Below are positions 1-64,000 of a DNA stretch of 64,000 bases, piece by piece; the first letter of the stretch is position 1; each line of letters begins with the position of its first letter. Below the pieces are notes generated by a model. The model worked only from the letters and a program-made list of their open reading frames with translations. It was not told where the DNA came from and did not search any database. The position numbers and the translations under genes are program-made. Source of the DNA: Curtobacterium sp. A7_M15 (GTDB taxonomy: Bacteria > Actinomycetota > Actinomycetes > Actinomycetales > Microbacteriaceae); the NCBI RefSeq assembly GCF_030705415.1, contig NZ_JAUZED010000005.1, forward strand, positions 1 to 64,000, read 5' to 3'.

Positions 1-2
1 AC

Positions 3-2084
3 CCGACCGCACCTGCCGACCCCGCGTCCGCCGACGGCCCCGCCGCCGGGGCGACCCTGTCGGCGTCCGCAGCCGACGGCGGCGGCCGAGCCGCGCCTCC
101 CGGACCCGGAGCCGACCACGTCGTGACCGGGCCCGGCGGCGGACTCACGTGGTTCGAGGACGGCACGGTCGAGGGCGCCGACGTCGCCGTCTTCGCGAAC
201 GAACTGCTGCCCGAGCTGCCGGCGCACGGGGTCCGCACCGTCGTGCAGGGCGAGCGCGTCGACTACGAACGGCTGACCGGTCGCCCGCACATCCGCGTCA
301 CGACCATGCCGTCGGACAAGCACGACTGGTTCGACCTCGGCATCTTCGTATCGGTGAACGGCAAGCAGGTTCCGTTCACCCCGCTGCTCCGGGCGCTCGC
401 GAAGCGGGACCGGCGGATGAAGCTCATCGACAACTCGTACCTGTCGCTGTCGGACCCCGCGTTCGACCGGCTGAAGGAGCTCATCGACGAGGCACGCGAC
501 CTCGACGAGTGGGAGCCCGACCAGCCGATGACGGTCACGCCGCTGCAGGCCGGGCTGTGGTCCGAGTTCGACCAGCTGGCGGACGAGACCTCGCACGACG
601 AGCGGTGGCAGGCGATCGCGTCGGGGTTGCTCGGGGCGACGCCCCCCGGGTCGGTGCCCGTGCCGACGTCGGTGCACGCGGAGCTCCGGCCGTACCAGCA
701 CGCCGGGTACGCGTGGCTCTCGTTCCTGCTGTCACACGGCGTCGGCGGGGTGCTCGCCGACGACATGGGGCTCGGCAAGACGCTGCAGGTCCTCGCGACG
801 ATCGCCGCCGCGCGGGAGTCGTCGCCGGACGAGCCGCCGTTCCTCGTCGTCGCCCCCACCTCGGTGGTCGGGAACTGGGCGACCGAGGCCGCCCGGTTCA
901 CCCCGTCGCTGCGCGTCTCCACGATCGGCTCGACGACGCTCAAGGACCCCGGGCTCGTCGCACGCGCCGCGGCATCGTCGGACGTCGTCGTGACGTCGTA
1001 CGCGCTGCTCCGGCTCGACGCGACGGCGTACACCGACCTGCCGTGGGCGGCCCTCGTGCTCGACGAGGCGCAGTTCGTGAAGAACCCGCAGTCGCAGACG
1101 CACCGGGTGGCGGTGGACCTCCGCGCGCCGGTGAAGTTCGCCATCACCGGGACCCCGCTCGAGAACGGGCTGACGGACCTCTGGGCGCTGTTCCACATCG
1201 TCGCCCCCGGACTGCTGTCGTCGTGGTCGCGCTTCGGGGACGACTACGTGAAGCCGCTCGGCTCCCCCGACCTCCGGGGCGTCGCCCGGCAGGAGCTCAC
1301 GGCGCGGCTGCGTCGGCGGATCCGGCCGCTCATGCTCCGGCGCACGAAGGAGAGCGTCGCCGCCGACCTGCCGCCGAAGCAGGAGCAGGTCGTCCGGGTC
1401 ACGCTCGACCCGGCGCACCGGACCCTGTACGAGACGACGCTGAACCGTGAGCGGCTGAAGGTGCTCGACCTCATCGACGACCTCGCGAAGAACCGGATGA
1501 TCGTGTTCCGGTCGCTGACCCTGTTGCGGATGCTCGCGCTGTCGCCGGCGCTGGTCGACGGTCCACGCGATGACCTGTCGTCGGCGAAGCTCGACCTGCT
1601 GCTCGACGAACTCGAGCAGCTCGCCGCCGAGGGTCGCCGCGCCCTCGTGTTCAGTCAGTTCACCTCGTTCCTGCGGATGGTCGCGGCAGCGCTCGACGAC
1701 CGTGGGATCGGGTACGAGTACCTCGACGGCTCGACTCGGCGCCGCCCCGAGGTCATCGACCGCTTCCGGAACGGCACCGCCCCGGCGTTCCTCATCTCGC
1801 TCAAGGCCGGCGGCTTCGGGCTGACCCTGACCGAGGCGGACACCGTCTTCGTGCTCGACCCGTGGTGGAACCCCGCTGCCGAGAACCAGGCGGTCGACCG
1901 GACGCACCGCATCGGGCAGACCCGCTCGGTGAACGTGCAGCGATTCATCGCCGAGGACACCATCGAGGAGAAGGTCCTCGCGCTCGCGGCGAAGAAGGCC
2001 GAGCTGTTCGCGACGATGATCGACGACGACGCGCTCTTCGCCGAGGACCTGACGGCCGACGACATCCGGTCGCTGCTGGGCTGA
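3..2084 (+). CDS. SNF2-family DEAD/DEAH helicase, 5' end outside window
   Basis: C-terminal part of a Swi2/Snf2-type ATP-dependent DNA translocase. The frame is open from base 3, so the true start lies upstream; the first 40 codons are a Pro/Ala-rich linker and the GTG at 123 is only the first candidate start inside the window. Counting from that GTG, motif I DDMGLGKT is near residue 213, motif II DEAQ near 312, the SAT-equivalent ITGTPLENG near 340, and the C-terminal helicase lobe carries KAGGFGLTLTEAD, DPWWNPAAE and QAVDRTHRIGQ. The ending EEKVLALAAKKAELF is usual for bacterial SNF2 proteins, which often also have an N-terminal SWIM zinc finger that cannot be seen here. It acts on chromosomal DNA in an unknown process. 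It is followed by a strong hairpin terminator facing a convergent gene. Confidence 0.93.
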   Translation, partial: PTAPADPASADGPAAGATLSASAADGGGRAAPPGPGADHVVTGPGGGLTWFEDGTVEGADVAVFANELLPELPAHGVRTVVQGERVDYERLTGRPHIRVTTMPSDKHDWFDLGIFVSVNGKQVPFTPLLRALAKRDRRMKLIDNSYLSLSDPAFDRLKELIDEARDLDEWEPDQPMTVTPLQAGLWSEFDQLADETSHDERWQAIASGLLGATPPGSVPVPTSVHAELRPYQHAGYAWLSFLLSHGVGGVLADDMGLGKTLQVLATIAAARESSPDEPPFLVVAPTSVVGNWATEAARFTPSLRVSTIGSTTLKDPGLVARAAASSDVVVTSYALLRLDATAYTDLPWAALVLDEAQFVKNPQSQTHRVAVDLRAPVKFAITGTPLENGLTDLWALFHIVAPGLLSSWSRFGDDYVKPLGSPDLRGVARQELTARLRRRIRPLMLRRTKESVAADLPPKQEQVVRVTLDPAHRTLYETTLNRERLKVLDLIDDLAKNRMIVFRSLTLLRMLALSPALVDGPRDDLSSAKLDLLLDELEQLAAEGRRALVFSQFTSFLRMVAAALDDRGIGYEYLDGSTRRRPEVIDRFRNGTAPAFLISLKAGGFGLTLTEADTVFVLDPWWNPAAENQAVDRTHRIGQTRSVNVQRFIAEDTIEEKVLALAAKKAELFATMIDDDALFAEDLTADDIRSLLG

Positions 2085-2140
2085 CGTCGCCGGGGCGCGG
2101 CGGCGCGGCGCGCGGTGCGCGGTGCGGGCGCACAACGGAA

Positions 2141-2178
2141 GTCCCGCCGAACCACGGCGGTGCGCGGTTCGGCGGGAC
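2141..2178. terminator. Bidirectional hairpin terminator
   Basis: Perfect 13-bp arms GTCCCGCCGAACC (2141-2153) and GGTTCGGCGGGAC (2166-2178) enclose a 12-nt loop in the gap between the convergent helicase (ends 2084) and aldo/keto reductase (ends 2196). TTTT follows 2183 on the plus strand. Confidence 0.75.
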
Positions 2179-2195
2179 GTCGGTTTTGCGGCGCC

Positions 2196-2975
2196 TCAGC
2201 GGGCGAGGGCGTCGATCGCGGCGACCTCGTCGGAGGACAACTCGATCCGAGCACCGGCGGCGTTCGACCGGATCCGCTCCGGGTTCGACGACTTCGGGAT
2301 GACCACGAACCCGTGGGCGACGTGCCACGCGACGATGACCTGGGCGCTGTCCGCGTCGTGAGCGTTCGCGATGTCGACGAGCGTCGGGTCCTGCAGGTTG
2401 CTCGCCTTGAACGGGCTGTAGCCCTCGAGCACCACCCCACGGGACGCGAGGCCGTCCGCGATCGTGCGGTCGTACTCGACGGGACTCCACTTGATCTGGT
2501 CCACGGCCGGGGCGGTGCCCGTCGCCGAGGTGATCTCGTCGATCTGCGCGAGCGAGTAGTTGCTCACGCCGACGGCCCGGGTCAGCCCGTCGGCCTGCGC
2601 CTGGACCACCTGCTCCCACACGTCCGGACGTGCCTCGCCGTTCGGCGGCCAGTGCACGAGCCAGAGGTCGAGGTGGTCGAGGCCGAGCTGGTCGAGGCTC
2701 TCCTCGATCGTCTCCCGCACCCGGTCGGCGTTGTCCGGCGGGAGCTTCGTCGTCACGAAGACGTCGTCGCGTGCCAGTCCGGACTCGGCGATGGCCTTCC
2801 CGACGCCGCGCTGGTTGCGGTAGCCGGTGGCGGTGTCGATGTGGCGGTACCCGGCCGCCAGGGCTTCGCCGACGGCTGCGGGGGCCTCGGCATCGGGGAT
2901 CTGCCAGGTGCCGAAGCCGAGGAGCGGCATCGACCCACCGGTGACGGACACGGACGGGTTCGCGTAATCGGTCAT
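2196..2975 (-). CDS. Aldo/keto reductase (2,5-diketo-gluconate reductase type)
   Basis: NADPH-dependent cytosolic oxidoreductase of 259 aa with the AKR (beta/alpha)8 fold. The catalytic tetrad is readable: Asp and Tyr in HIDTATGYRN, Lys in FVTTKLPPDN and His in DLWLVHWPP. The signature GVSNYSLAQID and the cofactor-binding C-terminal IPKSSNPERI are present. It is slightly shorter than the usual 270-280 aa, at the C-terminus. Starts at ATG 2975. The physiological substrate cannot be told from sequence. Confidence 0.93.
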   Translation of the reverse strand: MTDYANPSVSVTGGSMPLLGFGTWQIPDAEAPAAVGEALAAGYRHIDTATGYRNQRGVGKAIAESGLARDDVFVTTKLPPDNADRVRETIEESLDQLGLDHLDLWLVHWPPNGEARPDVWEQVVQAQADGLTRAVGVSNYSLAQIDEITSATGTAPAVDQIKWSPVEYDRTIADGLASRGVVLEGYSPFKASNLQDPTLVDIANAHDADSAQVIVAWHVAHGFVVIPKSSNPERIRSNAAGARIELSSDEVAAIDALAR

Positions 2976-3008
2976 GCACCCGTGTCTACGCCGTGCTCGC
3001 GACGCCGT

Positions 3009-3554
3009 TCAGAGCGAGGCGGTCCAGTCGGCGACGGTGACGACCTCGGCCTGCCGTGGGAAGACCTTCTCGACGAGGACGCGGTGGACCTCCGGATCGC
3101 CGTCCACGCACGCGTCCGACAAGACCGTGAGGCCGAAGTCGAGGTCGGCCGCCTGGCGGAGCGTCGAGAGGACGACCCCGCTCGTCGCGATACCGGTGAG
3201 GACGAGGTCGCGGACCTCGAGACCGCGGAGCAGCACCTCGAGGTCGGAGCCCGTGAACGCACTGACGCGCAGCTTCGTCACGACGAGGTCGTCGTCCCCG
3301 ACCCCGAAGGCACTGTGCACGTCCGTCGCGCCCGGGGCCTGGGCGCCGATGCGTTCGCGTGCTTGCCGGAACACCTTGTTCGAGCGTGCGGCCTCGGGAG
3401 CACCGGGACGCATCGCGATCCGCACGAAGACCACGGGGATGCCGCGTTCACGGGCAGCCGACACCGCGGCCGTCGCTGCCGCCAGGACCTCGTCCGTGCC
3501 GAGCCGTTCGACGATGCCGTTCTGGTAGTCCATGACGAGGAGTGCGGTGCCCAC
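3009..3554 (-). CDS. Isochorismatase-like cysteine hydrolase
   Basis: Isochorismatase-fold hydrolase with the Asp-Lys-Cys style layout. LLVMDYQNGIV supplies the N-terminal Asp, VVTKLRVSAF the Lys, and GIATSGVVLSTLRQA the region of the nucleophile. In that last motif the usual Cys (GxxTxxCV) is replaced by Gly (TSGVV), so classical cysteine hydrolysis is doubtful. I place the start at GTG 3554 (181 aa), where family homology begins; an upstream extension to 3668 would add an Arg/Pro-rich stretch that overlaps the divergent gene's promoter. Amidase or isochorismatase activity is not predictable. Confidence 0.82.
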   Translation of the reverse strand: MGTALLVMDYQNGIVERLGTDEVLAAATAAVSAARERGIPVVFVRIAMRPGAPEAARSNKVFRQARERIGAQAPGATDVHSAFGVGDDDLVVTKLRVSAFTGSDLEVLLRGLEVRDLVLTGIATSGVVLSTLRQAADLDFGLTVLSDACVDGDPEVHRVLVEKVFPRQAEVVTVADWTASL

Positions 3555-3694
3555 CCGGAAGACGCTACTCCGACGGTCCGGGCGGTCGACCCTCCGCTGG
3601 GGTTCCGGTCGATGTCCGACGTGTCCGGCATCATCGACGAGGCCGTCCGGCCCGCACCACCGCACCACCGCACCACCAGGAGCTCCACCACCGC

Positions 3695-4492
3695 ATGACG
3701 TCCCGCCGACGCCGTACCCGCACCAGCCTCACGTCCGTCCTCGTCCTCCTCGCACTCGCCGTCGGTGGGTACGCCTTGCACGCCGCGGGCGTCATCGCGC
3801 CCGATGCCGAAGCCGCACCGGCGACGACCAGCGCACCCACCGCAACCGACGCGCCCACGATCGAGACGGAACCGGGCACGGCGGGGACGACCCGCGCCTC
3901 CCGAACCGCCGCACCGAGCGCGGCTGACGCACCGAGCGCGGCCGCTGAGATCGCGCGAGCGGAACTCGCCGCGCTGCCCGTCAAGGGCAAGGCGCCCGCG
4001 ACCGGGTACGACCGGGTCGGCGAGTTCGGCACCGCCTGGCTCGACGTCGACCGGAACGGGTGTGACACGCGGAACGACGTGCTCGCGCGCGACCTCTCGG
4101 CGATCACCCGTCAGGGCTCCTGCCGGGTGATGAGCGGGACGCTCGTGTCGCCGTACACCGGGGCGAGGATCGACTTCGTCCGCGGCGAGGGGACCTCGAC
4201 GCTCGTGCAGATCGACCACGTCGTCGCACTCGAGAACGCGTGGCGGACCGGGGCGCAGCAGCTCTCGCAGCGTGAGCGGGAGGCACTCGCGAACGATCCC
4301 GAGAACCTGTTCGCGGTGGACCAGCACTCGAACGGGCAGAAGCGCTCCGGCGATGCGGCGACCTGGCTCCCGGCGGAGAAGTCGTTCCGGTGCACGTACG
4401 TCGAGCACCAGGTCGCGGTGAAGACGAAGTACCGGCTGTGGGTCGCCCCGGCCGAGCACGACGCGATCGCGCGGATCCTCAGCAACTGTTGA
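3695..4492 (+). CDS. Secreted HNH-type nuclease (DUF1524/GmrSD C-terminal-like)
   Basis: 265-aa exported protein. The ATG at 3695 follows AGGAG and opens a signal or anchor segment (Arg-rich n-region, then LTSVLVLLALAVGGYALHA). A Thr/Ala/Pro-rich linker of about 60 residues follows, then a DUF1524-type HNH domain. Visible domain motifs are DRNGCDTRND, LVQIDHVVAL (the HNH His within DH), NPENLF-like NDPENLFAVD, NGQKRSGDAATWLP, and paired Cys in CDTR and SCRV. Secreted actinobacterial proteins of this class are predicted extracellular DNases. It stands alone, divergent from the hydrolase at 3009-3554. Confidence 0.9.
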   Translation: MTSRRRRTRTSLTSVLVLLALAVGGYALHAAGVIAPDAEAAPATTSAPTATDAPTIETEPGTAGTTRASRTAAPSAADAPSAAAEIARAELAALPVKGKAPATGYDRVGEFGTAWLDVDRNGCDTRNDVLARDLSAITRQGSCRVMSGTLVSPYTGARIDFVRGEGTSTLVQIDHVVALENAWRTGAQQLSQREREALANDPENLFAVDQHSNGQKRSGDAATWLPAEKSFRCTYVEHQVAVKTKYRLWVAPAEHDAIARILSNC

Positions 4493-4612
4493 GCCGTGCG
4501 GCAAAACGACAGGTGTAGTCTAAGTCGTGTCGATGCGAACGCATCGTCCGGACTCGCTGCTCCACCGCGGACCCCGAGCCCTTCACCGTCGAAGACCTCA
4601 GGAGGCCTCCCC

Positions 4613-5410
4613 ATGCCCGGCACCACCACCGCCCGCTTCACCGACCGCGTCGTCCTCATCACCGGCGGTGGATCCGGCCTCGGCCGCGCGACCGCCGTCC
4701 GCCTCGCCACCGAGGGCGCGAAGCTCTCCCTCGTCGACGTCTCCGCCGAGGGCCTCGAGGCCTCGAAGACCGCCGTGCTCGACGCGGCCCCCGACGCCGA
4801 GGTCCTCACGACCGTCGCCGACGTCTCCGACGAAGCCCAGGTCGAGGCGTACGTCACCGCCACCACCGAGCGCTTCGGTCGCATCGACGGCTTCTTCAAC
4901 AACGCCGGCATCGAGGGCAAGCAGAACCCCACCGAGTCCTTCACCGCGGCCGAGTTCGACAAGGTCGTCGCGGTCAACCTCCGTGGCGTGTTCCTCGGCC
5001 TCGAGAAGGTGCTGCGCATCATGCGCGAGCAGGGTTCGGGCATGGTCGTGAACACCGCGAGCGTCGGCGGCATCCGCGGCATCGGCAACCAGTCCGGCTA
5101 CGCCGCCGCCAAGCACGGCGTCGTCGGGCTCACCCGCAACTCGGCGGTCGAGTACGGCCGCTACGGCATCCGCATCAACGCCATCGCCCCCGGCGCCATC
5201 TGGACGCCCATGGTTGAGAACTCGATGAAGCAGCTCAACCCCTCGGACCCCCGGGCGGCCGCCGAGGAGTTCATCCAGGTCAACCCCACCAAGCGCTACG
5301 GCGAGGCCCCGGAGATCGCCGCGGTCGTCGCGTTCCTGCTCTCAGACGACGCCTCGTACGTCAACGCCACGGTCGTCCCGATCGACGGCGGACAGTCCGC
5401 CGCCTATTGA
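4613..5410 (+). CDS. Short-chain dehydrogenase/reductase
   Basis: 265-aa NAD(P)(H)-dependent oxidoreductase of the classical SDR family. It shows TGGGSGLG (dinucleotide binding), NNAG, catalytic Ser in NTASVGG, YAAAK (YxxxK), and the PGAIWTPM and IDGGQSAA ends. AGGAGG at 4600-4605 lies 7 nt before ATG 4613, which fixes the start; the longer open frame from 4496 has no coding character. Asp in LVDVS after strand 2 suggests NAD rather than NADP. Substrate unknown. A 48-bp repeated palindrome follows the stop. Confidence 0.93.
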   Translation: MPGTTTARFTDRVVLITGGGSGLGRATAVRLATEGAKLSLVDVSAEGLEASKTAVLDAAPDAEVLTTVADVSDEAQVEAYVTATTERFGRIDGFFNNAGIEGKQNPTESFTAAEFDKVVAVNLRGVFLGLEKVLRIMREQGSGMVVNTASVGGIRGIGNQSGYAAAKHGVVGLTRNSAVEYGRYGIRINAIAPGAIWTPMVENSMKQLNPSDPRAAAEEFIQVNPTKRYGEAPEIAAVVAFLLSDDASYVNATVVPIDGGQSAAY

Positions 5411-5428
5411 GCCGCGCGGTCCGGCGCG

Positions 5429-5476
5429 TGACCGTTCTGGTTCGCGATCCCCGGCTTCCCCGGACCAGAACGGTCA
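5429..5476. terminator. Repeated 15-bp inverted repeat, copy 1
   Basis: TGACCGTTCTGGTTC (5429-5443) pairs with GGACCAGAACGGTCA (5462-5476), with one mismatch. It sits just after the SDR. A second copy of the same element is at 53387-53434, so it is a dispersed palindrome that probably also serves as a terminator. Confidence 0.6.
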
Positions 5477-5567
5477 ACGCATGACCACGAAAGGCCGTCC
5501 CGTCCCGGCGTCCCGACGACCCCGCCCGACGTGACAGCATGGAGGCCGACCCTCGGGAGGGAACCGC

Positions 5568-5996
5568 ATGAGCACGAACGACCAGACCGGATCGGCCTTC
5601 GGTCGCGGCGTCGACAACACCCCGCCGACCGCGTCCGCCGAACTCCGCCGCCGGATGGCGACCTCGCCCGCGGGCTTCCTCCGGAGCGCGGCGTGGGTGC
5701 CGTGGCGTCCCGCGGATGCGCCCGACGGCGGGAGCGTCGCGCACGTGATCATCCGCGAGAAGCCGTTCGTCCCGGTCTTCACCGACCCTGCCGAACTCGC
5801 CGCGGGGCTGCCCGACACCGAGGGCCGACCGGTCTCGATGTCCGAGCTCGTGACCGCGCTGCCGGAGGAGTTCGGGATCGTCGTCGACCCCACGAGCGCC
5901 GCGGAAGCGAACTTCCTGCACGCCGATGTCCTCGCCACCATGCGGGCGCAGATGCAGAGCGGTGTCCAGCTCGACGAGGACCCCGACCAGAGCTGA
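5568..5996 (+). CDS. SseB-like N-terminal domain protein
   Basis: 142-aa soluble protein. The central part, including VIIREKPFVPVFTDPAEL and a C-terminal ALPEEFGIVVDPTSAAE stretch, resembles the SseB N-terminal domain found in many actinobacterial proteins of unknown role. GGGAGGG ends 7 nt before ATG 5568. It is monocistronic and convergent with the nuclease/helicase gene, leaving a 9-bp gap. No catalytic residues are apparent. Confidence 0.75.
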   Translation: MSTNDQTGSAFGRGVDNTPPTASAELRRRMATSPAGFLRSAAWVPWRPADAPDGGSVAHVIIREKPFVPVFTDPAELAAGLPDTEGRPVSMSELVTALPEEFGIVVDPTSAAEANFLHADVLATMRAQMQSGVQLDEDPDQS

Positions 5997-6005
5997 ACCG
6001 GCCGC

Positions 6006-9000
6006 CTACCGACCACTCGGGCCGGGCTCGACGAGCTCGATGAACCGGGACAGCAGCGACAACCCGGCGATCGAGGGCGGCAGACCCGTGGCCAACGCCG
6101 GCGAGTACACGAGGTACGCCGCCCACTTCGCCCGCGACAGCGCCACGTTCAACCGGTTCGGCATGAGCAGGAAGTCGAGCCCACGCGGGATGTCGGCCGC
6201 GCTCGACGCCGCGAGCGAGACGATCGACACGACGGCCTCACGCCCCTGGAACAGGTCGACCGTGCCGACCTGGGTGCCGCGCAGTCCTGCTCGGTCGAGG
6301 GCGTCGCGGATCACCGACCCCTGCGCGTTGTACGGCGCGACGACGATCACGTCCTCGTCCGTGAGCACGCGTTCGGTGTCGCCGTCCACCCATCGCCGAC
6401 CGACGACGTCCTGCGCGAGGGCGACGACCCGGGCGGCTTCTTCCACCGAGGAGGTGGTGTTGCCCGCGTGCACGATCGGCTCCGGGTGGACCCCCGGTTC
6501 GATGCCGTCGAGGTGCCGCCCGGACACCATCGACGCCAGCTGCCCGTCGTAGGACAGTGCCGACACCGATGCTGTGAGAGCTGGCTCCATCCGACGCGTC
6601 CGCGCCAGGAAGTAGCCGAACGCATCCGGCAGTACGTGCTGGCCGTCCGCGAGCCACCCGAGTGCGGACTCGTCGACCGGCTCGGGGTGGGACCCCTGCG
6701 ACACCTGCGGCAGTTGCTGCGGATCTCCGAGCAGGAGCAGCCGGGTCGCCGCGATCGACGAGGCGATCGTCGGCGCGAGGGAGAACTGCCCCGCCTCGTC
6801 CACCACGAGGAGGTCGAGGGACCGCCGCGGGATCGTGCCCTCGTTCGCGAAGGTCCACGCGGTGCCGCCGACGACCCCGCCCGTGCCGGTCTCGGCACAC
6901 GACGACAGGAACGCAGCCACGGCGGCGTTGTTCTTCACCGGCGTCCACGCGGCCGACTCGAGGTCGTCCTCGGTCGCACCGCTCTTCGGCACCTTGACGA
7001 CACGATCAGCCGGAATGCCGGCCGCGACCACGGACGACAGGAAGTTCTCGGAGGTGGCGTGCGACTGCCCGACCACGCCGACCCGCCAGCCGTACTCGCG
7101 CACGAGCCGCGCGACGACGTTCGAGCCGACGTACGTCTTGCCCGTTCCCGGAGGGCCCTGGATCGCCAGGTACGACCGATCCAGCTCGAGCAGCGTCGCG
7201 ACCACGGCCGACACGGTGTCGTCGCCCTGCACGGGCACGATCGGTCCCCTGGGCGGGACCCGACGGAGCAGGTCGAGCGCCGGGTCGGGCAGCATCGCGG
7301 GCAGGGCGTCGAGGACCGCTTGCCCCCACTCGGCGATCGCCTCGGGCTGGGGCTTCGCTCGCGGCGGTGCTGCCGGTGCGAGGGCGACCGGGAAGTCCTC
7401 GTGCGGCGAGCCACCGACCGGCAGGCTCTCCTTCACGAGCACCTCGAAGCCGTCACCGTTCTCGAACGCGTCCAGCACGACCGCGCGAGCCGACGCGCCC
7501 TTCGAACCCGGCGCCGGAGCGGCGACCGATGGCGGGAGTGGGTCGTCGTAGACGAGGTGGGGCGTGCCTCCTGGACGGAGCCGCGAACCGGGCGCGAGCG
7601 TCCCCGACAACCGGATCTCTCGTGACTGCGACCGCGCACGCGGCAGGGTCCCCCAGTCGCGCTCGACCGAGGCCCGCTCGACGACCAGCACGTCGCGGGT
7701 GTCCGCCCACTCGTCCACCGGGTTCCGCAGGCGGTCGAAGTGGTCCTGCCAGAAGGTCTTCGCCTCGCGCCGGTGGTAGTCGATCGCGGCCGCGGCGAGC
7801 GCCAGTGCCGTCTGGTCGGACGTGCGGTCAAGGGCGTCGACCCCGTCGAGCTGCGCGGCGAGCGCCGTGTACACGGGGTTCGGTTCGCGGTCGACCGGGA
7901 TCGGCGGGAGCAGTTCGTCCGGCTCCGCGGCGATCGGTGTCGGCGCGGCCGCTCGGAGCGACAGGAGCCAGTCGCGCAGCCGGAGGGTCGACCGGCAGTC
8001 GTAGGCGTTGTAGTCGGCGACCTCGTCGAGCATGTGCTGGCCGGCGGCTGGGTCGCCGTTCCGGAGCTCCTCGATCGCGTCGACGTACGCGGTGATGCTG
8101 TCCGCCGCGTTCGTGACGTCGCTGAGCCGCAGGTCGTCGCCCATGTACAGCGGCTCGAGCTTCTTGATGGAGTAGCTGCGGCTGCCGACCACGAGCGCTT
8201 TGCGGACGATCGGGTAGAGGTCGACGAGGACGCCGGCGCGGAGCAGGTCGTCGACGGCCTCTTCCCCGACGCCGTGCCGGGCCGCGAGCGAGAGCAGGTG
8301 CGTTCGCTCGTACGCCGCGTAGTGGTAGATGTGCATCCCGGGGTGCTGCTGCCGCCGAGCCTCGATGAAGGCCAAGAAGTCCACCAGGGCCTGGCGCTCG
8401 TCGCGGATCGTGTGGGCCCAGAACGCGGTGAAGCGCGCCTCGGGGTCGACGAGCCCGAACAGGTAGTCGAGTCCCCAGTGCACGCCGTCCTCGGTGTGGA
8501 GCGGGTCCCCCTCGAAGTCGAAGAACACGTCGCCCGGGTCCGGTGCCGGGATCGCGTCGAGCGCGCGCGGGTCCGCCACCTCGTAGGCGGGCGTGCGGCC
8601 GTCAGTCTGCTCGGTGTCGACCTGGAGGCGCGCCTGACGCACCAGCCGAGCCTGCGTCCCGCGCGGGAGACCGGGCACAGCGGTGGTGCGGTCCGCCAGC
8701 TCGTCGATCGTCCGCACCCCCTGCCGGATGAGCTTCGTCCGTTGGTCGAGTCGCATGCCCGCGACGAGGACGAGGTCACGGTGCTCGGCGACCTGCGTCG
8801 TGCAGACGTCGCACCGGCCGCACGACGAGTACCGCAGGTCGGCCCACTGCAACGGCTCGGTCTCGGCCATCCGCTCGGCGATCACCCGCTGCAGCTCGAC
8901 GCGCTGCGTCCGGTACACCGGCGCGATGTCGGCGAGGTCGTGCGTGGTGGTGGTCCGGTCGCCCAGCACCAGGTGCACCTGCTCGCCGGTGGGGATGCCG

Positions 9001-9482
9001 TGCGCCTGCATCTGCTCGGCGTAGGCGGCGAGCTGCAGGAGGGCGCTGATCTTGGCGTGACGGGCGAGCTTGGTGTCGTAGACCTCGTACTCGCCGCGGT
9101 CGTTGCGGATGATGAAGTCCGCGAAGCCGATGAAACCCGGCGCCCCTGGCGTCGGCGAGGCGAAGAAGGTCGGTTGGTAGAGGACGTCGGCGCCGTCGTG
9201 CATCGCTGCCCGTGCTCGTTCCGCCGTCTGGGCGTACTGCGCGGGCTCGGGGCGGTCGAACTCGACGACGTCCCGGGTCTCGCGGAGGATGTCGAGGTAG
9301 TCGAGCTCGTGCTGGTCCCCCAGGCGTGCCGTGCGCTCGAGCATGTCGTCGTGCGTCTCGGGCAGTGGTTCGCCCCGCCCGAGCTTCGCGTCCATGCGCC
9401 GCAGGAACGCCCACTCGCAGGCCGCCCAGGTCGAGAGGTCGCTCGGGCTGAGCAGGACCTGCCCGTCGCCGCCGATCTGCAT
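6006..9482 (-). CDS. TM0106-type RecB-like nuclease fused to SF1 helicase
   Basis: 1158-aa two-part protein. The N-terminal half (about 1-500) is a TM0106 family RecB-like PD-(D/E)XK nuclease: FADFIIRNDRGEYEVYDTKLARHAK gives the D-x-E-x-K centre, and the Cys cluster around SSCGRCDVC resembles the Fe-S or zinc site of AddB/Cas4-like enzymes. A second exonuclease-like region has DVFFDFEGDPL. The C-terminal half is an SF1 Dna2/Upf1-like helicase with Walker A GPPGTGKT near 776, Walker B VVDEAGQ near 890, and VGTVDLFQGREA near the end. The start is ATG 9482, preceded by GGGGGA; the open frame continuing to 10121 is antisense to the next gene. Likely role: DNA end processing or repair. Confidence 0.9.
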   Translation of the reverse strand: MQIGGDGQVLLSPSDLSTWAACEWAFLRRMDAKLGRGEPLPETHDDMLERTARLGDQHELDYLDILRETRDVVEFDRPEPAQYAQTAERARAAMHDGADVLYQPTFFASPTPGAPGFIGFADFIIRNDRGEYEVYDTKLARHAKISALLQLAAYAEQMQAHGIPTGEQVHLVLGDRTTTTHDLADIAPVYRTQRVELQRVIAERMAETEPLQWADLRYSSCGRCDVCTTQVAEHRDLVLVAGMRLDQRTKLIRQGVRTIDELADRTTAVPGLPRGTQARLVRQARLQVDTEQTDGRTPAYEVADPRALDAIPAPDPGDVFFDFEGDPLHTEDGVHWGLDYLFGLVDPEARFTAFWAHTIRDERQALVDFLAFIEARRQQHPGMHIYHYAAYERTHLLSLAARHGVGEEAVDDLLRAGVLVDLYPIVRKALVVGSRSYSIKKLEPLYMGDDLRLSDVTNAADSITAYVDAIEELRNGDPAAGQHMLDEVADYNAYDCRSTLRLRDWLLSLRAAAPTPIAAEPDELLPPIPVDREPNPVYTALAAQLDGVDALDRTSDQTALALAAAAIDYHRREAKTFWQDHFDRLRNPVDEWADTRDVLVVERASVERDWGTLPRARSQSREIRLSGTLAPGSRLRPGGTPHLVYDDPLPPSVAAPAPGSKGASARAVVLDAFENGDGFEVLVKESLPVGGSPHEDFPVALAPAAPPRAKPQPEAIAEWGQAVLDALPAMLPDPALDLLRRVPPRGPIVPVQGDDTVSAVVATLLELDRSYLAIQGPPGTGKTYVGSNVVARLVREYGWRVGVVGQSHATSENFLSSVVAAGIPADRVVKVPKSGATEDDLESAAWTPVKNNAAVAAFLSSCAETGTGGVVGGTAWTFANEGTIPRRSLDLLVVDEAGQFSLAPTIASSIAATRLLLLGDPQQLPQVSQGSHPEPVDESALGWLADGQHVLPDAFGYFLARTRRMEPALTASVSALSYDGQLASMVSGRHLDGIEPGVHPEPIVHAGNTTSSVEEAARVVALAQDVVGRRWVDGDTERVLTDEDVIVVAPYNAQGSVIRDALDRAGLRGTQVGTVDLFQGREAVVSIVSLAASSAADIPRGLDFLLMPNRLNVALSRAKWAAYLVYSPALATGLPPSIAGLSLLSRFIELVEPGPSGR

Positions 9483-9514
9483 GCGTTCCCCCGTCTCGTC
9501 GGTCTCCTGCGAGC

Positions 9515-9748
9515 CTAGGGCCGCCCGCCGACACCGTCCGTCCGCACGAACCGCGGCCCCTCGTACCCGTCCCGCGACACCCACGCCGTGAAGTCCGCGA
9601 GCGACCGCACCCAGTGCCCTCGCTCCCCGTAGAGGGCCTGGTAGACGACGACCGGCTCCTCCGTCTCGACGTCCCGCGCCACGAGGACCACCTCGTATTC
9701 GCCGCCCTTGAAGTGCCGGTACCGCCCAGGCGTCACGTCGTCGACCAT
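9515..9748 (-). CDS. DUF1653 family protein
   Basis: 77-aa protein with the DUF1653 signature: GRYRHFKGGEYEV near the N-terminus, then VVVYQALYGERGHWVRSLADF. The family is widespread, small and single-domain, of unknown biochemical function. It lies 32 bp upstream of the nuclease/helicase on the same strand and could be cotranscribed. It is divergent from the channel gene at 9790. Confidence 0.88.
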   Translation of the reverse strand: MVDDVTPGRYRHFKGGEYEVVLVARDVETEEPVVVYQALYGERGHWVRSLADFTAWVSRDGYEGPRFVRTDGVGGRP

Positions 9749-9789
9749 GCCCCGATGCTAGGGCCGACACGCTCCCTAGACTCGACGCC

Positions 9790-10395
9790 ATGACCGAGCC
9801 GGCACGCACCGAACGCGGACTCGACCGCCTCGTGAACTTCTCCGACGCAACCGTCGCCATCGCGATCACTATCCTGATCCTCCCGCTCGTCGACCTGGCC
9901 GGCGAACTCAGCGGGGGCCGGGGTGCCGGAGACCTGCTGCAGGAACACTGGCCCGCAGTCCTCGAGTTCTTCATCACCTTCTGGGTCATCGCCCGGTTCT
10001 GGACGCTGCACCACCAGGTGTTCGAGCACGTCCGCTCGTACAACCTCCGGGTGATGCGGCTCAACTTCGTGTGGCTGGCCAGCATCGCGTTCCTGCCCTT
10101 CGCCGCAAACCTGCTCAACACCGAGGTCGAGGGCGACCGGGTCGCACACGCGCTCTACCTCGGCAGCATGGTCGTGACGAGCCTGACGCTCACTGCGATC
10201 GAGTGGGAGCTCCGCCGCGCACCGGAGTTGCTGTCCTCGCCGCTCGGCGACTGGCGGAAGGGGCCGATCGCCGCGGGGCTGCTGGTCCTCGCGCTCGTCC
10301 TCTCGTTGATCTTCCCGTCGGTCGGCCTGTACTGGGTGCTCCTCCTGGTCCTGCAGGGCACCCTCGCCAGGCGGCTGCCGAAGCCCCACACCTGA
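9790..10395 (+). CDS. TMEM175-family (DUF1211) membrane channel
   Basis: 201-aa integral membrane protein with the family hallmark FSD motif in RLVNFSDATVAIAITILILPL at residues 15-35, on the first membrane helix. Further hydrophobic segments are VLEFFITFWVIARFW, LNFVWLASIAFLPFAA, AIEWELRR with its preceding helix, and two C-terminal helices. Bacterial TMEM175 proteins of this size are tetrameric potassium-permeable leak channels; this assignment is by family. Confidence 0.85.
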   Translation: MTEPARTERGLDRLVNFSDATVAIAITILILPLVDLAGELSGGRGAGDLLQEHWPAVLEFFITFWVIARFWTLHHQVFEHVRSYNLRVMRLNFVWLASIAFLPFAANLLNTEVEGDRVAHALYLGSMVVTSLTLTAIEWELRRAPELLSSPLGDWRKGPIAAGLLVLALVLSLIFPSVGLYWVLLLVLQGTLARRLPKPHT

Positions 10396-10484
10396 GCCGA
10401 CCGCACTGCGACCCGCCACGCGCCGCGCTCGTCACACACGGTCATGTCGATGCCCCCGAGCCCTCGAGGACGTACCGTCGCGAC

Positions 10485-10997
10485 ATGACCGTCGCCACGG
10501 CAGTCGCCGTCCTCGTGGGAGTCCTCGCACTCGCCACGGCCCTCGGCCTGCTCCTCCGCGCCCGGACCGGCCGAGCCCGCCCCACGCGGACGAGCGACAC
10601 CCGCACGAGCACCGAACCGAGCACGGGCACCGACCCCACCACCGCCGACCTCGCCCCCGCCGAGGCCTTCGGCACCGAGGCCACCCTCGTCCAGTTCTCC
10701 ACCCCCACCTGCGCCCGCTGCCCGGCCACCCGTCGCCAGCTCGACGCCGTCGCCGCCGCGAACCCCGGCGTCGCTCGACTCGAGATCGACCTCGCCGAAC
10801 GCCCCGAGCTCGCCCGACGCTTCGCCGTCATGCAGACGCCGACGGTCCTGCTCCTCGACCGGAGCCGCGCCGTGCGCACCCGGTTCGGCGGCCCGCCACG
10901 CCCCGCCGAACTCGCCACGGCACTCCACGCCGTCCTGGCCGCAGCAACAGCAGCACCAACAGCAACAGCAACGACCCCCGGAGACGAGCTCCCATGA
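10485..10997 (+). CDS. Membrane-anchored thioredoxin-fold protein
   Basis: 170 aa: one N-terminal transmembrane helix (TVATAVAVLVGVLALATALGL), a Thr-rich spacer, then a thioredoxin fold with STPTCARCPATRRQLD carrying a CxxC active site (CARC) and the cis-Pro loop MQTPTVLLL. ATG 10485 is chosen because the open frame upstream is antisense-like and overlaps the channel gene. It overlaps the next gene by ATGA, so the two are translationally coupled. The likely role is extracytoplasmic thiol-disulfide exchange with the DUF4395 partner. Confidence 0.87.
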   Translation: MTVATAVAVLVGVLALATALGLLLRARTGRARPTRTSDTRTSTEPSTGTDPTTADLAPAEAFGTEATLVQFSTPTCARCPATRRQLDAVAAANPGVARLEIDLAERPELARRFAVMQTPTVLLLDRSRAVRTRFGGPPRPAELATALHAVLAAATAAPTATATTPGDELP

Positions 10998-11470
10998 CCG
11001 CCACGAACGACCCCGCACGCGGCATCGACCCCCGATCCCCGAGGTTCGGCGCCGCCATCACGACCGTCCTCCTCGCGGCGACGATCGTCCTCACGCTGAT
11101 CCCCGCGACGTGGACCGTCGGCATCGTGCTGCTCGCCGTCATCGTCGTGCTCTTCGCCATCGGTGGCATCGCGGGCATCCGGCGACACCCCTACGGCGCG
11201 CTGTTCCGCCGCCTCGTCCGCCCGCGGCTCGGCCCGCCCGCCGAGCTCGAGGCCCCGGAACCCCCGACCTTCGCCCAGCAGGTCGGCCTCGTCATCACGG
11301 CCCTCGCCCTCGTGCTCGCACTCGTTGGTGTGCCCGTCGCAGCCCCCGTCGGCGCCGCGATCGCGCTGGTCGCCGCCTTCCTCAACGCCGTCTTCGACGT
11401 CTGCATCGGCTGCCTCCTCTACGTGTGGCTGGTCCGCGCGGGCGTGTTCCGCAGGCGGTCCGCGGTCTGA
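10994..11470 (+). CDS. DUF4395 family membrane protein
   Basis: 158-aa membrane protein with about four hydrophobic helices. The N-terminal IDPRSPRFGAAI and the C-terminal DVCIGCLLYVW, which includes a CxxC pair, match DUF4395. In actinobacteria these proteins commonly sit beside thioredoxin-like genes, as here through a 4-bp overlap. Membrane electron transfer to the upstream thioredoxin is a reasonable inference but unproven. Confidence 0.85.
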   Translation: MTATNDPARGIDPRSPRFGAAITTVLLAATIVLTLIPATWTVGIVLLAVIVVLFAIGGIAGIRRHPYGALFRRLVRPRLGPPAELEAPEPPTFAQQVGLVITALALVLALVGVPVAAPVGAAIALVAAFLNAVFDVCIGCLLYVWLVRAGVFRRRSAV

Positions 11471-11593
11471 TCAGGGGCCCGGAGGCGCGACCCACCCCCG
11501 CGACGCACGCCGCGTCGTCGAGGTGATCCGTTCCTCCCGGCCTCCCTGCCGTCCCGTCTCGTAGCCTGGCCGCATGGGGGACGACACGTAGCC

Positions 11594-11968
11594 ATGCCGT
11601 ACACCGACGCCTCGACGGTCCTGCTCAAGAAGCTCGCGACCTACCTCGCCGACGACGAGAACTCCGGCGCAGCCGACATCATCCGCGGATGGACGCCCCC
11701 GTCGAGCGCCCGCCCGAGCCGCCGGATCGAGGTCGGCGGACGGATCACTCTCACGCCCGAAGTCATCTGGTTCAATGCCCATCCGCTCAACTACGCCCGC
11801 TCCGACTTCGGGATCCCGGTCGAGGAGATCACCCGACTCGACGACGTGTCGAGCGGGCTGCGGAAGAAGGTCCGGATCACCCTGCGAGGCGGGATCGAAC
11901 CGACCTTCCTGATGTGGGGCATCCCGCGCTTCATCGAGGCGGTGGACCGGGCGCGCGGTGCGCTCTGA
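11594..11968 (+). CDS. Hypothetical protein, possibly PH/GRAM-like
   Basis: 124-aa soluble protein. The segment GGRITLTPEVIWFNAHPLNY followed by VEEITRLDDVSSGLRKKVRI reads like the strand pattern of PH or GRAM-like domains, which occur in small actinobacterial proteins. No signal peptide, no membrane helix and no catalytic motif. ATG 11594 has no strong ribosome site. Convergent with the ADP-ribosylglycohydrolase across a hairpin. Confidence 0.6.
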   Translation: MPYTDASTVLLKKLATYLADDENSGAADIIRGWTPPSSARPSRRIEVGGRITLTPEVIWFNAHPLNYARSDFGIPVEEITRLDDVSSGLRKKVRITLRGGIEPTFLMWGIPRFIEAVDRARGAL

Positions 11969-12007
11969 GGCCTGGAGGCGCGGCTCACCCCCGCCCCGCT
12001 GGCGGCA

Positions 12008-12036
12008 GCGGAGGATCCCCCCACGACATCCTCCGC
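12008..12036. terminator. Hairpin between convergent genes
   Basis: GCGGAGGAT (12008-12016) pairs perfectly with ATCCTCCGC (12028-12036) across an 11-nt loop. It lies between convergent stops at 11968 and 12062 and could terminate both transcripts. Confidence 0.6.
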
Positions 12037-12061
12037 CGCCACGACTGGAGAGCACGGCGGC

Positions 12062-13006
12062 TCAGTACCTCGCGAGCGCCTGCTCACTCAGAGCGACGAG
12101 GTCGTCCGCGCGCATGCCCGGCCATCCGTGCAGCAGCTCGCGCCACTCGGTCGGCAACGCCGCCGCCCCGTACCTAGCTCCCGCGAGCCCGCCGGCGATC
12201 GCGGCCACCGTGTCGGTGTCGTTCCCGGTCCGGACCGCCCGGACGAGAGCGTCCTCGAGGCTCGTGCTCGTGCGCACCGCCGCGTAGGCCGCCTGGAACG
12301 CCGACACGACCCATCCGTTCGAGTCCGTGAAGTCCACCGGCTCCGAATGCTCCGCCGTCACGATGCGGTCGACCCAGGTGCGGCGCTTCTCGAGGTCGAG
12401 CAGGTCGAGCCCGCGCAGCACGTCGAGTTCGCCGGTGAGGACCGCGTGCCGGATCGCCACGCACCAGAGCACGCACGCGTCCCCGGCGTCCGACTCGTAG
12501 TGCGTGAGGTCGCTGATCGCACGGGCGGCCTCGGCGAGCCGGAGCTCCTCGTCGGCTGCGCCGGTCAGGTACCCGAGCACGAGCGGCGCTGTCCGCATGA
12601 GCGATCCGTTGCCGGCCGACCGGCCCCTGGACTCGTGTTCATGCCGGGCTGCAGCGCGCGATGCGGAGGCGACCCGCGCGTCCAGTCCGGCGAGGACGTT
12701 GCGTGTCTGGATGCCGACGTCGGGCGCAGTACGTGCCCAGTCTGCCCAGGCGGCCACCAGGCCGTCGAGAGCCGCCTCGCTGGCGGGATCACCGCCGCGC
12801 GCGACCGTCCGGAGGATCGAGACCGCCATGCTCGTGTCGTCCGTCCACTCCCCCGGGGCCCAGCCGAACGAGCCGCCGCCCGCCATCCGGATCGGCGTGG
12901 GCTCGGGGACGGCAGGGCGGAACTCGTAGCCGGCGCCGAGCGCGTCGCCCGCGGCGGAACCGAGGACGGCGCCGATCGCCCGGTCGGTCTGTTCAGTGGT
13001 CAGCAC
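12062..13006 (-). CDS. ADP-ribosylglycohydrolase (DraG-like)
   Basis: 314-aa enzyme that removes ADP-ribose from proteins or small molecules. It begins with the family opening AIGAVLGSAAGDALGAGYEF, then the metal-binding GEWTDDTSMAVSIL, and ends with AVRTGNDTDTVAAIAGGLAGARYG; together these supply the acidic residues for two Mg ions. GTG 13006 is preceded by AGGAGG with 5 nt spacing, which settles the start. An operator-like palindrome at 13022-13043 lies directly upstream, so repression by the divergent NrtR-type regulator is likely. Confidence 0.92.
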   Translation of the reverse strand: MLTTEQTDRAIGAVLGSAAGDALGAGYEFRPAVPEPTPIRMAGGGSFGWAPGEWTDDTSMAVSILRTVARGGDPASEAALDGLVAAWADWARTAPDVGIQTRNVLAGLDARVASASRAAARHEHESRGRSAGNGSLMRTAPLVLGYLTGAADEELRLAEAARAISDLTHYESDAGDACVLWCVAIRHAVLTGELDVLRGLDLLDLEKRRTWVDRIVTAEHSEPVDFTDSNGWVVSAFQAAYAAVRTSTSLEDALVRAVRTGNDTDTVAAIAGGLAGARYGAAALPTEWRELLHGWPGMRADDLVALSEQALARY

Positions 13007-13021
13007 GGCTGCCTCCTGGTG

Positions 13022-13043
13022 GTTAGCGCGGAATTGCGTAAAT
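13022..13043. promoter_or_regulatory. NrtR-type operator-like palindrome 1
   Basis: GTTAGCGC-N6-GCGTAAAT. It shares both half-sites with the palindrome 44 bp away and lies 5 bp upstream of the ribosome site of the ADP-ribosylglycohydrolase. Confidence 0.7.
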
Positions 13044-13065
13044 CCGAGTCTGCACGATCGCAGCG

Positions 13066-13087
13066 GTTTGCGCAAGTGTGCGTAAAC
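13066..13087. promoter_or_regulatory. NrtR-type operator-like palindrome 2
   Basis: GTTTGCGC-N6-GCGTAAAC, a near-perfect dyad ending 8 bp before the regulator's start at 13096. The 44-bp centre-to-centre distance to the first site is about four helical turns. Confidence 0.75.
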
Positions 13088-13095
13088 TCGCTGTC

Positions 13096-13749
13096 GTGAG
13101 TTCATCGGAGTACCGCGATCCTTCCGGCAAGCGCCTGGTCGACTACCCGCGACCATCCGTCGCTGTGGACACAGCGGTCCTGACCGTGCCTGTGGGGGGA
13201 TTGCTGTCCGTCCTGCAGGTGCGCGATGCGATCGACAGCGACTGGCGCCTGCCGGGGACGTTCGTGCACGAGGGCGAGCGGTTGGCCTCGGCAGTCTTGC
13301 GGTCGTTGTCCGACAAGGCCGGCGTCACCGGCCTGGCGCCGACGCAGTTGCACGTGTTCGATGACCCCTCGCGGGACAGTCGCGGGTGGGTGATGTCGGT
13401 GGCGCACCTCGACGTGGTGCCCTTCTCCGCACTGTCATCGTCGCTGGACTCGTCACGGGCGCGCCTGGTGCCGGTCGACACCGCGACGGGGATGGTGCAC
13501 GGGCACGACGACATCGTGGCGTTCGCGGTGGACTCCTTGCGGGCAGCGTACGCCGGGACCCCCGATCCGCGCGGGCTGCTGCCCGAAGTGTTCACGATGA
13601 CGGAGCTGCGGCACGTGCACGAGGCCGTCCGCGGCGAGCGGCTCCTACCGGACTCGTTCCGGCGGGCGATGCTGCCGCTGCTCGTCGACACGGGGTCGCG
13701 TGCGACTGCCGGGCCGGGCAAGCCGGCGACGCGCTACCGGCGCGCCTGA
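13096..13749 (+). CDS. Nudix-domain transcriptional regulator, NrtR type
   Basis: 217-aa protein joining a Nudix domain (residues about 15-140) to a C-terminal winged helix (about 155-200, LLPEVFTMTELRHVHEAVRGERL with DSFRRAML), the NrtR architecture. The Nudix box is degenerate (EGERLASAVLRSLSDKAGV lacks the REx2EExGU glutamates), as in regulators that bind ADP-ribose or related nucleotides without hydrolysis. GTG 13096 is preferred over in-frame GTG 13078 because the latter lies inside the operator. It probably represses itself and the divergent ADP-ribosylglycohydrolase. Confidence 0.87.
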   Translation: MSSSEYRDPSGKRLVDYPRPSVAVDTAVLTVPVGGLLSVLQVRDAIDSDWRLPGTFVHEGERLASAVLRSLSDKAGVTGLAPTQLHVFDDPSRDSRGWVMSVAHLDVVPFSALSSSLDSSRARLVPVDTATGMVHGHDDIVAFAVDSLRAAYAGTPDPRGLLPEVFTMTELRHVHEAVRGERLLPDSFRRAMLPLLVDTGSRATAGPGKPATRYRRA

Positions 13750-13853
13750 GGCTGCCCGCTTGGTGGGCAGGAACGGTCGGGTTCACTGGTGCTTCCCATT
13801 TCGACGACCAATCGGCCTCCCTCGTTGCCGCGTCGCTCGCCGCTGCGCCGTGC

Positions 13854-14417
13854 TCACGGAAGGTCGGTGGGCCGCGGGTTCAGCGGCGTCCCGAACTTCG
13901 GAGCCTTTCCGCTGACGCAATGCCCCGTGATCGACACATCGGCGTAGGAATCGAAGGCCTGGAACTGCACGAGGAATCCGTCAGGAGCGGCTCCCCTGAG
14001 GTAGCCGTTCGGGTACGCGATGACCGGTCGCGGCGGGGTGAGCGTGTCATCGTGCTCCACCCGAGCACCGCGGTAGCCGATCTTGTCGAGAGCGTCGGCG
14101 ACGCGCTTCGCCAGCTCGTCCGGAGTGGTAGGGAGAGGCAGCTTGCGAGTGGCCGAGTACGTGTACTGAGCTGCATCATGGCCACCGCTTCCGCAGATGA
14201 ACCAGCTCGGCTGCTCATCGCCCCAGCCGTCCTCCCCGACGACTGTCCGAACCGCCGCGAAGATGTTCAGCACGTCTCGGTGAGACTCCGCAACCGTCAT
14301 GGACGAGTCCTTCCCAGCGGCTGAGTGAGGTCCCGTTCCAGCGCAGCCACTCATGGCCAAGGCGGCGACCCCGATCAAGGTCGCGGCCCGAAGCCAACGC
14401 CCAGAGTGCGGTTTCAC
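13854..14417 (-). CDS. Paralogous lipoprotein 5 of the hydrolase operon
   Basis: 187-aa lipoprotein and last gene of the operon. Signal peptide ends in lipobox LAMSGC, followed by AGTGPHSAAGKDSSM. The core shared by all five paralogues is visible: SHRDVLNIFAAVRTVVGEDGW, a Cys-containing WFICGSGGHDAAQY, YPNGY, then GHCVSGKAPKFGTPLNPRP at the C-terminus. Starts at GTG 14417, whose GTGA overlaps the previous stop. The two conserved Cys may form a disulfide. Function unknown; as a surface-anchored family beside a putative secreted effector it could give immunity or act as an adaptor. Confidence 0.85.
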   Translation of the reverse strand: MKPHSGRWLRAATLIGVAALAMSGCAGTGPHSAAGKDSSMTVAESHRDVLNIFAAVRTVVGEDGWGDEQPSWFICGSGGHDAAQYTYSATRKLPLPTTPDELAKRVADALDKIGYRGARVEHDDTLTPPRPVIAYPNGYLRGAAPDGFLVQFQAFDSYADVSITGHCVSGKAPKFGTPLNPRPTDLP

Positions 14418-15049
14418 CGGCGCGTCCTGCCTGCCACGCGAACGTGAACGGATGCCAGCTCCCGTTCGAGACCAGTCGGTCGGGGGTTCAACGACCTCCC
14501 GAGCTTGGGCGGGTCTCCGGGTACGCAGTGCCCGTAGATGATGACGCCGACGAAGCCGGGATCGGTCTGGAACTGCAACCCGTACCCATCGGCAGCGGTC
14601 CCACCGTTGTAGCCGTTCGGGTACCCGATGACCGTCCGGGGAGGCGACAACGTCTCGTCGTGCTGAACGCGGATGCCTTCCATGCCCTGCTTCGACTCGA
14701 GCGTCTCCGCAACGCGCTTCGTGACCTCATCCGGCGTACCGGCGAGCGGCTGGTTCCGGATTGCGGTGAGCATGAACTGCGCGCCCGCTTTGCCCCCGGA
14801 GGAGCAGCCATTCCATTCCGACTCGGTCCCCTTCGCCCAACCGTCCGCTCCGACGACCGACGTGATCGCGGCGAAGATGTCGAGCACATCCTGATGTGAC
14901 TCCTGCACTGTCATGGGTCCGTCCTTGCTCGCAGGGGCGTGAGGTCCGGTGTCCGAGCAGCCGGTGATGAGGGTCGCGATGAGTGCGCACGATCCACCCA
15001 CGACCGCCCATCGGTCACCAGGACGCGTCCCAGCGGCGAGCCGCATCAC
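14414..15049 (-). CDS. Paralogous lipoprotein 4 of the hydrolase operon
   Basis: 211 aa, with a longer N-terminus and lipobox LITGC then SDTGPHAPASKDGPM. It carries the core SHQDVLDIFAAITSVVGADGW, CSSGGKAGAQF, YPNGYNGGTAADGYGLQFQ and GHCVPGDPPKLG. It reads GTG ATG at the start (15049 or 15046), overlapping the preceding gene's TGA. Closest by eye to paralogue 1 (shared DTGPHAPASKD and AQFMLTAIR/AQFTLTAIR). Confidence 0.85.
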   Translation of the reverse strand: MMRLAAGTRPGDRWAVVGGSCALIATLITGCSDTGPHAPASKDGPMTVQESHQDVLDIFAAITSVVGADGWAKGTESEWNGCSSGGKAGAQFMLTAIRNQPLAGTPDEVTKRVAETLESKQGMEGIRVQHDETLSPPRTVIGYPNGYNGGTAADGYGLQFQTDPGFVGVIIYGHCVPGDPPKLGRSLNPRPTGLERELASVHVRVAGRTRR

Positions 15050-15684
15050 GGGGCAACCGTGGGGCTCGGATTCAGCGGGGTTCCGAGCTTCGGCGGCTCA
15101 CCGGAGATGCAGCGGCCGGAGATGATCGTGGCAGCGTAATTGGTGCCGGACTGGAACTGGATTCCGAACCCATCGTTCGCGGTGCCGCCGTTGTACCCGT
15201 TCGGATACCCGATCACGGTCCGCGGTGGCTGCAGTGTCGTGTCGTGCTGAACACGCACATCGTCGTAGCCGGAGGCTTCGAGCGGAGCGGCGACCCGCTT
15301 CGCCACCGCATCCGGTGAATCGCTCAGGGGCGACCGACGCGCTGCGTACAAGCTGAACTGGGAGGCGTCGGACACCGACGGGCAGGAACCCCACGACGAT
15401 TCGAAGTCGTCGTCCCATCCGTCCTCGCCCACCACGCTCTTGATCGTGTCGAACACGTCGGTGACGCTCTGGTGAGCCTGCTCCGGGGTCATCGTCGAGG
15501 CCTTGGTTGCCTCGTCGGACGGGTCCGCGCCCGAACAGCCGGTCACTACGAGAGTGGCCGAGATCGCGATGGCGAGCCCGAAGGAGCCGCGCCGAGAATG
15601 CCGGATCTCCAGCGGACGACGCCGCACGAGGGCTGCCCGAGCTTCATGACGGGCACCGCGTCGGCGTGGAGTGATGCGCTGCAT
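15046..15684 (-). CDS. Paralogous lipoprotein 3, most divergent copy
   Basis: 212 aa from ATG 15684, or 213 aa from GTG 15687 immediately before it; both overlap the previous stop. A long Arg-rich n-region precedes the lipobox LVVTGC. The core is SHQ-like AHQSVTDVFDTIKSVVGEDGW, SCPSVSDASQFSLYAARR, YPNGYNGGTANDGFGIQFQ and GRCISGEPPKLGTPLNPSP. It lacks the TGPHAPA stretch seen in other copies and has GRC in place of GHC, so it is the outlier of the set. Confidence 0.83.
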   Translation of the reverse strand: MQRITPRRRGARHEARAALVRRRPLEIRHSRRGSFGLAIAISATLVVTGCSGADPSDEATKASTMTPEQAHQSVTDVFDTIKSVVGEDGWDDDFESSWGSCPSVSDASQFSLYAARRSPLSDSPDAVAKRVAAPLEASGYDDVRVQHDTTLQPPRTVIGYPNGYNGGTANDGFGIQFQSGTNYAATIISGRCISGEPPKLGTPLNPSPTVAP

Positions 15685-16277
15685 CACGGGAGGTCGGTAG
15701 GCCGAGGATTCAAGGAGCTGCCGAGCTTCGGCACGCTCCCGGGCACGCAGTGTCCGTAGACCGAGAGGTCGGCGTATCCGTCGTTCACCTGGAACTGGAT
15801 CCCGAACCCGTCCGCTGCAGTGCCGCCGTTGTAACCGTTCGGGTAGCCGATCACTGTGCGTTTCGGCGTCAGAGTCTTGTCCTGCTGCACCCGCGCTCCT
15901 CCGTATCCGATCGCGTCCAGGGCATGCGCGACCTCCCCTGCGACTCCGTCGGGTGTACCCGGCAACGGGAGCTTGCGCGTCGCCGCGTACGCGTACTGCG
16001 CAGCGGCAGTCCCCCCGCTGCTGCAGATGTTCCAGCCCGCATCGTCGTCGCCCCAACCATCCTTTCCGACGACACCCTGGACCGCAGCGACGATGTCGAG
16101 AACGTCTTGGTGGGATTGCCCAATGTTCATTGTCGTGTCCTCACCAGCGGGATCGTGCGGGCGGGTCTCACTGCACGCCGAGACGAGCGTGGCAGCGACG
16201 ACTGCTACGGCGAGCGCGCCGGAGCGTCGAGGTCCGCCCGTCCGTGAGCTGTGTCTGACCGCTGCGTGAAGCCGCAC
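15684..16277 (-). CDS. Paralogous lipoprotein 2 of the hydrolase operon
   Basis: 197 aa from GTG 16277, which overlaps the TAG of the previous gene by one base (TAGTG). Lipobox LVSAC, then SETRPHDPAGEDTTM. The core is SHQDVLDIVAAVQGVVGKDGW, ICSSGGTAAAQYAYAATRKLPLP, YPNGYNGGTAADGFGIQFQ and GHCVPGSVPKLGSSLNPRPTDLP. The shared ATRKLPLP pairs it with paralogue 5, suggesting the array grew by block duplication. Confidence 0.84.
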   Translation of the reverse strand: MRLHAAVRHSSRTGGPRRSGALAVAVVAATLVSACSETRPHDPAGEDTTMNIGQSHQDVLDIVAAVQGVVGKDGWGDDDAGWNICSSGGTAAAQYAYAATRKLPLPGTPDGVAGEVAHALDAIGYGGARVQQDKTLTPKRTVIGYPNGYNGGTAADGFGIQFQVNDGYADLSVYGHCVPGSVPKLGSSLNPRPTDLP

Positions 16278-16846
16278 TACGGGAGATCGGTCGGACGCGG
16301 ATTCAGAGGGGTACCGAGGTTCGGCACTTTCCCCGGCACGCAATGTCCCCACACGAGGAGGCTGGCGAAGTCCGTACCGGACTGGAACTCCACGCCGAAC
16401 CCGTCCGCGGCGGTCCCGCCGTTGTAACCGTTGGGGTATGACACGACCGTCCGCGGCGGACGCAGCGTGTCGTCGTGCTGCACGGGAACACCGTCCAACC
16501 CCACGTCGGTCTTCAACGCCTTCGCAACACCTCGAGTCACCTCATCGGGTGCTGCGGGCAGCGGATGCTTGCGGATGGCCGTGAGCGTGAATTGAGCACC
16601 GTCGTCTCCGTTCGATGAACAGTCGTTCCATCCGGATACTGTTCCCTCGTCCCAGCCTTCCGCTCCGACGACCGACTTCACCGCTCGGAAGATGCTCATC
16701 ACGTTCTCGTGGGACTGTTCGGGGGTCATCGAGGAGTCCTTACTGGCAGGAGCATGCGGACCAGTGTCGGAGCATGCGGTCAAGAGGAGCACGGCGGCGG
16801 CGACCAATCCGCCCATTTGAGTCAAGCGTCTAGAGCGTGGGGTCAC
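16277..16846 (-). CDS. Paralogous lipoprotein 1 of the hydrolase operon
   Basis: 189 aa from GTG 16846, 17 bp inside the end of the hydrolase gene; the GTG gives a basic n-region (TPRSRR), unlike ATG 16816, which would start at the hydrophobic stretch. Lipobox LLTAC, then SDTGPHAPASKDSSM. The core is SHENVMSIFRAVKSVVGAEGW, DCSSNGDDGAQFTLTAIRKHPLP, YPNGYNGGTAADGFGVEFQ and GHCVPGKVPNLGTPLNPRPTDLP. First of five tandem copies after the hydrolase. Confidence 0.84.
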   Translation of the reverse strand: MTPRSRRLTQMGGLVAAAVLLLTACSDTGPHAPASKDSSMTPEQSHENVMSIFRAVKSVVGAEGWDEGTVSGWNDCSSNGDDGAQFTLTAIRKHPLPAAPDEVTRGVAKALKTDVGLDGVPVQHDDTLRPPRTVVSYPNGYNGGTAADGFGVEFQSGTDFASLLVWGHCVPGKVPNLGTPLNPRPTDLP

Positions 16847-18707
16847 CGGTGAGTCCTGTCTGCCACTGGTACATGAACCAATTGTCCTTCGTTTGCTGCC
16901 GCATCCGATCGAACGGGGCGCCAGCCTCCGGGATCTCATCGCCCAGTCCCATCGTCGCTTTCGCGGTGTAGTACTGCGAGGTCGTGTTGTTGTCGAAGTA
17001 CGAGTAGCGACCTTGATCGTTGCCCTCGCGGCCGTCGTACGGGCCGTGGTGCGTGACGCCGTGCAACTCGTCAGCGCCGGACCCTTGCGTTTCGGAGCTG
17101 AAGTCATGGGCGTCCCAGGACGGGTCCGTAGGGTCCTGACGGCCCGACAGGTTCTGTCCCGTGATCGCCCACCCGTCCTTCGCACCCTGGCTTGCGAACA
17201 CCTCGCCCCTCGGTACCTGCAGCGCCTCGGCGTTCGGCGCCACATCCGTGACTCCTGCGGACCCGAGGAGCACGACGTGGTCAGCGTGTGTCTTCGTCAG
17301 GGCGATGGTCGCCACGTTGGTGCCGTAGGAGTGTCCGACGACCGACAGGTCGGCGTCCCTACCCGACGCTGCCCGGACCGCGTCGAAGCCGTTCAGATCG
17401 GTGGCGAGGGCGTCAGCGCCCGTGTGGGCGCGTCCGTTGGCCACGACCGAGGCGAACGACAGGTCGTCGGCCATCGGGCCGTGGTAACCGATCCATGACA
17501 CCACCGCGACGTCAGAGGGCAGGACACCGCCCACCGCGGCTTGACGACTGCGCATCCCCTCGGCGATCGTCGCGTAGTTGCTCACGGTCCCGTCCTGGTA
17601 CGTCGCCGTGTTCATGCCAGGCACGATGTACGTCACGTGTGCAGCTGTGTCCATGTCACCGGCGACGATCTGCGCCAGCGGCGGCCTGTCATCGACGAGC
17701 GAGATGAGCGAGACGGCCTTCGTCTTCAACGTGTCCTGAATGTTCTGGTACCCGTCGCGCTGCCGCTGCCAGGTCTGCAGTTGCGCTCTCGCAGCCGCGG
17801 CAGCCGCAGGGCTCGAGGCGTTCTTCAACTGCTTCTCCCAGTACGACGTCTTCTTGTTCGCTTCGGTCAACTTGCTCGTGAGCACCCTCTTGTTCGCTCG
17901 CGCCCTCGCCCAGTAGGCGACGCCGTTCAGGTTCCCGAGCGCCGCCGGGATAGCCGCGACGAACGCATCCTGCTCAGCAGAGTGCGCACCGTCCGGACCG
18001 GACATCGCCGACCACCACGCCGCCACGTCCTTCGCGTCCATACGCGCCAAGCGTGCAGCAATCGTCGGGTCGTCCTCCAACGCGGCGATCGACTCCTTGT
18101 CGAGCGAGCCGAGCCACGTGAGGAACTGCCCGTCGCTCATCTTCGCCACGGCCGCGGCAGACTTCAGCTTCCCGACGACCTCCGGTGCTTCCAGAGCCGA
18201 GGCAACCTGTCGATCGGCAGCGTCGCGCCGCGTCACCAGCTCTTCCCACTGCGCCGACAACCGTCCCTGGAGCCCGGCAAGGCTCGCGGCTCCGTTCTGC
18301 AACTGGTGCAGCTTCGTCGTGTCGGACTCCACCGCGTCCGCGCTCTCGACAGCCTGGGTCGCGGAGCGGATCGCGCGGGCGTTCGCCGCGACGTCGTCGG
18401 CCGCACTCTGCTGGGCAGTCTGTACGCGCTGCGCTTCGTCCTGGATCCGCTGGACCTCACTCGCGTAGGTGTCCAAGGCCGACGCGGCCTCATCGAGTCG
18501 CGCCGCGGTTCGCTGCGCACTCGCCGGCACCGTCGCCGCCACCGAGACGAACCGCTCCTGCGCCTTCCCGGTCCACCCCGACTGCGCCGCCTCAGCAGCG
18601 TCCACCACGTGTCGAGCCCCCGCACGGACCGCGTCAGCGTGCTGCGTGTGCAGGCGTGCGAGCCGACGGATCCCGTCCGGGTCACCCGCTGTCGGATCGG
18701 CGGTCAT
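16830..18707 (-). CDS. WXG-hairpin protein with DUF1023-type alpha/beta hydrolase domain
   Basis: 625 aa with no cleavable signal peptide. Residues about 1-110 form a helical hairpin with a WXG motif (SGWTGKAQERF) followed by a coiled-coil stretch rich in Ala, Gln and Glu, as in LXG or WXG substrates of type VII secretion. The C-terminal half is a DUF1023-like alpha/beta hydrolase with nucleophile elbow VVGHSYGTN near residue 457 and a late His in VTHHGPYDG. The start overlaps the upstream small gene by ATGA. Substrate unknown; it may be an exported esterase or lipase effector. Five lipoproteins follow in the same operon. Confidence 0.85.
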   Translation of the reverse strand: MTADPTAGDPDGIRRLARLHTQHADAVRAGARHVVDAAEAAQSGWTGKAQERFVSVAATVPASAQRTAARLDEAASALDTYASEVQRIQDEAQRVQTAQQSAADDVAANARAIRSATQAVESADAVESDTTKLHQLQNGAASLAGLQGRLSAQWEELVTRRDAADRQVASALEAPEVVGKLKSAAAVAKMSDGQFLTWLGSLDKESIAALEDDPTIAARLARMDAKDVAAWWSAMSGPDGAHSAEQDAFVAAIPAALGNLNGVAYWARARANKRVLTSKLTEANKKTSYWEKQLKNASSPAAAAAARAQLQTWQRQRDGYQNIQDTLKTKAVSLISLVDDRPPLAQIVAGDMDTAAHVTYIVPGMNTATYQDGTVSNYATIAEGMRSRQAAVGGVLPSDVAVVSWIGYHGPMADDLSFASVVANGRAHTGADALATDLNGFDAVRAASGRDADLSVVGHSYGTNVATIALTKTHADHVVLLGSAGVTDVAPNAEALQVPRGEVFASQGAKDGWAITGQNLSGRQDPTDPSWDAHDFSSETQGSGADELHGVTHHGPYDGREGNDQGRYSYFDNNTTSQYYTAKATMGLGDEIPEAGAPFDRMRQQTKDNWFMYQWQTGLTGDPTL

Positions 18708-18985
18708 CCGAGCCTCGCCGCCAGACCCGCGTCCGCCTGCTCCAGCTCCGAAGCGGCGTCCTGCACGAACTGGCTCAGCGTGTCCGCATCGTCACCGAGC
18801 GAGCGGACCATCGCGTCCTGCGCCCGCGCCGACGACGTGAACGCCGACGCCACGACATCGGACCCCAAACACCCGCCGTCGGCCTCCGAGAGCGCACGCT
18901 CGGAACCGAACTCCGCCGCCGCGCTCTTCGCCTTCGACGCCACCGAGTGCATCGCCGATGCATCGACCGTCAGATCCCCCAACAC
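18704..18985 (-). CDS. WXG100-like small helical protein
   Basis: 93-aa all-helical protein with the size and hydrophobic spacing of ESAT-6/WXG100 proteins, but no WXG; the turn region reads GGCLGSDVVASAF. Starts at GTG 18985 after a GGGGGC site and overlaps the hydrolase gene by ATGA. A pairing partner for the hydrolase's N-terminal hairpin is the natural inference, as WXG100 proteins often act as dimers guiding export. Confidence 0.7.
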   Translation of the reverse strand: MLGDLTVDASAMHSVASKAKSAAAEFGSERALSEADGGCLGSDVVASAFTSSARAQDAMVRSLGDDADTLSQFVQDAASELEQADAGLAARLG

Positions 18986-19259
18986 TGCCCCCTTCGCCCC
19001 TCAACGCCCCGCCAGCATAGCCTGATATGTCAGCCGCGTGGTACAGCTCTCCCGGATCCGTGGTGATCGGCGCACTCCGTGAGCAGAAATCGTCGGGTTC
19101 GTCACCTCCACTCGACCGTTTCTGCTCCGTCACGTGACGCAAACCGGGCCCGGCACCCGCGCACCCACCCGCGCGCCCCTCACCCCGCACCCACCCCCCC
19201 CCACTCCGTAACACGCAATTTACTTTCAGCACTGGCCACTCCGCCTGCAATGCGCTTTC
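18986..19259. promoter_or_regulatory. Divergent intergenic region with hairpin and direct repeats
   Basis: 274 bp between the WXG-like gene and the RpiR regulator. It holds an imperfect inverted repeat (GAGCAGAAA near 19080, TTTCTGCTC near 19119) and, near the regulator, two direct copies of GCAAT-N3-CTTTCA at 19215-19228 and 19247-19260, 32 bp apart, which are candidate regulator sites. A run of C at 19194-19202 is also present. Confidence 0.55.
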
Positions 19260-20156
19260 ATGGAGCGCATGACCATCGCCGACCGCACCGACCGCGCCGA
19301 CGCGTTCGCCCTCGTCCGGACCCAGTCCGGCACGATGCCCACGAGCATGCGCGCGATCGCCGACGCCGTCCTCGAGGACCCCGGCACCGCGGCCACCACG
19401 AGCGCCGCCGAGCTCGCCGACCGCGCCGGCGTCTCCCCCGCCACCGTCTCCCGCTTCGCCCAGCACCTCGGGTTCGCGAACTTCGCCGCACTCCAGCGCA
19501 GCATGACCCGGGCCGTCGAGCGGGGCATCCACGAACGCCGCGAGACCGAGATCCACGCAGGCGTCAGCGTCGACGACGACGTCACCACCGTCATCGCGAA
19601 GGTCACCGAGGACGTCCGCGCCGTCATGAGCGACACCCGCGCCACGCTCGATCCGTTCGCTCTCGAGGCCGCCGCGGTCCGCATCAGCGAAGCCCGCCGC
19701 GTCGTCCTGTACGGCGTCGGCGCGAGCGGCATCGTCGCCCGCGACCTCCACCTGAAGCTCGAACGCATCGGCATCGCGAGCTCGATCGCGGACGACCCGC
19801 ACAACGCCCTGACCCTCGCGAGCGTCCTCGGCCCGAAGGACGTCCTCGTCATCACGAGCCACTCGGGCACCACCGTCGAAGCCCTCGAGGTCGCCGCCGA
19901 AGCCAAGATGCACGAGGCCACCGTCGTCGCCGTCACCGGCCACGCCACCTCGCCGCTGACCCACCACACCGACCACGTGCTGCTCGGCGTCGCCGGCGCC
20001 GAGAGCGACCTCCGCCCCGCCGCGATGGGCAGCCGCATGAGTCAGCTCGCCATCGTCGACGCCCTGTTCATCGTCGTCGCGCAGCGCACCGACGAACGCT
20101 CCCGCCCGCTCCTCGCACGCAGCCGTCACGCGGTCCGCACGCACCACCGTCCCTGA
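19260..20156 (+). CDS. RpiR/MurR-family transcriptional regulator with SIS domain
   Basis: 298 aa (295 if ATG 19269 is used). The N-terminal RpiR helix-turn-helix is seen in TSAAELADRAGVSPATVSRFAQHLGFANFAALQ. A C-terminal SIS sugar-phosphate isomerase fold (about 120-270) includes VVLYGVGASGIVARDL and VLVITSHSGTTVEAL, the two Ser/Gly-rich ligand loops. It precedes murQ by 10 bp and a PTS permease, so the effector is probably MurNAc-6-phosphate and the targets this operon. ATG 19260 overlaps a repeated motif, leaving the start uncertain. Confidence 0.9.
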   Translation: MERMTIADRTDRADAFALVRTQSGTMPTSMRAIADAVLEDPGTAATTSAAELADRAGVSPATVSRFAQHLGFANFAALQRSMTRAVERGIHERRETEIHAGVSVDDDVTTVIAKVTEDVRAVMSDTRATLDPFALEAAAVRISEARRVVLYGVGASGIVARDLHLKLERIGIASSIADDPHNALTLASVLGPKDVLVITSHSGTTVEALEVAAEAKMHEATVVAVTGHATSPLTHHTDHVLLGVAGAESDLRPAAMGSRMSQLAIVDALFIVVAQRTDERSRPLLARSRHAVRTHHRP

Positions 20157-20166
20157 ATCGAGCACC

Positions 20167-21081
20167 ATGCACCACCACGACGACCTCCGCGAGGAGCTCA
20201 AGCACCTCGCCACCGAAGCCACCGACTCGTCACTCGACGACATCGACCTGATCTCCACCCTCGAGGCTGCCCAACGCATGAACGCGCTCGACCGCAGCGT
20301 GCCTGCGGCAGTCGAGCCGTGCCTCCCGGCCATCGCCCTCGCCGCCGACTCGATCGCCGCAGCCTTCGGACGCGGCGGCCGCCTCGTCTACGTCGGCGCC
20401 GGCACGCCGGGCCGGCTCGGCGTCCTCGACGCCAGCGAGTGCCCGCCCACCTTCGGCACCGACCCCTCGCAGGTCGTCGGCGTCATCGCCGGCGGCCCCG
20501 TCGCCCTCACCACCGCCGTCGAAGGCGCCGAGGACGACGAAGCAGCGGCCGTCCGCGACCTCGACGCGCTCGGCCTGACGGCCGACGACGTGGTCGTCGG
20601 GATCAGCGCGTCCGGCAGGACGCCCTACGTCATCGCGGCCATCCTGGAGGCGCGGCGCAGGTCCGCCCTGTCCGTCTCCGTCGCGTGCAATCCCGACTCT
20701 GCCGCGGGGCGGGAAGCCGACATCGCCATCGACGTGGTCGTCGGCCCCGAGTTCATCGCCGGATCGACCCGCCTGAAGGCGGGGACCGCGCAGAAGCTCG
20801 TGCTGAACATGCTCACCACGCTCGCGATGGTGCGGTGCAACAAGACGTACGGCAACCGCATGGTCGACGTGCGGGCGACGAACGAGAAGCTCGTCGCGCG
20901 GTCGTTCTCGCTCGTGCAGGACGTGACCGGGGCTGCTTCCTCCGAGGTCGCTGCTGCCCTCGATGCAGCGGACGGCGAGGTGAAGACGGCGATCGCGATG
21001 ATCCTCAGCGGGTCGTCAGCCGCGTCCGTCCGGGCACAGCTCGCCGCCGCCGACGGCTCGCTCCGCGCCGTCATCTCCTGA
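20167..21081 (+). CDS. murQ: N-acetylmuramic acid 6-phosphate etherase
   Basis: 304-aa cytosolic SIS-domain lyase that cleaves the D-lactyl ether of MurNAc-6-phosphate to give GlcNAc-6-phosphate in cell-wall recycling. Diagnostic sequence is VYVGAGTPGRLGVLDASECPPTFGTDPSQVVGVIAGG, followed by VVGISASGRTPYV, ALSVSVACN, VGPEFIAGSTRLKAGTAQKL and NKTYGNRMVDV. The family usually has GAGTSGRLG; here Ser is Pro. Length is normal. It sits between the RpiR regulator and the PTS permease. Confidence 0.95.
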   Translation: MHHHDDLREELKHLATEATDSSLDDIDLISTLEAAQRMNALDRSVPAAVEPCLPAIALAADSIAAAFGRGGRLVYVGAGTPGRLGVLDASECPPTFGTDPSQVVGVIAGGPVALTTAVEGAEDDEAAAVRDLDALGLTADDVVVGISASGRTPYVIAAILEARRRSALSVSVACNPDSAAGREADIAIDVVVGPEFIAGSTRLKAGTAQKLVLNMLTTLAMVRCNKTYGNRMVDVRATNEKLVARSFSLVQDVTGAASSEVAAALDAADGEVKTAIAMILSGSSAASVRAQLAAADGSLRAVIS

Positions 21082-21128
21082 CCCCTTCCCTTCTCAGTCC
21101 GTTTCCTTCCCCCCGAGGAGCACCATCA

Positions 21129-22637
21129 ATGACCGATGCACAGCAACTCGCACAACAGATCCTCGACACCGTCGGTGGGTCCTCGAACATCGCCGACGTC
21201 GAGAACTGCATGACCCGGTTGCGGGTCGAGGTGGCGTCTCCTTCCTCCGTTGATCTGCCTGCGCTCCAAGGCACCGACGGGGTGATGGCCGCGATCGCCG
21301 CGGGGTCGAACCTGCAGATCGTGCTCGGGCCTGGACTCGTGGACCGGGTGGCTGACTCGCTCGAGTCATTGCGTGCTGCTCCTGCTCCGGGTGCGTCCTC
21401 GGCGTCGGTGTCGCCCGAGGAGCTGGCGGCGCGGGGCGCGTCGATCAAGGCATCCGCCCGTGCCCGGTCCGACGGCCGCACCATGCGTGCCATCCGTCGC
21501 ATCTCGGCGATCTTCATCCCGCTCATCCCGGCGCTGATCGCCTGCGGGCTCATCGCCGGGATCAACGGGATCCTGACGAACCTCGGGTGGTTGCCCGGGG
21601 TGACGCCGTTCCTCGGCGTGCTGTCCAGCGGGTTCCTGTCCCTCCTCGCCGTGTTCGTCGGGATGAACGCCGCGAGGGAGTTCGGCGGGACGCCCATCCT
21701 CGGCGGTGCCGTCGGCGGCATCATCGTCGCGGCCGGCGTCGCGAACGTCACCGTGTTCGGCGAGACCCTGGCGCCCGGGCAGGGCGGCGTGCTCGGTGCA
21801 CTGGCCGGCGGCATCCTCGCCGCGTACGTCGAGCGGTTCATGCGGAAGGTCACGCCGGACGTCATCGCGCTCATCGTCGTGCCGACCGTGACCGTGCTCG
21901 TCGCAGGCTCCGTGACGCTCGGGGTCCTGATGTCCGTCGCCGGGGTCGTCTCGGTCGCCATCGGCACCGCGGCCACCTGGCTGCTCGCGAACGGCGGGGC
22001 CTTCGCCGGGTTCATCCTCGGCGGGCTCTTCCTGCCGCTCGTCATGACCGGGATGCACCAGGGGCTCATCCCGATCCACGCCACGCTGATCGAGCAGACC
22101 GGGTGGACCGTGCTGCTGCCGGTGCTGGCGATGGGCGGTGCCGGGCAGATCGGTGCGTGCATCGCGCTGTGGGTGCGGTTCCGATCGAACGAGTCCCTCG
22201 TGCGGACGATCCGTGGGGCGCTGCCGGCCGGGTTCCTCGGGGTCGGCGAGCCGCTGATCTACGGCGTGACACTCCCCCTCGGGCGGCCGTTCATCACGGC
22301 GTGCATCGGTGGGGCGTTCGGCGGCGGGGTCGTCGGGCTGTTCGACCAGCTCGGGCACTCCGTGGGGGCCATCGCCATCGGGGCGTCGGACCTGTCGCTC
22401 ATCCCGCTGTTGAACGGGTCCTCGGGCTACGGCTGGGCGTTGCTCGGGTACGGGTCGGGGCTCGTGGTGGCGTACGTGGTGGGGTTCGTGGCGACGATGG
22501 TGTTCGGGGTGTCGGAGTCGGTGCGGGCTGATCTGGACGCGCAGGCGGCTGCTTCGCCGGGAGACCCGGTCGCGCCGGACGCGCCGCTCGACGTCCCGGT
22601 CACGCCGGTCGCGGCTGTGTCGGGTACCAGCCGCTGA
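21129..22637 (+). CDS. PTS IIBC transporter, probably for N-acetylmuramic acid
   Basis: 502-aa membrane permease of the glucose/sucrose PTS superfamily. The EIIB domain (1-85) carries the phosphorylated Cys in VENCMTRLRV; after a linker, the EIIC domain (from about 110) has around ten helices with the conserved MTGMHQGLIPIHATLIE and LGVGEPLIYGVTLPLGRPF. No EIIA domain is attached, as in MurP-type permeases. GAGGAG before ATG 21129 fixes the start; the longer frame from 20319 is out of register with murQ. The murQ neighbour makes MurNAc uptake and phosphorylation the likely role. Confidence 0.87.
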   Translation: MTDAQQLAQQILDTVGGSSNIADVENCMTRLRVEVASPSSVDLPALQGTDGVMAAIAAGSNLQIVLGPGLVDRVADSLESLRAAPAPGASSASVSPEELAARGASIKASARARSDGRTMRAIRRISAIFIPLIPALIACGLIAGINGILTNLGWLPGVTPFLGVLSSGFLSLLAVFVGMNAAREFGGTPILGGAVGGIIVAAGVANVTVFGETLAPGQGGVLGALAGGILAAYVERFMRKVTPDVIALIVVPTVTVLVAGSVTLGVLMSVAGVVSVAIGTAATWLLANGGAFAGFILGGLFLPLVMTGMHQGLIPIHATLIEQTGWTVLLPVLAMGGAGQIGACIALWVRFRSNESLVRTIRGALPAGFLGVGEPLIYGVTLPLGRPFITACIGGAFGGGVVGLFDQLGHSVGAIAIGASDLSLIPLLNGSSGYGWALLGYGSGLVVAYVVGFVATMVFGVSESVRADLDAQAAASPGDPVAPDAPLDVPVTPVAAVSGTSR

Positions 22638-22731
22638 TCGCTCGTTCCCTCACCGGTGCGTTCGACACCCGTCGATCCACAGCTCGGCGCCTCGGTCATC
22701 GCAGCGATGACCGCCCGAGGAGGATCGAAGT

Positions 22732-23283
22732 GTGGAGGAATGGGAAGCGGACGACGCTCGTCGACGACACATGGCTCGCTTCGGTCGACGCGACACGGCG
22801 CCCGAGCTGGCGTTGCGCCGAGAGCTGCACCGGCGAGGCCGGCGGTTCTTCGTCGACCGGCAGGTCAGCCGGCAGTGCCGCGTTCGACCCGACCTCGTGT
22901 TCCCGCGGGCACGGATCGCCGTCTTCGTAGACGGCTGCTTCTGGCACTACTGCGAGGACCACGCTCACCTGCCGAAGGCGAATGCTGAGCTCTGGCGTCG
23001 GAAGTTGCTCGCCAATCGCCAGCGAGACGCACAGAACCAGGCGATCCTGGTGTCGGAAGGCTGGCGTGTGTTGCGGTTCTGGGAGCACGACCGTCCCACC
23101 AAGGCCGCGGCCTTGGTGGAAGCAGAGCTCGATCGGTGGGCCGCGATCGCCGACACCGGAAGGATGGCGATGGACGAGACCGGGCCCCGACATCTCGTGA
23201 CTGTGACTCGCGCACCCTCTTCGTCGTTCACACGACAATGCGTCAGCATGACGGAGGACGCAATCCCCTCTTCAGTTCAGTAG
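22732..23283 (+). CDS. vsr: Very short patch repair endonuclease (orphan Vsr)
   Basis: 183-aa Vsr-type endonuclease, which nicks at T:G mismatches arising from 5-methylcytosine deamination. Visible motifs are RRDTAPELALRRELHRRGRRF, RVRPDLVFPRARIAVFVDGCFWHYCEDHAHLPK (catalytic Asp and metal-site His), the W-x-KL-x-N-x-xRD region and VLRFWEHD. GAGGAGGA lies 7 nt before GTG 22732. About 35 residues beyond the usual end are unmatched. No cytosine-5 methylase is in the window, which is unusual for vsr. First gene of the accessory island. Confidence 0.88.
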   Translation: MEEWEADDARRRHMARFGRRDTAPELALRRELHRRGRRFFVDRQVSRQCRVRPDLVFPRARIAVFVDGCFWHYCEDHAHLPKANAELWRRKLLANRQRDAQNQAILVSEGWRVLRFWEHDRPTKAAALVEAELDRWAAIADTGRMAMDETGPRHLVTVTRAPSSSFTRQCVSMTEDAIPSSVQ

Positions 23284-23292
23284 GAGCCCGAG

Positions 23293-24405
23293 ATGCCTCA
23301 GCCCGCCCAGACCAACGTCACCGAGGAAGAGCGAGCAGCTGTCGAACAGGAGCGCGAGGAGCTCAAAGACTTCGTCAAGAGCTTGACGGGGGACGACATC
23401 AAGTCGGGGAACTGGTTCTCGAAGCTCCTGAGCAACGCGTTGAACGCTTACACGCAGAAGGTGGACGCTCCTTACTTCGAAGAGCGCTACAAGGGAGTCC
23501 CCGCAGACGCTGTAGTCGATCAGAGGGTCAAGATGGCTGCCCGGTACGCCGCGATCGAGGGCGGCCTCTCGGCTGGCGTCTACTCGGCGGCGATCGTCGC
23601 CACATTGGGCACTGTGGGCGGTGCCTCACCGCTGACGCTCCCTGCGGCAGGCGTCACCCTACTCGTGGACGTCGCCTACATCGCTCGCCTGCAATTGCAC
23701 CTCGCCTACGACATCGCCGTCCTGTACCGCGTTCCGATCAACGTCGACGACCCGGATGACCTCTGGAAGCTGGTCCGAGTCGCCTTCACGATTCGGGGCG
23801 CCCAGGCTGTGAGCGAGGGCGTCACCAAGGTGGTCCCAGCATTGGTGAGGCCGCTGGTCAAGGCCTTCTACTCGAAGGCAGTGTTCACGGCTGCACGCAG
23901 CCTGCCTGTCGTTGGAAAGTTCCTTTTGCAGCGGAACGTGGTCAAGATCGGTATTCCCGTTGTCGGAGTGCCGGTGTCGGTCGCACTGAACTACTACTCC
24001 ACGATCATCGCGGGCAAGCACGCTCGCGCTGTCTTCCGGAACGATGCTCGCGTTGACGAGGCCGCGACACGTGCGGTTTCGAGGACGGATCACCCTCGCT
24101 CGGTGCTGTGGGTGGCATGGATGATAGTGCTCGCTGACGGCAGAATCACCGACGACGAGGCTCTGTTCATGCGGAAGTTGGTCGAGCAGTTGCATGATCA
24201 GCACGATCTCGCAGACGAGCAGTTCGCGAACGTCATCGACCTCGACGTCGATGACGTCTGGCGCCGACTCGACCAGGAGACAGGTGACCTCTCAGATCTC
24301 TTCGATGTGACGCTCAAGACCGCGGAGATCGACGGCTCGGTTCACAAGCTGGAGACAGCTGTGCTCGAGGAGCTGCGGGAACGGTACGGTGCTCGGCAGA
24401 GTTGA
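23293..24405 (+). CDS. EcsC-like protein with C-terminal TerB-like domain
   Basis: 370 aa. The N-terminus is charged and helical (EEERAAVEQEREELKDFVKSL); residues about 90-230 are EcsC-like with hydrophobic stretches (GLSAGVYSAAIVATLGTVGG, LTLPAAGVTLLVDVAYI). A C-terminal TerB-like helical domain reads VLWVAWMIVLADGRITDDEALFMRKLV. The Shine-Dalgarno TAGGAG overlaps the vsr stop, so the two genes are coupled. EcsC and TerB modules are both membrane- or stress-associated with unclear biochemistry. A second EcsC-like protein is at 40493-41722. Confidence 0.7.
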   Translation: MPQPAQTNVTEEERAAVEQEREELKDFVKSLTGDDIKSGNWFSKLLSNALNAYTQKVDAPYFEERYKGVPADAVVDQRVKMAARYAAIEGGLSAGVYSAAIVATLGTVGGASPLTLPAAGVTLLVDVAYIARLQLHLAYDIAVLYRVPINVDDPDDLWKLVRVAFTIRGAQAVSEGVTKVVPALVRPLVKAFYSKAVFTAARSLPVVGKFLLQRNVVKIGIPVVGVPVSVALNYYSTIIAGKHARAVFRNDARVDEAATRAVSRTDHPRSVLWVAWMIVLADGRITDDEALFMRKLVEQLHDQHDLADEQFANVIDLDVDDVWRRLDQETGDLSDLFDVTLKTAEIDGSVHKLETAVLEELRERYGARQS

Positions 24406-24529
24406 AGCGAGGAGGAAGACCTTTTCACTCGTCCTCTGGCCGGATCGCTCTCAACGACGCTCCGGCTGCGGGAGAAGCAGCATGTAGCGTTCCGCCCCGG
24501 GTCTGATAGGGGCTCTCAATCCACGGGAG

Positions 24530-24859
24530 ATGAGAGTCATGGGAGCACCGAGGAAGTATCCGAATGTGCCTCGGGAGCGAGCGGTCCGGCTCGCGATGGA
24601 AGCGCGCCGCGACCCGAACACCAAAGCCGGCGCGTTGCGTTGGATCGGAGAGCAGCGGGGCACCGATTTGGAGACGCTGCGGAACTGCGTGCATCAAGCC
24701 GAGATCGATGCCGGTGACCGGCCGGGTGCCACGACCGATGACGCGGCCAGGATCGCGGAGTTGGAGCGTGAGGTCCGGCAGCTGCGACGTGGGAATCAGA
24801 TTCTTAAGTCGGCGCTGGCTTTCTTCGCGGCGGAGCCCGACCGCCCGTCCAGCAGATGA
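24530..24859 (+). CDS. IS3-family OrfA
   Basis: 109 aa (or from ATG 24539), intact. Helix-turn-helix region APRKYPNVPRERAVRLAMEA and TLRNCVHQAEIDAG, followed by leucine-zipper style ARIAELEREVRQLRRGNQILKSALAFFAAEPDR, typical of IS3 OrfA. The end overlaps orfB by ATGA (24856-24859); in intact elements a programmed -1 frameshift yields the OrfAB transposase. Confidence 0.88.
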   Translation: MRVMGAPRKYPNVPRERAVRLAMEARRDPNTKAGALRWIGEQRGTDLETLRNCVHQAEIDAGDRPGATTDDAARIAELEREVRQLRRGNQILKSALAFFAAEPDRPSSR

Positions 24860-25767
24860 CGCAGTTCATCGACACGCATCAACACAAGTTCGGGGTCGAG
24901 CCGACCTGTTGCACGTTGCAGGTCGCCCCGTCGAGCTACTGCGCCGCGAAGCACAGGCGGCCGTCCGCCCGGTCGATCAGCGACGCCGCCCGCACGATCG
25001 AGGTGGAGCGGGTGCCGCAGAAAGTACGGCGTCTACGGCGCGTGGAAGGTGCACGCGCAGTCGCGACGGGAATGCCACAAAGTGGCGCGCTGCACCGTCG
25101 AACGCCTGATGCGGGTCGCCGGCTTGTAGGGCGTCCCGAAGCGGAAGGGCCCGAAGACGACGGTTCAGGGTCCGCTCGGAGAACGACCCGCGGACCTGGT
25201 GCGGCGGGCATTCACGGCGACCGACCCGGAACAGGTCTGGGTTGCGGAGATCACCTACATCCGCACATTCCCCGGTTGGGTCTATGCCGCGTTCGTTCCG
25301 AACGTGTTCTCCCGTCGGATCATGGGCAGTCAGTTGTCGCGGAACATGCGCACCGACCTTATCCTCGACGCCCTCGAGATGGGTATCCGGACCCTGCAAC
25401 GCGAGGGCCGCGACCTGACGAGGCTTCCATCACAGCGACCTCGGAGTCCAATATCGGGCCATCGCTACACGGACCGGCTCGCCGAAGCAGGCGCGGTCGC
25501 GTCCGTCGGGTCCAAGGGCGATTCGTAGACAACGCTCCAGCGGAGTCGGTGAACTCAATCTCCGAAGCCGTACTGATCCGCAACAAATGGCCCGGGAGTG
25601 GCATCGAGGACCTCGAGATCGCTACGGTCGAGTGCATCGACTGGTTCAACCGCCGGCGCCTCCACGGCGAACTCGGCATAGTCCCAACCGACGAGTTCGA
25701 AGACGACCACTACCGGCACGAGTTCGCTCCGACTACCGTCGGAGCGCCATTACCGAGCCTCCACTAA
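24856..25767 (+). pseudogene. IS3-family OrfB transposase, degenerate
   Basis: DDE integrase-type transposase broken by several lesions. It starts FIDTHQHKFGVEPTCCTLQV in frame, shifts near 25010 to KYGVYGAWKVHAQSRRE, meets an in-frame TAG at 25127-25129 (after RVAGL), resumes with GVPKRKGPKTTV and EQVWVAEITYIRT, shifts again around 25430-25480 (HHSDLGVQY then RYTDRLAEAG), and by one base near 25527 (SKGDS / DNAPAES). The first catalytic Asp (normally WVADITY) is Glu. The last part, SGIEDLEIATVECIDWFNRRRLHGELG, is intact. It cannot encode an active transposase. Confidence 0.87.
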
Positions 25768-25770
25768 ACC

Positions 25771-26094
25771 CGGGACGGAACATTCGTCATCGACGACGTC
25801 CCATACTCGCTGGCTATTCCCGATCGGACCCGGCCAGACGCTATTGAGGCAATCATCCGGCTCGAGCACTCGCGGGAGCGGTTCGCCGGGCTGCCGCTGC
25901 CCGAGATCGGCGGGCAGCCGAGGCCGGCGGGGTCGGTCACCGTGCAGTTGGCTTCGGCGGGGAGGTACTACGGCGAAGTCGCGATCACGTTGCGTCACCT
26001 TCCCGCTGACTGCTGGGTCGCGGTGATCGTTTCCACCCCAGCAAGCCTCCTCAGTACGACGCTTGGCCAACGGTTGCCTTCAGCGCTGCACTGA
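25771..26094 (+). pseudogene. 3' remnant of an unidentified gene cut by the IS
   Basis: An open frame of about 107 codons without a start runs from the IS end to TGA 26092-26094. It reads DDVPYSLAIPDRTRPDAIEA, RLEHSRERFAGLPLPEIGG, SVTVQLASAGRYYGEVAITL, then DCWVAVIVSTPASLL. Codon use is host-like. I do not recognise the family; its 5' part is not found on the other side of the IS. Confidence 0.45.
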
Positions 26095-26132
26095 GCACCC
26101 GGTACAGGGAGTGAGTAGTACTAGCACAAGCT

Positions 26133-27596
26133 CTAAGACCCGAGGCGGGAAGCCCGCGACGCAACGCTCAAGATCCGCCGCGCAGGTTCGAGCCTCATGT
26201 GGAATTTGTCTGGCCTCGGGGCGCCGGACGATTGTCGGCCTTGCGGTACTACTTTAAGTGCCCCACTCAATACGCCAGCATTCAAAGCGGAAGTGTTGGA
26301 AATCCAGTACGCTTCCACAGCCAGAGGCAAGAACGCAGCTTTGCGCGCACGTGATTTCCCACTCAGGCTCGGCTTGCTTGGCTTTCCCTTAAACTCGTCG
26401 TGCCAGCGCTTGAATTCACCGTCTTGGTCATTGACAGCCCTGCCGGTGAGGACAATGAAGCCAAGGCCTTGCTCGTCGACGCAAGCACGAACCGCAGACG
26501 CATCATTGAGCTGAACTTCGTCATCACATTGCACCACGGTCGCATCGTCGGGCCGCTGCCGCTCAGCCGTGTGCGACTTCAGATCCCAAACGTGGTTCAG
26601 CGAGTAGTCGAAGACGGTATGTCCGTACTTCACTCGCATGGGGTGCGGGTTGGGGCGGAAGGTGCTATTGAGCACATCGCGACCACGATACTCAAAGTAG
26701 AAACCTGGCCATTCCATCTGGTTCTCCTGACGAGTCCCCTCGTCGCGTAGCCATTCGATCTTCTTCCTACCATCCCAACGCTCTTCTTTATCAGTCAGCA
26801 TCTTCTGCCATAGGGCGTCGACCAGGGCAGCACCTTCCCCTTCGGGCGTCAGGCCAGCAGCGTAAGAGGATCCAAGCCTGCCCAGTCGCCGTTCAGCACC
26901 GGCCAGAATTGCATTCAGCCCATTCAACCGAATTGTCTCCCCGGTTGAAATGAAGTCGTCACTCCAGGGCGCATCAAGACCATGGGCGATCGCGGCGGCC
27001 AGCTGCGTTTTACTTAATCCGTTTTGATCGAGAGCTGGCAGTAGATGAGCACCAAGATTGACGAGGACACTCTTGTGTTCTTTACTACCCGGACCCAACC
27101 ACTCCGGACCCGAATTGGTCAAAGCCGCTATACGAGTCACCGCCTCGATCTTCGAAACGGCAGGCTGAAAGCCCGACCAGGCCGGTGTAGCAAAATGGTC
27201 TGAAAGCTTGGGTTGCAGAGCCCGCAGCGCTCCCTCTTGATAGGCGAACGTCGCACCCCGAAGCAGCGCGTTCACACCAGCGAGAGTGAGCCTGTTAGCG
27301 TCGACGTGCATCGCCGGCAACCAGGTGACACCGAGTGCATCGGCAAGCGCGGACCCGAGCACAGCGTTCGTTTCAACTGTTGCTACGTCTAGGCCCAGTG
27401 CATCGCGCAGAGCCAACAGTGCACGCTTTTCTCCGCGAGTGGATTCAGGAGTAACACCAGTCAACATTCGGACACGAATAGTCGCCTCTGAAAGCGTTTC
27501 TGCCGGAACGAACTCTCGCTCGAGACCTACACGACGCGTTCTCGGCTTCGATTGTTCGAGGTCACGAGGATCGTGTCGGTCGGCACTCTGATTCAT
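26133..27596 (-). CDS. Probable restriction endonuclease partner of the adjacent methylase
   Basis: 487 aa, lower in GC than its surroundings. The N-terminal two thirds are helical and unmatched. The C-terminal part contains GFYFEYRGRDVLNSTFRP, VKYGHTVFDYSLNHVWDLKSHT (a possible D-x(n)-D-x-K nuclease centre, VFDYS...WDLK), then VVQCDDEVQLNDA and LGFIVLTGRAVNDQ. ATG 27596 begins 57 bp after the methylase stop on the same strand. Position and motif make it a candidate type II restriction enzyme. No named family is recognised. Confidence 0.6.
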   Translation of the reverse strand: MNQSADRHDPRDLEQSKPRTRRVGLEREFVPAETLSEATIRVRMLTGVTPESTRGEKRALLALRDALGLDVATVETNAVLGSALADALGVTWLPAMHVDANRLTLAGVNALLRGATFAYQEGALRALQPKLSDHFATPAWSGFQPAVSKIEAVTRIAALTNSGPEWLGPGSKEHKSVLVNLGAHLLPALDQNGLSKTQLAAAIAHGLDAPWSDDFISTGETIRLNGLNAILAGAERRLGRLGSSYAAGLTPEGEGAALVDALWQKMLTDKEERWDGRKKIEWLRDEGTRQENQMEWPGFYFEYRGRDVLNSTFRPNPHPMRVKYGHTVFDYSLNHVWDLKSHTAERQRPDDATVVQCDDEVQLNDASAVRACVDEQGLGFIVLTGRAVNDQDGEFKRWHDEFKGKPSKPSLSGKSRARKAAFLPLAVEAYWISNTSALNAGVLSGALKVVPQGRQSSGAPRPDKFHMRLEPARRILSVASRASRLGS

Positions 27597-27653
27597 GCTC
27601 GCGACGATAGCGACGGCTACTCAGATGATCAAACCCCAGTCCGAGGGCCAAAG

Positions 27654-29468
27654 TTAGCCGGCAAATAAATCAGGAGCATAGACCTCTCGGAAGCTCCCAT
27701 GCGCGCCTCCCAATACGCACCGGTTCACTGCCTCCACCAAAGCAGGGGACCGCTTCACGTTCTCATTGTGACGTCCAGCGTTGAGTTTGAGGACCACGTC
27801 CGTCGTCTCAGAATGGCGAAGGCGCGCAATAAGTGAGTCGTCGGGAGCGAAGTCAGGCATCGGCATAGATCGTAACGCGCGAAGCGGTAAAGTGACCCCT
27901 CCGTCGATCACACGCCACCACCAATATGATACGGAGGAATTTATCAGGAGATACGCGCGATCACGGCTTTCCGCGTCCGCGAAAAACAGAATGTGCTTGC
28001 TCGTACGATCGAGCGGACGGAGCGACGCCGAGATGTAGTAGCGCGGCGTCGAAGCGACCTCCAAGCGATACTCTGTCGGGCCCTTGACGAGTAAATCTGA
28101 AAGCGAATGTGGTGCACCCTCGAGGTATTGCCATAACTGCTCGGTACCTCGCATCACTTTTGCCCATTGGCCGTCCGGCCCAATGCGCCGCTTCACAAGA
28201 TGTTTATGCGCTTCCAAGAACATTCGACTCCGCGATCCCGCGGCCCATCTAAGAATTGGAGTTATCTGCCATTCCCCACTCTGGGGTGTGCAGACAGTAA
28301 TCGCGGCGCGAACAAAATTCGTCTTTGAGGTATTGGTCGATCCATACTTGTAGCCGCGAAAAAGCGTATCAGGAACATTATCGAAAACGAATACGCACCC
28401 TCCGGTCTGCGTTTCGTCGAGATGGTCACGCAGCACCTGGTATCGTGGTGCATTCAGATATGCAGCCGGCGTTACAGCAATAAAACCACGCGACGTAGAT
28501 GCTACTCGTTCCGTAAAGTAAGCGAAGAGCTCGTTTGCCGCAGCCGTCCTGAATCCGGTCCGGCGAGGACTCCTCGCGTACGGGGGATTCACGATCACGA
28601 AATCGTGGGGCGGCAGAGCCTCGTCTGAGAGGAAATCCCGAACCCGGCTCCGGCCCCACACCGCTTTCAAAGCGGTATGGTCGTTCTCCTCTGCGAAAGT
28701 GCTCACGAGGATTACGACAGCCGTTAGTAACGCAGTACGATCCAGATCGATAAGGGTGAGTCTGTGTTTGACGAACGAAGCAGGGTCCGCCTGAGCCGCG
28801 GCCAGGTGCCAGGCGAGGTTTCCTACCCCCGTACAGGGGTCAAGCCAGACACCCTCGTCCGGGAACGTGCGCGATTGTGCAGCCATGAATGCGGCAGCAT
28901 CATCGGGCGTGAAGTATTGGCCGCTAGCCTTGCGTTCACTCCGACCCAGGCTCGCCAAAAGCGCTTCGTAAACGACGCCAATCTCGCCGACAGTCATCCC
29001 GCGTAAGTAATTGGAACTTGAACGAGTTCTGCCTAGAAAAATCTCGAAGGCCTTCTCGAGATCTGGCCGAGCTTCACTGGCAAAAGCACACACCGCGGCA
29101 AGCCAGTTGGACTCGAGCCTGCGCCTGGTGTCGGCCTGCAGTGCCTCGATGGCACGGTGAACGCGCCGGGCCGAAAATTGTCCCGCCAGTGGCGGACGAG
29201 ACGACCGGCCGCCGACAGGAGGATCCTTCAACGAAGCCTGCGGTAGCGAGGGCTTAAGATCGAGCACTATCCTCAACTTCCCATCCGGAGCACTCGCGGA
29301 TGCGTCAATCATGAGTTCTAGACTGTCCGCCTTGCGTCTGACAGACTCGGCGAGCCTACCGGGCTTGGCGGTGTCGGACATCACCGGTCCCGGGCCCGTG
29401 GACACTTCGCAGCACGGATGATCTTCCAGAGCAGCGGGGGCAGTCATCGGCGGGGAGGAGGCCGCCAT
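27654..29468 (-). CDS. N6-adenine DNA methyltransferase of a restriction system
   Basis: About 604 aa (ATG 29468) or 575 aa (ATG 29381, start of MSDTAKPGRL); neither has a strong ribosome site. The gamma-class N6-adenine methylase core has QYFTPDDAAAFMA, SAM motif WLDPCTGVGNLAWHL, and catalytic VIVNPPYARSPRRTG (NPPY), followed by target-recognition-like sequence with many aromatic residues. It protects host DNA by methylating adenines, with the downstream gene as likely nuclease. GC content is clearly below the flanks, a sign of transfer. At 604 aa it is half the size of BREX PglX. Confidence 0.85.
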   Translation of the reverse strand: MAASSPPMTAPAALEDHPCCEVSTGPGPVMSDTAKPGRLAESVRRKADSLELMIDASASAPDGKLRIVLDLKPSLPQASLKDPPVGGRSSRPPLAGQFSARRVHRAIEALQADTRRRLESNWLAAVCAFASEARPDLEKAFEIFLGRTRSSSNYLRGMTVGEIGVVYEALLASLGRSERKASGQYFTPDDAAAFMAAQSRTFPDEGVWLDPCTGVGNLAWHLAAAQADPASFVKHRLTLIDLDRTALLTAVVILVSTFAEENDHTALKAVWGRSRVRDFLSDEALPPHDFVIVNPPYARSPRRTGFRTAAANELFAYFTERVASTSRGFIAVTPAAYLNAPRYQVLRDHLDETQTGGCVFVFDNVPDTLFRGYKYGSTNTSKTNFVRAAITVCTPQSGEWQITPILRWAAGSRSRMFLEAHKHLVKRRIGPDGQWAKVMRGTEQLWQYLEGAPHSLSDLLVKGPTEYRLEVASTPRYYISASLRPLDRTSKHILFFADAESRDRAYLLINSSVSYWWWRVIDGGVTLPLRALRSMPMPDFAPDDSLIARLRHSETTDVVLKLNAGRHNENVKRSPALVEAVNRCVLGGAHGSFREVYAPDLFAG

Positions 29469-29568
29469 GCCGTTCTCGATCCGCCTAGGTGCTCATCCGG
29501 CGAACGTCGTCGAGACCAGGCGCTCGGCGGCTACTTGCGTGCGCTAGCTACCTTCTCCCACTCGCACG

Positions 29569-29964
29569 AACGGCCTACCCCGGCGGGTACACGCTCGGCG
29601 AGGTCGGCATCAACCTGTCCGGCCGGGGCATGGTGCTCGCCGTCAACCACCGGAACACCGCCCAGGTCCTGGATTTCGCGCAGGAGATGGTGGCCGACAA
29701 CCAGTTCGTGGACATCGAGGGCGTCGACCGGGTCGGTGATGCGGCGTCGACGTCTCGCGCTGCGAAGCTGCCCCCATGATGGCGCGCTTCACCAATCGTG
29801 CCGGCCACGTCCGGGCGATGCTCGACCGGCTGACCGAGGCCCCCCGGCTGGTCGGGACGGACCAGGGCGACGTCGGCATCCTCACAGCAACGAACCGGCA
29901 GGCGGACGACGTCATCGAGGCACTGGGGCGAGCCGGAACCCCGAGCGTCTCAGTGCAGCAGTAG
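29569..29964 (+). pseudogene. Middle fragment of a UvrD-type helicase gene
   Basis: Two frames together read like the central part of an actinobacterial UvrD/NERD helicase: GGYTLGEVGINLSGRGMVLAVNHRNT...FVDIEGVDRVGD in frame 2 up to about 29770, then RFTNRAGHVRAMLDRLTEAP and VGILTATNRQADDVIEALGRAG in frame 1. The VNHRNT motif corresponds to SF1 motif IV (NYRN). No start, frameshifted, truncated at both ends. Confidence 0.65.
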
Positions 29965-29984
29965 GCGGGAGGGAGTTCGGACGC

Positions 29985-30444
29985 GGGGACTGCTGCAGGT
30001 TCGGTTGACTCTGATGTGCCCGATGGCCTGCTTACCCAAGGAGATGGTCGATCACCGGGTGAACCCTATTGGGCCAGGCCGGTCCTCCCCGAGTACCTTC
30101 GATGCCTTCTTCAAAGTCGTGACTTCCTCCTCGAGCTGTCGGATCCGCTTCTTCGTTTCCGCGAGGTTGACGCTCTCCGGTGTCGTGACTCCGGGGCGTT
30201 CCCCGCGGTCGATCTGGTCTTGCCGCACCCAGTTATGGATGGCGGCTGCGCTCACGCCGAGTTCGACTGCGACGGTCGTGATCGGTTTGCCGGCGCGGAT
30301 GCGCGACTGCCCGTCGACGGAAGCCCGCTGGAAACGGTCCTGGCATGGTAGGAGCCTCTCAGAACAGGGCCCGGTCCTCAGAAAACCGTGGCCAATCAAC
30401 CCATGGGGTAGTTCAACGAGTCAACCGAACCCGCAGCAGTCCCC
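29985..30444 (-). mobile_element. Internally deleted IS3-type element with 27-bp inverted ends
   Basis: 460 bp flanked by near-identical inverted repeats: 29985-30011 reads GGGGACTGCTGC, one base, then GGTTCGGTTGACTC; 30418-30444 is its reverse complement except at that single middle base. Inside is only an orfA-like gene on the minus strand; orfB is gone. The unusually well-kept ends could still be mobilised by a full-length relative elsewhere. Confidence 0.8.
30052..30399 (-). pseudogene. IS3-family OrfA remnant
   Basis: 115-codon frame with KPITTVAVELGVSAAAIHNWVRQDQIDRG (helix-turn-helix) and ETKKRIRQLEEEVTTLKKASKVLG (coiled coil), standard IS3 OrfA parts. It runs to GPIGFTR with no orfB after it. 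Unrelated in detail to the OrfA at 24530. It overlaps no intact gene. Confidence 0.7.
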
Positions 30445-30491
30445 GTTCTCGACGTGCTCACGCGCATTCAGATAACAGGCAAGATGTAAGA

Positions 30492-31664
30492 GTGCCTCTC
30501 ACTTCCCACGCCACGCTTCGAGACCGGCTCCTCACCTACCTCGCTGGTATCGGAGGCTCCTCGAAGAAGGCACAAGCGCTGGATGCGCTTGAAACGCTTT
30601 ACGCCGGCCAATGGACGGAGGAGGATCGCTCGCCTCAGAACACCAGACCGTTCAGCGCCAGGTGGCGGAATCGCGTCAGCGTCGAACGGCAGCGGTTAGT
30701 GGAGCGAGGAGTGTTGCAGGCTCGTTCCGACGGGATCTGGGCATTGGCTGACGGCTTTGATTTCTCGCGAGTGGATCTCCCTCGACTCGCGGCTCGAAAC
30801 TCAGAAATTCAACGTCGGGAGGAGATGTGGATTGCTGCCAAGGCTGTAGGAGCACCGGGCAACGTCCACCCGAGAGATCTCCAACCGTTGCGCCTGCGAG
30901 CGGGGGGCCGTGGCATCTACGTTGACGTGCCCACGACGAAGAGTGCGATCGCCCCAGCCGGTATCGCTGTCTCCTTCCTTGACCTCGGCGAGACCTACGC
31001 CAACGAACGAAACGTCCACGGGGTCACCTATCGGCTGCCCCGAACCGCGCGCGAAGGTCGAGATCAGGCAGAGATCGCGGCCGCCGTTCGTGCCTACGAG
31101 CTGGCGATGCCGGTCTTCATGATCCTGCCGGGTGCGCAGCCGACGTCCCGGTCGGTTCGTCGTGCGCTTGTCGAGAGCGTCGATCTCAAGCGCGGCTCCG
31201 TGCTCATCACGTTCCTCAACGACGATCCACTCCCGCCGGAGCCTGAGAATTATCAGGATGACCAGTTCGAACTTGTCGTCGACGACGTCGAGAGCCGGTG
31301 GCAGCGACGTAAGGCAAGGCCGAATCAAGCGCGCTTCGCCTTCGCGGTTCTGCAGCGCTATGGGGCTCGCTGTGCCGTGTGCGATCTTGAAGCAGAGCCG
31401 GTCATCGAAGCTGCTCACATCCGTGCGAAGGCGCTGCAGGGTTCAGACGATGCACGCAATGGCCTGCCGCTCTGCTGCAATCACCACCGCATGTACGACG
31501 CGGGATGGTTTGCCTTCGAGCCTCGGACGACCGGCATAGTGTTCGAGGCTGCGCGAGACTCGGGCCAGTCGCAGATCGTCAGGAGGGACCTCACTCACCT
31601 CCCGCTCCGACCCAGCAGCGTGGCTCTCGCTGATGCATGGAAGCGATGGTCCGCCGTACCATAG
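30492..31664 (+). CDS. HNH endonuclease, putative restriction enzyme
   Basis: 390 aa from GTG 30492. Residues about 1-100 form a small winged-helix-like domain (TLRDRLLTYLAGIGGSSKKAQALDALETLY, VERQRLVERGVLQ). The middle is unmatched. The C-terminal HNH module (about 285-345) has RYGARCAVCDLEAEPVIEAAHIRAKALQGSDDARNGLPLCCNHHRMYD, with two Cys pairs plus AAH and NHH. Proteins with this HNH tail occur as restriction-like nucleases. It begins 48 bp after the MITE-like element and has no methylase partner of its own. DNA target unknown. Confidence 0.82.
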   Translation: MPLTSHATLRDRLLTYLAGIGGSSKKAQALDALETLYAGQWTEEDRSPQNTRPFSARWRNRVSVERQRLVERGVLQARSDGIWALADGFDFSRVDLPRLAARNSEIQRREEMWIAAKAVGAPGNVHPRDLQPLRLRAGGRGIYVDVPTTKSAIAPAGIAVSFLDLGETYANERNVHGVTYRLPRTAREGRDQAEIAAAVRAYELAMPVFMILPGAQPTSRSVRRALVESVDLKRGSVLITFLNDDPLPPEPENYQDDQFELVVDDVESRWQRRKARPNQARFAFAVLQRYGARCAVCDLEAEPVIEAAHIRAKALQGSDDARNGLPLCCNHHRMYDAGWFAFEPRTTGIVFEAARDSGQSQIVRRDLTHLPLRPSSVALADAWKRWSAVP

Positions 31665-31998
31665 GAAACATCCCCGGATACGACCTCGACGAGACCGTTG
31701 ACCCGATCGACCCTCGAAGTGCGGCATCGGAACCACGCCCAGGTCTGAGTTCCCCGACATTGAGGTACCACCGCAGCAAGCAGTACCCCGCCCGCAGGCG
31801 CCGACGACAACGTCTCCTTCCCGTTCCAGGTTCAACTGCGGCCCACACTCTCTGCGACGGGCTGAGTTTCGCCGCCCGACCATCACCCCACAACAGGTAC
31901 TCCCGCCCCACCTCCCCAACCACGAGGATGGTTCAACACCACTCGTCCCGGGGACGACGAGCGGCACCGAGGACCAGGGACTCCCGAGGGACAGCACC
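31665..31998. other. Non-coding spacer
   Basis: 334 bp between the HNH gene and the NERD gene. No convincing frame, repeat or RNA was recognised; a short imperfect dyad around CTCGTCC and GGACGAC lies near 31949-31964, just ahead of the NERD ribosome site. Confidence 0.5.
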
Positions 31999-32724
31999 AT
32001 GACGATCGCCGGGGAATCGGCAGGTATTGAAGCACGCCGCCAACGCAGCCACGCACAGGAACTCCGTCGCCAGGCACACGACGCCGAGCAACGCGCAGCC
32101 CGCTTCGAGATCGCCAAACGCACCGAGAGTGAAACAGCGCAGCTTCTCGCCCCCCTCGCCGGCATCGGCTACCACCTCCTCGCCGACCGCCGCTGGCCCG
32201 GCAGCCGCACGGCCCAGGTGGACACGGTCGTCGTCGGCCGCGCCGGCGTCTTCATCGTCGACACGAAGGCCTGGCGCGAGGTCGCGGTCCACGGCGACCG
32301 CATCACCCGCGGCCAGGAGGACGTCACCGACGACATCGCCCGCCTCGCCGACCTCGCGTACAGCACCGAGGCCACCCTCGCGGACATCGGCCTCGCACCC
32401 GGCGAGGTCCACGCCGTCGCAGCACTCGCCGGCCAGAAGCGCATGCACGCCCGCGTCGCCTCCGTCGACGTCATCGGCACGCACGACCTCGTCGGCCACA
32501 TCACGAAGCGCGGCGCCCGGCTCTCGGCGTCACGCGTCGACGAGGTCCTCGCCGCGATGCTCCCCCACTTCCCCGTGATCGGCGAGGACGCAGCGAACCC
32601 GCCGCAGATCGTCGTCCCCACAGCCGTCCGCCCCCGTGAACCCGCGCCGACGATCGCCTCGCTCGACGACGAGCTCACGGACGAGCTCCTCGACGGCGTC
32701 CTCGAGGCACCCATCGAGGACTAG
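31999..32724 (+). CDS. NERD-domain protein, separated by TAG from a helicase start
   Basis: 241 aa. A basic, coiled N-terminus (RRQRSHAQELRRQAHDAEQRAARFE) precedes a NERD nuclease-related domain with LLAPLAGIGYHLLADRRWPGSRTAQVDTVVVGRAGVFIVDTKAW, giving the Asp-...-Asp-Thr-Lys pattern of PD-(D/E)XK folds. GAGGGA precedes ATG 31999. The TAG at 32722-32724 is followed in the same frame, without a gap, by helicase sequence. NERD-helicase fusions are common in actinobacteria, so the TAG could be a TGG-to-TAG mutation. Confidence 0.82.
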   Translation: MTIAGESAGIEARRQRSHAQELRRQAHDAEQRAARFEIAKRTESETAQLLAPLAGIGYHLLADRRWPGSRTAQVDTVVVGRAGVFIVDTKAWREVAVHGDRITRGQEDVTDDIARLADLAYSTEATLADIGLAPGEVHAVAALAGQKRMHARVASVDVIGTHDLVGHITKRGARLSASRVDEVLAAMLPHFPVIGEDAANPPQIVVPTAVRPREPAPTIASLDDELTDELLDGVLEAPIED

Positions 32725-32906
32725 ATGGCCTTCCTCGACCCCGCCCAGGCGAAGCTCGTCCGCCGTAGCTTCAACGGCCCGGCGCGCAACTGCGGCGCCG
32801 CCGGCACCGGCAAGACCGTCGTCGGGCTCCACCGCGCCGCCTACCTCGCGCGCTCGACCGGCGGCCGCGTCCTCTTCGCCACCTACATCAAGACCCCGGC
32901 GCGGGG
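32725..32906 (+). pseudogene. N-terminal fragment of a UvrD-type helicase
   Basis: MAFLDPAQAKLVRRSFNGPA continues to a Walker A motif, GAAGTGKTVVGLHRAA, and RVLFATYIKT, then loses homology at about 32906. Only about 60 codons of an SF1 helicase of several hundred residues remain. In frame with the NERD gene across a single stop. Confidence 0.75.
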
Positions 32907-33067
32907 TCGCGGTCTACGTCGACCGACATCCTCAGTCTGCTGCGATTCTCGCGAGCCGGAAGATCTGAGCACGCACCCCGTCCTGGGGGCGACAGCACTC
33001 TTTCTCAAGACGGGCTGAATCCCTAATCTGAAGACGATTGCTCATTTACCCGAAGCACGGAGTCGTC

Positions 33068-34171
33068 ATGTCCGGGATGTACCCGCCGAACGGTCAAGCA
33101 CCGCAGCCGCCGAACGGGGGTCAGCCGTACCCGCCCCACCACCAAGCTCCGCCCTACCAGCAGAGCGGTCAGCCACCGTTTCCTCCCGGACCGCCTTTTC
33201 CTCCGAACGGGCGGCCGTCGTTTCCACCCGGTAGTCAACCGCCGTTCATGCAGGGTCCGCCTCCGCCACCTCAACTCCGCGGAAACGGCTTCGCCACAGC
33301 GGCACTGGTTCTCGGCATCCTGGCCCTCGTCTTCGCTTTCGCCTCGGCCGTCGCTGTCGCGGTGCTCCTCGGAGCGCTGGCGCTGACGTTCGGACTCATT
33401 TCGCTGCGTCGGCGCACCGGACGGGGCCTCGCAGGCACAATCATGGGCTCGGCGGGCCTCATCATCGCGATCGCGCTCGGAACGATCTCTGCGAACAGCA
33501 GCGACGAGCCGGTCGACTCCTCGGAGCAGGTGGTTGCCGAGCCGGAGGCGGGCTCCAGTGACGGCGTCGTCTCCGTTCCCGGTGTCACCGGTAAGACCGT
33601 CGCAGAGGCTCGCGCGGCACTCGACGCTGCAGGTTTCGAAGTCGCGTCGCCCGGCGCAGGCAGCGATGACGAGGTCTCGAAGCAGAGTCCCGCCGCAGGC
33701 TCGTCGGCTGACGCCGGAAGCACGGTCACCTTGACCGCAGTGAGCCCTGCCGGAAGCTCCGTCACGAATCCCGCGAAGGCCGGGACGAAGTTCGGGATGG
33801 ATTCCTGGGGCCGCCCCGGTGACGCAGACCCGGAGTACCGAATTTGGTTCGACGGGTACAACGGGAACCAGCCGACGACGGACTCCTGGGACGCCCCAGA
33901 CACCGGCATGAAGTACGTGACGGTCGTCGTCCACGTGGAGGCACTCGAGGCAGGCGTGCACACCGGGGTCGAGACCTGGGACATCAACCTCACCGACAAG
34001 CACGGCAAGGTCTACGAGGAGACGTATCTTTCCGGCGTCGAGGACATTCCAAGCGTGACACTGGGCAAGGGCCAATCGTCCAGCGGCCGCGTCGCGTTCG
34101 AAGTTCCGAACGACTTCGACGGCGGGGTGCTGTCCTTTGCCAATGCGACCATCTTCGTTCGGACGAACTAG
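33068..34171 (+). CDS. Pro-rich membrane protein with PASTA and DUF4352-like domains
   Basis: 367 aa. The N-terminal 75 residues are Pro/Gln/Gly-rich (PPNGQAPQPPNG...), then a DUF4190-like double membrane helix (FATAALVLGILALVFAFASAVAVAVLLG and TIMGSAGLIIAIALGTI). Next is one PASTA repeat (VSVPGVTGKTVAEARAALDAAGFEV) and a C-terminal DUF4352-like beta domain (MKYVTVVVHVEAL...GRVAFEVPNDF). GGAG precedes ATG 33068. PASTA domains bind peptidoglycan fragments, so an envelope role is likely. It separates the helicase fragment from the defence-like operon. Confidence 0.83.
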   Translation: MSGMYPPNGQAPQPPNGGQPYPPHHQAPPYQQSGQPPFPPGPPFPPNGRPSFPPGSQPPFMQGPPPPPQLRGNGFATAALVLGILALVFAFASAVAVAVLLGALALTFGLISLRRRTGRGLAGTIMGSAGLIIAIALGTISANSSDEPVDSSEQVVAEPEAGSSDGVVSVPGVTGKTVAEARAALDAAGFEVASPGAGSDDEVSKQSPAAGSSADAGSTVTLTAVSPAGSSVTNPAKAGTKFGMDSWGRPGDADPEYRIWFDGYNGNQPTTDSWDAPDTGMKYVTVVVHVEALEAGVHTGVETWDINLTDKHGKVYEETYLSGVEDIPSVTLGKGQSSSGRVAFEVPNDFDGGVLSFANATIFVRTN

Positions 34172-34281
34172 GCCTGGACCGGGCCGGGCGGACGAGACCG
34201 TCGGGTCGCCCTGCTCGTGCCGTCCTTCCCGCCCGCTCCCCTGCGGTCACAGCCCGCCCCGACATGTGCAGACGTGCCTGA

Positions 34282-35526
34282 ATGCCCTCCCTCATCGCCT
34301 GGCTCGACGCCTCCTCCGACGAACAACGTCGCATGCGCGAGATCATCGCCCTGTTCACCGACCGAGACAGCCGCGACGAACTCGGCATCGGACAGATCCG
34401 CGACGCCATCTCGAACGGTCTCTTCCCCGGCACTTCGACCCTGCTGACACGCGCTCGCTACGCGCTCTTCGTCCCCTGGTGCTTCGAGCTCGCCGCACAG
34501 CGACCGGACCCGCGCGAGGCAGCAGCGCGCAACGAACGCACCTTGATCAGTGGACTCCGGCGGAGCAACGAGCGCGGCGTACTCGGCCTCCGCGCAGGAG
34601 AGGCGCTGAAGACGCTTCCCTCCTCGCTGTACTGGGGCACGCTCCGCACCTACGGCATCCTTGACGACTCGATTGAGAGCACGGCGGACTTGCTGAACCG
34701 CCTCCGCGAGCGGGACAGGCGAGGCGTCTCCGCCTCGAGCGAGGACGATCTGCTCGAGCAATCGGGCCTGGCGTGGACGCCGACATTCGAGACGCTGCCG
34801 ATACCGGAAGGCTTCCCGTCATCGGTCAAGGGCGGTTTCGACCTGACGAACGCTGAAGCCGGGTTCCTCCGCGACCGGATCCTCGAACGCGCGCCGGGCA
34901 CGGTGATGGCGCACCTGGTGACGACTGGCATCGCTCCCGACCGCGAGAGTCCGAGTCCGTGGGCCGACCCTGCGACCGATGGTCTGCCTCCGGAAGCCCA
35001 AGACCTCTTACGTCTTGCGGCGGCGTTCTCGATCGTGAATCACGGCGCCGCACTGCTGTACAACCTCATGCTCGCCGAGGAGCGCGCGCAGATCATTGCG
35101 AGTGAGAGCGGCGCCGACGACCCCGACGAGACGGACGCCACTGTCACCGACTACCGGGAGGCCCTGACGGAGTGGGCCCTCGAGGCCGAAGCCGCGGAGA
35201 TCACCGCGTGGAACACGACCGCGCTCTGGGCATGGCTCGCGACGAACTCGTCGGCGCGGATCGCCGGCTCCACTCGCGGCTACGTCGATCAGTGGACAAC
35301 GCACCTCCGCGACACGAATTTTGCATCCATCGCGGATGACGACACAGCACGCGGCATGGTCCGAGCCCGCGAACAATCGCAGAAGCGCGGCCTGGCCCGC
35401 CTCGGGAATCCCGACCGCCTCCGTGGCTGGACCGGAGCGTCCGGATCGAACGCCCTCACGTACCGTTGGTCAACTGTCCGCGACATCGTCATCGACATCC
35501 GCGAGGGGTTGGCCCGAGATGCTTGA
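34282..35526 (+). CDS. DUF6361 family protein, first gene of defence-like operon
   Basis: 414-aa soluble protein matching DUF6361 by its opening (PSLIAWLDASSDEQRRMREIIALF), TRARYALFVPWCF, LPSSLYWGTLRTYGIL and the C-terminal RRSWT-like YRWSTVRDIVIDI. No catalytic motif is visible. It overlaps the PLD-like gene by 8 bp, so production is coupled. DUF6361 proteins accompany helicase/nuclease genes in bacterial accessory islands; a sensor or structural subunit is the most one can infer. Confidence 0.78.
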   Translation: MPSLIAWLDASSDEQRRMREIIALFTDRDSRDELGIGQIRDAISNGLFPGTSTLLTRARYALFVPWCFELAAQRPDPREAAARNERTLISGLRRSNERGVLGLRAGEALKTLPSSLYWGTLRTYGILDDSIESTADLLNRLRERDRRGVSASSEDDLLEQSGLAWTPTFETLPIPEGFPSSVKGGFDLTNAEAGFLRDRILERAPGTVMAHLVTTGIAPDRESPSPWADPATDGLPPEAQDLLRLAAAFSIVNHGAALLYNLMLAEERAQIIASESGADDPDETDATVTDYREALTEWALEAEAAEITAWNTTALWAWLATNSSARIAGSTRGYVDQWTTHLRDTNFASIADDDTARGMVRAREQSQKRGLARLGNPDRLRGWTGASGSNALTYRWSTVRDIVIDIREGLARDA

Positions 35527-37279
35527 ACCGCAGACCCGCGCAACGCTGACCGAACAACTGCGACCCCCGACGGGCTTCGAGCTCGTACACGCGGTTGGCA
35601 CGACGTTCACCCTCGGACTCGACACCGCCCTCAGCGTGCCCCTGGCCTTCGCAGCACGAGGAGTCGCCGATCAGCACGACCCCATCGCGATCCTCGACGC
35701 CGTCCGCCGATCCGCCGACCGCGTTGACGTCTTCGCCCAGGCCGGCGAGATCGCCCTTGGCACGCGCAACAACCGACTCGTCGCGTTCCTCGAGCCGATG
35801 CTCCACCCGGTGAGCGTCCCGACCGGCATCTTCCACCCGAAGGTCTGGTTCCTCGAGTTCCGCAACGGTGACGCCTCCGCGTTCCGCTTCGTCTGCGCCA
35901 GCCGCAACCTCACGAGCGACCGCAGCTGGGACGTCGTCGTCAGTCTGGACGGCGTGCCCGGAGACACCGCTGACGCGGCAGGCCTGGAGGCGCGGAACGC
36001 CCCGATCGTCGGCCTGCTCCGGTCGCTCCCCGGCTCTGCGGTCGTTCCGCTCGCTCCGGAGCGTACCGTCCGGATCGAAGGGCTCGCCGCGCGCTTCGCG
36101 CGCGTCGAGTGGGAGACGCCGGACGATCTGGAGGACCTGCGTTTCCACGTCTGGCAGTCAGGTGCACCAGCGCGACCTGATCTGTCAGGCGAGCGGGCCC
36201 TGATCGTTTCCCCGTTCCTCCAGGACAGCGCCTTGGCGACCATCCGGGGAGGGATCCGACGCGAGCTGCTGGTCGTCTCCCGGAGCGAGAGCCTGAACCG
36301 CCTCTCCCCCGGGATGATCGGCGGGCGGACGTCCGCGTTCGTCCTCGATGCCGCAGCCGGCCGCACGGAGGGCGACGAATCCGCGCTCCCGGGCGTCCTG
36401 AGCGGTCTGCACGCGAAAGTCATCGTGGTGAACCGCGAGCGACGGGCCCGGGTGCTGCTCGGGTCGTTGAACACAACTGACGCGGCACTGCACAGCAACG
36501 TCGAGGTGATGGTGGAACTCGCCGGATCCGCCGCGAAGTTCGGAGTCGACGCCACGAGGAAGGCTCTCGGCGATCTCATCGTCGAACACACGGTCGAGCC
36601 GATCGACGAGGCGGACGCCGATGATGAGACTGGTGGGTTCCTCGACGCCGTCCTCCGCGCTGTCGCTGGCGCGCAAATGCGGATCGATGTTGAGGGGGAC
36701 GGACCGTACCGCCTTCGCGTGAGCTGTGTCGACACGGTTCCAGCGACGGACGACGTTGCGTTCTCGTGGCGGCTGCTCACCCGAGCGGACGAGTTCCGTG
36801 AGGGGCTGCCGAGCGAGAACGGTTCGTGGATCGAGTCGGTCGCCCTCCCAGACGTGACGCCGTACCTGATCGTCACAGTCCGTGACGGAGCGGGCGCGGA
36901 GCGGTCGACCGTGGTGCTCGCGGATCTGCACGGTGACCCGGATGATCGGCTCGACGCGGTGATCGCCTCGCACCTGTCAACCCCGACCGACTTCATGCGC
37001 TTCATCACATTGCTGCTCGAACTCGTCGGGCTCGGGACAGCGGGTGCTGGTGCGGGCACCGCGTGGAACACCACCGCGGGTGCTGGTGGAGACCTCGGCG
37101 CCGGGCTCTTCGAATCGTTGATCCGGTCCGTCGGGGCACGCGGCCGCGGACTCGCTGACGTCGATCGCGTGGTGCAGTACCTGCGCGGCCGTGGCGACAC
37201 CTCCATCCTGCCCTCAGGCTTCGACGAGCTGTGGGCGTCGGTGTGGGAGGCTCAACGACAATTGGAAGGCTCGCGGTGA
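35519..37279 (+). CDS. Phospholipase D-like (HKD) nuclease, defence-like operon
   Basis: 586 aa with two PLD-like half-sites. The first has HPK at 106-108 with SRN at 128-130; the second has HAK at 298-300 with GSLN at 315-318. In both, the Asp of HxKx4D is replaced (Glu/Asn region), while H, K and the (S/G)SxN-type residues are kept, as seen in the divergent PLD nucleases of defence systems. The C-terminal 250 residues (beta-rich, then helical) are unmatched. ATG 35519 overlaps the DUF6361 gene; GTGA at the end overlaps the helicase. Confidence 0.82.
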   Translation: MLEPQTRATLTEQLRPPTGFELVHAVGTTFTLGLDTALSVPLAFAARGVADQHDPIAILDAVRRSADRVDVFAQAGEIALGTRNNRLVAFLEPMLHPVSVPTGIFHPKVWFLEFRNGDASAFRFVCASRNLTSDRSWDVVVSLDGVPGDTADAAGLEARNAPIVGLLRSLPGSAVVPLAPERTVRIEGLAARFARVEWETPDDLEDLRFHVWQSGAPARPDLSGERALIVSPFLQDSALATIRGGIRRELLVVSRSESLNRLSPGMIGGRTSAFVLDAAAGRTEGDESALPGVLSGLHAKVIVVNRERRARVLLGSLNTTDAALHSNVEVMVELAGSAAKFGVDATRKALGDLIVEHTVEPIDEADADDETGGFLDAVLRAVAGAQMRIDVEGDGPYRLRVSCVDTVPATDDVAFSWRLLTRADEFREGLPSENGSWIESVALPDVTPYLIVTVRDGAGAERSTVVLADLHGDPDDRLDAVIASHLSTPTDFMRFITLLLELVGLGTAGAGAGTAWNTTAGAGGDLGAGLFESLIRSVGARGRGLADVDRVVQYLRGRGDTSILPSGFDELWASVWEAQRQLEGSR

Positions 37280-40200
37280 GCGGGTTCGACGCGAACGCCG
37301 TGCTCGCCGGCCTGAAGCCGTTCCAGCGAGACGCGGTGCACCACGTGTTCGAGCGGTTCTACGGCGACGACGCTGGTTCTGGCCGATTCCTCGTCGCGGA
37401 CGAAACAGGTCTCGGCAAGAGCGTCGTCGCCCGGGGCGTGGTGGCGCGTGCGGTGGAGCACCTGCAGAACGTCGACGAGGTGAAGCGGATCGACGTCGTC
37501 TACATGTGTTCGAACGCGGACCTGGCACGGCAGAACCTCGCGCGCCTCAACGTCACCGGCGCCGACACCGCACCACTCACGACACGCCTCAGTCTGCTCG
37601 CACTCGAGGTACCACGGCTTCGCGCAGACGAAGGATCGACCGAGAAGAAGGTCAACCTGGTGTCCTTCACGCCGGCGACCTCCGGATTCAGCGTCGGCGG
37701 GGAGCCTGCGGGCAACGCTCGGGAGCGCGCACTCATCGCGATCCTTCTCCGCGAGCTGTTGACGCTGAACGACGACGAGTGGCACGCGACGCTCCGGCTG
37801 TTCAAGCGCCGAGTGACCTCAGTCGAGCGCTTCCACTGGCGCGTCCTCGACGTCGCACGCGAGATGGGACAGCGAGACGGAAGCGACCGTCCGGAGCCGG
37901 ACCTCGAGACGCTCAACGGCTTCCGCGATGCGCTCGGTCAAGAGGCACTTCACGAGTTCCGGTCGGTTCTCGCGCTCGTCACCGGTCATGGCGCAGACGA
38001 TCGCGACTTCGACAGCGTGTGGAATCGAACAGGAGCGTTGCTCGGACGGATGCGGCGAGCGCTCGCGAAGGCGAGTCTGCAGGCGCTTGAACCGGACCTC
38101 GTGATCCTCGACGAGTTCCAGCGGTTCCGCGAGCTCCTCGACGCTCCGGAGACGAGCGAAGCGGCGGAGCTCGCGCACGACCTCTTCTCGTTCCCCGGAG
38201 TTCGGGTGCTGCTGCTCTCCGCGACGCCGTACAAGCCGTTCACCCAGGCCGGCGAGGCGGAAGACCACCACCGCGACTTCATGCAGACGATCGGCTTCCT
38301 TGCGAACCGCGATCCTGCGATCACCGCGCAGGTCACCCGAGTTATGACGGAGTATCGCGCGTGCCTCGTGAGCGGTGAGGACGCAACGTCGGCAGCCCGG
38401 GCTGTCAGGATGGCACTGCTCCCGGTGATGAGTCGCTCGGAGCGGCCGAACGTCGCTGGCGGATTCACCCCTCGGATGCTCAGCAGCGCCCCACCGACAA
38501 CGGACGACGTGCTCGACTTCGTGGCACTCCGAGAGTTCGGCGACGAGGTCGGAGCACCGATCGATCTCGAGTACTGGAAGTCGATCCCGTACTTCGCGAA
38601 CTTCATGGACGGGTACAAGCCCGGTGAGCGGGCTCGCGAACGGTTCGGAACACTGGAAGGTGCCCGCGCCCAGGAGTTGCTGGGACGGAGCCGGTCGCTC
38701 GATCGCCGCGACCTCGATGCGCGTCGGGAGATCGACCTCGGGAACGGGTACCTCCGCACGATCGCGGCGGACACGCTGGGGACAGGGTGGTCGGACCTGC
38801 TGTGGGTTCCGCCGTCGATGCCGTACCTCGAGCCCGGGGGTGCATACCGAACCGTGCAGGACGTCACGAAGCGAGTGGTGTTCTCTGCCTGGTCGGGCGT
38901 ACCGACCGCCGTCGCGTCGCTGCTGTCCTACGAGGCCGAGCGGCGAGCGAGCGGAGCTGCGACCCGAAGCGCCAACACCGACGTGATGCGCCTGAACTAC
39001 TCGCTCGAACAGGGGCGTGTTGGTTCCCTCTCGACCCTCGCGCTGTTCTTCCCACATCCCGCCCTCGCCGAGGTGGGAGACCCGCTGGCGATCGCTCGGT
39101 CGTTCTCTCCCGAAGCGGGCGTGGAGGCCGGTCGCGCAGAGGCGCTCGTGGCCGAGCGGCTCGACGACTCGGCGCAGGCCGGACAGCCGTGGGAGGCCTT
39201 CTTCGCGAGACCGACCGGCCTCAGCGAGGACTTCGTCGGCCTGGTCGGTGAGGCGATCGGCGGACCATCGGAGGACCGCGAGGAGGAGTCCGAAGCATCG
39301 AACGGCCTCGTTCGGTTCGTCGAAGCCGCGATCGACCGGATGGTGAGTGATGATCCATCTCGGACGCATCCGGAGCTCGCCCGCTTCGCCATGCACGCGC
39401 CGGGGATCATCGCCTACCGCGCGGTGTCTCGGATCGCGCCGGACACGATCGCCCCCGCCACACGTTGGACGGCGGCGTTCCGGATCGCCAACGGCCTACG
39501 GTCCCTGTTCAACCGTGCCGAGGTGAACGCGGTCCTCGATGCGCGGTACAGCAGCGACGTCCCGTACTGGTCAGCCGTGTTGCAGTACTGCGCCGACGGC
39601 AACCTCCAGGCCGTCCTCGACGAGTACCTCTTCCAGTTGGTGAGCGACCTCGGCACAGCAGAGCTCACTGCCGATCGACTCCTCGACATCTCGCAGCACG
39701 CGGCGTCGGTGCTGTCGCTGCGCACCGTGAACTACGTTGGCCACGACACCGACGTGGACCGCACACAGATCCGCATCCGGTCCCGATTCAGCCTCCGGTA
39801 CGGCGGCCGAACGGGGACTTCCGCCGGCGACGAGCAGCGGCAGGCCGACGTTCGCGCGGCGTTCAACAGCCCGTTCGCCCCGTTCGTCCTCGTCTCGACC
39901 AGTGTCGGGCAGGAGGGGATCGACTTCCACTGGTGGAGCCACGCCGTCGTCCACTGGAACTTGCCGTCGAACCCGGTCGATTTTGAACAGCGCGAGGGCC
40001 GTGTGAACCGCTTCGGCGGCCACGCGATCCGCCGGAACGTCGCCGCAGCGCACTGGGCCGACGTCGTCGATTCCGACGACCCCAACCCGTGGCGCGCGGC
40101 CTTCGAGGCAGCGACAAGGTCCACCGCTGCCGCTGAGTACGGGCACTTTGCGCCATGGTGGGTCTACCCGGGCGACGCCAGTATCCAGCGCATCGTGATG

Positions 40201-40380
40201 GAGCACCCCCTGAGCCGAGACCGGGCCCGGTACGAGCGGCTGCGTGACTCGCTCGCGCTCTACCGACTCACGCTCGGGCAGCCCCGGCAGGAGGACATGG
40301 TGGAGCTGATGAAGCAGCGGGGCGTCGATGGCGCTTCGGTTGCGTCGATTGATCTCCGTCCACCGTCCGCATCGGCCTGA
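37276..40380 (+). CDS. Large SF2 (SNF2/DEAD-like) helicase, defence-like operon
   Basis: 1034 aa from GTG 37276, overlapping the PLD-like gene by 4 bp. Motif I ADETGLGKS near 41-49, Ia-like VVYMCSNADLARQNLARL, motif II LDEFQRF near 278-284 (DEFQ, not DEAD/DEAH), motif III LLLSATPYKP near 315. The C-terminal lobe has VSTSVGQEGIDFHWW near 877 and motif VI QREGRVNRFGG near 905. About 560 residues between the lobes include unmatched insertions. It resembles helicases of DISARM-type systems in style but the gene set differs. Probable ATP-dependent translocase acting on foreign DNA with the PLD nuclease. Confidence 0.87.
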   Translation: MSGFDANAVLAGLKPFQRDAVHHVFERFYGDDAGSGRFLVADETGLGKSVVARGVVARAVEHLQNVDEVKRIDVVYMCSNADLARQNLARLNVTGADTAPLTTRLSLLALEVPRLRADEGSTEKKVNLVSFTPATSGFSVGGEPAGNARERALIAILLRELLTLNDDEWHATLRLFKRRVTSVERFHWRVLDVAREMGQRDGSDRPEPDLETLNGFRDALGQEALHEFRSVLALVTGHGADDRDFDSVWNRTGALLGRMRRALAKASLQALEPDLVILDEFQRFRELLDAPETSEAAELAHDLFSFPGVRVLLLSATPYKPFTQAGEAEDHHRDFMQTIGFLANRDPAITAQVTRVMTEYRACLVSGEDATSAARAVRMALLPVMSRSERPNVAGGFTPRMLSSAPPTTDDVLDFVALREFGDEVGAPIDLEYWKSIPYFANFMDGYKPGERARERFGTLEGARAQELLGRSRSLDRRDLDARREIDLGNGYLRTIAADTLGTGWSDLLWVPPSMPYLEPGGAYRTVQDVTKRVVFSAWSGVPTAVASLLSYEAERRASGAATRSANTDVMRLNYSLEQGRVGSLSTLALFFPHPALAEVGDPLAIARSFSPEAGVEAGRAEALVAERLDDSAQAGQPWEAFFARPTGLSEDFVGLVGEAIGGPSEDREEESEASNGLVRFVEAAIDRMVSDDPSRTHPELARFAMHAPGIIAYRAVSRIAPDTIAPATRWTAAFRIANGLRSLFNRAEVNAVLDARYSSDVPYWSAVLQYCADGNLQAVLDEYLFQLVSDLGTAELTADRLLDISQHAASVLSLRTVNYVGHDTDVDRTQIRIRSRFSLRYGGRTGTSAGDEQRQADVRAAFNSPFAPFVLVSTSVGQEGIDFHWWSHAVVHWNLPSNPVDFEQREGRVNRFGGHAIRRNVAAAHWADVVDSDDPNPWRAAFEAATRSTAAAEYGHFAPWWVYPGDASIQRIVMEHPLSRDRARYERLRDSLALYRLTLGQPRQEDMVELMKQRGVDGASVASIDLRPPSASA

Positions 40381-40492
40381 CAGCCGCACCGCACGGCGGG
40401 TTCCCGCAGAGGGAGGTCGAAACGTCCGCCGTCCGTGCAACGATGTCCTCGACGCAAGACCCGAGCCGGACTCACCCCGAAGGACGACCCAG

Positions 40493-41722
40493 ATGACCGA
40501 CACCGACGAAGCCGATGTGACGCTCGAAGCCGAGGTGGCTGCGGACGATGTCGACCGCGACATCGCGAAGGCGGTGTCGGGTCGCCGAGCAGTCGCGCGC
40601 CAGTACGTCCGCTGGCTGCGGCGTCGCAACCCGTCCGCGACTCCGGCCGAGATCGTCCTCATGCTCGAGCGCCAGTACACGACTGCGATCACGACGGCTG
40701 GAGCAGCGGTCACGGTCGGCTCGATCGCTGCCGACATCGCCATTGCCATGATCCCGGTTGCGGGCCCGGCGGTCGTCGGCGCGAAGAGCGCGAGCGCGCA
40801 AGCTGCGAAGGCAGGGACGAAGGGTGCTATGAAGCTCGCGGCAAAGAACCTCGCGAAGAGTGCCGCGCAGACCGGTGCGAAGGGCGCCGCGGCACGGCTT
40901 CTGCCCGCTGGCGATCAGCAGTTGCAGTTCGAGATCACCGCGGTCTTCGGTCTCGCACTGGCAGACCTCCACGGGATGGACCTCGACAAGGACCAGGCAC
41001 AGGCGCTCGTCCTCGGCCTGACCAACGAACGTGTGAGCCAGCAGCAGATCGCGACGATGGCCAGTGACGTCGCCGAGGTGACTTCCGATGGCGCGATCTC
41101 GACGGGACAGAGGATCGCGGCCGGCCGTGACGACTGGTCGCATTGGGCGACCACGCTGTCCGACGCGCTCCCCGGTGGCGCCGCGCAGACGCTTGTGCGG
41201 ACCATCCAGACCGGCGAACTCGACCCCGTACGCGAAGGTCTCACCGGCAAGCAACGAGCCTCTGTGGAGTACGGCGTCGGCGCGATCACCGGAGGCGTGG
41301 CCCGTTTCGTGTTCGGCCGCGACGTCGTGAAGTCCTCACGGACGGCCTTCCCGGAGGCGCCTGAAGACTTCCCCGACCACCTCGCGCTGACAGTGAAGAC
41401 CGCCTCCGACGACGAGGGGTCGGACAACCGTGCGCTCGCCGCGCTCGAGGATGCCGCTCGCTCGACGGGCACGTGGGTGACCGGAGCCGCCGGCGCAGTC
41501 GGGACTGGAGTTTCCGGCGCTGCGAGCTCAGCGACACGGGTCTTCCGTCGAGTCGACCTGGACGGTGACGGCGTGCCGGATGAGGCCCAGGCCCTCACGG
41601 TCGCGAAGAACGTCGGTGGGCGAGTTGCGGGTGCCGCGGACGCGGTCGGCGGCCGTGTCGCCGGACTGTTCAAGAAGAAGAAGGACGCCGACCTCTCCAC
41701 ACCCGAAGCCGAAGCCGACTGA
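40493..41722 (+). CDS. EcsC-like protein, defence-like operon
   Basis: 409 aa. Acidic N-terminus, basic RRAVARQYVRWLRRRNP, then an EcsC-like core: TTAITTAGAAVTVGSIAADIAIAMIPVAGPAVVG (membrane-seeking), and QLQFEITAVFGLALADLHGMDLDKDQAQALVLGL. The C-terminal region has DLDGDGVPDEAQA, an EF-hand-like DxDxD loop, and a Lys-rich tail. AAGGA lies 8 nt before ATG 40493, 112 bp after the helicase. It could tether the system to the membrane or act as a membrane effector; this is inference. Confidence 0.7.
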   Translation: MTDTDEADVTLEAEVAADDVDRDIAKAVSGRRAVARQYVRWLRRRNPSATPAEIVLMLERQYTTAITTAGAAVTVGSIAADIAIAMIPVAGPAVVGAKSASAQAAKAGTKGAMKLAAKNLAKSAAQTGAKGAAARLLPAGDQQLQFEITAVFGLALADLHGMDLDKDQAQALVLGLTNERVSQQQIATMASDVAEVTSDGAISTGQRIAAGRDDWSHWATTLSDALPGGAAQTLVRTIQTGELDPVREGLTGKQRASVEYGVGAITGGVARFVFGRDVVKSSRTAFPEAPEDFPDHLALTVKTASDDEGSDNRALAALEDAARSTGTWVTGAAGAVGTGVSGAASSATRVFRRVDLDGDGVPDEAQALTVAKNVGGRVAGAADAVGGRVAGLFKKKKDADLSTPEAEAD

Positions 41723-41726
41723 AGTC

Positions 41727-42356
41727 GTGACGAAGACAGGCGCTCGCGTCACTGCCCTCGATCAGATGCTCCGGGACTCGGGCCTTGCCTCGCGTCCGGC
41801 GAAGCGCAGCCCCCGGCTCCCCGAACTGCCGGAAGCAGCGCGGTCGGCGGTGATGCGTCTCTACCGCCAGTTGGGCGGAGTACTCGACGAGCCGGAACTT
41901 CGTCCCGGCTCGTGGGACCTCGCGTACGACGACGTCATCGTCGAACTCGATGAGGAGATGCACTTCAACCGCTACCGTGCCGCAACGCTCGGCGTCAGTG
42001 CCATCGCGAGCGCGCCCTGGGCGGCTGCGTACGACGACTTCTGCCGAGCACATGAGCGGCGATCGGGAACCGGCGGCCGACGGTGGAGCAGTCCTTCGGC
42101 AGAGCGGATGTTCGGGGCAGCCGCACCTCATTGGACGTTCGAGAGAGGGGGCGCGCCGCGGTGGAAACAGCGAGCACTCTACGACGCCATGAAGGACATC
42201 GCATCTGCAGCAGGTGTGGTCCGGCTGTCGAGGGTCTCCGTGTACGACATGGTTGAGGGAGTTCGACTCGAAGACCTGCTCCGGGGCCGAGCCTTCGTCG
42301 ATCCTTCGGTTCTCCGGACCTTCGTCGACTCGCGCGCTCTCAGCGTGCACAGATAG
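41727..42356 (+). CDS. Nuclease-like protein of unknown family, defence-like operon
   Basis: 209 aa from GTG 41727, 4 bp after the EcsC-like gene. The segment SWDLAYDDVIVELDEEMHFNRYR has the D-x(n)-E-x-D-x-x-x-H arrangement seen in Vsr and DUF559-type PD-(D/E)XK endonucleases (compare RPDLVF...VFVDGCFWH of the vsr product at 22732). The rest, with MDERMFG-like SAERMFGAAAPHW and a C-terminal helical part, is unmatched. No signal peptide or helix. A nuclease role is an inference from motif spacing only. Confidence 0.6.
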   Translation: MTKTGARVTALDQMLRDSGLASRPAKRSPRLPELPEAARSAVMRLYRQLGGVLDEPELRPGSWDLAYDDVIVELDEEMHFNRYRAATLGVSAIASAPWAAAYDDFCRAHERRSGTGGRRWSSPSAERMFGAAAPHWTFERGGAPRWKQRALYDAMKDIASAAGVVRLSRVSVYDMVEGVRLEDLLRGRAFVDPSVLRTFVDSRALSVHR

Positions 42357-42420
42357 GTCCGATCGCAGTCGCGCTGAGTGTGCCGGCTCCTCTCACTGGC
42401 GATCACCATCCCGCGCCCAG

Positions 42421-42500
42421 CACTCACCACGTCAACACGAATCGCCCTCGCGTCGTCAGCCTCCGGCCGCTCCTGTGCTTTCTCCGCTTGCGAGCCCGTC
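42421..42500 (-). pseudogene. 3' fragment related to the quinone oxidoreductase gene
   Basis: About 75 bp, roughly 80 percent alike by eye to the 3' end of the quinone oxidoreductase gene at 45919-45992, beginning with the same ACCACGTCAACACGAA. It ends in GRFVLTW-like coding in one frame. Probably the tail of a lost paralogue. Confidence 0.5.
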
Positions 42501-42639
42501 TGCCGGACTTCGGCGTTAGCCAATCCGCGATCTCCAGGTCGGGGCAGGCGTAGGCGACCCACCGGTTCGCGAGCCGAGGGCGGCCGCTCGATGGTTGCGC
42601 GACTGAACGAGGTGTTGCGGCCGATCGGTACGGGCACGG

Positions 42640-42870
42640 CGAGGTGGGGATGACCGTGATGACGCTCAACGAGCACTCGGGCATGACCGCTGGCTCAGTG
42701 CAGGTCGGCACCGTGAATCGGGCGAAGGGGCTCGAGTGCAAGCAGGTGCTGTTGGCGCACGTCGAACCGCGGGCTGCTCGAGCCGGTGACGTGCAAGCCG
42801 TCCGAGACGGAGCGGGATCGCGGCCGGCGCGAGCTGTGAGTCGGCATGATCCGGACGCAGGACGGTCGAG
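42640..42870 (+). pseudogene. C-terminal fragment of a UvrD-type helicase
   Basis: GSVQVGTVNRAKGLECKQVLLAHVEP matches SF1 motif V (VGTxHRAKGLEF); after a one-base shift, PSETERDRGRREL, a TGA, and VGMIRTQDG match motif VI (RRELYVGMTRARDG). It is thus the far C-terminal part of a NERD/UvrD-type helicase with a frameshift and a nonsense codon. The matching N-terminal part is at 32725-32906. Confidence 0.7.
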
Positions 42871-42878
42871 GTGATCGA

Positions 42879-43541
42879 TCAGCCCCGCCCGCCGCTCTCG
42901 CCGAGGACCAACTCCGAACCAGCCCACCGCACGAGTACGGGGTCGTGCGTTGCGACGACGACAGCCCCACCGTTGCTGCGCAGCATCGCCAGACTGTCTC
43001 GCACGCGCTCCGCGCTGATGTCGTCCAACGACGCCGTGGGCTCATCGGCGAGGAGCACACGGGGCCGTTGCACGAGGACCCGGGCGACAGCAACCCGCTG
43101 TTGCTCACCACCGCTCAGCAGACCGGCCCGGGACCTTCCACGTCCGCCGAGTCCGACGGTGTGCAGCGCCTCCTCGATCCGCTCCGCGAGCGCGTGACGT
43201 GTCTGGCCGTGCCGGGCCACGGCTCGCAGGTTCCGTTCGACGGACCACTCCGGGACGACGGCGTGGTCCTGCGTGACGAACCCGATCGTCGCTCGTCGGA
43301 GCAGTCGCCGCTCCCGCGCGCTCGCGCGGTGCACGTCTCGGCCGAGGACGCGGACGACCCCACGGGTGGGCCGTTGGATGCCGCCGAGGCATCGGAGCAG
43401 CGTGCTCTTGCCCTGTCCGGAGACGCCGCGCACCGCGACCGACTCGCCCGGTGCGAGGGCGAGCGACAGGTCCTCCCACAGTGTCCGCGTTGCGACGTCG
43501 TATCGCAGCGCGTCGGTCTCGAGGAGTCGCTGGTCGGTCAT
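42879..43541 (-). CDS. ABC transporter ATPase of the bacteriocin operon
   Basis: 220-aa ATP-binding subunit, MacB/LolD-like. Walker A GVSGQGKST near 40-48, Q-loop VTQDHAV, signature LSGGEQQRV, Walker B VLLADEPTASLDD and switch His in VATHDP. ATG 43541 overlaps the permease stop by ATGA. With the permease it powers export of, or self-protection from, the lactococcin-972-like peptide. Confidence 0.92.
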   Translation of the reverse strand: MTDQRLLETDALRYDVATRTLWEDLSLALAPGESVAVRGVSGQGKSTLLRCLGGIQRPTRGVVRVLGRDVHRASARERRLLRRATIGFVTQDHAVVPEWSVERNLRAVARHGQTRHALAERIEEALHTVGLGGRGRSRAGLLSGGEQQRVAVARVLVQRPRVLLADEPTASLDDISAERVRDSLAMLRSNGGAVVVATHDPVLVRWAGSELVLGESGGRG

Positions 43542-45451
43542 CGGAGGCTTCTTCCATGTCGAGCGGTGAGTACGAGCAGGCAGACGAGGAGGACACCGAC
43601 CCCCACGCCGGCGATCGCTCCGTTCGCAGCGGCGGCTCCGGGCGGCTCACCGAGGACCGCCTGTGTCGCCGCGCCGACGACGACCGTCATCACGACGCCC
43701 GTCAGCACGAAGCGTCGGTGCGGCACGGCCGGATGGCGCCCGAGCAGGGCGAACAGGCGGGCGGAGCGGCGGGTGCGGACGCGGTGATCGATGACCAGGG
43801 CGGCGCTCGTGAACGCGAGCACGGCGAGTGTCGCGACACCCGTGGTCTCGGAAGCGCGCCGATCAGCCCGCAGCGCTGCGAGCTTGCCGTCGACCACCGC
43901 TCCGACGCGGCGGACCTGCAGCACGGATGACGACAGTCCACGCGCCGTCAGTGCCGCCTCGAGGGCAGAGCGGTCCGTGAACCGGACCTCACCGTTCGCG
44001 ACCGCGGTGCCGATGCGGTTCGGTGCGATGTCCGCCGGGTCCTGGACGACCAGCACCGGGACGTCTCGACCGCTCGAGGAGACCGCGCCGGTCCCACCAG
44101 CCCAATCCGCGACGGATGTCGTGACGGCGGCCGTCGAACGGACCGTCATCGCGCGGACGTCGAGTTCGTGCGGCGGGTCGCTGTTCTGGACCTCCCACCC
44201 TTCGAGGAGCGATTCGTGCGCAGTTTGGCGGAGTGCATCGGTCTCGGCAGCGAGCACAGCGGGGACGAGGAGCACGGGCTGGCCACCCGGACCCGCGTCA
44301 GCGATGCGTGACACGAACTGGTGCAGGGCCGGCGGCATCCTGCCCGCGACGGTGACGTGCTCGGCGACGGGCACCTTCGCGAGTCCTGCCTCGCCGCGCT
44401 TCAGCATCTCGAGCGTCGACTCCCCGAACGCCACGTCCTGTTCGAAGGTCGTGAACCCTGTTCCGAGAACCACGTCGTCACCGTGCTCGGCTTCGGCCCG
44501 GAGCCTCGGTTCGATCGCGTCCGCGGCGGACCGGTGCTCGTTCGCCGATCGGAAGTCGATCACGGCGAGCACGAGCAACACCGCTGCGATCCCGGCGACG
44601 AGCGGACGGAGCGATCGGACTGACCGATGTCCCACGCCTTCGCGCGCCCACCAGAGACTCAACGCGGTGTGCACCGCGACGATCAGACCGCCGCTCGTGA
44701 CCAGGACACCGACGAGGATCGTCATGGTCATCTCCCACACGGGCGAGTTCGCGTGTCGGAGACTGAGGGAGATGAGGAACCCGGCAACGCTCGCGGCGGC
44801 CGGGATCGCGACCACGACGCCCGTCTCCGCTGCTTCGACCAGCGCGATGCGCCTGCGCTGCCATCCGGAGATCCATCGGAGTCGCTGGCGCGGCGCCCGG
44901 CGCACTGATTCAGCGATGAGCGCGACGAGGACCCCGAGCGCGGTCACCACGCCCGCTGCGGACGTCGTCGGCTTCTCGGCCGCGTACGCGACCGCGTCCA
45001 GCCACGTCGGCGTGACGTCCTCGAAGCGGTACCCGGCATTGCCGAGCTGCTCGAGGAAGCGATGCGTCGCGGTTCCTGGTCCGTCGACCGCGTACGAGGT
45101 ACGGAGGTCGAGATCGTCCTGGTCCCCGATCGGACGGACGTCGATCGCTCCGCGGAACACCGGCTGCGCGGGCTCACCACTGAACGTGTACGCAGTCCAG
45201 ACGTCGGCGCGTGCAGCACGATCGGGGACGAGCATCGCGAGCTCGACGTCGTTGTCCGTCGCGGTGCGACGCAGTGCTTCGACGTGCTCGCTTGTGGTGA
45301 GTCCGAACGGTAGATCGGTGATGGCGATGCTCGTGCGCGCAGCCAATCCGCCGGCCGATTCGACAGAGCCGACGACGCCAACGACGAAGCCGCACGCGGC
45401 GAGCATCGCGGCCACCACCGCTGCCAGGGTGGAGGCCGCGAAGTTCCTCAC
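43538..45451 (-). CDS. Bacteriocin-associated FtsX-like permease
   Basis: 637-aa membrane protein: an N-terminal helix, a large extracytoplasmic domain, central helices (TSAAGVVTALGVLVALIAES, VVVAIPAAASVAGFLISL, ILVGVLVTSGGLIVAV, LVAGIAAVLLVLAVI), a second external domain, and three C-terminal helices. This matches the integral membrane proteins (DUF1430-like) that follow lactococcin 972 genes. Start GTG 45451 overlaps the bacteriocin stop (GTGA). Role: transport or immunity with the ATPase. Confidence 0.83.
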   Translation of the reverse strand: MRNFAASTLAAVVAAMLAACGFVVGVVGSVESAGGLAARTSIAITDLPFGLTTSEHVEALRRTATDNDVELAMLVPDRAARADVWTAYTFSGEPAQPVFRGAIDVRPIGDQDDLDLRTSYAVDGPGTATHRFLEQLGNAGYRFEDVTPTWLDAVAYAAEKPTTSAAGVVTALGVLVALIAESVRRAPRQRLRWISGWQRRRIALVEAAETGVVVAIPAAASVAGFLISLSLRHANSPVWEMTMTILVGVLVTSGGLIVAVHTALSLWWAREGVGHRSVRSLRPLVAGIAAVLLVLAVIDFRSANEHRSAADAIEPRLRAEAEHGDDVVLGTGFTTFEQDVAFGESTLEMLKRGEAGLAKVPVAEHVTVAGRMPPALHQFVSRIADAGPGGQPVLLVPAVLAAETDALRQTAHESLLEGWEVQNSDPPHELDVRAMTVRSTAAVTTSVADWAGGTGAVSSSGRDVPVLVVQDPADIAPNRIGTAVANGEVRFTDRSALEAALTARGLSSSVLQVRRVGAVVDGKLAALRADRRASETTGVATLAVLAFTSAALVIDHRVRTRRSARLFALLGRHPAVPHRRFVLTGVVMTVVVGAATQAVLGEPPGAAAANGAIAGVGVGVLLVCLLVLTARHGRSLR

Positions 45452-45804
45452 CCGCGGGTCGCCCAGAACGCCTGGTTACCGGACCCCGCCTTGGCCTTGT
45501 GGGCATAGGCGATCTTCGTCGGGGGCACCCAGTCCGAGCGCTTCACGACGCCGCTCGACTTCACGGAAGCTCGGTGCGTCGACTTGTCCGTCACGAAGAT
45601 GGAGTAGACCTCCTTCTTGTCGACGCCGTAGGTCCAGGTCCCACCACCGACGTACGCGATCGTTCGGACCTGCGGCAGGTCTGCGGAGGCGCTTCCCTCG
45701 CGCACGGAGCCGGCTTCGGTGGATTGCGCGGCGAGCGCTGGGGCGGCGAGGCCGACGCCCAGCAGGACGGACGCGGCGATCGACGCGAGCGTGATCTTCT
45801 TCAT
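45448..45804 (-). CDS. Lactococcin 972 family bacteriocin precursor
   Basis: 118 aa from ATG 45804 (AAGGGA 8 nt upstream). The Sec signal peptide KKITLASIAASVLLGVGLAAPALA is followed by a short pro-region and the mature domain with GGGTWTYGVDKKEVYSIFV, THRASVKSSGVVKRSDW and a Lys/Ala-rich end NQAFWATRG. The family hallmark GG-T-W-x-YG plus the ABC transporter pair supports the call. Lactococcin 972 acts on lipid II at the septum of related bacteria; the target here is unknown. Confidence 0.87.
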   Translation of the reverse strand: MKKITLASIAASVLLGVGLAAPALAAQSTEAGSVREGSASADLPQVRTIAYVGGGTWTYGVDKKEVYSIFVTDKSTHRASVKSSGVVKRSDWVPPTKIAYAHKAKAGSGNQAFWATRG

Positions 45805-45846
45805 GGTGCTGTCCCTTCTTCGGCGACCGAGAGTGGTCACAACGGG

Positions 45847-45879
45847 ACAGTAGCGGTGAAGTCCTGATATCAGAAGTTC
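45847..45879 (-). promoter_or_regulatory. Bacteriocin promoter overlapped by an operator-like dyad
   Basis: On the minus strand -35 TTCTGA (45870-45875) and -10 TACTGT (45847-45852) are 17 bp apart. The -35 box lies inside an imperfect 22-bp palindrome (45858-45879), 9 of 11 half-site bases matching, centred on GATATC: a likely repressor site. Confidence 0.55.
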
Positions 45880-45918
45880 TGAATATTCCGCATACACATC
45901 GCTCGCAGGGCCGCCACC

Positions 45919-46851
45919 TCACCACGTCAACACGAACCGCCCCCGCGTCCCCCCGGCCTCGAGCCGCTCATGCGCTTCCCCCGCCCGCGAGGCCGGCAGC
46001 ACCTCCGCCACCCGCGGCGTCACCGTCCCACTCTCCACCGCGTGCCGCAGCTGCTCGAGCTTGTCGAACGACCGGTACTCCGCGAACACCATGATCTGCT
46101 CGAACCGGATCCCCCGAGCCCCGTCGCCCTCCCACCCCCGCACATCGAGGAACACGCCCCCGTCCCGCACGGCGTCCACGACCTCAGACCGCTGCACCGC
46201 GGCATCGGCGAGCGCATCGACCCCGTCCGGCACGAGCTCGCGCACGGCAGCGGCGAAACCGGCGCCGCGCGCGACGACGTGCGTCGGACCGAGGGACCGC
46301 ACGAGCGCCTCGTCCGCAGGAGCAGCATCCGCGATGACGGTGAGTCCCGCAGCGACGGCGAGCTGCACGACGTAGTTCCCGAGCAACCCGGCGGCCCCGG
46401 TCACGGCGAGCGTCTGCCCGGGAGCGAGTCCCGCCCGCGAGAGGATCTGCAACGCCGTCAGCCCGTTCATCGGCACCGTCGATGCGAGCGGAAGAGACGT
46501 CCCCCGAGGGATCCGCGTGAACGAGCCGACCGGCGCGACGAGCTCCTCGACGTACGCGCCACCGTGGGCACTGAGCGGCAGCGCGATCGCCATGACCTCG
46601 TCACCGACCTCCCACCCGGAGACGTCGGGCCCGACCTCGTCGATGACCCCGGCGGCGTCCATCCCCGGCACGTACGGCGGCGACGCCTGCGAGCCGTCCC
46701 GTTGGCCGGCTCGCACACCGGTGTCGGTGGGGTTCACGGCGAACGCCTGCACCCGGATCCGCACGGACCCGGCACCAGCGTGCGGCTCCGGCACCTCGTG
46801 GACGGCGAGGGCCTCCGGCCCTCCGAACTGTTCGACTCCGACGACCTTCAC
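45919..46851 (-). CDS. Zinc-independent quinone oxidoreductase (MDR family)
   Basis: 310-aa NADPH-dependent medium-chain reductase, quinone oxidoreductase subgroup: GroES-like N-terminus (FAVNPTDTGVRAGQRDGSQASPPYVPGMDAAGVIDEVG), nucleotide-binding TGAAGLLGNYVVQLA, and C-terminal RAGEAHERLEAGGTRGRFVLTW. The structural and catalytic zinc Cys are absent. Starts at GTG 46851, directly next to a 20-bp palindrome. Probably detoxifies quinones or alkenals in the cytosol. Confidence 0.92.
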   Translation of the reverse strand: MKVVGVEQFGGPEALAVHEVPEPHAGAGSVRIRVQAFAVNPTDTGVRAGQRDGSQASPPYVPGMDAAGVIDEVGPDVSGWEVGDEVMAIALPLSAHGGAYVEELVAPVGSFTRIPRGTSLPLASTVPMNGLTALQILSRAGLAPGQTLAVTGAAGLLGNYVVQLAVAAGLTVIADAAPADEALVRSLGPTHVVARGAGFAAAVRELVPDGVDALADAAVQRSEVVDAVRDGGVFLDVRGWEGDGARGIRFEQIMVFAEYRSFDKLEQLRHAVESGTVTPRVAEVLPASRAGEAHERLEAGGTRGRFVLTW

Positions 46852-46871
46852 CCGTCCGGTCTACCGGACGG
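46852..46871. promoter_or_regulatory. Palindrome abutting the oxidoreductase start
   Basis: CCGTCCGGT (46852-46860), two bases, ACCGGACGG (46863-46871), perfect 9-bp arms. It covers the ribosome-binding region of the minus-strand gene, so it may be an operator or an RNA hairpin hiding the start. Confidence 0.5.
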
Positions 46872-46928
46872 CTCGCAGCCGCACCCAGCGAGCGGGCGGG
46901 TGGCGGTGGTCGAGACCCGCCAACTGTC

Positions 46929-46970
46929 GGACGGGAGGCGCGGATCACCGCCGACCCGCGCCTCCCGTCC
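46929..46970. terminator. Strong hairpin terminator after the AraC gene
   Basis: Perfect 15-bp arms: GGACGGGAGGCGCGG (46929-46943) and CCGCGCCTCCCGTCC (46956-46970), 12-nt loop, 14 bp after the AraC-type stop. Its arms belong to the GGAGGCGCGG repeat family of this window. Confidence 0.75.
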
Positions 46971-46983
46971 GGTGCTCGGCCGG

Positions 46984-47940
46984 CTACACGGCGGGGGCGA
47001 GCGCGAGCTGTTCGCGCGCCACCACGGCGTCGGCGGCCGGAGGCCGACCGTACGCTTCGCGGTAGTCCCGCGAGAAGTGGGAGGCGCTGCGGTAGCCGAC
47101 GGCGGTCGCGGCGCGGGCGGCGGTGTCGGCGTGCAGGACCATGCGGCGGCGCGCTTCCCCGAGTCGGGTCCGCTTGAGGTACTGCGCGGGTGACATGCCG
47201 GTCGCCTGCTTGAAGCGGGCGAAGAGGGTGCTCTCGCTCACCCGGAGTTCGCGGGCGAGGCGTTCCATCGTCCACGGTTCGTCCATCCGCCCGGTCAGGA
47301 GGGCGGTCGCGTCGGCGACGAGGCCGGCTTCGGCTCCGGTCCGGTCGAGCGCCGCGGTGATGCGGGGCGCCTGCGAGGTCTGCAGCAGGCGGAGGACGAT
47401 CTCGCGAGAGACGAGGGGGAACAGGACGGGGATGTCCTCGGGGGCGTCGAGCAGTGCGAGCAGGCGGCTGAAGGCGTCGGCGAGCGGGGGCGTCCACGTG
47501 CCGAGTCGTGGCATGTCGGTGCGGCTCGTGCTGGTCGTCGTGCTCGACATCGACGCCACGACCTCGGCGACGACGACCGGGTCGAGCTTCCAGACCGCCG
47601 AGACGAAGCCCGCGCTGCCGGCGGTGTCGATCACCCCGGCGACCACGGGCAGGTCGACCGGCGTGATGATGAACCGTTCGCGTCCCCAGACCTGGTCGTC
47701 GTCGCCGACGATCGAGCGCTTCCGGCCGCGCAGGACGACGGACAGCGACGGGACGTACCGACGGTCGAAGAGTCCCGTCGGTTCGTGGACGCGCGAGACG
47801 GTCAGGCCGAGGGCGTCGGCCCGCTGTACCGAGGCGGGACGGGCGACGACCTTGGCGGTCGTCGCCCGGTCGAGCACGGCGGCGTGCCGCTCGGCAACCT
47901 CCGCCGCGCGGTCGAGGTGCTGCGCCGTGCGTTCGTCCAC
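46984..47940 (-). CDS. AraC-family transcriptional regulator
   Basis: 318 aa. The N-terminal AraC-type cupin domain (about 45-200, with LTVSRVHEPTGLFDRRYVPSLSVVLRGRKRSIVGDD) senses a small ligand. The C-terminal double helix-turn-helix (about 215-310) reads WTMERLARELRVSESTLFARFKQATGMSPAQYLKRTRLGEARRRM and AVGYRSASHFSRDYREAYGRPP. Start GTG 47940. It is divergent from an SDR gene with paired direct repeats in between, the usual arrangement for a regulator and its single target. Confidence 0.93.
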   Translation of the reverse strand: MDERTAQHLDRAAEVAERHAAVLDRATTAKVVARPASVQRADALGLTVSRVHEPTGLFDRRYVPSLSVVLRGRKRSIVGDDDQVWGRERFIITPVDLPVVAGVIDTAGSAGFVSAVWKLDPVVVAEVVASMSSTTTSTSRTDMPRLGTWTPPLADAFSRLLALLDAPEDIPVLFPLVSREIVLRLLQTSQAPRITAALDRTGAEAGLVADATALLTGRMDEPWTMERLARELRVSESTLFARFKQATGMSPAQYLKRTRLGEARRRMVLHADTAARAATAVGYRSASHFSRDYREAYGRPPAADAVVAREQLALAPAV

Positions 47941-47984
47941 GTGCCCACGCTACGCACTCCCGGCGGCGCGGAGGAACCCGCACG

Positions 47985-48018
47985 GGATCCGGCAAGCTTC
48001 CCGTCGGATCGGGCAAGC
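47985..48018. promoter_or_regulatory. Two direct repeats, candidate AraC-type sites
   Basis: GGATCCGGCAAGC (47985-47997) and GGATCGGGCAAGC (48006-48018), 12 of 13 bases alike, 21 bp apart (two helical turns), between the divergent AraC and SDR genes. Confidence 0.65.
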
Positions 48019-48050
48019 CGCGAGGCTCCCCGCCGATCGAGCATCGGGGC

Positions 48051-48824
48051 ATGACCACTGCACCCACCTCCCGGACCACCGTCCGCACCGCCCTCGTGAC
48101 CGGCGCCTCGAGCGGCATCGGCGAGGCCATCGCCCGCGAGCTCGCCGCTGCCGGCATGACCATCGCCGTGCACGGTCGCGACGCCGTCCGCACCCGTGCC
48201 GTCGCCGACGACATCGAGCGCCAGGGCGGCCGAGCGATCCCGGTCGTGGCGGACCTGTCGGCGGATGCCTCCGAGGTCCGAGCCTTCGCCGCCACCGTCC
48301 GGGAGCTCCTCGGCGGCCACGTCGACGTCCTCGTGAACAACGCCGGCGTCTACCCCGGCGGGCCGACCGAGTCCCTGTCCGACGACACCGTCGACGCACT
48401 GCTCGCGACGAACGTCCGAGCACCGCACGTCCTCGTGGCCTCACTCGCTCCAGCGATGGTCTCGCGGGGATCCGGCGTCGTCGTGAACATCGGCTCGTGG
48501 ATGGCCCGTGTCGGTGTGCCGTTCATGGCGCTGTACCCGGCGACGAAGGCCGCCGTCGAACAGCTGACCCGGGCGTGGGCCGCCGAGTACGGGCTGCGCG
48601 GGGTGCGGGTCGTGACGGTGGCTCCGGGTGCGACGGCCACGCCGGGGAACGCCGACTCGGCGGACGTGCTCGCCGCGATGACGCAGGGGACGCCCGCCGG
48701 GGTGCCGGTGCAGCCGGTCGACATCGCTCGCGCCGTCCGGTGGGTGGTGTCCGACGAGGCGGCGTTCGTGACCGGCGGGACGATCGACGTCGACGGCGGG
48801 ATCGCATCCACCCGCCTGCGGTGA
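48051..48824 (+). CDS. Short-chain dehydrogenase/reductase, AraC-linked
   Basis: 257 aa: TGASSGIG, NNAG, NIGSWMARVGVPFMALYPATK (Ser, Tyr and Lys of the active site) and IDVDGG. HGRDAVR after strand 2, with Arg, favours NADP(H). Starts at ATG 48051, 110 bp from the divergent AraC-type regulator. The substrate is unknown; the family linkage suggests inducible reduction of an aldehyde or ketone. Confidence 0.92.
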   Translation: MTTAPTSRTTVRTALVTGASSGIGEAIARELAAAGMTIAVHGRDAVRTRAVADDIERQGGRAIPVVADLSADASEVRAFAATVRELLGGHVDVLVNNAGVYPGGPTESLSDDTVDALLATNVRAPHVLVASLAPAMVSRGSGVVVNIGSWMARVGVPFMALYPATKAAVEQLTRAWAAEYGLRGVRVVTVAPGATATPGNADSADVLAAMTQGTPAGVPVQPVDIARAVRWVVSDEAAFVTGGTIDVDGGIASTRLR

Positions 48825-48841
48825 TCGAGGCTCGCCGCCGG

Positions 48842-49612
48842 TCAGGACCCCGGGGTGGCGATGCAGTCGCTCTGCACGAGCAGCGTGTTGTCGGTCGCGA
48901 GCCACGAGATCGTCGCGCCGGCGGAGTACACGCTGAGCTCGAGGCGACCGTCCCGCTCGTCGAACCCGGTGCGATCGCTCTCGGTGTCCCACGCCGCACG
49001 GAGCGCCTTCTCCGCGCTCGAGCGATCGACCTCGTCGCCGAGTCGGATGCGCTCGTGGAAGGTCCGACACGTGTTCCCCACGGGGGTGGTGCCGCTCGTG
49101 AACCAGGTGCTGGAGCGCGCGGCGCCCGGTGACACCTCGAGCAGCCGCAGCGCGTCAGTGACGTACGGCTGCATGTCCTCGCCGGCTTCCTCGGCGGAAC
49201 CGGGCCCGTAGCCCGAGTCGAGGTCGTCGAGCTCCTCCTGCCGCTGCTGCTGCGCGTACCTGTCGGCATCGCGGGCGGCCTGCGGGAGGATCTCGAACGA
49301 CGGGACGATGACGAGCAGCACGACGGCGAGCAAGCCGATGCCCGCGACCACCGTCGCTCCCGACGCCGCGACCTCGAGGGTGCGGGCACGGAGCGCTCGG
49401 ATCCCGGCGATCAGCGCGGGGACGGTCGCCAGCAAGCCGATCGCGATCGCCATGATCTGTGGTCCGGCGGCCGCTCCGCCGTCGTTCGTGGACCCCCACG
49501 AGGAGTCGATCTGCGCCAAGAACGAGAGGAAGAGCGCGATCAGGACCCCGATCGGCGCCACGACGATCCCGAAGACCAGCCGGTTGCGCCGGAGCCGCAC
49601 GTCGTCGGCCAT
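48842..49612 (-). CDS. Hypothetical membrane protein
   Basis: 256 aa from ATG 49612 after an unusually long GGAGGGGGAG site. Three hydrophobic helices near the N-terminus (LVFGIVVAPIGVLIALFLSFLA, IMAIAIGLLATVPALIAGI, GATVVAGIGLLAVVLLVIVP) precede an external domain of about 150 residues with two Cys (GNTCRTF, QSDCIA) that could form a disulfide. No family recognised. Convergent with the SDR with a 17-bp gap. Confidence 0.75.
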   Translation of the reverse strand: MADDVRLRRNRLVFGIVVAPIGVLIALFLSFLAQIDSSWGSTNDGGAAAGPQIMAIAIGLLATVPALIAGIRALRARTLEVAASGATVVAGIGLLAVVLLVIVPSFEILPQAARDADRYAQQQRQEELDDLDSGYGPGSAEEAGEDMQPYVTDALRLLEVSPGAARSSTWFTSGTTPVGNTCRTFHERIRLGDEVDRSSAEKALRAAWDTESDRTGFDERDGRLELSVYSAGATISWLATDNTLLVQSDCIATPGS

Positions 49613-49822
49613 CGTCTCCCCCTCCCGACGTCGCACCCCCGCGACGCGCCCACTGGCAACACATCATGCACGTTGCCGGATGCAACCCGCCTGAGAACGA
49701 CCGGTGCACGGCCAGGCCGCACCGCGCCCCCCCCCCGTCCGGCGGGCCATCCTCCGATCGGAGGACGCCGGTCCACCCGCCCGGTCGAACCGCCTCCGGA
49801 CAGGACCGGTCAGGCTGTTCTC

Positions 49823-50662
49823 ATGCCCGACTCCCCCGCCATCGAGGTCCACCACCTCACGAAGCAGTACGCCACCGGCAAGCGCGCCGTGGACGACGTC
49901 TCCTTCGACATCCCCCGCGGCGAGACCTTCGCCCTCCTCGGCCCGAACGGCGCGGGCAAGACCACGACGGTCGAGATCCTCGAGGGCTACCGCACCCGCA
50001 CCGACGGTGACGTCCGGGTGCTCGGCCACGACCCGGCCCGCACGAGCCGGAGCCACAACGCACGGATCGGCATCGTCCTGCAGACCAGCGCCGAGTCCCC
50101 CAACGTCACGGTCGCCGAACAACTCCGCCACTTCACGACGTTCTACCCGAGGCACCGCAGCGTCGAGGAACTCCTCGACGCGACGGGACTCGAGACGCAG
50201 CGCAACACCCGGATCAGCAGACTGAGCGGCGGCCAGCGTCGCCGCGTCGACGTCGCCCTCGGCATCATCGGCCGCCCCGAGGTCCTCTTCCTCGACGAAC
50301 CGACGACCGGCTTCGACCCCGAGGCTCGGCGCCGCTTCTGGGACCTCATCGACGAGGTGAAGCGGGAGGGCACGACGATCCTCCTCACCACGCACTACCT
50401 CGACGAGGCCGCGCACCTGGCCGACCGCGCCGCCGTGATCGCCGGCGGCACGCTGCTCGACATCGCGCCGATCGACGAGATCGGCGGCGCCGAGGCACGA
50501 ACCCCGCGAGTCCGGTGGCGCGACGACGCCGGGCAGCGCCACAAGGAGCGCACGCACGAACCGACGGCGCTGATCCGGAGCACGCCGGGCCCCATGCACG
50601 ATCTCGAAGTCATCCGCCCGTCCCTCGAGGACGTCTACCTCGGAATGGTCGGCCACCGATGA
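49823..50662 (+). CDS. ABC exporter ATPase (DrrA-like)
   Basis: 279 aa. Walker A GPNGAGKTTT, Q-loop VLQTSAESP, signature LSGGQRRRVDVALG, Walker B VLFLDEPTTGFDP, H-loop LTTHYLDEA, and a DrrA-type C-terminal extension. ATG 49823 lacks a strong ribosome site. ATGA overlap with the permease. With the following kinase and regulator it resembles drug or peptide export modules controlled by their own two-component system. Confidence 0.93.
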   Translation: MPDSPAIEVHHLTKQYATGKRAVDDVSFDIPRGETFALLGPNGAGKTTTVEILEGYRTRTDGDVRVLGHDPARTSRSHNARIGIVLQTSAESPNVTVAEQLRHFTTFYPRHRSVEELLDATGLETQRNTRISRLSGGQRRRVDVALGIIGRPEVLFLDEPTTGFDPEARRRFWDLIDEVKREGTTILLTTHYLDEAAHLADRAAVIAGGTLLDIAPIDEIGGAEARTPRVRWRDDAGQRHKERTHEPTALIRSTPGPMHDLEVIRPSLEDVYLGMVGHR

Positions 50663-51495
50663 ACAGCATAGCCACGCACACGACCGCCACGAACGCCGCC
50701 CCCATCGGCGCGCACCGCATCGGCTACGAGCTCCGCTCGTACTTCCGCGCGCCCGACGCCGTCTTCTTCACGTTCCTCTTCCCCATCGTCATGCTGGCGC
50801 TCTTCTCCGTCGCGTTCAGCAGCGCCCCGGACATCCAGGCGGGCCCGGACGTCAGCGTCGACTACGCCACGTACTACCTGCCCGGCCTGGTCGCGACCGG
50901 CATCCTGCTGTCCGGCACGCAGTCCCTCGGCGTCGACATCGCGGGCGAACGCAGCGACGGCACGCTGAAGCGCCTGGGCGGCACACCGCTGCCGGTCGTG
51001 AGCTACTTCATCGGCAAGATCGGCATGGTCCTCGTCACGACGGTCGTGCAGACCGCCCTGCTGCTGGCGATCGCGAGCATCGTGTTCGGCGTGGACCTGC
51101 CCACCGACGGCGGCGCGGGGGCGCGCTTCGCCGGCATCATGCTCCTCGGGGTCGCGACGAGCTGCGTGCTCGGTATCGCGATCTCGGCGCTCCCCCGCGA
51201 GGGCCGCCGCGCCACCGCCACGATCGTCCCCATCGTCCTGGTCCTCCAGTTCATCTCCGGCGTCTACCTCCCCTTCACCCAGCTCCCCGACTGGTTGCAG
51301 AACGTCGCGTCCGTCTTCCCCCTGCGGTGGATGGCGTCCGGCATGCGGTCGGTCTTCCTGCCGGACGCGTTCGCGTCCGCCGAGCCAGGAGGCGCGTGGC
51401 ACGTCGGCCTCGGAGCCCTCGTCCTGACAGCGTGGCTGGTCGGGGGCGCGGTGGCCTGCCTGCTGACGTTCCGGTGGAACCGCAAGGACGCGTGA
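50659..51495 (+). CDS. ABC-2 type permease
   Basis: 278-aa membrane subunit with six predicted helices (VFFTFLFPIVMLALFSVAF; YLPGLVATGILLSGTQSL; VLVTTVVQTALLLAIASIVFG; IMLLGVATSCVLGIAISAL; IVPIVLVLQFISGVYLPF; VLTAWLVGGAVACLLTF). Contains the ABC-2 hallmark SGVYLPFTQLPDWLQNVASVFPLRW. Overlaps the ATPase by ATGA and the kinase by TGATG. Confidence 0.9.
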   Translation: MNSIATHTTATNAAPIGAHRIGYELRSYFRAPDAVFFTFLFPIVMLALFSVAFSSAPDIQAGPDVSVDYATYYLPGLVATGILLSGTQSLGVDIAGERSDGTLKRLGGTPLPVVSYFIGKIGMVLVTTVVQTALLLAIASIVFGVDLPTDGGAGARFAGIMLLGVATSCVLGIAISALPREGRRATATIVPIVLVLQFISGVYLPFTQLPDWLQNVASVFPLRWMASGMRSVFLPDAFASAEPGGAWHVGLGALVLTAWLVGGAVACLLTFRWNRKDA

Positions 51496-52727
51496 TGGCG
51501 CCCCGCAGGTGGGATGCTGGGCACATGAACGGCGAGACGTGGAGGTGCAACCGGTGGTTGCACGTCTTCTTCGCGGGCACGATGCTCCTCACCGCCGTGA
51601 TCACCGCGGTCGGCTGGTCGCCGTGGGAGACCCGCTGGCCGGCGTCCGACGCGATCGCGGTGCTCGTCGTCGCATACGTCGCGTACGGCCACCGTGGCTA
51701 CGACGATCACCGGGCGGCCGCAGCGTTCCTACCGCTCGTGATCGTCGCCGCCCTGGTGTTGCCGGCCGTCGTGCCGAGCACCGCCTTCGTGCAGTGCATC
51801 GTCTTCCCGCTCGTCTGGGTGCAGTCCGAACGGATCCGCACCGCGGTCGTGCTGTCGGTGGCGGTCGGCGTCGCGAGCGGCATCGGCCTGCAGCTCGCGA
51901 GCGGTCCCGGCGCCCTGGTCACGACCCTCCTGATCGAGAGCATCAGCGTCATCGGCGCCTGTGCGATGGGCGTCTGGATCTCGAGGGTCGCCGGCCTCTC
52001 GGAGGAGCGCCGTCAACTCGTCGAGGAGCTCCGCGCCACCCAGCAGTCCCTCGCCGATGCGAACCGCAGCGCGGGCATCGCGAGCGAACGGGAGCGCCTG
52101 GCCCGCGAGCTCCACGACACCGTCGCGCAGAACCTCGCGGGCATCGTGATGCTCACCGAGCGTGCCCGGAGGGACCTGGCCAACGATCGCGGCCCCGACC
52201 TCGAGGAACGGCTCACCGTCCTCGAGGAGTCGGCACGTGCAGCGCTCGAGGACTCCCGGGCCCTCATCGCCGCCGGGGTCGCCGGTGCCACGACCGGGAG
52301 CCTCGCCGGGTCGCTGCACCGTCTCGCCGAGCGCTTCACCCGCGAGACGGGCACGCCCGTGACCGTCGATGCGACCGGCGGCCCGCTCGACCGTGACGCC
52401 CAGGTCGTGCTCCTCCGGGTCGTCCAGGAGTCCCTCGCGAACGTCCGCGCGCACGCCGGCGCGGACTCCGTCCGCGTCGTCCTCAGCCACTCGCCCGAGC
52501 GGGTCGGGGTCCGCGTGACCGACGACGGAGTCGGGTTCGACACCGGCGCTCCGCTCGCCGGCCACGGGCTCCGCGGACTCCACGAGCGGCTGGCCCTCTC
52601 CGGCGGCACCTGCACCATCACGAGCAACCCGGGCAGTGGCACCGTCGTCGAGGCGACCCTGCCCACCGGACCCGAGCCGCGCCTCCCGGATGCTGTTCGT
52701 GACCCTGTCGCGCAGGTGACCCGGTGA
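51495..52727 (+). CDS. Sensor histidine kinase (NarL/LiaS-type)
   Basis: 410 aa from ATG 51495 (TGATG overlap) or 400 aa from ATG 51525. Four to five membrane helices (about 20-170) form an intramembrane sensor without a large external domain. The HisKA_3 dimerisation box ERERLARELHDTVAQNLAGIVM gives the phosphorylated His, and the HATPase domain has DDGVGFDTG and GHGLRGLHERLALSGG. It phosphorylates the following regulator, whose start overlaps its stop (GTGA). The exporter upstream suggests response to membrane-active compounds. Confidence 0.92.
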   Translation: MAPRRWDAGHMNGETWRCNRWLHVFFAGTMLLTAVITAVGWSPWETRWPASDAIAVLVVAYVAYGHRGYDDHRAAAAFLPLVIVAALVLPAVVPSTAFVQCIVFPLVWVQSERIRTAVVLSVAVGVASGIGLQLASGPGALVTTLLIESISVIGACAMGVWISRVAGLSEERRQLVEELRATQQSLADANRSAGIASERERLARELHDTVAQNLAGIVMLTERARRDLANDRGPDLEERLTVLEESARAALEDSRALIAAGVAGATTGSLAGSLHRLAERFTRETGTPVTVDATGGPLDRDAQVVLLRVVQESLANVRAHAGADSVRVVLSHSPERVGVRVTDDGVGFDTGAPLAGHGLRGLHERLALSGGTCTITSNPGSGTVVEATLPTGPEPRLPDAVRDPVAQVTR

Positions 52728-53356
52728 TCCGCGTCGTGGTCGCCGACGACCACCCGATCGTCCGTTCGGGCATCGTCGCGCTCCTGCAGGACGCCGACGA
52801 CATCGAGGTCGTCGGCCAGGCCAGCGACGGTCAGGCGGCGGTGACGGTCGCGTTGTCCGAACGCCCCGACGTCGTGCTGATGGACCTCCGGATGCCCGAG
52901 CTCGACGGCGACGCGGCGACCGCCCAGATCCTCGCGGCCGAACCGAGCGTCCGCGTCCTGATCCTGACGACGTACGAGTCCGACGACCACATCCTCGCCG
53001 CCATCGAGGCCGGCGCCACCGGCTACCTGCTCAAGGCCGCCCCGGAGTCCGAGATCCTCGCCGGGGTGCGGGCGACCGCGCGTGGCGAGACCGCGCTCGC
53101 GCCCTCGGCCGCCGCAGCCCTCGTCCGCCGGGCCACCGGCTCGGCGACCGCGGCTGTCGGCCCTTCGCTGACACCGCGCGAGCTCGACGTCCTGCGCCTC
53201 GTCGCCCAGGGCGGGTCGAACCCGGCGATCGGCCGCGCCCTGTTCCTCAGCGAGGCCACGGTGAAGACGCACCTCGGCCACGTCTTCGAGAAGCTCGGCG
53301 TGAACGACCACACCCGTGCCGTCACCCGTGCAATGGAGCTCCGCCTCCTCCCCTGA
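52724..53356 (+). CDS. NarL/FixJ-type response regulator
   Basis: 210 aa. The receiver domain (1-120) has acidic pocket DDH, phospho-Asp in DVVLMDLRMP, Thr in LILTTYES and Lys in LLKAAPES. The LuxR-type helix-turn-helix (150-208) has LTPRELDVLRLVAQGGSNPAIGRALFLSEATVKTHLGHVFEKLGV. Probably activates the exporter operon of which it is the last gene. Followed by repeated palindrome copy 2. Confidence 0.95.
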   Translation: MIRVVVADDHPIVRSGIVALLQDADDIEVVGQASDGQAAVTVALSERPDVVLMDLRMPELDGDAATAQILAAEPSVRVLILTTYESDDHILAAIEAGATGYLLKAAPESEILAGVRATARGETALAPSAAAALVRRATGSATAAVGPSLTPRELDVLRLVAQGGSNPAIGRALFLSEATVKTHLGHVFEKLGVNDHTRAVTRAMELRLLP

Positions 53357-53386
53357 CCCGCGATGGCTCGGTTGCTGCAGCGCTCC

Positions 53387-53434
53387 TGACCGTTCTGGTT
53401 CACGATCCCCGAGGATCCCGAACCAGAACGGTCA
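53387..53434. terminator. Repeated 15-bp inverted repeat, copy 2
   Basis: TGACCGTTCTGGTTC (53387-53401) and its exact complement GAACCAGAACGGTCA (53420-53434), 18-nt loop, 31 bp after the response regulator. Same arms as the element at 5429-5476. Confidence 0.65.
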
Positions 53435-53488
53435 CAGCGCGGGCACGAAGGGCCCTGCTCCGCCCGGCGGACTGGTCCACCGACGGAA

Positions 53489-53524
53489 CGGGAGGCACGG
53501 TGCCTGCCCGCACCGCGCCTCCCG
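53489..53524. terminator. Hairpin terminator of the alpha-galactosidase operon
   Basis: CGGGAGGCACGGTGC (53489-53503) pairs with GCACCGCGCCTCCCG (53510-53524) with one mismatch and a 6-nt loop, 40 bp beyond the alpha-galactosidase stop. Another GGAGGCGCGG-type arm pair. Confidence 0.7.
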
Positions 53525-53564
53525 TCCGCCGCCGCGCGCGCCGCTGCCATCGGCACGCGCCCGC

Positions 53565-55718
53565 TCAGGCCCCCGCGTCCGACTCCTGCATCCGGACGCG
53601 GAACACCCGCGCTGTGGGGGTCGCCCCGCCGTTCGCGATCTCGAGCGACGCCGAAGCGGGATCCCACGCCGCCGACCACGACCCGAGCGCCGTCGGGAAC
53701 AGCGGCTCGACGACCACCGCCTGGCCCGCGAACCCCGGCAGTGGCAACGACACCGCCGCCGGCGCACCGGGTAGCGACCACACCGACAGGTACAGGTCCC
53801 CCGAGGCGGCACGCAGCCCGAGCGCGAGCCACGGGTCCTCCCAGGCCGGCAACCCGAGCGGCCACACCGGCACCGCCGATTCGACGATCTCGAGCACGGC
53901 CCGGTGCGCTTCGATCGCAGAAGCCACGGACGCCAAGTGCGACGACGACATCTCGTTGAGGTACCCCGACAGGTACATCCGCCCGAGGACGCCGTTGACG
54001 AGCGACAGGGTGAACAGGTCGTCGGACATCGTCGGTGCCGGGTAGGCCCAGTTGCCGGCCTGCTCGGGCAGCATCGCGGCGGGAGCAGCGGCGGCGATCG
54101 AAGCCGAGAGCACCGGGTCCTGCTGATCCGACGTCGACTGCATGTGCAGCCGGGACAGCATCGCGAAGTCGGCGCGCATCGCTCCCGAGGCGCAGTTCTC
54201 GATGAGCAACTGCGGGTACCGGGCCTGCACGTCGTCGAGCCACGCGAGCAGTGCCCGCTGGTGCTCGAGCATGCCCGGGAACGGCCCCGTCATCGTGTTG
54301 TGGTCCATCTTGAAGAAGCCGACGCCCAGCGAACCTACGAGCCGGTCGACGACCGCGTCGAGGTGCGCCCGCGCAGCCGGTGAGCGCAGGTCGAGCAGGT
54401 GCCGCCCGTGCTCCGCGACCCGCACGCCGTGGTGGTGCACGAACGCCGACGACGGCAGCGAGGTGGCCAGCGGCGAGTGGATCCCGATCACTTCGGGTTC
54501 CAGCCAGAGCCCGGCCCGCATGCCCCGCGCCCGGATGTGGTCGATCACGGACCCGAGGCCGTCCGGGAACCGCGAGGCCGCCGGTTCCCACGCGCCGACC
54601 GTGTCCCACCAGTGCCCCTCGGCGTACCAGCCGGCGTCGATGCAGAACAGGTCCGCCCCTGCGTCGGCGGCCGCGTCGATCAACGGCAGCAGTTTCTCGG
54701 TCGTCGGGTCGCCCATGAGCGTGTTCATGTAGTCGTTGAACACCAGGGGCAGCGAACGGTCGGCCTCCCGCAGCATGCGACGCGCCCGTCGCTGCCGGGT
54801 GAGCACCGCAAAGGCATCGTCGATCGACGCAGCGATCCCCACGGACACCGGCACCGAGGTGAACGGCTGCCCGGGCGCGACGACCGCGGTCCACTGGTGC
54901 TCCTGGTCGGTCGGGCCGCTCAGCAGCAGGTACGTGTGCCGCCGGGTCTCGCCGAGCTCGTAGAGCCACGGCCCGTTGTGCTCGACCTGCCAGACGAGGG
55001 CGTACGGCACGGCCGCAGTGCCAGCGCCAGCGCCGGACGCAGACGCCGTCAGCACGCCGATCGGCAGCGCCTCGCCGGTCGACCACGCGCCACGGTTCTG
55101 CACGACGGCGCGGCTGCGGGGCGGGTGGTGCTGCGCATCGCGGTCGATGCGCGCGAGGCCGATCTCCCGCAGCGGGTCGGTCCGCCAGCGGCTCTCCGCC
55201 GCCCAGTCGTCGTCGGCGTGCGACAACGCGAACTCGTCGACGCTGCGGCCCGAGTCCGTCAGCCACGCCCCCGTCGCGAACGACGACACGAAGTCGACGA
55301 CGTGCTCACCCTCGGCGGAGGACACCTCGGTCCAGGTCTGGAACGCCGGGACGCCGTCGCGTGCGCGGAACACCGAGACGGCCTGGAGGCGCGTGGCCGC
55401 GTCCTCCTGCACGATCCGCAACCAGAGGTCGGTCCCGTCCACCGCGCCGATCGCGTCCGCGGGCACGGGTGTCGACGCGTCGTCGTGCCATCGGTACCGC
55501 AGCCGCGCACCGATCGTGGAGTCCACGTGCCGGAACCCACCGGGGAACCGGCCGTGCCCGATGGTGGTGAGCTCGACGAGCGGTTGCGCGTCCTCCGGTC
55601 CGTCGGCGAGCTCACCCCCGACCGGGACGAACGACACGAGTGACACCGGCGCGTCCGGGCCGGTCCGGAAGCGCGCACGGAACCCCGCGGTCTCCCAGTC
55701 GACGAAGTCGCCGGTCAC
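53565..55718 (-). CDS. GH36 alpha-galactosidase
   Basis: 717-aa cytosolic glycoside hydrolase (no signal peptide) releasing terminal alpha-galactose. N-terminal beta-supersandwich; catalytic barrel with FNDYMNTLMGDPTTEKLLPLIDAAADAGADLFCIDAGWY, RAGLWLEPEVIG, nucleophile Asp in GFFKMDHNTMTG (about D472) and acid/base Asp in IENCASGAMRADFAML (about D517). Starts at GTG 55718, GTGA overlap with the upstream ATPase; the open frame extending to 56804 is antisense-register noise. As last gene of the transporter operon it probably strips galactose from imported galacto(manno)oligosaccharides. Confidence 0.93.
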   Translation of the reverse strand: MTGDFVDWETAGFRARFRTGPDAPVSLVSFVPVGGELADGPEDAQPLVELTTIGHGRFPGGFRHVDSTIGARLRYRWHDDASTPVPADAIGAVDGTDLWLRIVQEDAATRLQAVSVFRARDGVPAFQTWTEVSSAEGEHVVDFVSSFATGAWLTDSGRSVDEFALSHADDDWAAESRWRTDPLREIGLARIDRDAQHHPPRSRAVVQNRGAWSTGEALPIGVLTASASGAGAGTAAVPYALVWQVEHNGPWLYELGETRRHTYLLLSGPTDQEHQWTAVVAPGQPFTSVPVSVGIAASIDDAFAVLTRQRRARRMLREADRSLPLVFNDYMNTLMGDPTTEKLLPLIDAAADAGADLFCIDAGWYAEGHWWDTVGAWEPAASRFPDGLGSVIDHIRARGMRAGLWLEPEVIGIHSPLATSLPSSAFVHHHGVRVAEHGRHLLDLRSPAARAHLDAVVDRLVGSLGVGFFKMDHNTMTGPFPGMLEHQRALLAWLDDVQARYPQLLIENCASGAMRADFAMLSRLHMQSTSDQQDPVLSASIAAAAPAAMLPEQAGNWAYPAPTMSDDLFTLSLVNGVLGRMYLSGYLNEMSSSHLASVASAIEAHRAVLEIVESAVPVWPLGLPAWEDPWLALGLRAASGDLYLSVWSLPGAPAAVSLPLPGFAGQAVVVEPLFPTALGSWSAAWDPASASLEIANGGATPTARVFRVRMQESDAGA

Positions 55719-56608
55719 CGCACGCCGACCGGTGCCGGGTCGCTCGACACCCACGCACCGACGCCGTGGTCGTAGCAGGTGGTGTTGTCGATCGAGGAGC
55801 GGTCGAGCGCCGGTCCCGAGGTCAGCCGACGGTCGGTGCGCTCCGGGTCGGGCGCTGCCTCGGCCAGCAGCCGGGTGTAGTCGTGCTGCGGGTTCAGGAT
55901 GACGGCGTCCGAGGGCCCCCGTTCGACGACCCGACCGCGGTAGAGCACCAGGATCTCGTCCGAGAAGTGCCGCGCGGTCGCGAGGTCGTGCGTGATGTAC
56001 AGCACGGCGAGGTGGTCCTCGCGTTGCAGTCTGCCCATGAGGTTGAGCACGCTGAGCCGGATCGACACGTCGAGCATCGACACGGGCTCGTCGGCGATGA
56101 GCACCTGCGCGCCGGGTGCGAGCGCTCGGGCGATCGCGACGCGCTGCCGCTGCCCGCCGGAGAGCTCGTGCGGGCGGCGAGACGCGAAGTCCTCGTCGAG
56201 GTTCACACGGCCGAGGAGTTCCCGGACGCGTTCCGCGGTCTCCTCGGCGCCGCGGGCACGGTGGTGGAGCTGCAGCGGACGGGCGATGTGGTGTTCGATC
56301 GAGTGGAACGGGTTGAGCGACGCGAACGGGTCCTGGAAGACCATCTGCACGTGTCGGCGGTAGAGGCTGCCGACGACCGGCGTGCCGTCCTCGAGCCGGA
56401 CGTCGATCGTGCCGCGCGTGGTGCTCTCGAGCTTCGCGAGCATCCGGGCGATCGTCGACTTGCCCGAGCCGGACTCCCCGACGAGGGCGACGGTCCGGCC
56501 GGGCAGGAGCTCGAACGACACGTCGTCGACGGCGCGGAGGGTGGTGCGACGCAGGCCCTTCCGGGTGTGGAAGTCCTTGCCGAGGTGGCTGACGGTCACG
56601 CTGGTCAT
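55715..56608 (-). CDS. Oligosaccharide/peptide ABC transporter ATPase (OppF type)
   Basis: 297 aa. Walker A GESGSGKST, VFQDPFASLNPFHSI, signature LSGGQRQRVAIARAL, Walker B VLIADEPVSMLDVS, THDLATARHFSD, then the OppF-like tail HDYTRLLAEAAPDPER. AGGAGG 7 nt before ATG 56608; ATGA overlap with the OppD-type gene. It energises uptake together with that subunit. Confidence 0.92.
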   Translation of the reverse strand: MTSVTVSHLGKDFHTRKGLRRTTLRAVDDVSFELLPGRTVALVGESGSGKSTIARMLAKLESTTRGTIDVRLEDGTPVVGSLYRRHVQMVFQDPFASLNPFHSIEHHIARPLQLHHRARGAEETAERVRELLGRVNLDEDFASRRPHELSGGQRQRVAIARALAPGAQVLIADEPVSMLDVSIRLSVLNLMGRLQREDHLAVLYITHDLATARHFSDEILVLYRGRVVERGPSDAVILNPQHDYTRLLAEAAPDPERTDRRLTSGPALDRSSIDNTTCYDHGVGAWVSSDPAPVGVR

Positions 56609-57483
56609 CGGACGACCTCCTGGGTGTCGAGGTCCGAGCCGTCGATGCCCACCCCGGTTCGGATGAAGTCGCCGCGGGCGCCGGACAGGCTCGGGAACGA
56701 CTGCAGCAGCCGCCGGGTGTAGGGGTGCTGCGGGTCGTGCTGGATGGTGTCGGCGGTCGCGCACTCGACCACCTCGCCGCGGAGCATGATGGCGATCCGG
56801 TCACTGATCTCGAGCAGCAGCGGCAGGTCGTGCGTGATGAACACGACCGCGAACCCGAGTTCGTCGCGCAGACGGACGATCTCGCGGAGGATCTCCCGCT
56901 GCACGACGACGTCGAGCGCGGTGGTCGGCTCGTCCATGATCATGACCTGCGGCTCGAGCAGCATCGCCATCGCGATCATCACGCGCTGCCGCATGCCGCC
57001 CGAGAGCTCGTGCGGGTAGGCCGTGATGCGGGACGGGTCGACCCCGACCCGACGGAGCGCGTCCTCGGCGATCGCCCGACGCTCCTTGCGGGGCAGGCCC
57101 CGACGGTGCTCGACGAGCGCGTCGTCGAGCTGCGCCCGGATGGTGGTGACCGGGTTGAGCGCGTTCATCGCGCCCTGGAAGACCATCGACAGCTTCGACC
57201 ACCGGACGGCGCGGAGCTGCTCGTCGCCGAGTCCGAGCAGGTCGACGTCGCTGCCGTCCCGGTCGTGGAAGGTGATGCTGCCCGAGGCCACCTTCGCCGG
57301 CGGCTTGTGCAGGCGGGTGATGGCGTAGGCGAGGGTCGTCTTGCCGCAGCCGGACTCGCCGGCCAGCCCGAGGATCTCCCCGGGTGCGAGCGTCAGCGAG
57401 ACGTCCTTGACGGCGTGCACCGGGTGCTCGGTCTCGTAGACGACGTCGAGGTGGTCGATGGTGAGGACGGCGTCCCGGGTCAT
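56605..57483 (-). CDS. Oligosaccharide/peptide ABC transporter ATPase (OppD type)
   Basis: 292 aa. Walker A GESGCGKTTLAYAI, VFQGAMNALNPVTTI, signature LSGGMRQRVMIAMAM, Walker B VMIMDEPTTALDVV, FITHDLPLLLEISDR, and an HPYTRRLLQSFPSL tail. Start ATG 57483 overlaps the permease stop by ATGA. Confidence 0.93.
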   Translation of the reverse strand: MTRDAVLTIDHLDVVYETEHPVHAVKDVSLTLAPGEILGLAGESGCGKTTLAYAITRLHKPPAKVASGSITFHDRDGSDVDLLGLGDEQLRAVRWSKLSMVFQGAMNALNPVTTIRAQLDDALVEHRRGLPRKERRAIAEDALRRVGVDPSRITAYPHELSGGMRQRVMIAMAMLLEPQVMIMDEPTTALDVVVQREILREIVRLRDELGFAVVFITHDLPLLLEISDRIAIMLRGEVVECATADTIQHDPQHPYTRRLLQSFPSLSGARGDFIRTGVGIDGSDLDTQEVVR

Positions 57484-58541
57484 CGGGCGACCCCCTTCCG
57501 GTCGGTGGTGGTCTCGGGGAGACGAGCCGCGCCTCCAGGGCCGGGACGGCGGGCCGCTCGACGGGCACGACGCTCGCGCCGTCGCTGCGCCCGCACGTTC
57601 GCGAGTCGCGGGTTGATGACCTCGTCGATCGAGAAGTTGACGAGGGAGAGGCCCATGCCGAGCAGCGCGATGAGGAGCCCCGGTGGGACGAACCACCACC
57701 AGGCGCCCTGGGCGAGCGCGAAGCCGTTCTGCGCGTAGAAGAGCATCGTGCCGAGCGTCGAGGAGTTCGAGGCACCGAGGCCGAGGAAGGACAGGCCGGC
57801 CTCGCCGAGGATCGCGGCGATGACGGCGAACACGAACTGCGACGCGAGCACCGGCAGCAGGTTCGGCAGGATCTCGACCGCGATGACGCGCCACGGTCGT
57901 TCCCCGGCGACCCGTGCGGCGGAGACGTAGTCGCGGTTCCGGATCGACATCGTCTGCGCGCGGAGGACGCGGGCGGACCCGGCCCACGACGTGATCGCGA
58001 GGACGATGGCGATGGTCCAGAGCCCGCGGGCCTCCTGCGGGACGAGGCCGGAGATCACGATGACGAGCGGCAGGCCCGGGATCACGAGGAACACGTTGGA
58101 GAAGAGCGAGAACGCCTCGTCCATGATCCCGCCGAGGTAGGCGCCGAGTATGCCGAAGAACGCCGACAGCACGGTCGCGAGGAGGCCGACGATCAGGCCG
58201 ATCTGCAGGCTCCCTCGGGTGGCGAAGGCGAGCTGGGCGAGGACGTCCTGCCCGGTCTGCGTCGTCCCGAGCAGGTTGTCGGCGCTCGGCGGCTGCATGC
58301 CCGAGTCGCGGATGGCGCTCGGGTCACCGACGAGCAGCGGGCCGATCAGCCCGAACAGCGTGACGCCGACGATGAGCACGATGCCGGTGACGAGCCACGG
58401 CGTCATGGTGGGGAGGAAGCGGCGGACGCCACCCTTCGGCCGACCCCGACGAGCGGTCGCGATGCTCCGGGTCGAGCCGGCGTCGGCTTCCTCGGTGAGG
58501 GCGCCGATGGTGGGTTCGGTCTCCTGTTGGATGTTGGTCAT
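57480..58541 (-). CDS. ABC transporter permease (OppC/DppC type)
   Basis: 353 aa: N-terminal cytoplasmic region, a helix (WLVTGIVLIVGVTLFGLIGPLL), and a five-helix core with the EAA-type loop RVAGERPWRVIAVEILPNLLPVLASQF. The Arg/Pro-rich C-terminus contains a copy of the window's GGAGGCGCGG motif in reverse. Forms the translocation channel with the OppB-type subunit. Confidence 0.92.
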   Translation of the reverse strand: MTNIQQETEPTIGALTEEADAGSTRSIATARRGRPKGGVRRFLPTMTPWLVTGIVLIVGVTLFGLIGPLLVGDPSAIRDSGMQPPSADNLLGTTQTGQDVLAQLAFATRGSLQIGLIVGLLATVLSAFFGILGAYLGGIMDEAFSLFSNVFLVIPGLPLVIVISGLVPQEARGLWTIAIVLAITSWAGSARVLRAQTMSIRNRDYVSAARVAGERPWRVIAVEILPNLLPVLASQFVFAVIAAILGEAGLSFLGLGASNSSTLGTMLFYAQNGFALAQGAWWWFVPPGLLIALLGMGLSLVNFSIDEVINPRLANVRAQRRRERRARRAARRPGPGGAARLPETTTDRKGVAR

Positions 58542-58553
58542 GGTCGTCTCCTC

Positions 58554-59543
58554 CTAGCTCCGGGCCCGGGTGCGCGGGTCGATGAGCCCGTAGAGCAGGT
58601 CGACGACGAGGTTCGCGCCGAGGACCGCCAGGGTGATGAACAGGAAGATGCCCTGCATGAGCGCGTAGTCGTTGTTCGTCACCGCGGACAGGAGCTTCGA
58701 CCCGATGCCGGGGTACGAGAACACCTGCTCGGTGACGACGGACCCGGACACGATGAACCCGAGGGAGATCGCGAACCCGGCGACCGAGGGCAGGACCGCG
58801 TTGCGAGCGGCGTAGTTGCGGAGGACCTTGCCGTGCGGCAGCCCCTTCGCGAGTGCCGTGGTGATGTAGTCCTCGGACAGCGTGGACACCATCATGTTGC
58901 GCATCCCGAGCAACCATCCGCCGAGTGAGGCGAGCACGATCGTCGCCGCGGGCAGCACACCGTACTTGAGCGCCGACGCGATGAAGTCGCCGGTGAAGCC
59001 CGGGGTGAGCGTGACGTCGTAGCCGCCCTGCGACGGGAACAGGTGCAGCCCGGTCGCGAAGAAGTAGACGAGGATGAGCGCGAGCCAGAAGTACGGCACC
59101 GCGGCGAGCAGGGTGGTGGCCGGCACGAACGAGTCGAGCCAGGTGCCCGGCCGCCACCCGACGAAGGCGCCGAGGGCGACGCCGATGACGGCGGCGAGCA
59201 CGGTGGCGATGCCGACGAGGGCGATCGTCCAGGGCAGGGAGCTCCCGATCACCTCGGTCACCGGTGCCGGGAAGTAGCTCACCGACACCCCGAGGTCACC
59301 GCGGAACACGTTGCCCAGGTACTGGCCGTACTGGGCGAGGATCGGTTCCGAGGAGTTGCCACCGAGGAGCAGCTCGTACGCCTGCCGGGTCGCCGGGGTC
59401 ACCTGCCCGCCGCGCTGCTGGAGCTTGGCGAGCAGGATGTCCACGGGGTTCCCGGGCAGGAGCCTGGGGATGATGAAGTTCAGCGTCAACGCCGCCCAGA
59501 GGGCAACGATGTAGAAGCCGATCTTGCGCAGGAAGTAGTGCAT
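58554..59543 (-). CDS. ABC transporter permease (OppB/DppB type)
   Basis: 329 aa with typical opening MHYFLRKIGFYIVALWAALTLNFIIPRLLPGNP, six helices, and the coupling loop TTALAKGLPHGKVLRNYAARNAVLPSVAGFA. 12 bp before the OppC-type gene and 29 bp after the binding-protein gene. Confidence 0.93.
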   Translation of the reverse strand: MHYFLRKIGFYIVALWAALTLNFIIPRLLPGNPVDILLAKLQQRGGQVTPATRQAYELLLGGNSSEPILAQYGQYLGNVFRGDLGVSVSYFPAPVTEVIGSSLPWTIALVGIATVLAAVIGVALGAFVGWRPGTWLDSFVPATTLLAAVPYFWLALILVYFFATGLHLFPSQGGYDVTLTPGFTGDFIASALKYGVLPAATIVLASLGGWLLGMRNMMVSTLSEDYITTALAKGLPHGKVLRNYAARNAVLPSVAGFAISLGFIVSGSVVTEQVFSYPGIGSKLLSAVTNNDYALMQGIFLFITLAVLGANLVVDLLYGLIDPRTRARS

Positions 59544-59572
59544 ACGAGCGCTCCTCGGTCGCAGTCCTCGCC

Positions 59573-61261
59573 TCAGCCCTTGGCGGGCTTGAGGGCCTTG
59601 AAGATCTCGGCGTTGTCCGGGCTCGCCCAGACCGCCGGGAACGCGTACAGGTCGTCCTTCGTCGGCCAGCCGGTGAACTTGGCCGCGTGGAACTCGCTCG
59701 TCGTGCCGCCGGTCATGATCGGGATGTACGGCATGTCCTCGACGACGTGCTGCTGGATGACGTCGAGTTCGGGCTGGGTCGCCGCGGTGTCCTCCGGGTT
59801 GATCGTCGCGAGCTTCTGGAGCGCGGCGTCGACCTCGGGGTTGCTGTAGCGGGCGATGTTCATCGGGGCCGCCTCACCGACCTTCGCGGTGTTCGCGGTC
59901 GAGTAGTAGTTGTTGTAGAGGTAGTACGGGTTCGCGGTCGGGCCCTGGCCGAGTGAGTCGATCGCGAGCTGGTAGTTGCCCTTGGTCTTCTTGTCGGTCC
60001 ACTCGTTCCACGAGGACTGCTGCGCCTTGAGCTCGATGCCGGCGGCCTTGAGCTGCTGCGCGAGCGTGTCGATCGCGGTGATGTAGTCGGTCCAGCCGGT
60101 GACGACCTCGACCGTCAGGGACAGCTTCTTCCCGTCCTTCGCGTAGATGCCGTCGGCGCCCTTGGCGTACCCGGCGCCCTCGAGCGTCGAGGCCGCGGCG
60201 TCGATGTCGGCTCCGGACGGCATCACGGTTGGCGAGACGTCCTTCGAGATGCGGTCCTTCTGCGTCGTCGTGAGCGCGAACGTCGGTGAGATGTCACTGG
60301 CGGTGTTCGAGAACGCGAGGGAGTTGAGCTGCTTGCGGTTGATGGCGTCGGCGATCGCGTGTCGCACGGCCGGGTCGGTCTGGGGGCCCGAGCAGCCGAG
60401 CGCGGTCGACGAGCAGGTCAGCAGGGCCATCTGGTTCTGGCCGACGGTGATGCCGTCGTAGCCCTGGTAGTGGCCGGGGATGTCGTCCATGTTCGGGACG
60501 GGGCCGGTCTGCCAGTCGATCGAGCCCTGCGACAGGGCGTCGGCACCGGCGGTGTTCCCCGAGAGCGACAGGTAGCGGATCGTCTTCACGGCCGGCGCGC
60601 CGCCCCAGTAGTCCTTGTTCGCCGAGAGGGTGAAGGCCTGGGCCTTGAAGGTGCCGAGCGTGTACGGCCCCGTCCCGACGGGCTCGCGCACGACGTCGGT
60701 GGTGGGGTCGATGTCCTTCCAGAGGTGCTCCGGCACGATCCAGGTCTTGCCGAGCAGGTTCGGGCCGAGCACGAACGACGGCTTGGCGAAGGTCACCACG
60801 ACCTTGTCGTCCCCGTCGGCCTTCGCGGTGCCGTCGAACCCGATGGAGTTCAGCGCCTTGTACTTCTTCAGCATGTCGAGCGTGAAGACGACGTCCTTCG
60901 ACGTGAACGGCTCGCCGTCGCTCCACGTCACGCCGTCACGGAGTGTGATCGTCAGCTGGGTGCCGGCGTCGTTCCACTCCGAGCTCTTGCCGAGCAGCGG
61001 CTTCGGGTCGTTCGTGTTCACGTTCGTGATGAAGAACAGGCTCTCGTAGATCGTCCCGACGCCACCGATGTTCGACGGCGACCACGGGTTGAAGTTGATC
61101 TGGTAGTCGCCGGACTGCCCGGTGTACGCGACGAGGGTCGACGCGGAGTCGGACGAGGCAGCGCTGCCGCTCGAGCTGCAGCCCGTGAGGGCGAGTCCAG
61201 CGGCGGTGAGGAGGGCCGCGGCCGCGATGGCGAGCCGTCGGGAACGGTTTTGTGGTGACAT
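59573..61261 (-). CDS. ABC transporter substrate-binding lipoprotein (SBP family 5)
   Basis: 562 aa. Lipobox LALTGC after a Sec signal peptide. The family 5 fold shows TIYESLFFITNV, LTITLRDGVTWSDGEPFTSKDVVFTLDML and PVGTGPYTLGTFKAQAFTLSANKDYWGG. The two glycosidases around it suggest oligosaccharides such as (galacto)mannosides; family 5 proteins in actinobacteria bind both peptides and oligosaccharides. AGAGGA precedes ATG 61261. First gene of the minus-strand operon with its own promoter near 61310-61338. Confidence 0.93.
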   Translation of the reverse strand: MSPQNRSRRLAIAAAALLTAAGLALTGCSSSGSAASSDSASTLVAYTGQSGDYQINFNPWSPSNIGGVGTIYESLFFITNVNTNDPKPLLGKSSEWNDAGTQLTITLRDGVTWSDGEPFTSKDVVFTLDMLKKYKALNSIGFDGTAKADGDDKVVVTFAKPSFVLGPNLLGKTWIVPEHLWKDIDPTTDVVREPVGTGPYTLGTFKAQAFTLSANKDYWGGAPAVKTIRYLSLSGNTAGADALSQGSIDWQTGPVPNMDDIPGHYQGYDGITVGQNQMALLTCSSTALGCSGPQTDPAVRHAIADAINRKQLNSLAFSNTASDISPTFALTTTQKDRISKDVSPTVMPSGADIDAAASTLEGAGYAKGADGIYAKDGKKLSLTVEVVTGWTDYITAIDTLAQQLKAAGIELKAQQSSWNEWTDKKTKGNYQLAIDSLGQGPTANPYYLYNNYYSTANTAKVGEAAPMNIARYSNPEVDAALQKLATINPEDTAATQPELDVIQQHVVEDMPYIPIMTGGTTSEFHAAKFTGWPTKDDLYAFPAVWASPDNAEIFKALKPAKG

Positions 61262-61299
61262 CGTTGTCCTCTCGGTCTGCTCCGTCGCAGGCCAGGTCG

Positions 61300-61338
61300 T
61301 TGACGGTGATTGTTACACGGCTAAACTAACCCGGTCAA
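61300..61338. promoter_or_regulatory. Overlapping face-to-face promoters of the mannoside module
   Basis: Plus strand (beta-mannosidase): TTGACG (61300-61305), 16 bp, TAAACT (61322-61327). Minus strand (binding protein): TTGACC (61333-61338), 17 bp, TAACAA (61310-61315). The two cores interleave, so polymerase binding is likely exclusive or jointly controlled. Confidence 0.65.
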
Positions 61339-61365
61339 GACCCCCGATCGACATGAGGAGGCGCG

Positions 61366-63996
61366 ATGGAGCGCACGACACTGGACGGCCCCTGGACCCT
61401 CGAGGCGGTGACCGGTCCGGGCGAGGCCGACGCCCACCGTGACCCCGTGGCGGCGGTGGTGCCCGGCTGCGTGCACACGGACCTGCTGCGGGCGGGCAGG
61501 ATCCCCGATCCCTTCGACGGAGACGGCGAGGCCGCGACCCAGTGGATCGGCGACACCGTGTGGCGGTACCGGCGGACGTTCGAGTGGGCCGGGCCCGGCG
61601 ACGCAGCCGACTCCGCCGCGCCCGGTACCGGCGCACCCGCCACTCCGGTCCGCCACGACCTCGTCGCCGACGGACTCGACACCCTGGCCACCGTCGAACT
61701 CAACGGCATCGTCGTCGGCACCACCGCGAACCAGCACCGTTCGTACCGCTTCCCAGTCGGGCACCTGCTGCACCCCGGCACGAACGAGCTGGTCGTCACG
61801 TTCGACGCCCCGGTGCCCGCCGCGGTCCGCCTCTCGGAGCTGCACGGCGGCGAACTCCCCCACGTCAACCACCACCCGTACAACGCGCTCCGCAAGAACG
61901 CGTCGAACTTCGGCTGGGACTGGGGTGTCGACGTCGCGACGAGCGGCATCTGGAGGTCGATCGGCATCGAGTCCTGGAGCGGCGTCCGCATCGCGGCCGT
62001 CCGCCCCCTCGTCGACGTCGACGGCACGACGGGTGTCCTGACCGCGCACGTGGACGTCGAGCACGCGGGCGTCGCCGGCGCGTTCACGCAGCACATCGGG
62101 TCGGCTCCGGTCGCGGGGACGGCCGGTTCGGTGGGCCTGGAGGCGCGGGTCACCCTCACCCCGCACCCCACCTCCGGCGGTTCCCACGACCACGGCGCGC
62201 CCGCCGTCACCGGCACCCGTCCCGTCGTCGGCGGCTCCGCCGCGGTCCGCCTCGAGGTGCCGGACGTCGCCGTCTGGTGGCCGCGGGGCAGCGGCGACCA
62301 GCCGCTGTACGACGTCCGCGTCGAGGTCGGCGACGACGTCTGGACCGGGCGCGTGGGGTTCCGGACCGTCGCGCTCGAGACCGCAGCCGATGCCGGTGGC
62401 GCGCCGTTCCTCCTGAAGGTCAACGACCGGCCCGTCATCGTGCGCGGCGCGAACTGGATCCCCGACCACGCGTACCTGACCGAGATGGCGCCGGAGCGGT
62501 ACGCCGAGCGGATCGACGACGCGGTCGAGGCGAACGTCAACCTCCTCCGCGTCTGGGGCGGCGGGATCTACGAGTCCGACGACCTGTACGACCGCTGCGA
62601 CGAGCTCGGCGTCCTCGTCTGGCAGGACTTCCTGTTCGCCTGCGCGGCCTACGCCGAGGAGCCCTGGCTGGCCGACGAGGTCGAACCCGAGGTCCGCGAG
62701 GCCGTCACCCGCCTCAGTCCCCACCCCTCGCTCGTGGTGTGGAACGGCAACAACGAGAACCTCGTCGCCTACGCCGAGTGGGGGTGGCGGCCCTCGCTCG
62801 TCGGGCGCACCTGGGGCAACGGCTACTACCGGTCGCTGCTGCCGGAGATCGTCGCGGAGCTCGACCCGACCCGGCCGTACACGCCCGGCAGTCCGTTCTC
62901 CTTCGACGAGTACCTGCAGCCGAACGACGACCGCAACGGCAGCGTGCACATCTGGGACGTCTGGAACGCGAAGGACTACACCGCCTACGCCGACTGGAAG
63001 CCGCGGTTCGTCGCCGAGTTCGGGTTCCAGGGCCCGCCGGCGTGGTCGACCCTGACCGCGGTGGTGCACGACGAGCCCCTCGACCCGAACGGGCACGAGA
63101 TGCTCGTCCACCAGAAGGCGCACGAGGGCAACCGGAAGCTCGCCGACGGCATGCGCGGGCACCTGCCCGAACCGCGGACCATCGAGGACTGGCACTGGGC
63201 CGCGCAGCTCAACCAGGCGCACGCGATCCGGTTCGGTATGGAGTGGTTCCGCTCGAACACGCCGGACAACACCGGCATGGTGGTCTGGCAGCTGAACGAC
63301 GACTGGCCGGTGGTGTCGTGGGCGCTCGTCGACCACGCCGGACACCGGAAGCCGGTCTGGTACGCGGTGCGCGAGGCCTACCGGCCCGTGCTCGCGACCG
63401 TGCAGGCGACGCCCGTTCCGGAACTCCACCCGTGGGCACCGGCCGCCGAGGTCGCCGCCGCTGCCGCTGCACGGGCCGCCGCCGGGCTCGACGTCGTGGT
63501 CGTGAACGCCAGCGGCGCGCCGGTCACCGACGAGCTCGTCATCGAGCGCCGCTCGTTCGACGGCACCGTGCTCGCCGCCACCACGGCGACCGTGTCGGTC
63601 GACCCCGCGGACGCGGTCCGGATCACGCTGCCCGCCGAGGTCGCCGAGCCGCAGGACCCCGCGGCCGAGGTGCTCGTGGTCTCCGGCTCCGCGTCCGGGC
63701 ACCGCGTGCACGACTTCGCCGAGGTCGTCGAGCAGCGGCTGGATCGTCGGCCGTTCACGGTGTCGGCCACGGCGACGGCGGACGGCGCCCGGGTCGAGGT
63801 GACGGCGACGGGGTACATCCGCGACCTCGCACTGTTCCCGGACCGGGTCGACGCCGGGGCCCGGGTCGACCAGGGGCTGGTGTCGCTGCTGCCCGGAGCG
63901 GTCGCCGTGTTCGAGGTCACCCGTGCGGCGGGCATCGACCCCGAAACGTTGACCGGGCCGTTCGTGCTCCGGCACGCGGGCGACCTGCTGCACTGA
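61366..63996 (+). CDS. GH2 beta-mannosidase
   Basis: 876-aa cytosolic exo-beta-mannosidase. Jelly-roll N-terminus, with HPYNALRKNASNFGWDWGVDVATSGIW typical of beta-mannosidases; acid/base Glu in VVWNGNNENL (E464), nucleophile Glu in RFVAEFGFQG (E551), and GMVVWQLNDDWPVVSWALVDHAG. AGGAGG 4 nt before ATG 61366. It removes terminal beta-mannose from mannooligosaccharides brought in by the divergent ABC transporter. The stop lies 4 bp before the window end. Confidence 0.95.
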   Translation: MERTTLDGPWTLEAVTGPGEADAHRDPVAAVVPGCVHTDLLRAGRIPDPFDGDGEAATQWIGDTVWRYRRTFEWAGPGDAADSAAPGTGAPATPVRHDLVADGLDTLATVELNGIVVGTTANQHRSYRFPVGHLLHPGTNELVVTFDAPVPAAVRLSELHGGELPHVNHHPYNALRKNASNFGWDWGVDVATSGIWRSIGIESWSGVRIAAVRPLVDVDGTTGVLTAHVDVEHAGVAGAFTQHIGSAPVAGTAGSVGLEARVTLTPHPTSGGSHDHGAPAVTGTRPVVGGSAAVRLEVPDVAVWWPRGSGDQPLYDVRVEVGDDVWTGRVGFRTVALETAADAGGAPFLLKVNDRPVIVRGANWIPDHAYLTEMAPERYAERIDDAVEANVNLLRVWGGGIYESDDLYDRCDELGVLVWQDFLFACAAYAEEPWLADEVEPEVREAVTRLSPHPSLVVWNGNNENLVAYAEWGWRPSLVGRTWGNGYYRSLLPEIVAELDPTRPYTPGSPFSFDEYLQPNDDRNGSVHIWDVWNAKDYTAYADWKPRFVAEFGFQGPPAWSTLTAVVHDEPLDPNGHEMLVHQKAHEGNRKLADGMRGHLPEPRTIEDWHWAAQLNQAHAIRFGMEWFRSNTPDNTGMVVWQLNDDWPVVSWALVDHAGHRKPVWYAVREAYRPVLATVQATPVPELHPWAPAAEVAAAAAARAAAGLDVVVVNASGAPVTDELVIERRSFDGTVLAATTATVSVDPADAVRITLPAEVAEPQDPAAEVLVVSGSASGHRVHDFAEVVEQRLDRRPFTVSATATADGARVEVTATGYIRDLALFPDRVDAGARVDQGLVSLLPGAVAVFEVTRAAGIDPETLTGPFVLRHAGDLLH

Positions 63997-64000
63997 GACG

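Follow-up and report, generated by a model that had tools for sequence, protein, structure and literature searches.

Paired operators predicted to link an NrtR-type Nudix regulator with an ADP-ribosylglycohydrolase gene in Curtobacterium

The window analysed here is the whole stretch of 64,000 nucleotides at positions 1 to 64,000 of contig NZ_JAUZED010000005.1 of Curtobacterium sp. A7_M15. Within it, an ADP-ribosylglycohydrolase gene (ARG) and the gene for an NrtR-type regulator are divergently oriented, and the gap between them holds two palindromes:

12062-13006, minus strand: ADP-ribosylglycohydrolase of the ARG/DraG family, 314 aa, GTG start, PF03747 at 184 bits
13022-13043, no strand assigned: predicted operator 1, ARG-proximal, GTTAGCGCGGAATTGCGTAAAT, with arms GTTAGCGC-N6-GCGTAAAT, 4 bp past the ARG Shine-Dalgarno sequence
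13066-13087, no strand assigned: predicted operator 2, regulator-proximal, GTTTGCGCAAGTGTGCGTAAAC, with arms GTTTGCGC-N6-GCGTAAAC
13096-13749, plus strand: NrtR-type regulator, 217 aa, GTG start, with a degenerate Nudix domain and a C-terminal winged helix

The initial annotation had named both genes correctly: the hydrolase matches PF03747 (ADP_ribosyl_GH) at the score listed above and the regulator matches PF21906 (NrtR_WHD) at 49.2 bits, for which the cut-off is 27. The TDDT and D-x-D-T motifs of ARG, which we take to be metal-binding, align with those of solved ARG and DraG chains, and by the NCBIfam cut-offs the protein is neither DraG nor Tri1 proper (102.6 bits against a cut-off of 337 and 117.9 bits against a cut-off of 490, respectively). 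Among the seven neighbouring proteins scanned there was no coupled transferase, and no phosphatase, chaperone or ARPP; PADLOC matched no model when run on four proteins, and no phage link was seen.

The regulator also scores 20.9 bits against PF00293, slightly below the cut-off of 21.1, and its closest named relative, from Curtobacterium sp. B18, is 92% identical. Its AlphaFold model has a mean pLDDT of 93.7, and a Foldseek search with this model returned 5bs6, 3gz6 and 3gz5, with AraR and Shewanella NrtR as the best matches. In the Nudix box, LPGTFVHEGERLASAVLRSLSDKAGV, the glutamates of the REUXEE motif are changed to S, D and K; the Nudix domain is probably enzyme-dead, and a degenerate box has also been reported for other NrtR proteins (PMC4666351, PMC6800001).

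Elsewhere in the window, at 13854-17245 and 16830-18707 (minus strand), inspection by eye picked out several tandem related lipoprotein-like genes beside an Abhydrolase_8 gene (81.9 bits), the N-terminus of which is WXG100-like at 24.4 bits, below the cut-off. The two tandem lipoproteins that were scanned matched no Pfam family, and the locus looks like a secreted effector with repeated immunity-like genes.

Both palindromes are 22 bp long, they start 44 bp apart, and they were found exactly where the initial annotation had placed them between the divergent genes. Between operator 1 and the start codon of ARG (minus strand, 13006) there are 15 bp, and between operator 2 and that of the regulator (plus strand, 13096) there are 8 bp. 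When the genome of the strain was scanned with a pattern of the type first proposed, the two operators and no other place matched at 0-1 mismatch, and the motif is not scattered through the genome. At up to three mismatches the scans returned background levels only, with 3 matches in the window against 1.45 expected, which is not significant, and 30 in the genome, rarer than matches to the reversed pattern (53).

For the genus, the pattern GTTTRCGC-N6-GCGYAAAC was picked after aligned relatives had been inspected; operator 2 fits it without a mismatch and operator 1 with two, which leaves the window's operator 1 outside the sites counted next. In 66 Curtobacterium genomes, for which site and regulator coordinates were matched by eye, 62 sites with at most one mismatch were found in 33 genomes and all 62 lie beside the regulator; the reversed control pattern gave no site at that threshold in the same genomes. 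The regulator is present in 37 of the 66 genomes, and in each of these 37 it is adjoined by an orthologous ARG, which is in two pieces in G026 and G033; in G026 the regulator search returned a further, partial match as well. Of the 29 genomes in which the regulator is missing, not one has an operator site within one mismatch. The genus genomes are related, and the 62 sites are therefore not 62 independent events. At this stringency the regulon in the genus is the ARG/regulator locus alone. That the palindromes are chance occurrences, or serve some other factor, is extremely improbable: it would fit the three-mismatch matches, which are no commoner than chance, but not the confinement of all genus sites to the side of the regulator and their absence from every genome without it.

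Four of the regulator-bearing genomes (G012, G021, G037 and G045; regulator 70% identical) have no site within one mismatch, and two loci with similarly distant regulators, L037 (69% identical) and L038 (68%), have sites with two mismatches. When 24 Curtobacterium-group loci were compared (the window and L018-L040, a set that shares some strains with the 66 genomes), twin sites within two mismatches of the genus pattern were present in every one, spaced by 44 bp in 13 loci, by 43 bp in eight and by 39, 48 and 49 bp once each. Across these loci conservation is stronger at operator 2 than at operator 1. Co-occurrence, position and cross-genus conservation thus agree with the proposal, already made in the initial annotation, that the sites are the regulator's own, and support the palindromes as predicted operators of the NrtR-type regulator.

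A second ARG, 54-61% identical, is found in 12 of the 66 genus genomes. It was considered as a further regulon target, and control of this paralogue was set aside because none of the 62 sites lies near it. The second ARG type occurs without the regulator in G002, G024, G036, G041, G043, G044 and G046.

Beyond the genus, a regulator profile built from one alignment (A1) found the regulator at E <=1e-30 in 47 of 398 Microbacteriaceae genomes and in 36 of 394 genomes of the class, two sets that overlap. Of the 78 non-genus places, 75 were retrieved (all but G457, G520 and the second place in G390), and one of these, L138, which had no BLAST match, was excluded from the ARG-linkage, matrix and residue counts. 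An ARG is present in the retrieved stretch of 51 of the remaining 74 loci: in 40/48 where the regulator scores at least 160 bits by BLAST, in 6/11 at 120-160 bits and in 5/15 below 120 bits. In the stretches of the other eight close loci, some of them on short contigs, no ARG was found.

A matrix trained on the 24 genus-group loci was tested on other genera, with L075, from the same genome as L041, left out of this test only. In 39 of the 47 close non-genus loci the top matrix site of the ~10-kb stretch falls in the 150-bp segment immediately 5' of the regulator, with a score of 10 or more in 34 and below 10 in five; in the other eight it lies outside the regulator promoter. Eight symmetric column-shuffled matrices placed their top site there in 0, 3, 1, 4, 1, 1, 13 and 2 of the 47 loci, and of the 13 reached by one of them five score at least 10. 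Sites scoring at least 10 in the 47 loci number 53, with 49 at the regulator promoter and four elsewhere, and the 49 give a broadened consensus, TTWGCGC-N6-GCGCWAA, in the right arm of which the third position from the N6 spacer is often T or A. Among distal sites, that of L094 is inside a predicted reading frame and is probably noise. In L105 the ARG is not divergent from the regulator and an operator pair lies at +1701 and +1746; we infer that this pair is at the ARG's own promoter, given a start 23 codons inside the longest frame, where the conserved N-terminus points.

At L116 a SIR2-like gene (159-1869; PF13289, 79.6 bits), which we take to encode a predicted NADase-type effector, has an operator-like site (score 21.7) ~105 bp upstream, counted from the first possible start. 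The gene is 4.8 kb from the regulator, the divergent neighbour of which is a metallophosphatase.

The position of the window operators relative to the expression signals of both genes was considered with two further features:

13012-13017, minus strand: AGGAGG Shine-Dalgarno sequence of ARG, 5 nt ahead of the ARG start codon, read directly from the sequence
13083-13088, plus strand: TAAACT, a candidate for the regulator's -10 hexamer, which overlaps operator 2 and lies 7 nt before the start codon

In all 24 genus-group loci an in-frame ATG or GTG lies 6-7 nt 3' of the TAAACT hexamer, and in three of them an in-frame GTG lies 1 nt 3' of it as well. Spacing of this kind between hexamer and start is expected for leaderless mRNAs in actinobacteria, and the -10-to-start distance suggests that the regulator mRNA may be leaderless; operator 2 would therefore cover the regulator's own promoter. 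A sigma-70 consensus scan of 12960-13140 gave no match, so the promoter positions are given as candidates. For ARG, a -10/-35 candidate on the minus strand noted by eye (CAGACT and TTGCGC, 17 nt apart) was weak and was not retained.

In another reading the palindromes would autoregulate the regulator only, with ARG as a passive neighbour. The better conservation of operator 2 and the presence of a single strong site in some loci are in keeping with such an arrangement, yet the second, ARG-side site is kept in 24/24 genus-group loci and L105 has its operator pair at a separate ARG gene, and autoregulation alone is accordingly considered very unlikely.

The ligand was approached through the Nudix pocket. 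According to the portions of PMC4666351 drawn on here, Shewanella NrtR contacts ADP-ribose through K76 and R98, among other residues, and in AraR these positions are occupied by Leu and Gly, respectively. Regulator residues K74 and R96 align with K76 and R98, the equivalence resting on alignments and on a three-residue chain offset derived from AraR numbering. K74 is present in 49/49 ARG-type rows of a second alignment (A2); as A2 is a chosen set of 56 rows, the residue count was redone on the full set of 74 non-genus loci that had a BLAST match. Of the 55 regulators linked to an ARG or an ARPP, all have R96 and 54 have K74, the exception being L103 with R. Where neither gene is in the stretch (n=19), 11 regulators have both K74 and R96, 17 keep R96, and L145 and L146 have neither residue. 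Because R93 is shared by linked and unlinked rows without exception, it is no evidence for the ligand. Pentose-type regulation was also considered, and fits less well because K74 and R96, the residues replaced in the arabinose-type AraR, are kept in the regulator. Conservation of the two residues lends indirect support to ADP-ribose as the putative ligand. The presence of R96 in most of the unlinked regulators counts against this, and the variability of R43, aligned near the Shewanella R41 contact, speaks against an exact match of the pockets.

In six regulators from other families of the class (L136, L137 and L139-L142), with no ARG or ARPP near, position 74 is E and R96 is kept; the Nudix boxes of these proteins may be catalytic.

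A regulator of this family might instead read NAD or ADP-ribose as a signal of NAD level; ARG would then have a housekeeping function matched to NAD turnover and would not be a switch set off by ADP-ribosylation of cell components. NAD genes are under the control of several members of the NrtR family, and NdnR of C. glutamicum responds to NAD (both as described in PMC4666351); among NCBIfam models the nearest to the regulator describes an ADP-ribose-responsive repressor, with a score of 78.3 bits, far below the cut-off of 400. However, the genome of the strain has a second NrtR beside a nadA-like frame (L001, on contig C206), with T at position 74 and S at position 96 in place of K74 and R96. 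In a maximum-likelihood tree of the 56 chosen regulators (A2), the bootstrap of which had not settled, this nadA-linked type falls outside the ARG-type clade: the 49 ARG-type rows, of which 39 are ARG-linked, are set apart from it and from the other regulators by a split with support of 100/98. ARG linkage needs 11 label changes on this tree and is not a clean clade mark. Since the ARG locus accounts for every one of the 62 genus sites and the ARG/regulator pair occurs in only 37/66 genus genomes, unlike a core NAD function, an NAD-level role for the pair is judged unlikely.

Relatives of the locus carry additional genes. At L041 (Homoserinimonas), ARPP-1 (174.9 bits), NT5C (48.5 bits) and ARG (184.9 bits) share one strand behind the operators. 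The L094 regulator has as divergent neighbours a phosphatase-like gene (DSPc at 22.9 bits, below the cut-off) and a TY-Chap2 gene (213.1 bits), and NT5C is nearby; no ARG was found in this stretch and no strong operator in the regulator promoter. ARPP, NT5C and TY-Chap2 are named parts of the ARG-centric systems described in PMC9503650, and the window locus is therefore read as a minimal, two-gene member of these systems.

Phosphatases accompany the larger versions, and with their help ADP-ribose might be processed into the actual inducer, which could be a nucleoside, a ribose phosphate or ADP-ribose 1''-phosphate, among others. NT5C in L041, the metallophosphatase of L116 and the sub-cut-off DSPc-like gene of L094 are consistent with this, as is the variability of R43, near the Shewanella R41 contact, which is R in only 24/49 ARG-type rows of A2. 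Against it stand the near-invariance of K74 and R96 in the linked regulators and the lack of a phosphatase among the seven neighbours scanned at the window locus, and a processed inducer is regarded as conceivable but somewhat unlikely.

An ADP-ribosylglycohydrolase locus of two genes that acts as a self-inducing ADP-ribose switch, perhaps in repair or defence, is, in our judgement, a likely description of the window locus. In the arrangement that we infer, the regulator, a Nudix sensor fused to a winged helix, would sit as a dimer on each palindrome: at operator 2 it would overlie the putative -10 element for its own probably leaderless mRNA, and at operator 1 it would lie just ahead of the ribosome-binding site of ARG. 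With both control regions covered, both genes would be held low. When ADP-ribosylated molecules give off ADP-ribose or a close derivative of it, this ligand would enter the Nudix pocket and the repressor would come off the DNA. The ARG then made would strip ADP-ribose from arginine-type adducts and yield more ligand, forming a positive loop, and once the ligand had been cleared fresh repressor would close the locus again, forming a negative one. The feedback through ADP-ribose that the initial annotation had suggested is plausible, and is already in print: section 3.8 of PMC9503650 (2022) proposed that the ADP-ribose which ARG releases acts as the signal for Nudix-HTH repressors and so induces the operon.

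ARG-centric systems are themselves a prediction, and no described control site for them was found in the literature searched. A defined operator, present in the genus at one locus only, makes the proposed ADP-ribose feedback directly testable, and its sequence could serve to locate further members of the regulon at loci with a rearranged gene order, the SIR2-like gene of L116 being one example. A broader reading can be offered tentatively, as a possibility to which we give less than even weight: that a clade of Nudix repressors using TTWGCGC-N6-GCGCWAA serves actinomycetes as an ADP-ribose alarm, sensing ADP-ribosylation by phage or rivals and inducing removal enzymes and, in places, effectors.

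In a separate phylum, locus L049 (1411-6276; Bacteroidaceae) has in a row a nucleotidyltransferase-NADAR gene, a NADAR gene, an NrtR-like regulator gene and a gene for an 846-aa phosphatase-ARG fusion. By its predicted domains this is an ADP-ribose-processing cluster with an NrtR-like regulator.

Among the literature matches listed, PMC9503650 is the sole direct precedent. In the sections drawn on here, the ARG-centric systems combine the same ARG with a Nudix-HTH regulator in actinobacteria and carry the same proposed ADP-ribose feedback; the regulators are of Nudix- or WYL-HTH type, an accessory phosphatase, chaperone or ARPP is frequent though not universal, and the systems have no coupled ADP-ribosyltransferase and are predicted to counter phage ADP-ribosylation. 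The window version differs in having just two genes. A term search of the main text of PMC9503650 found neither 'palindrom' nor 'operator', and within the literature searched four points are new: the operator itself, its conservation, the restriction of the regulon to one locus and the overlap with the candidate promoter.

Compared with characterised members of the regulator family, Shewanella oneidensis NrtR (3gz5/3gz6/3gz8) shares the fold, the domain order and, by alignment, the two contact residues, whereas identity in the structural match is ~29-30% and the target is NAD metabolism rather than ARG. Mycobacterium smegmatis NrtR is, as reported in the portions of PMC6800001 used here, an actinobacterial auto-repressor with no detected Nudix activity that is released by ADP-ribose and has its palindrome between nrtR and the target operon; unlike at the window locus, that operator is GTTTTCGA-N7-TCGAAAAC and the target is nadABC, and in the genome studied here the nadA-adjacent paralogue L001 is its likely counterpart. 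AraR of Bacteroides thetaiotaomicron is the regulator's best Foldseek match, yet it is arabinose-responsive and has Gly and Leu where the regulator has R96 and K74; it was placed in the NrtR family by its authors and is likewise off the usual NAD-type target (PMC4666351), a target that is customary for the family and no part of its structural definition. On the enzyme side, the DraG and Tri1 hydrolases have the ARG domain and the TDDT and D-x-D-T motifs in common with the window ARG, which scores below the cut-offs of both.
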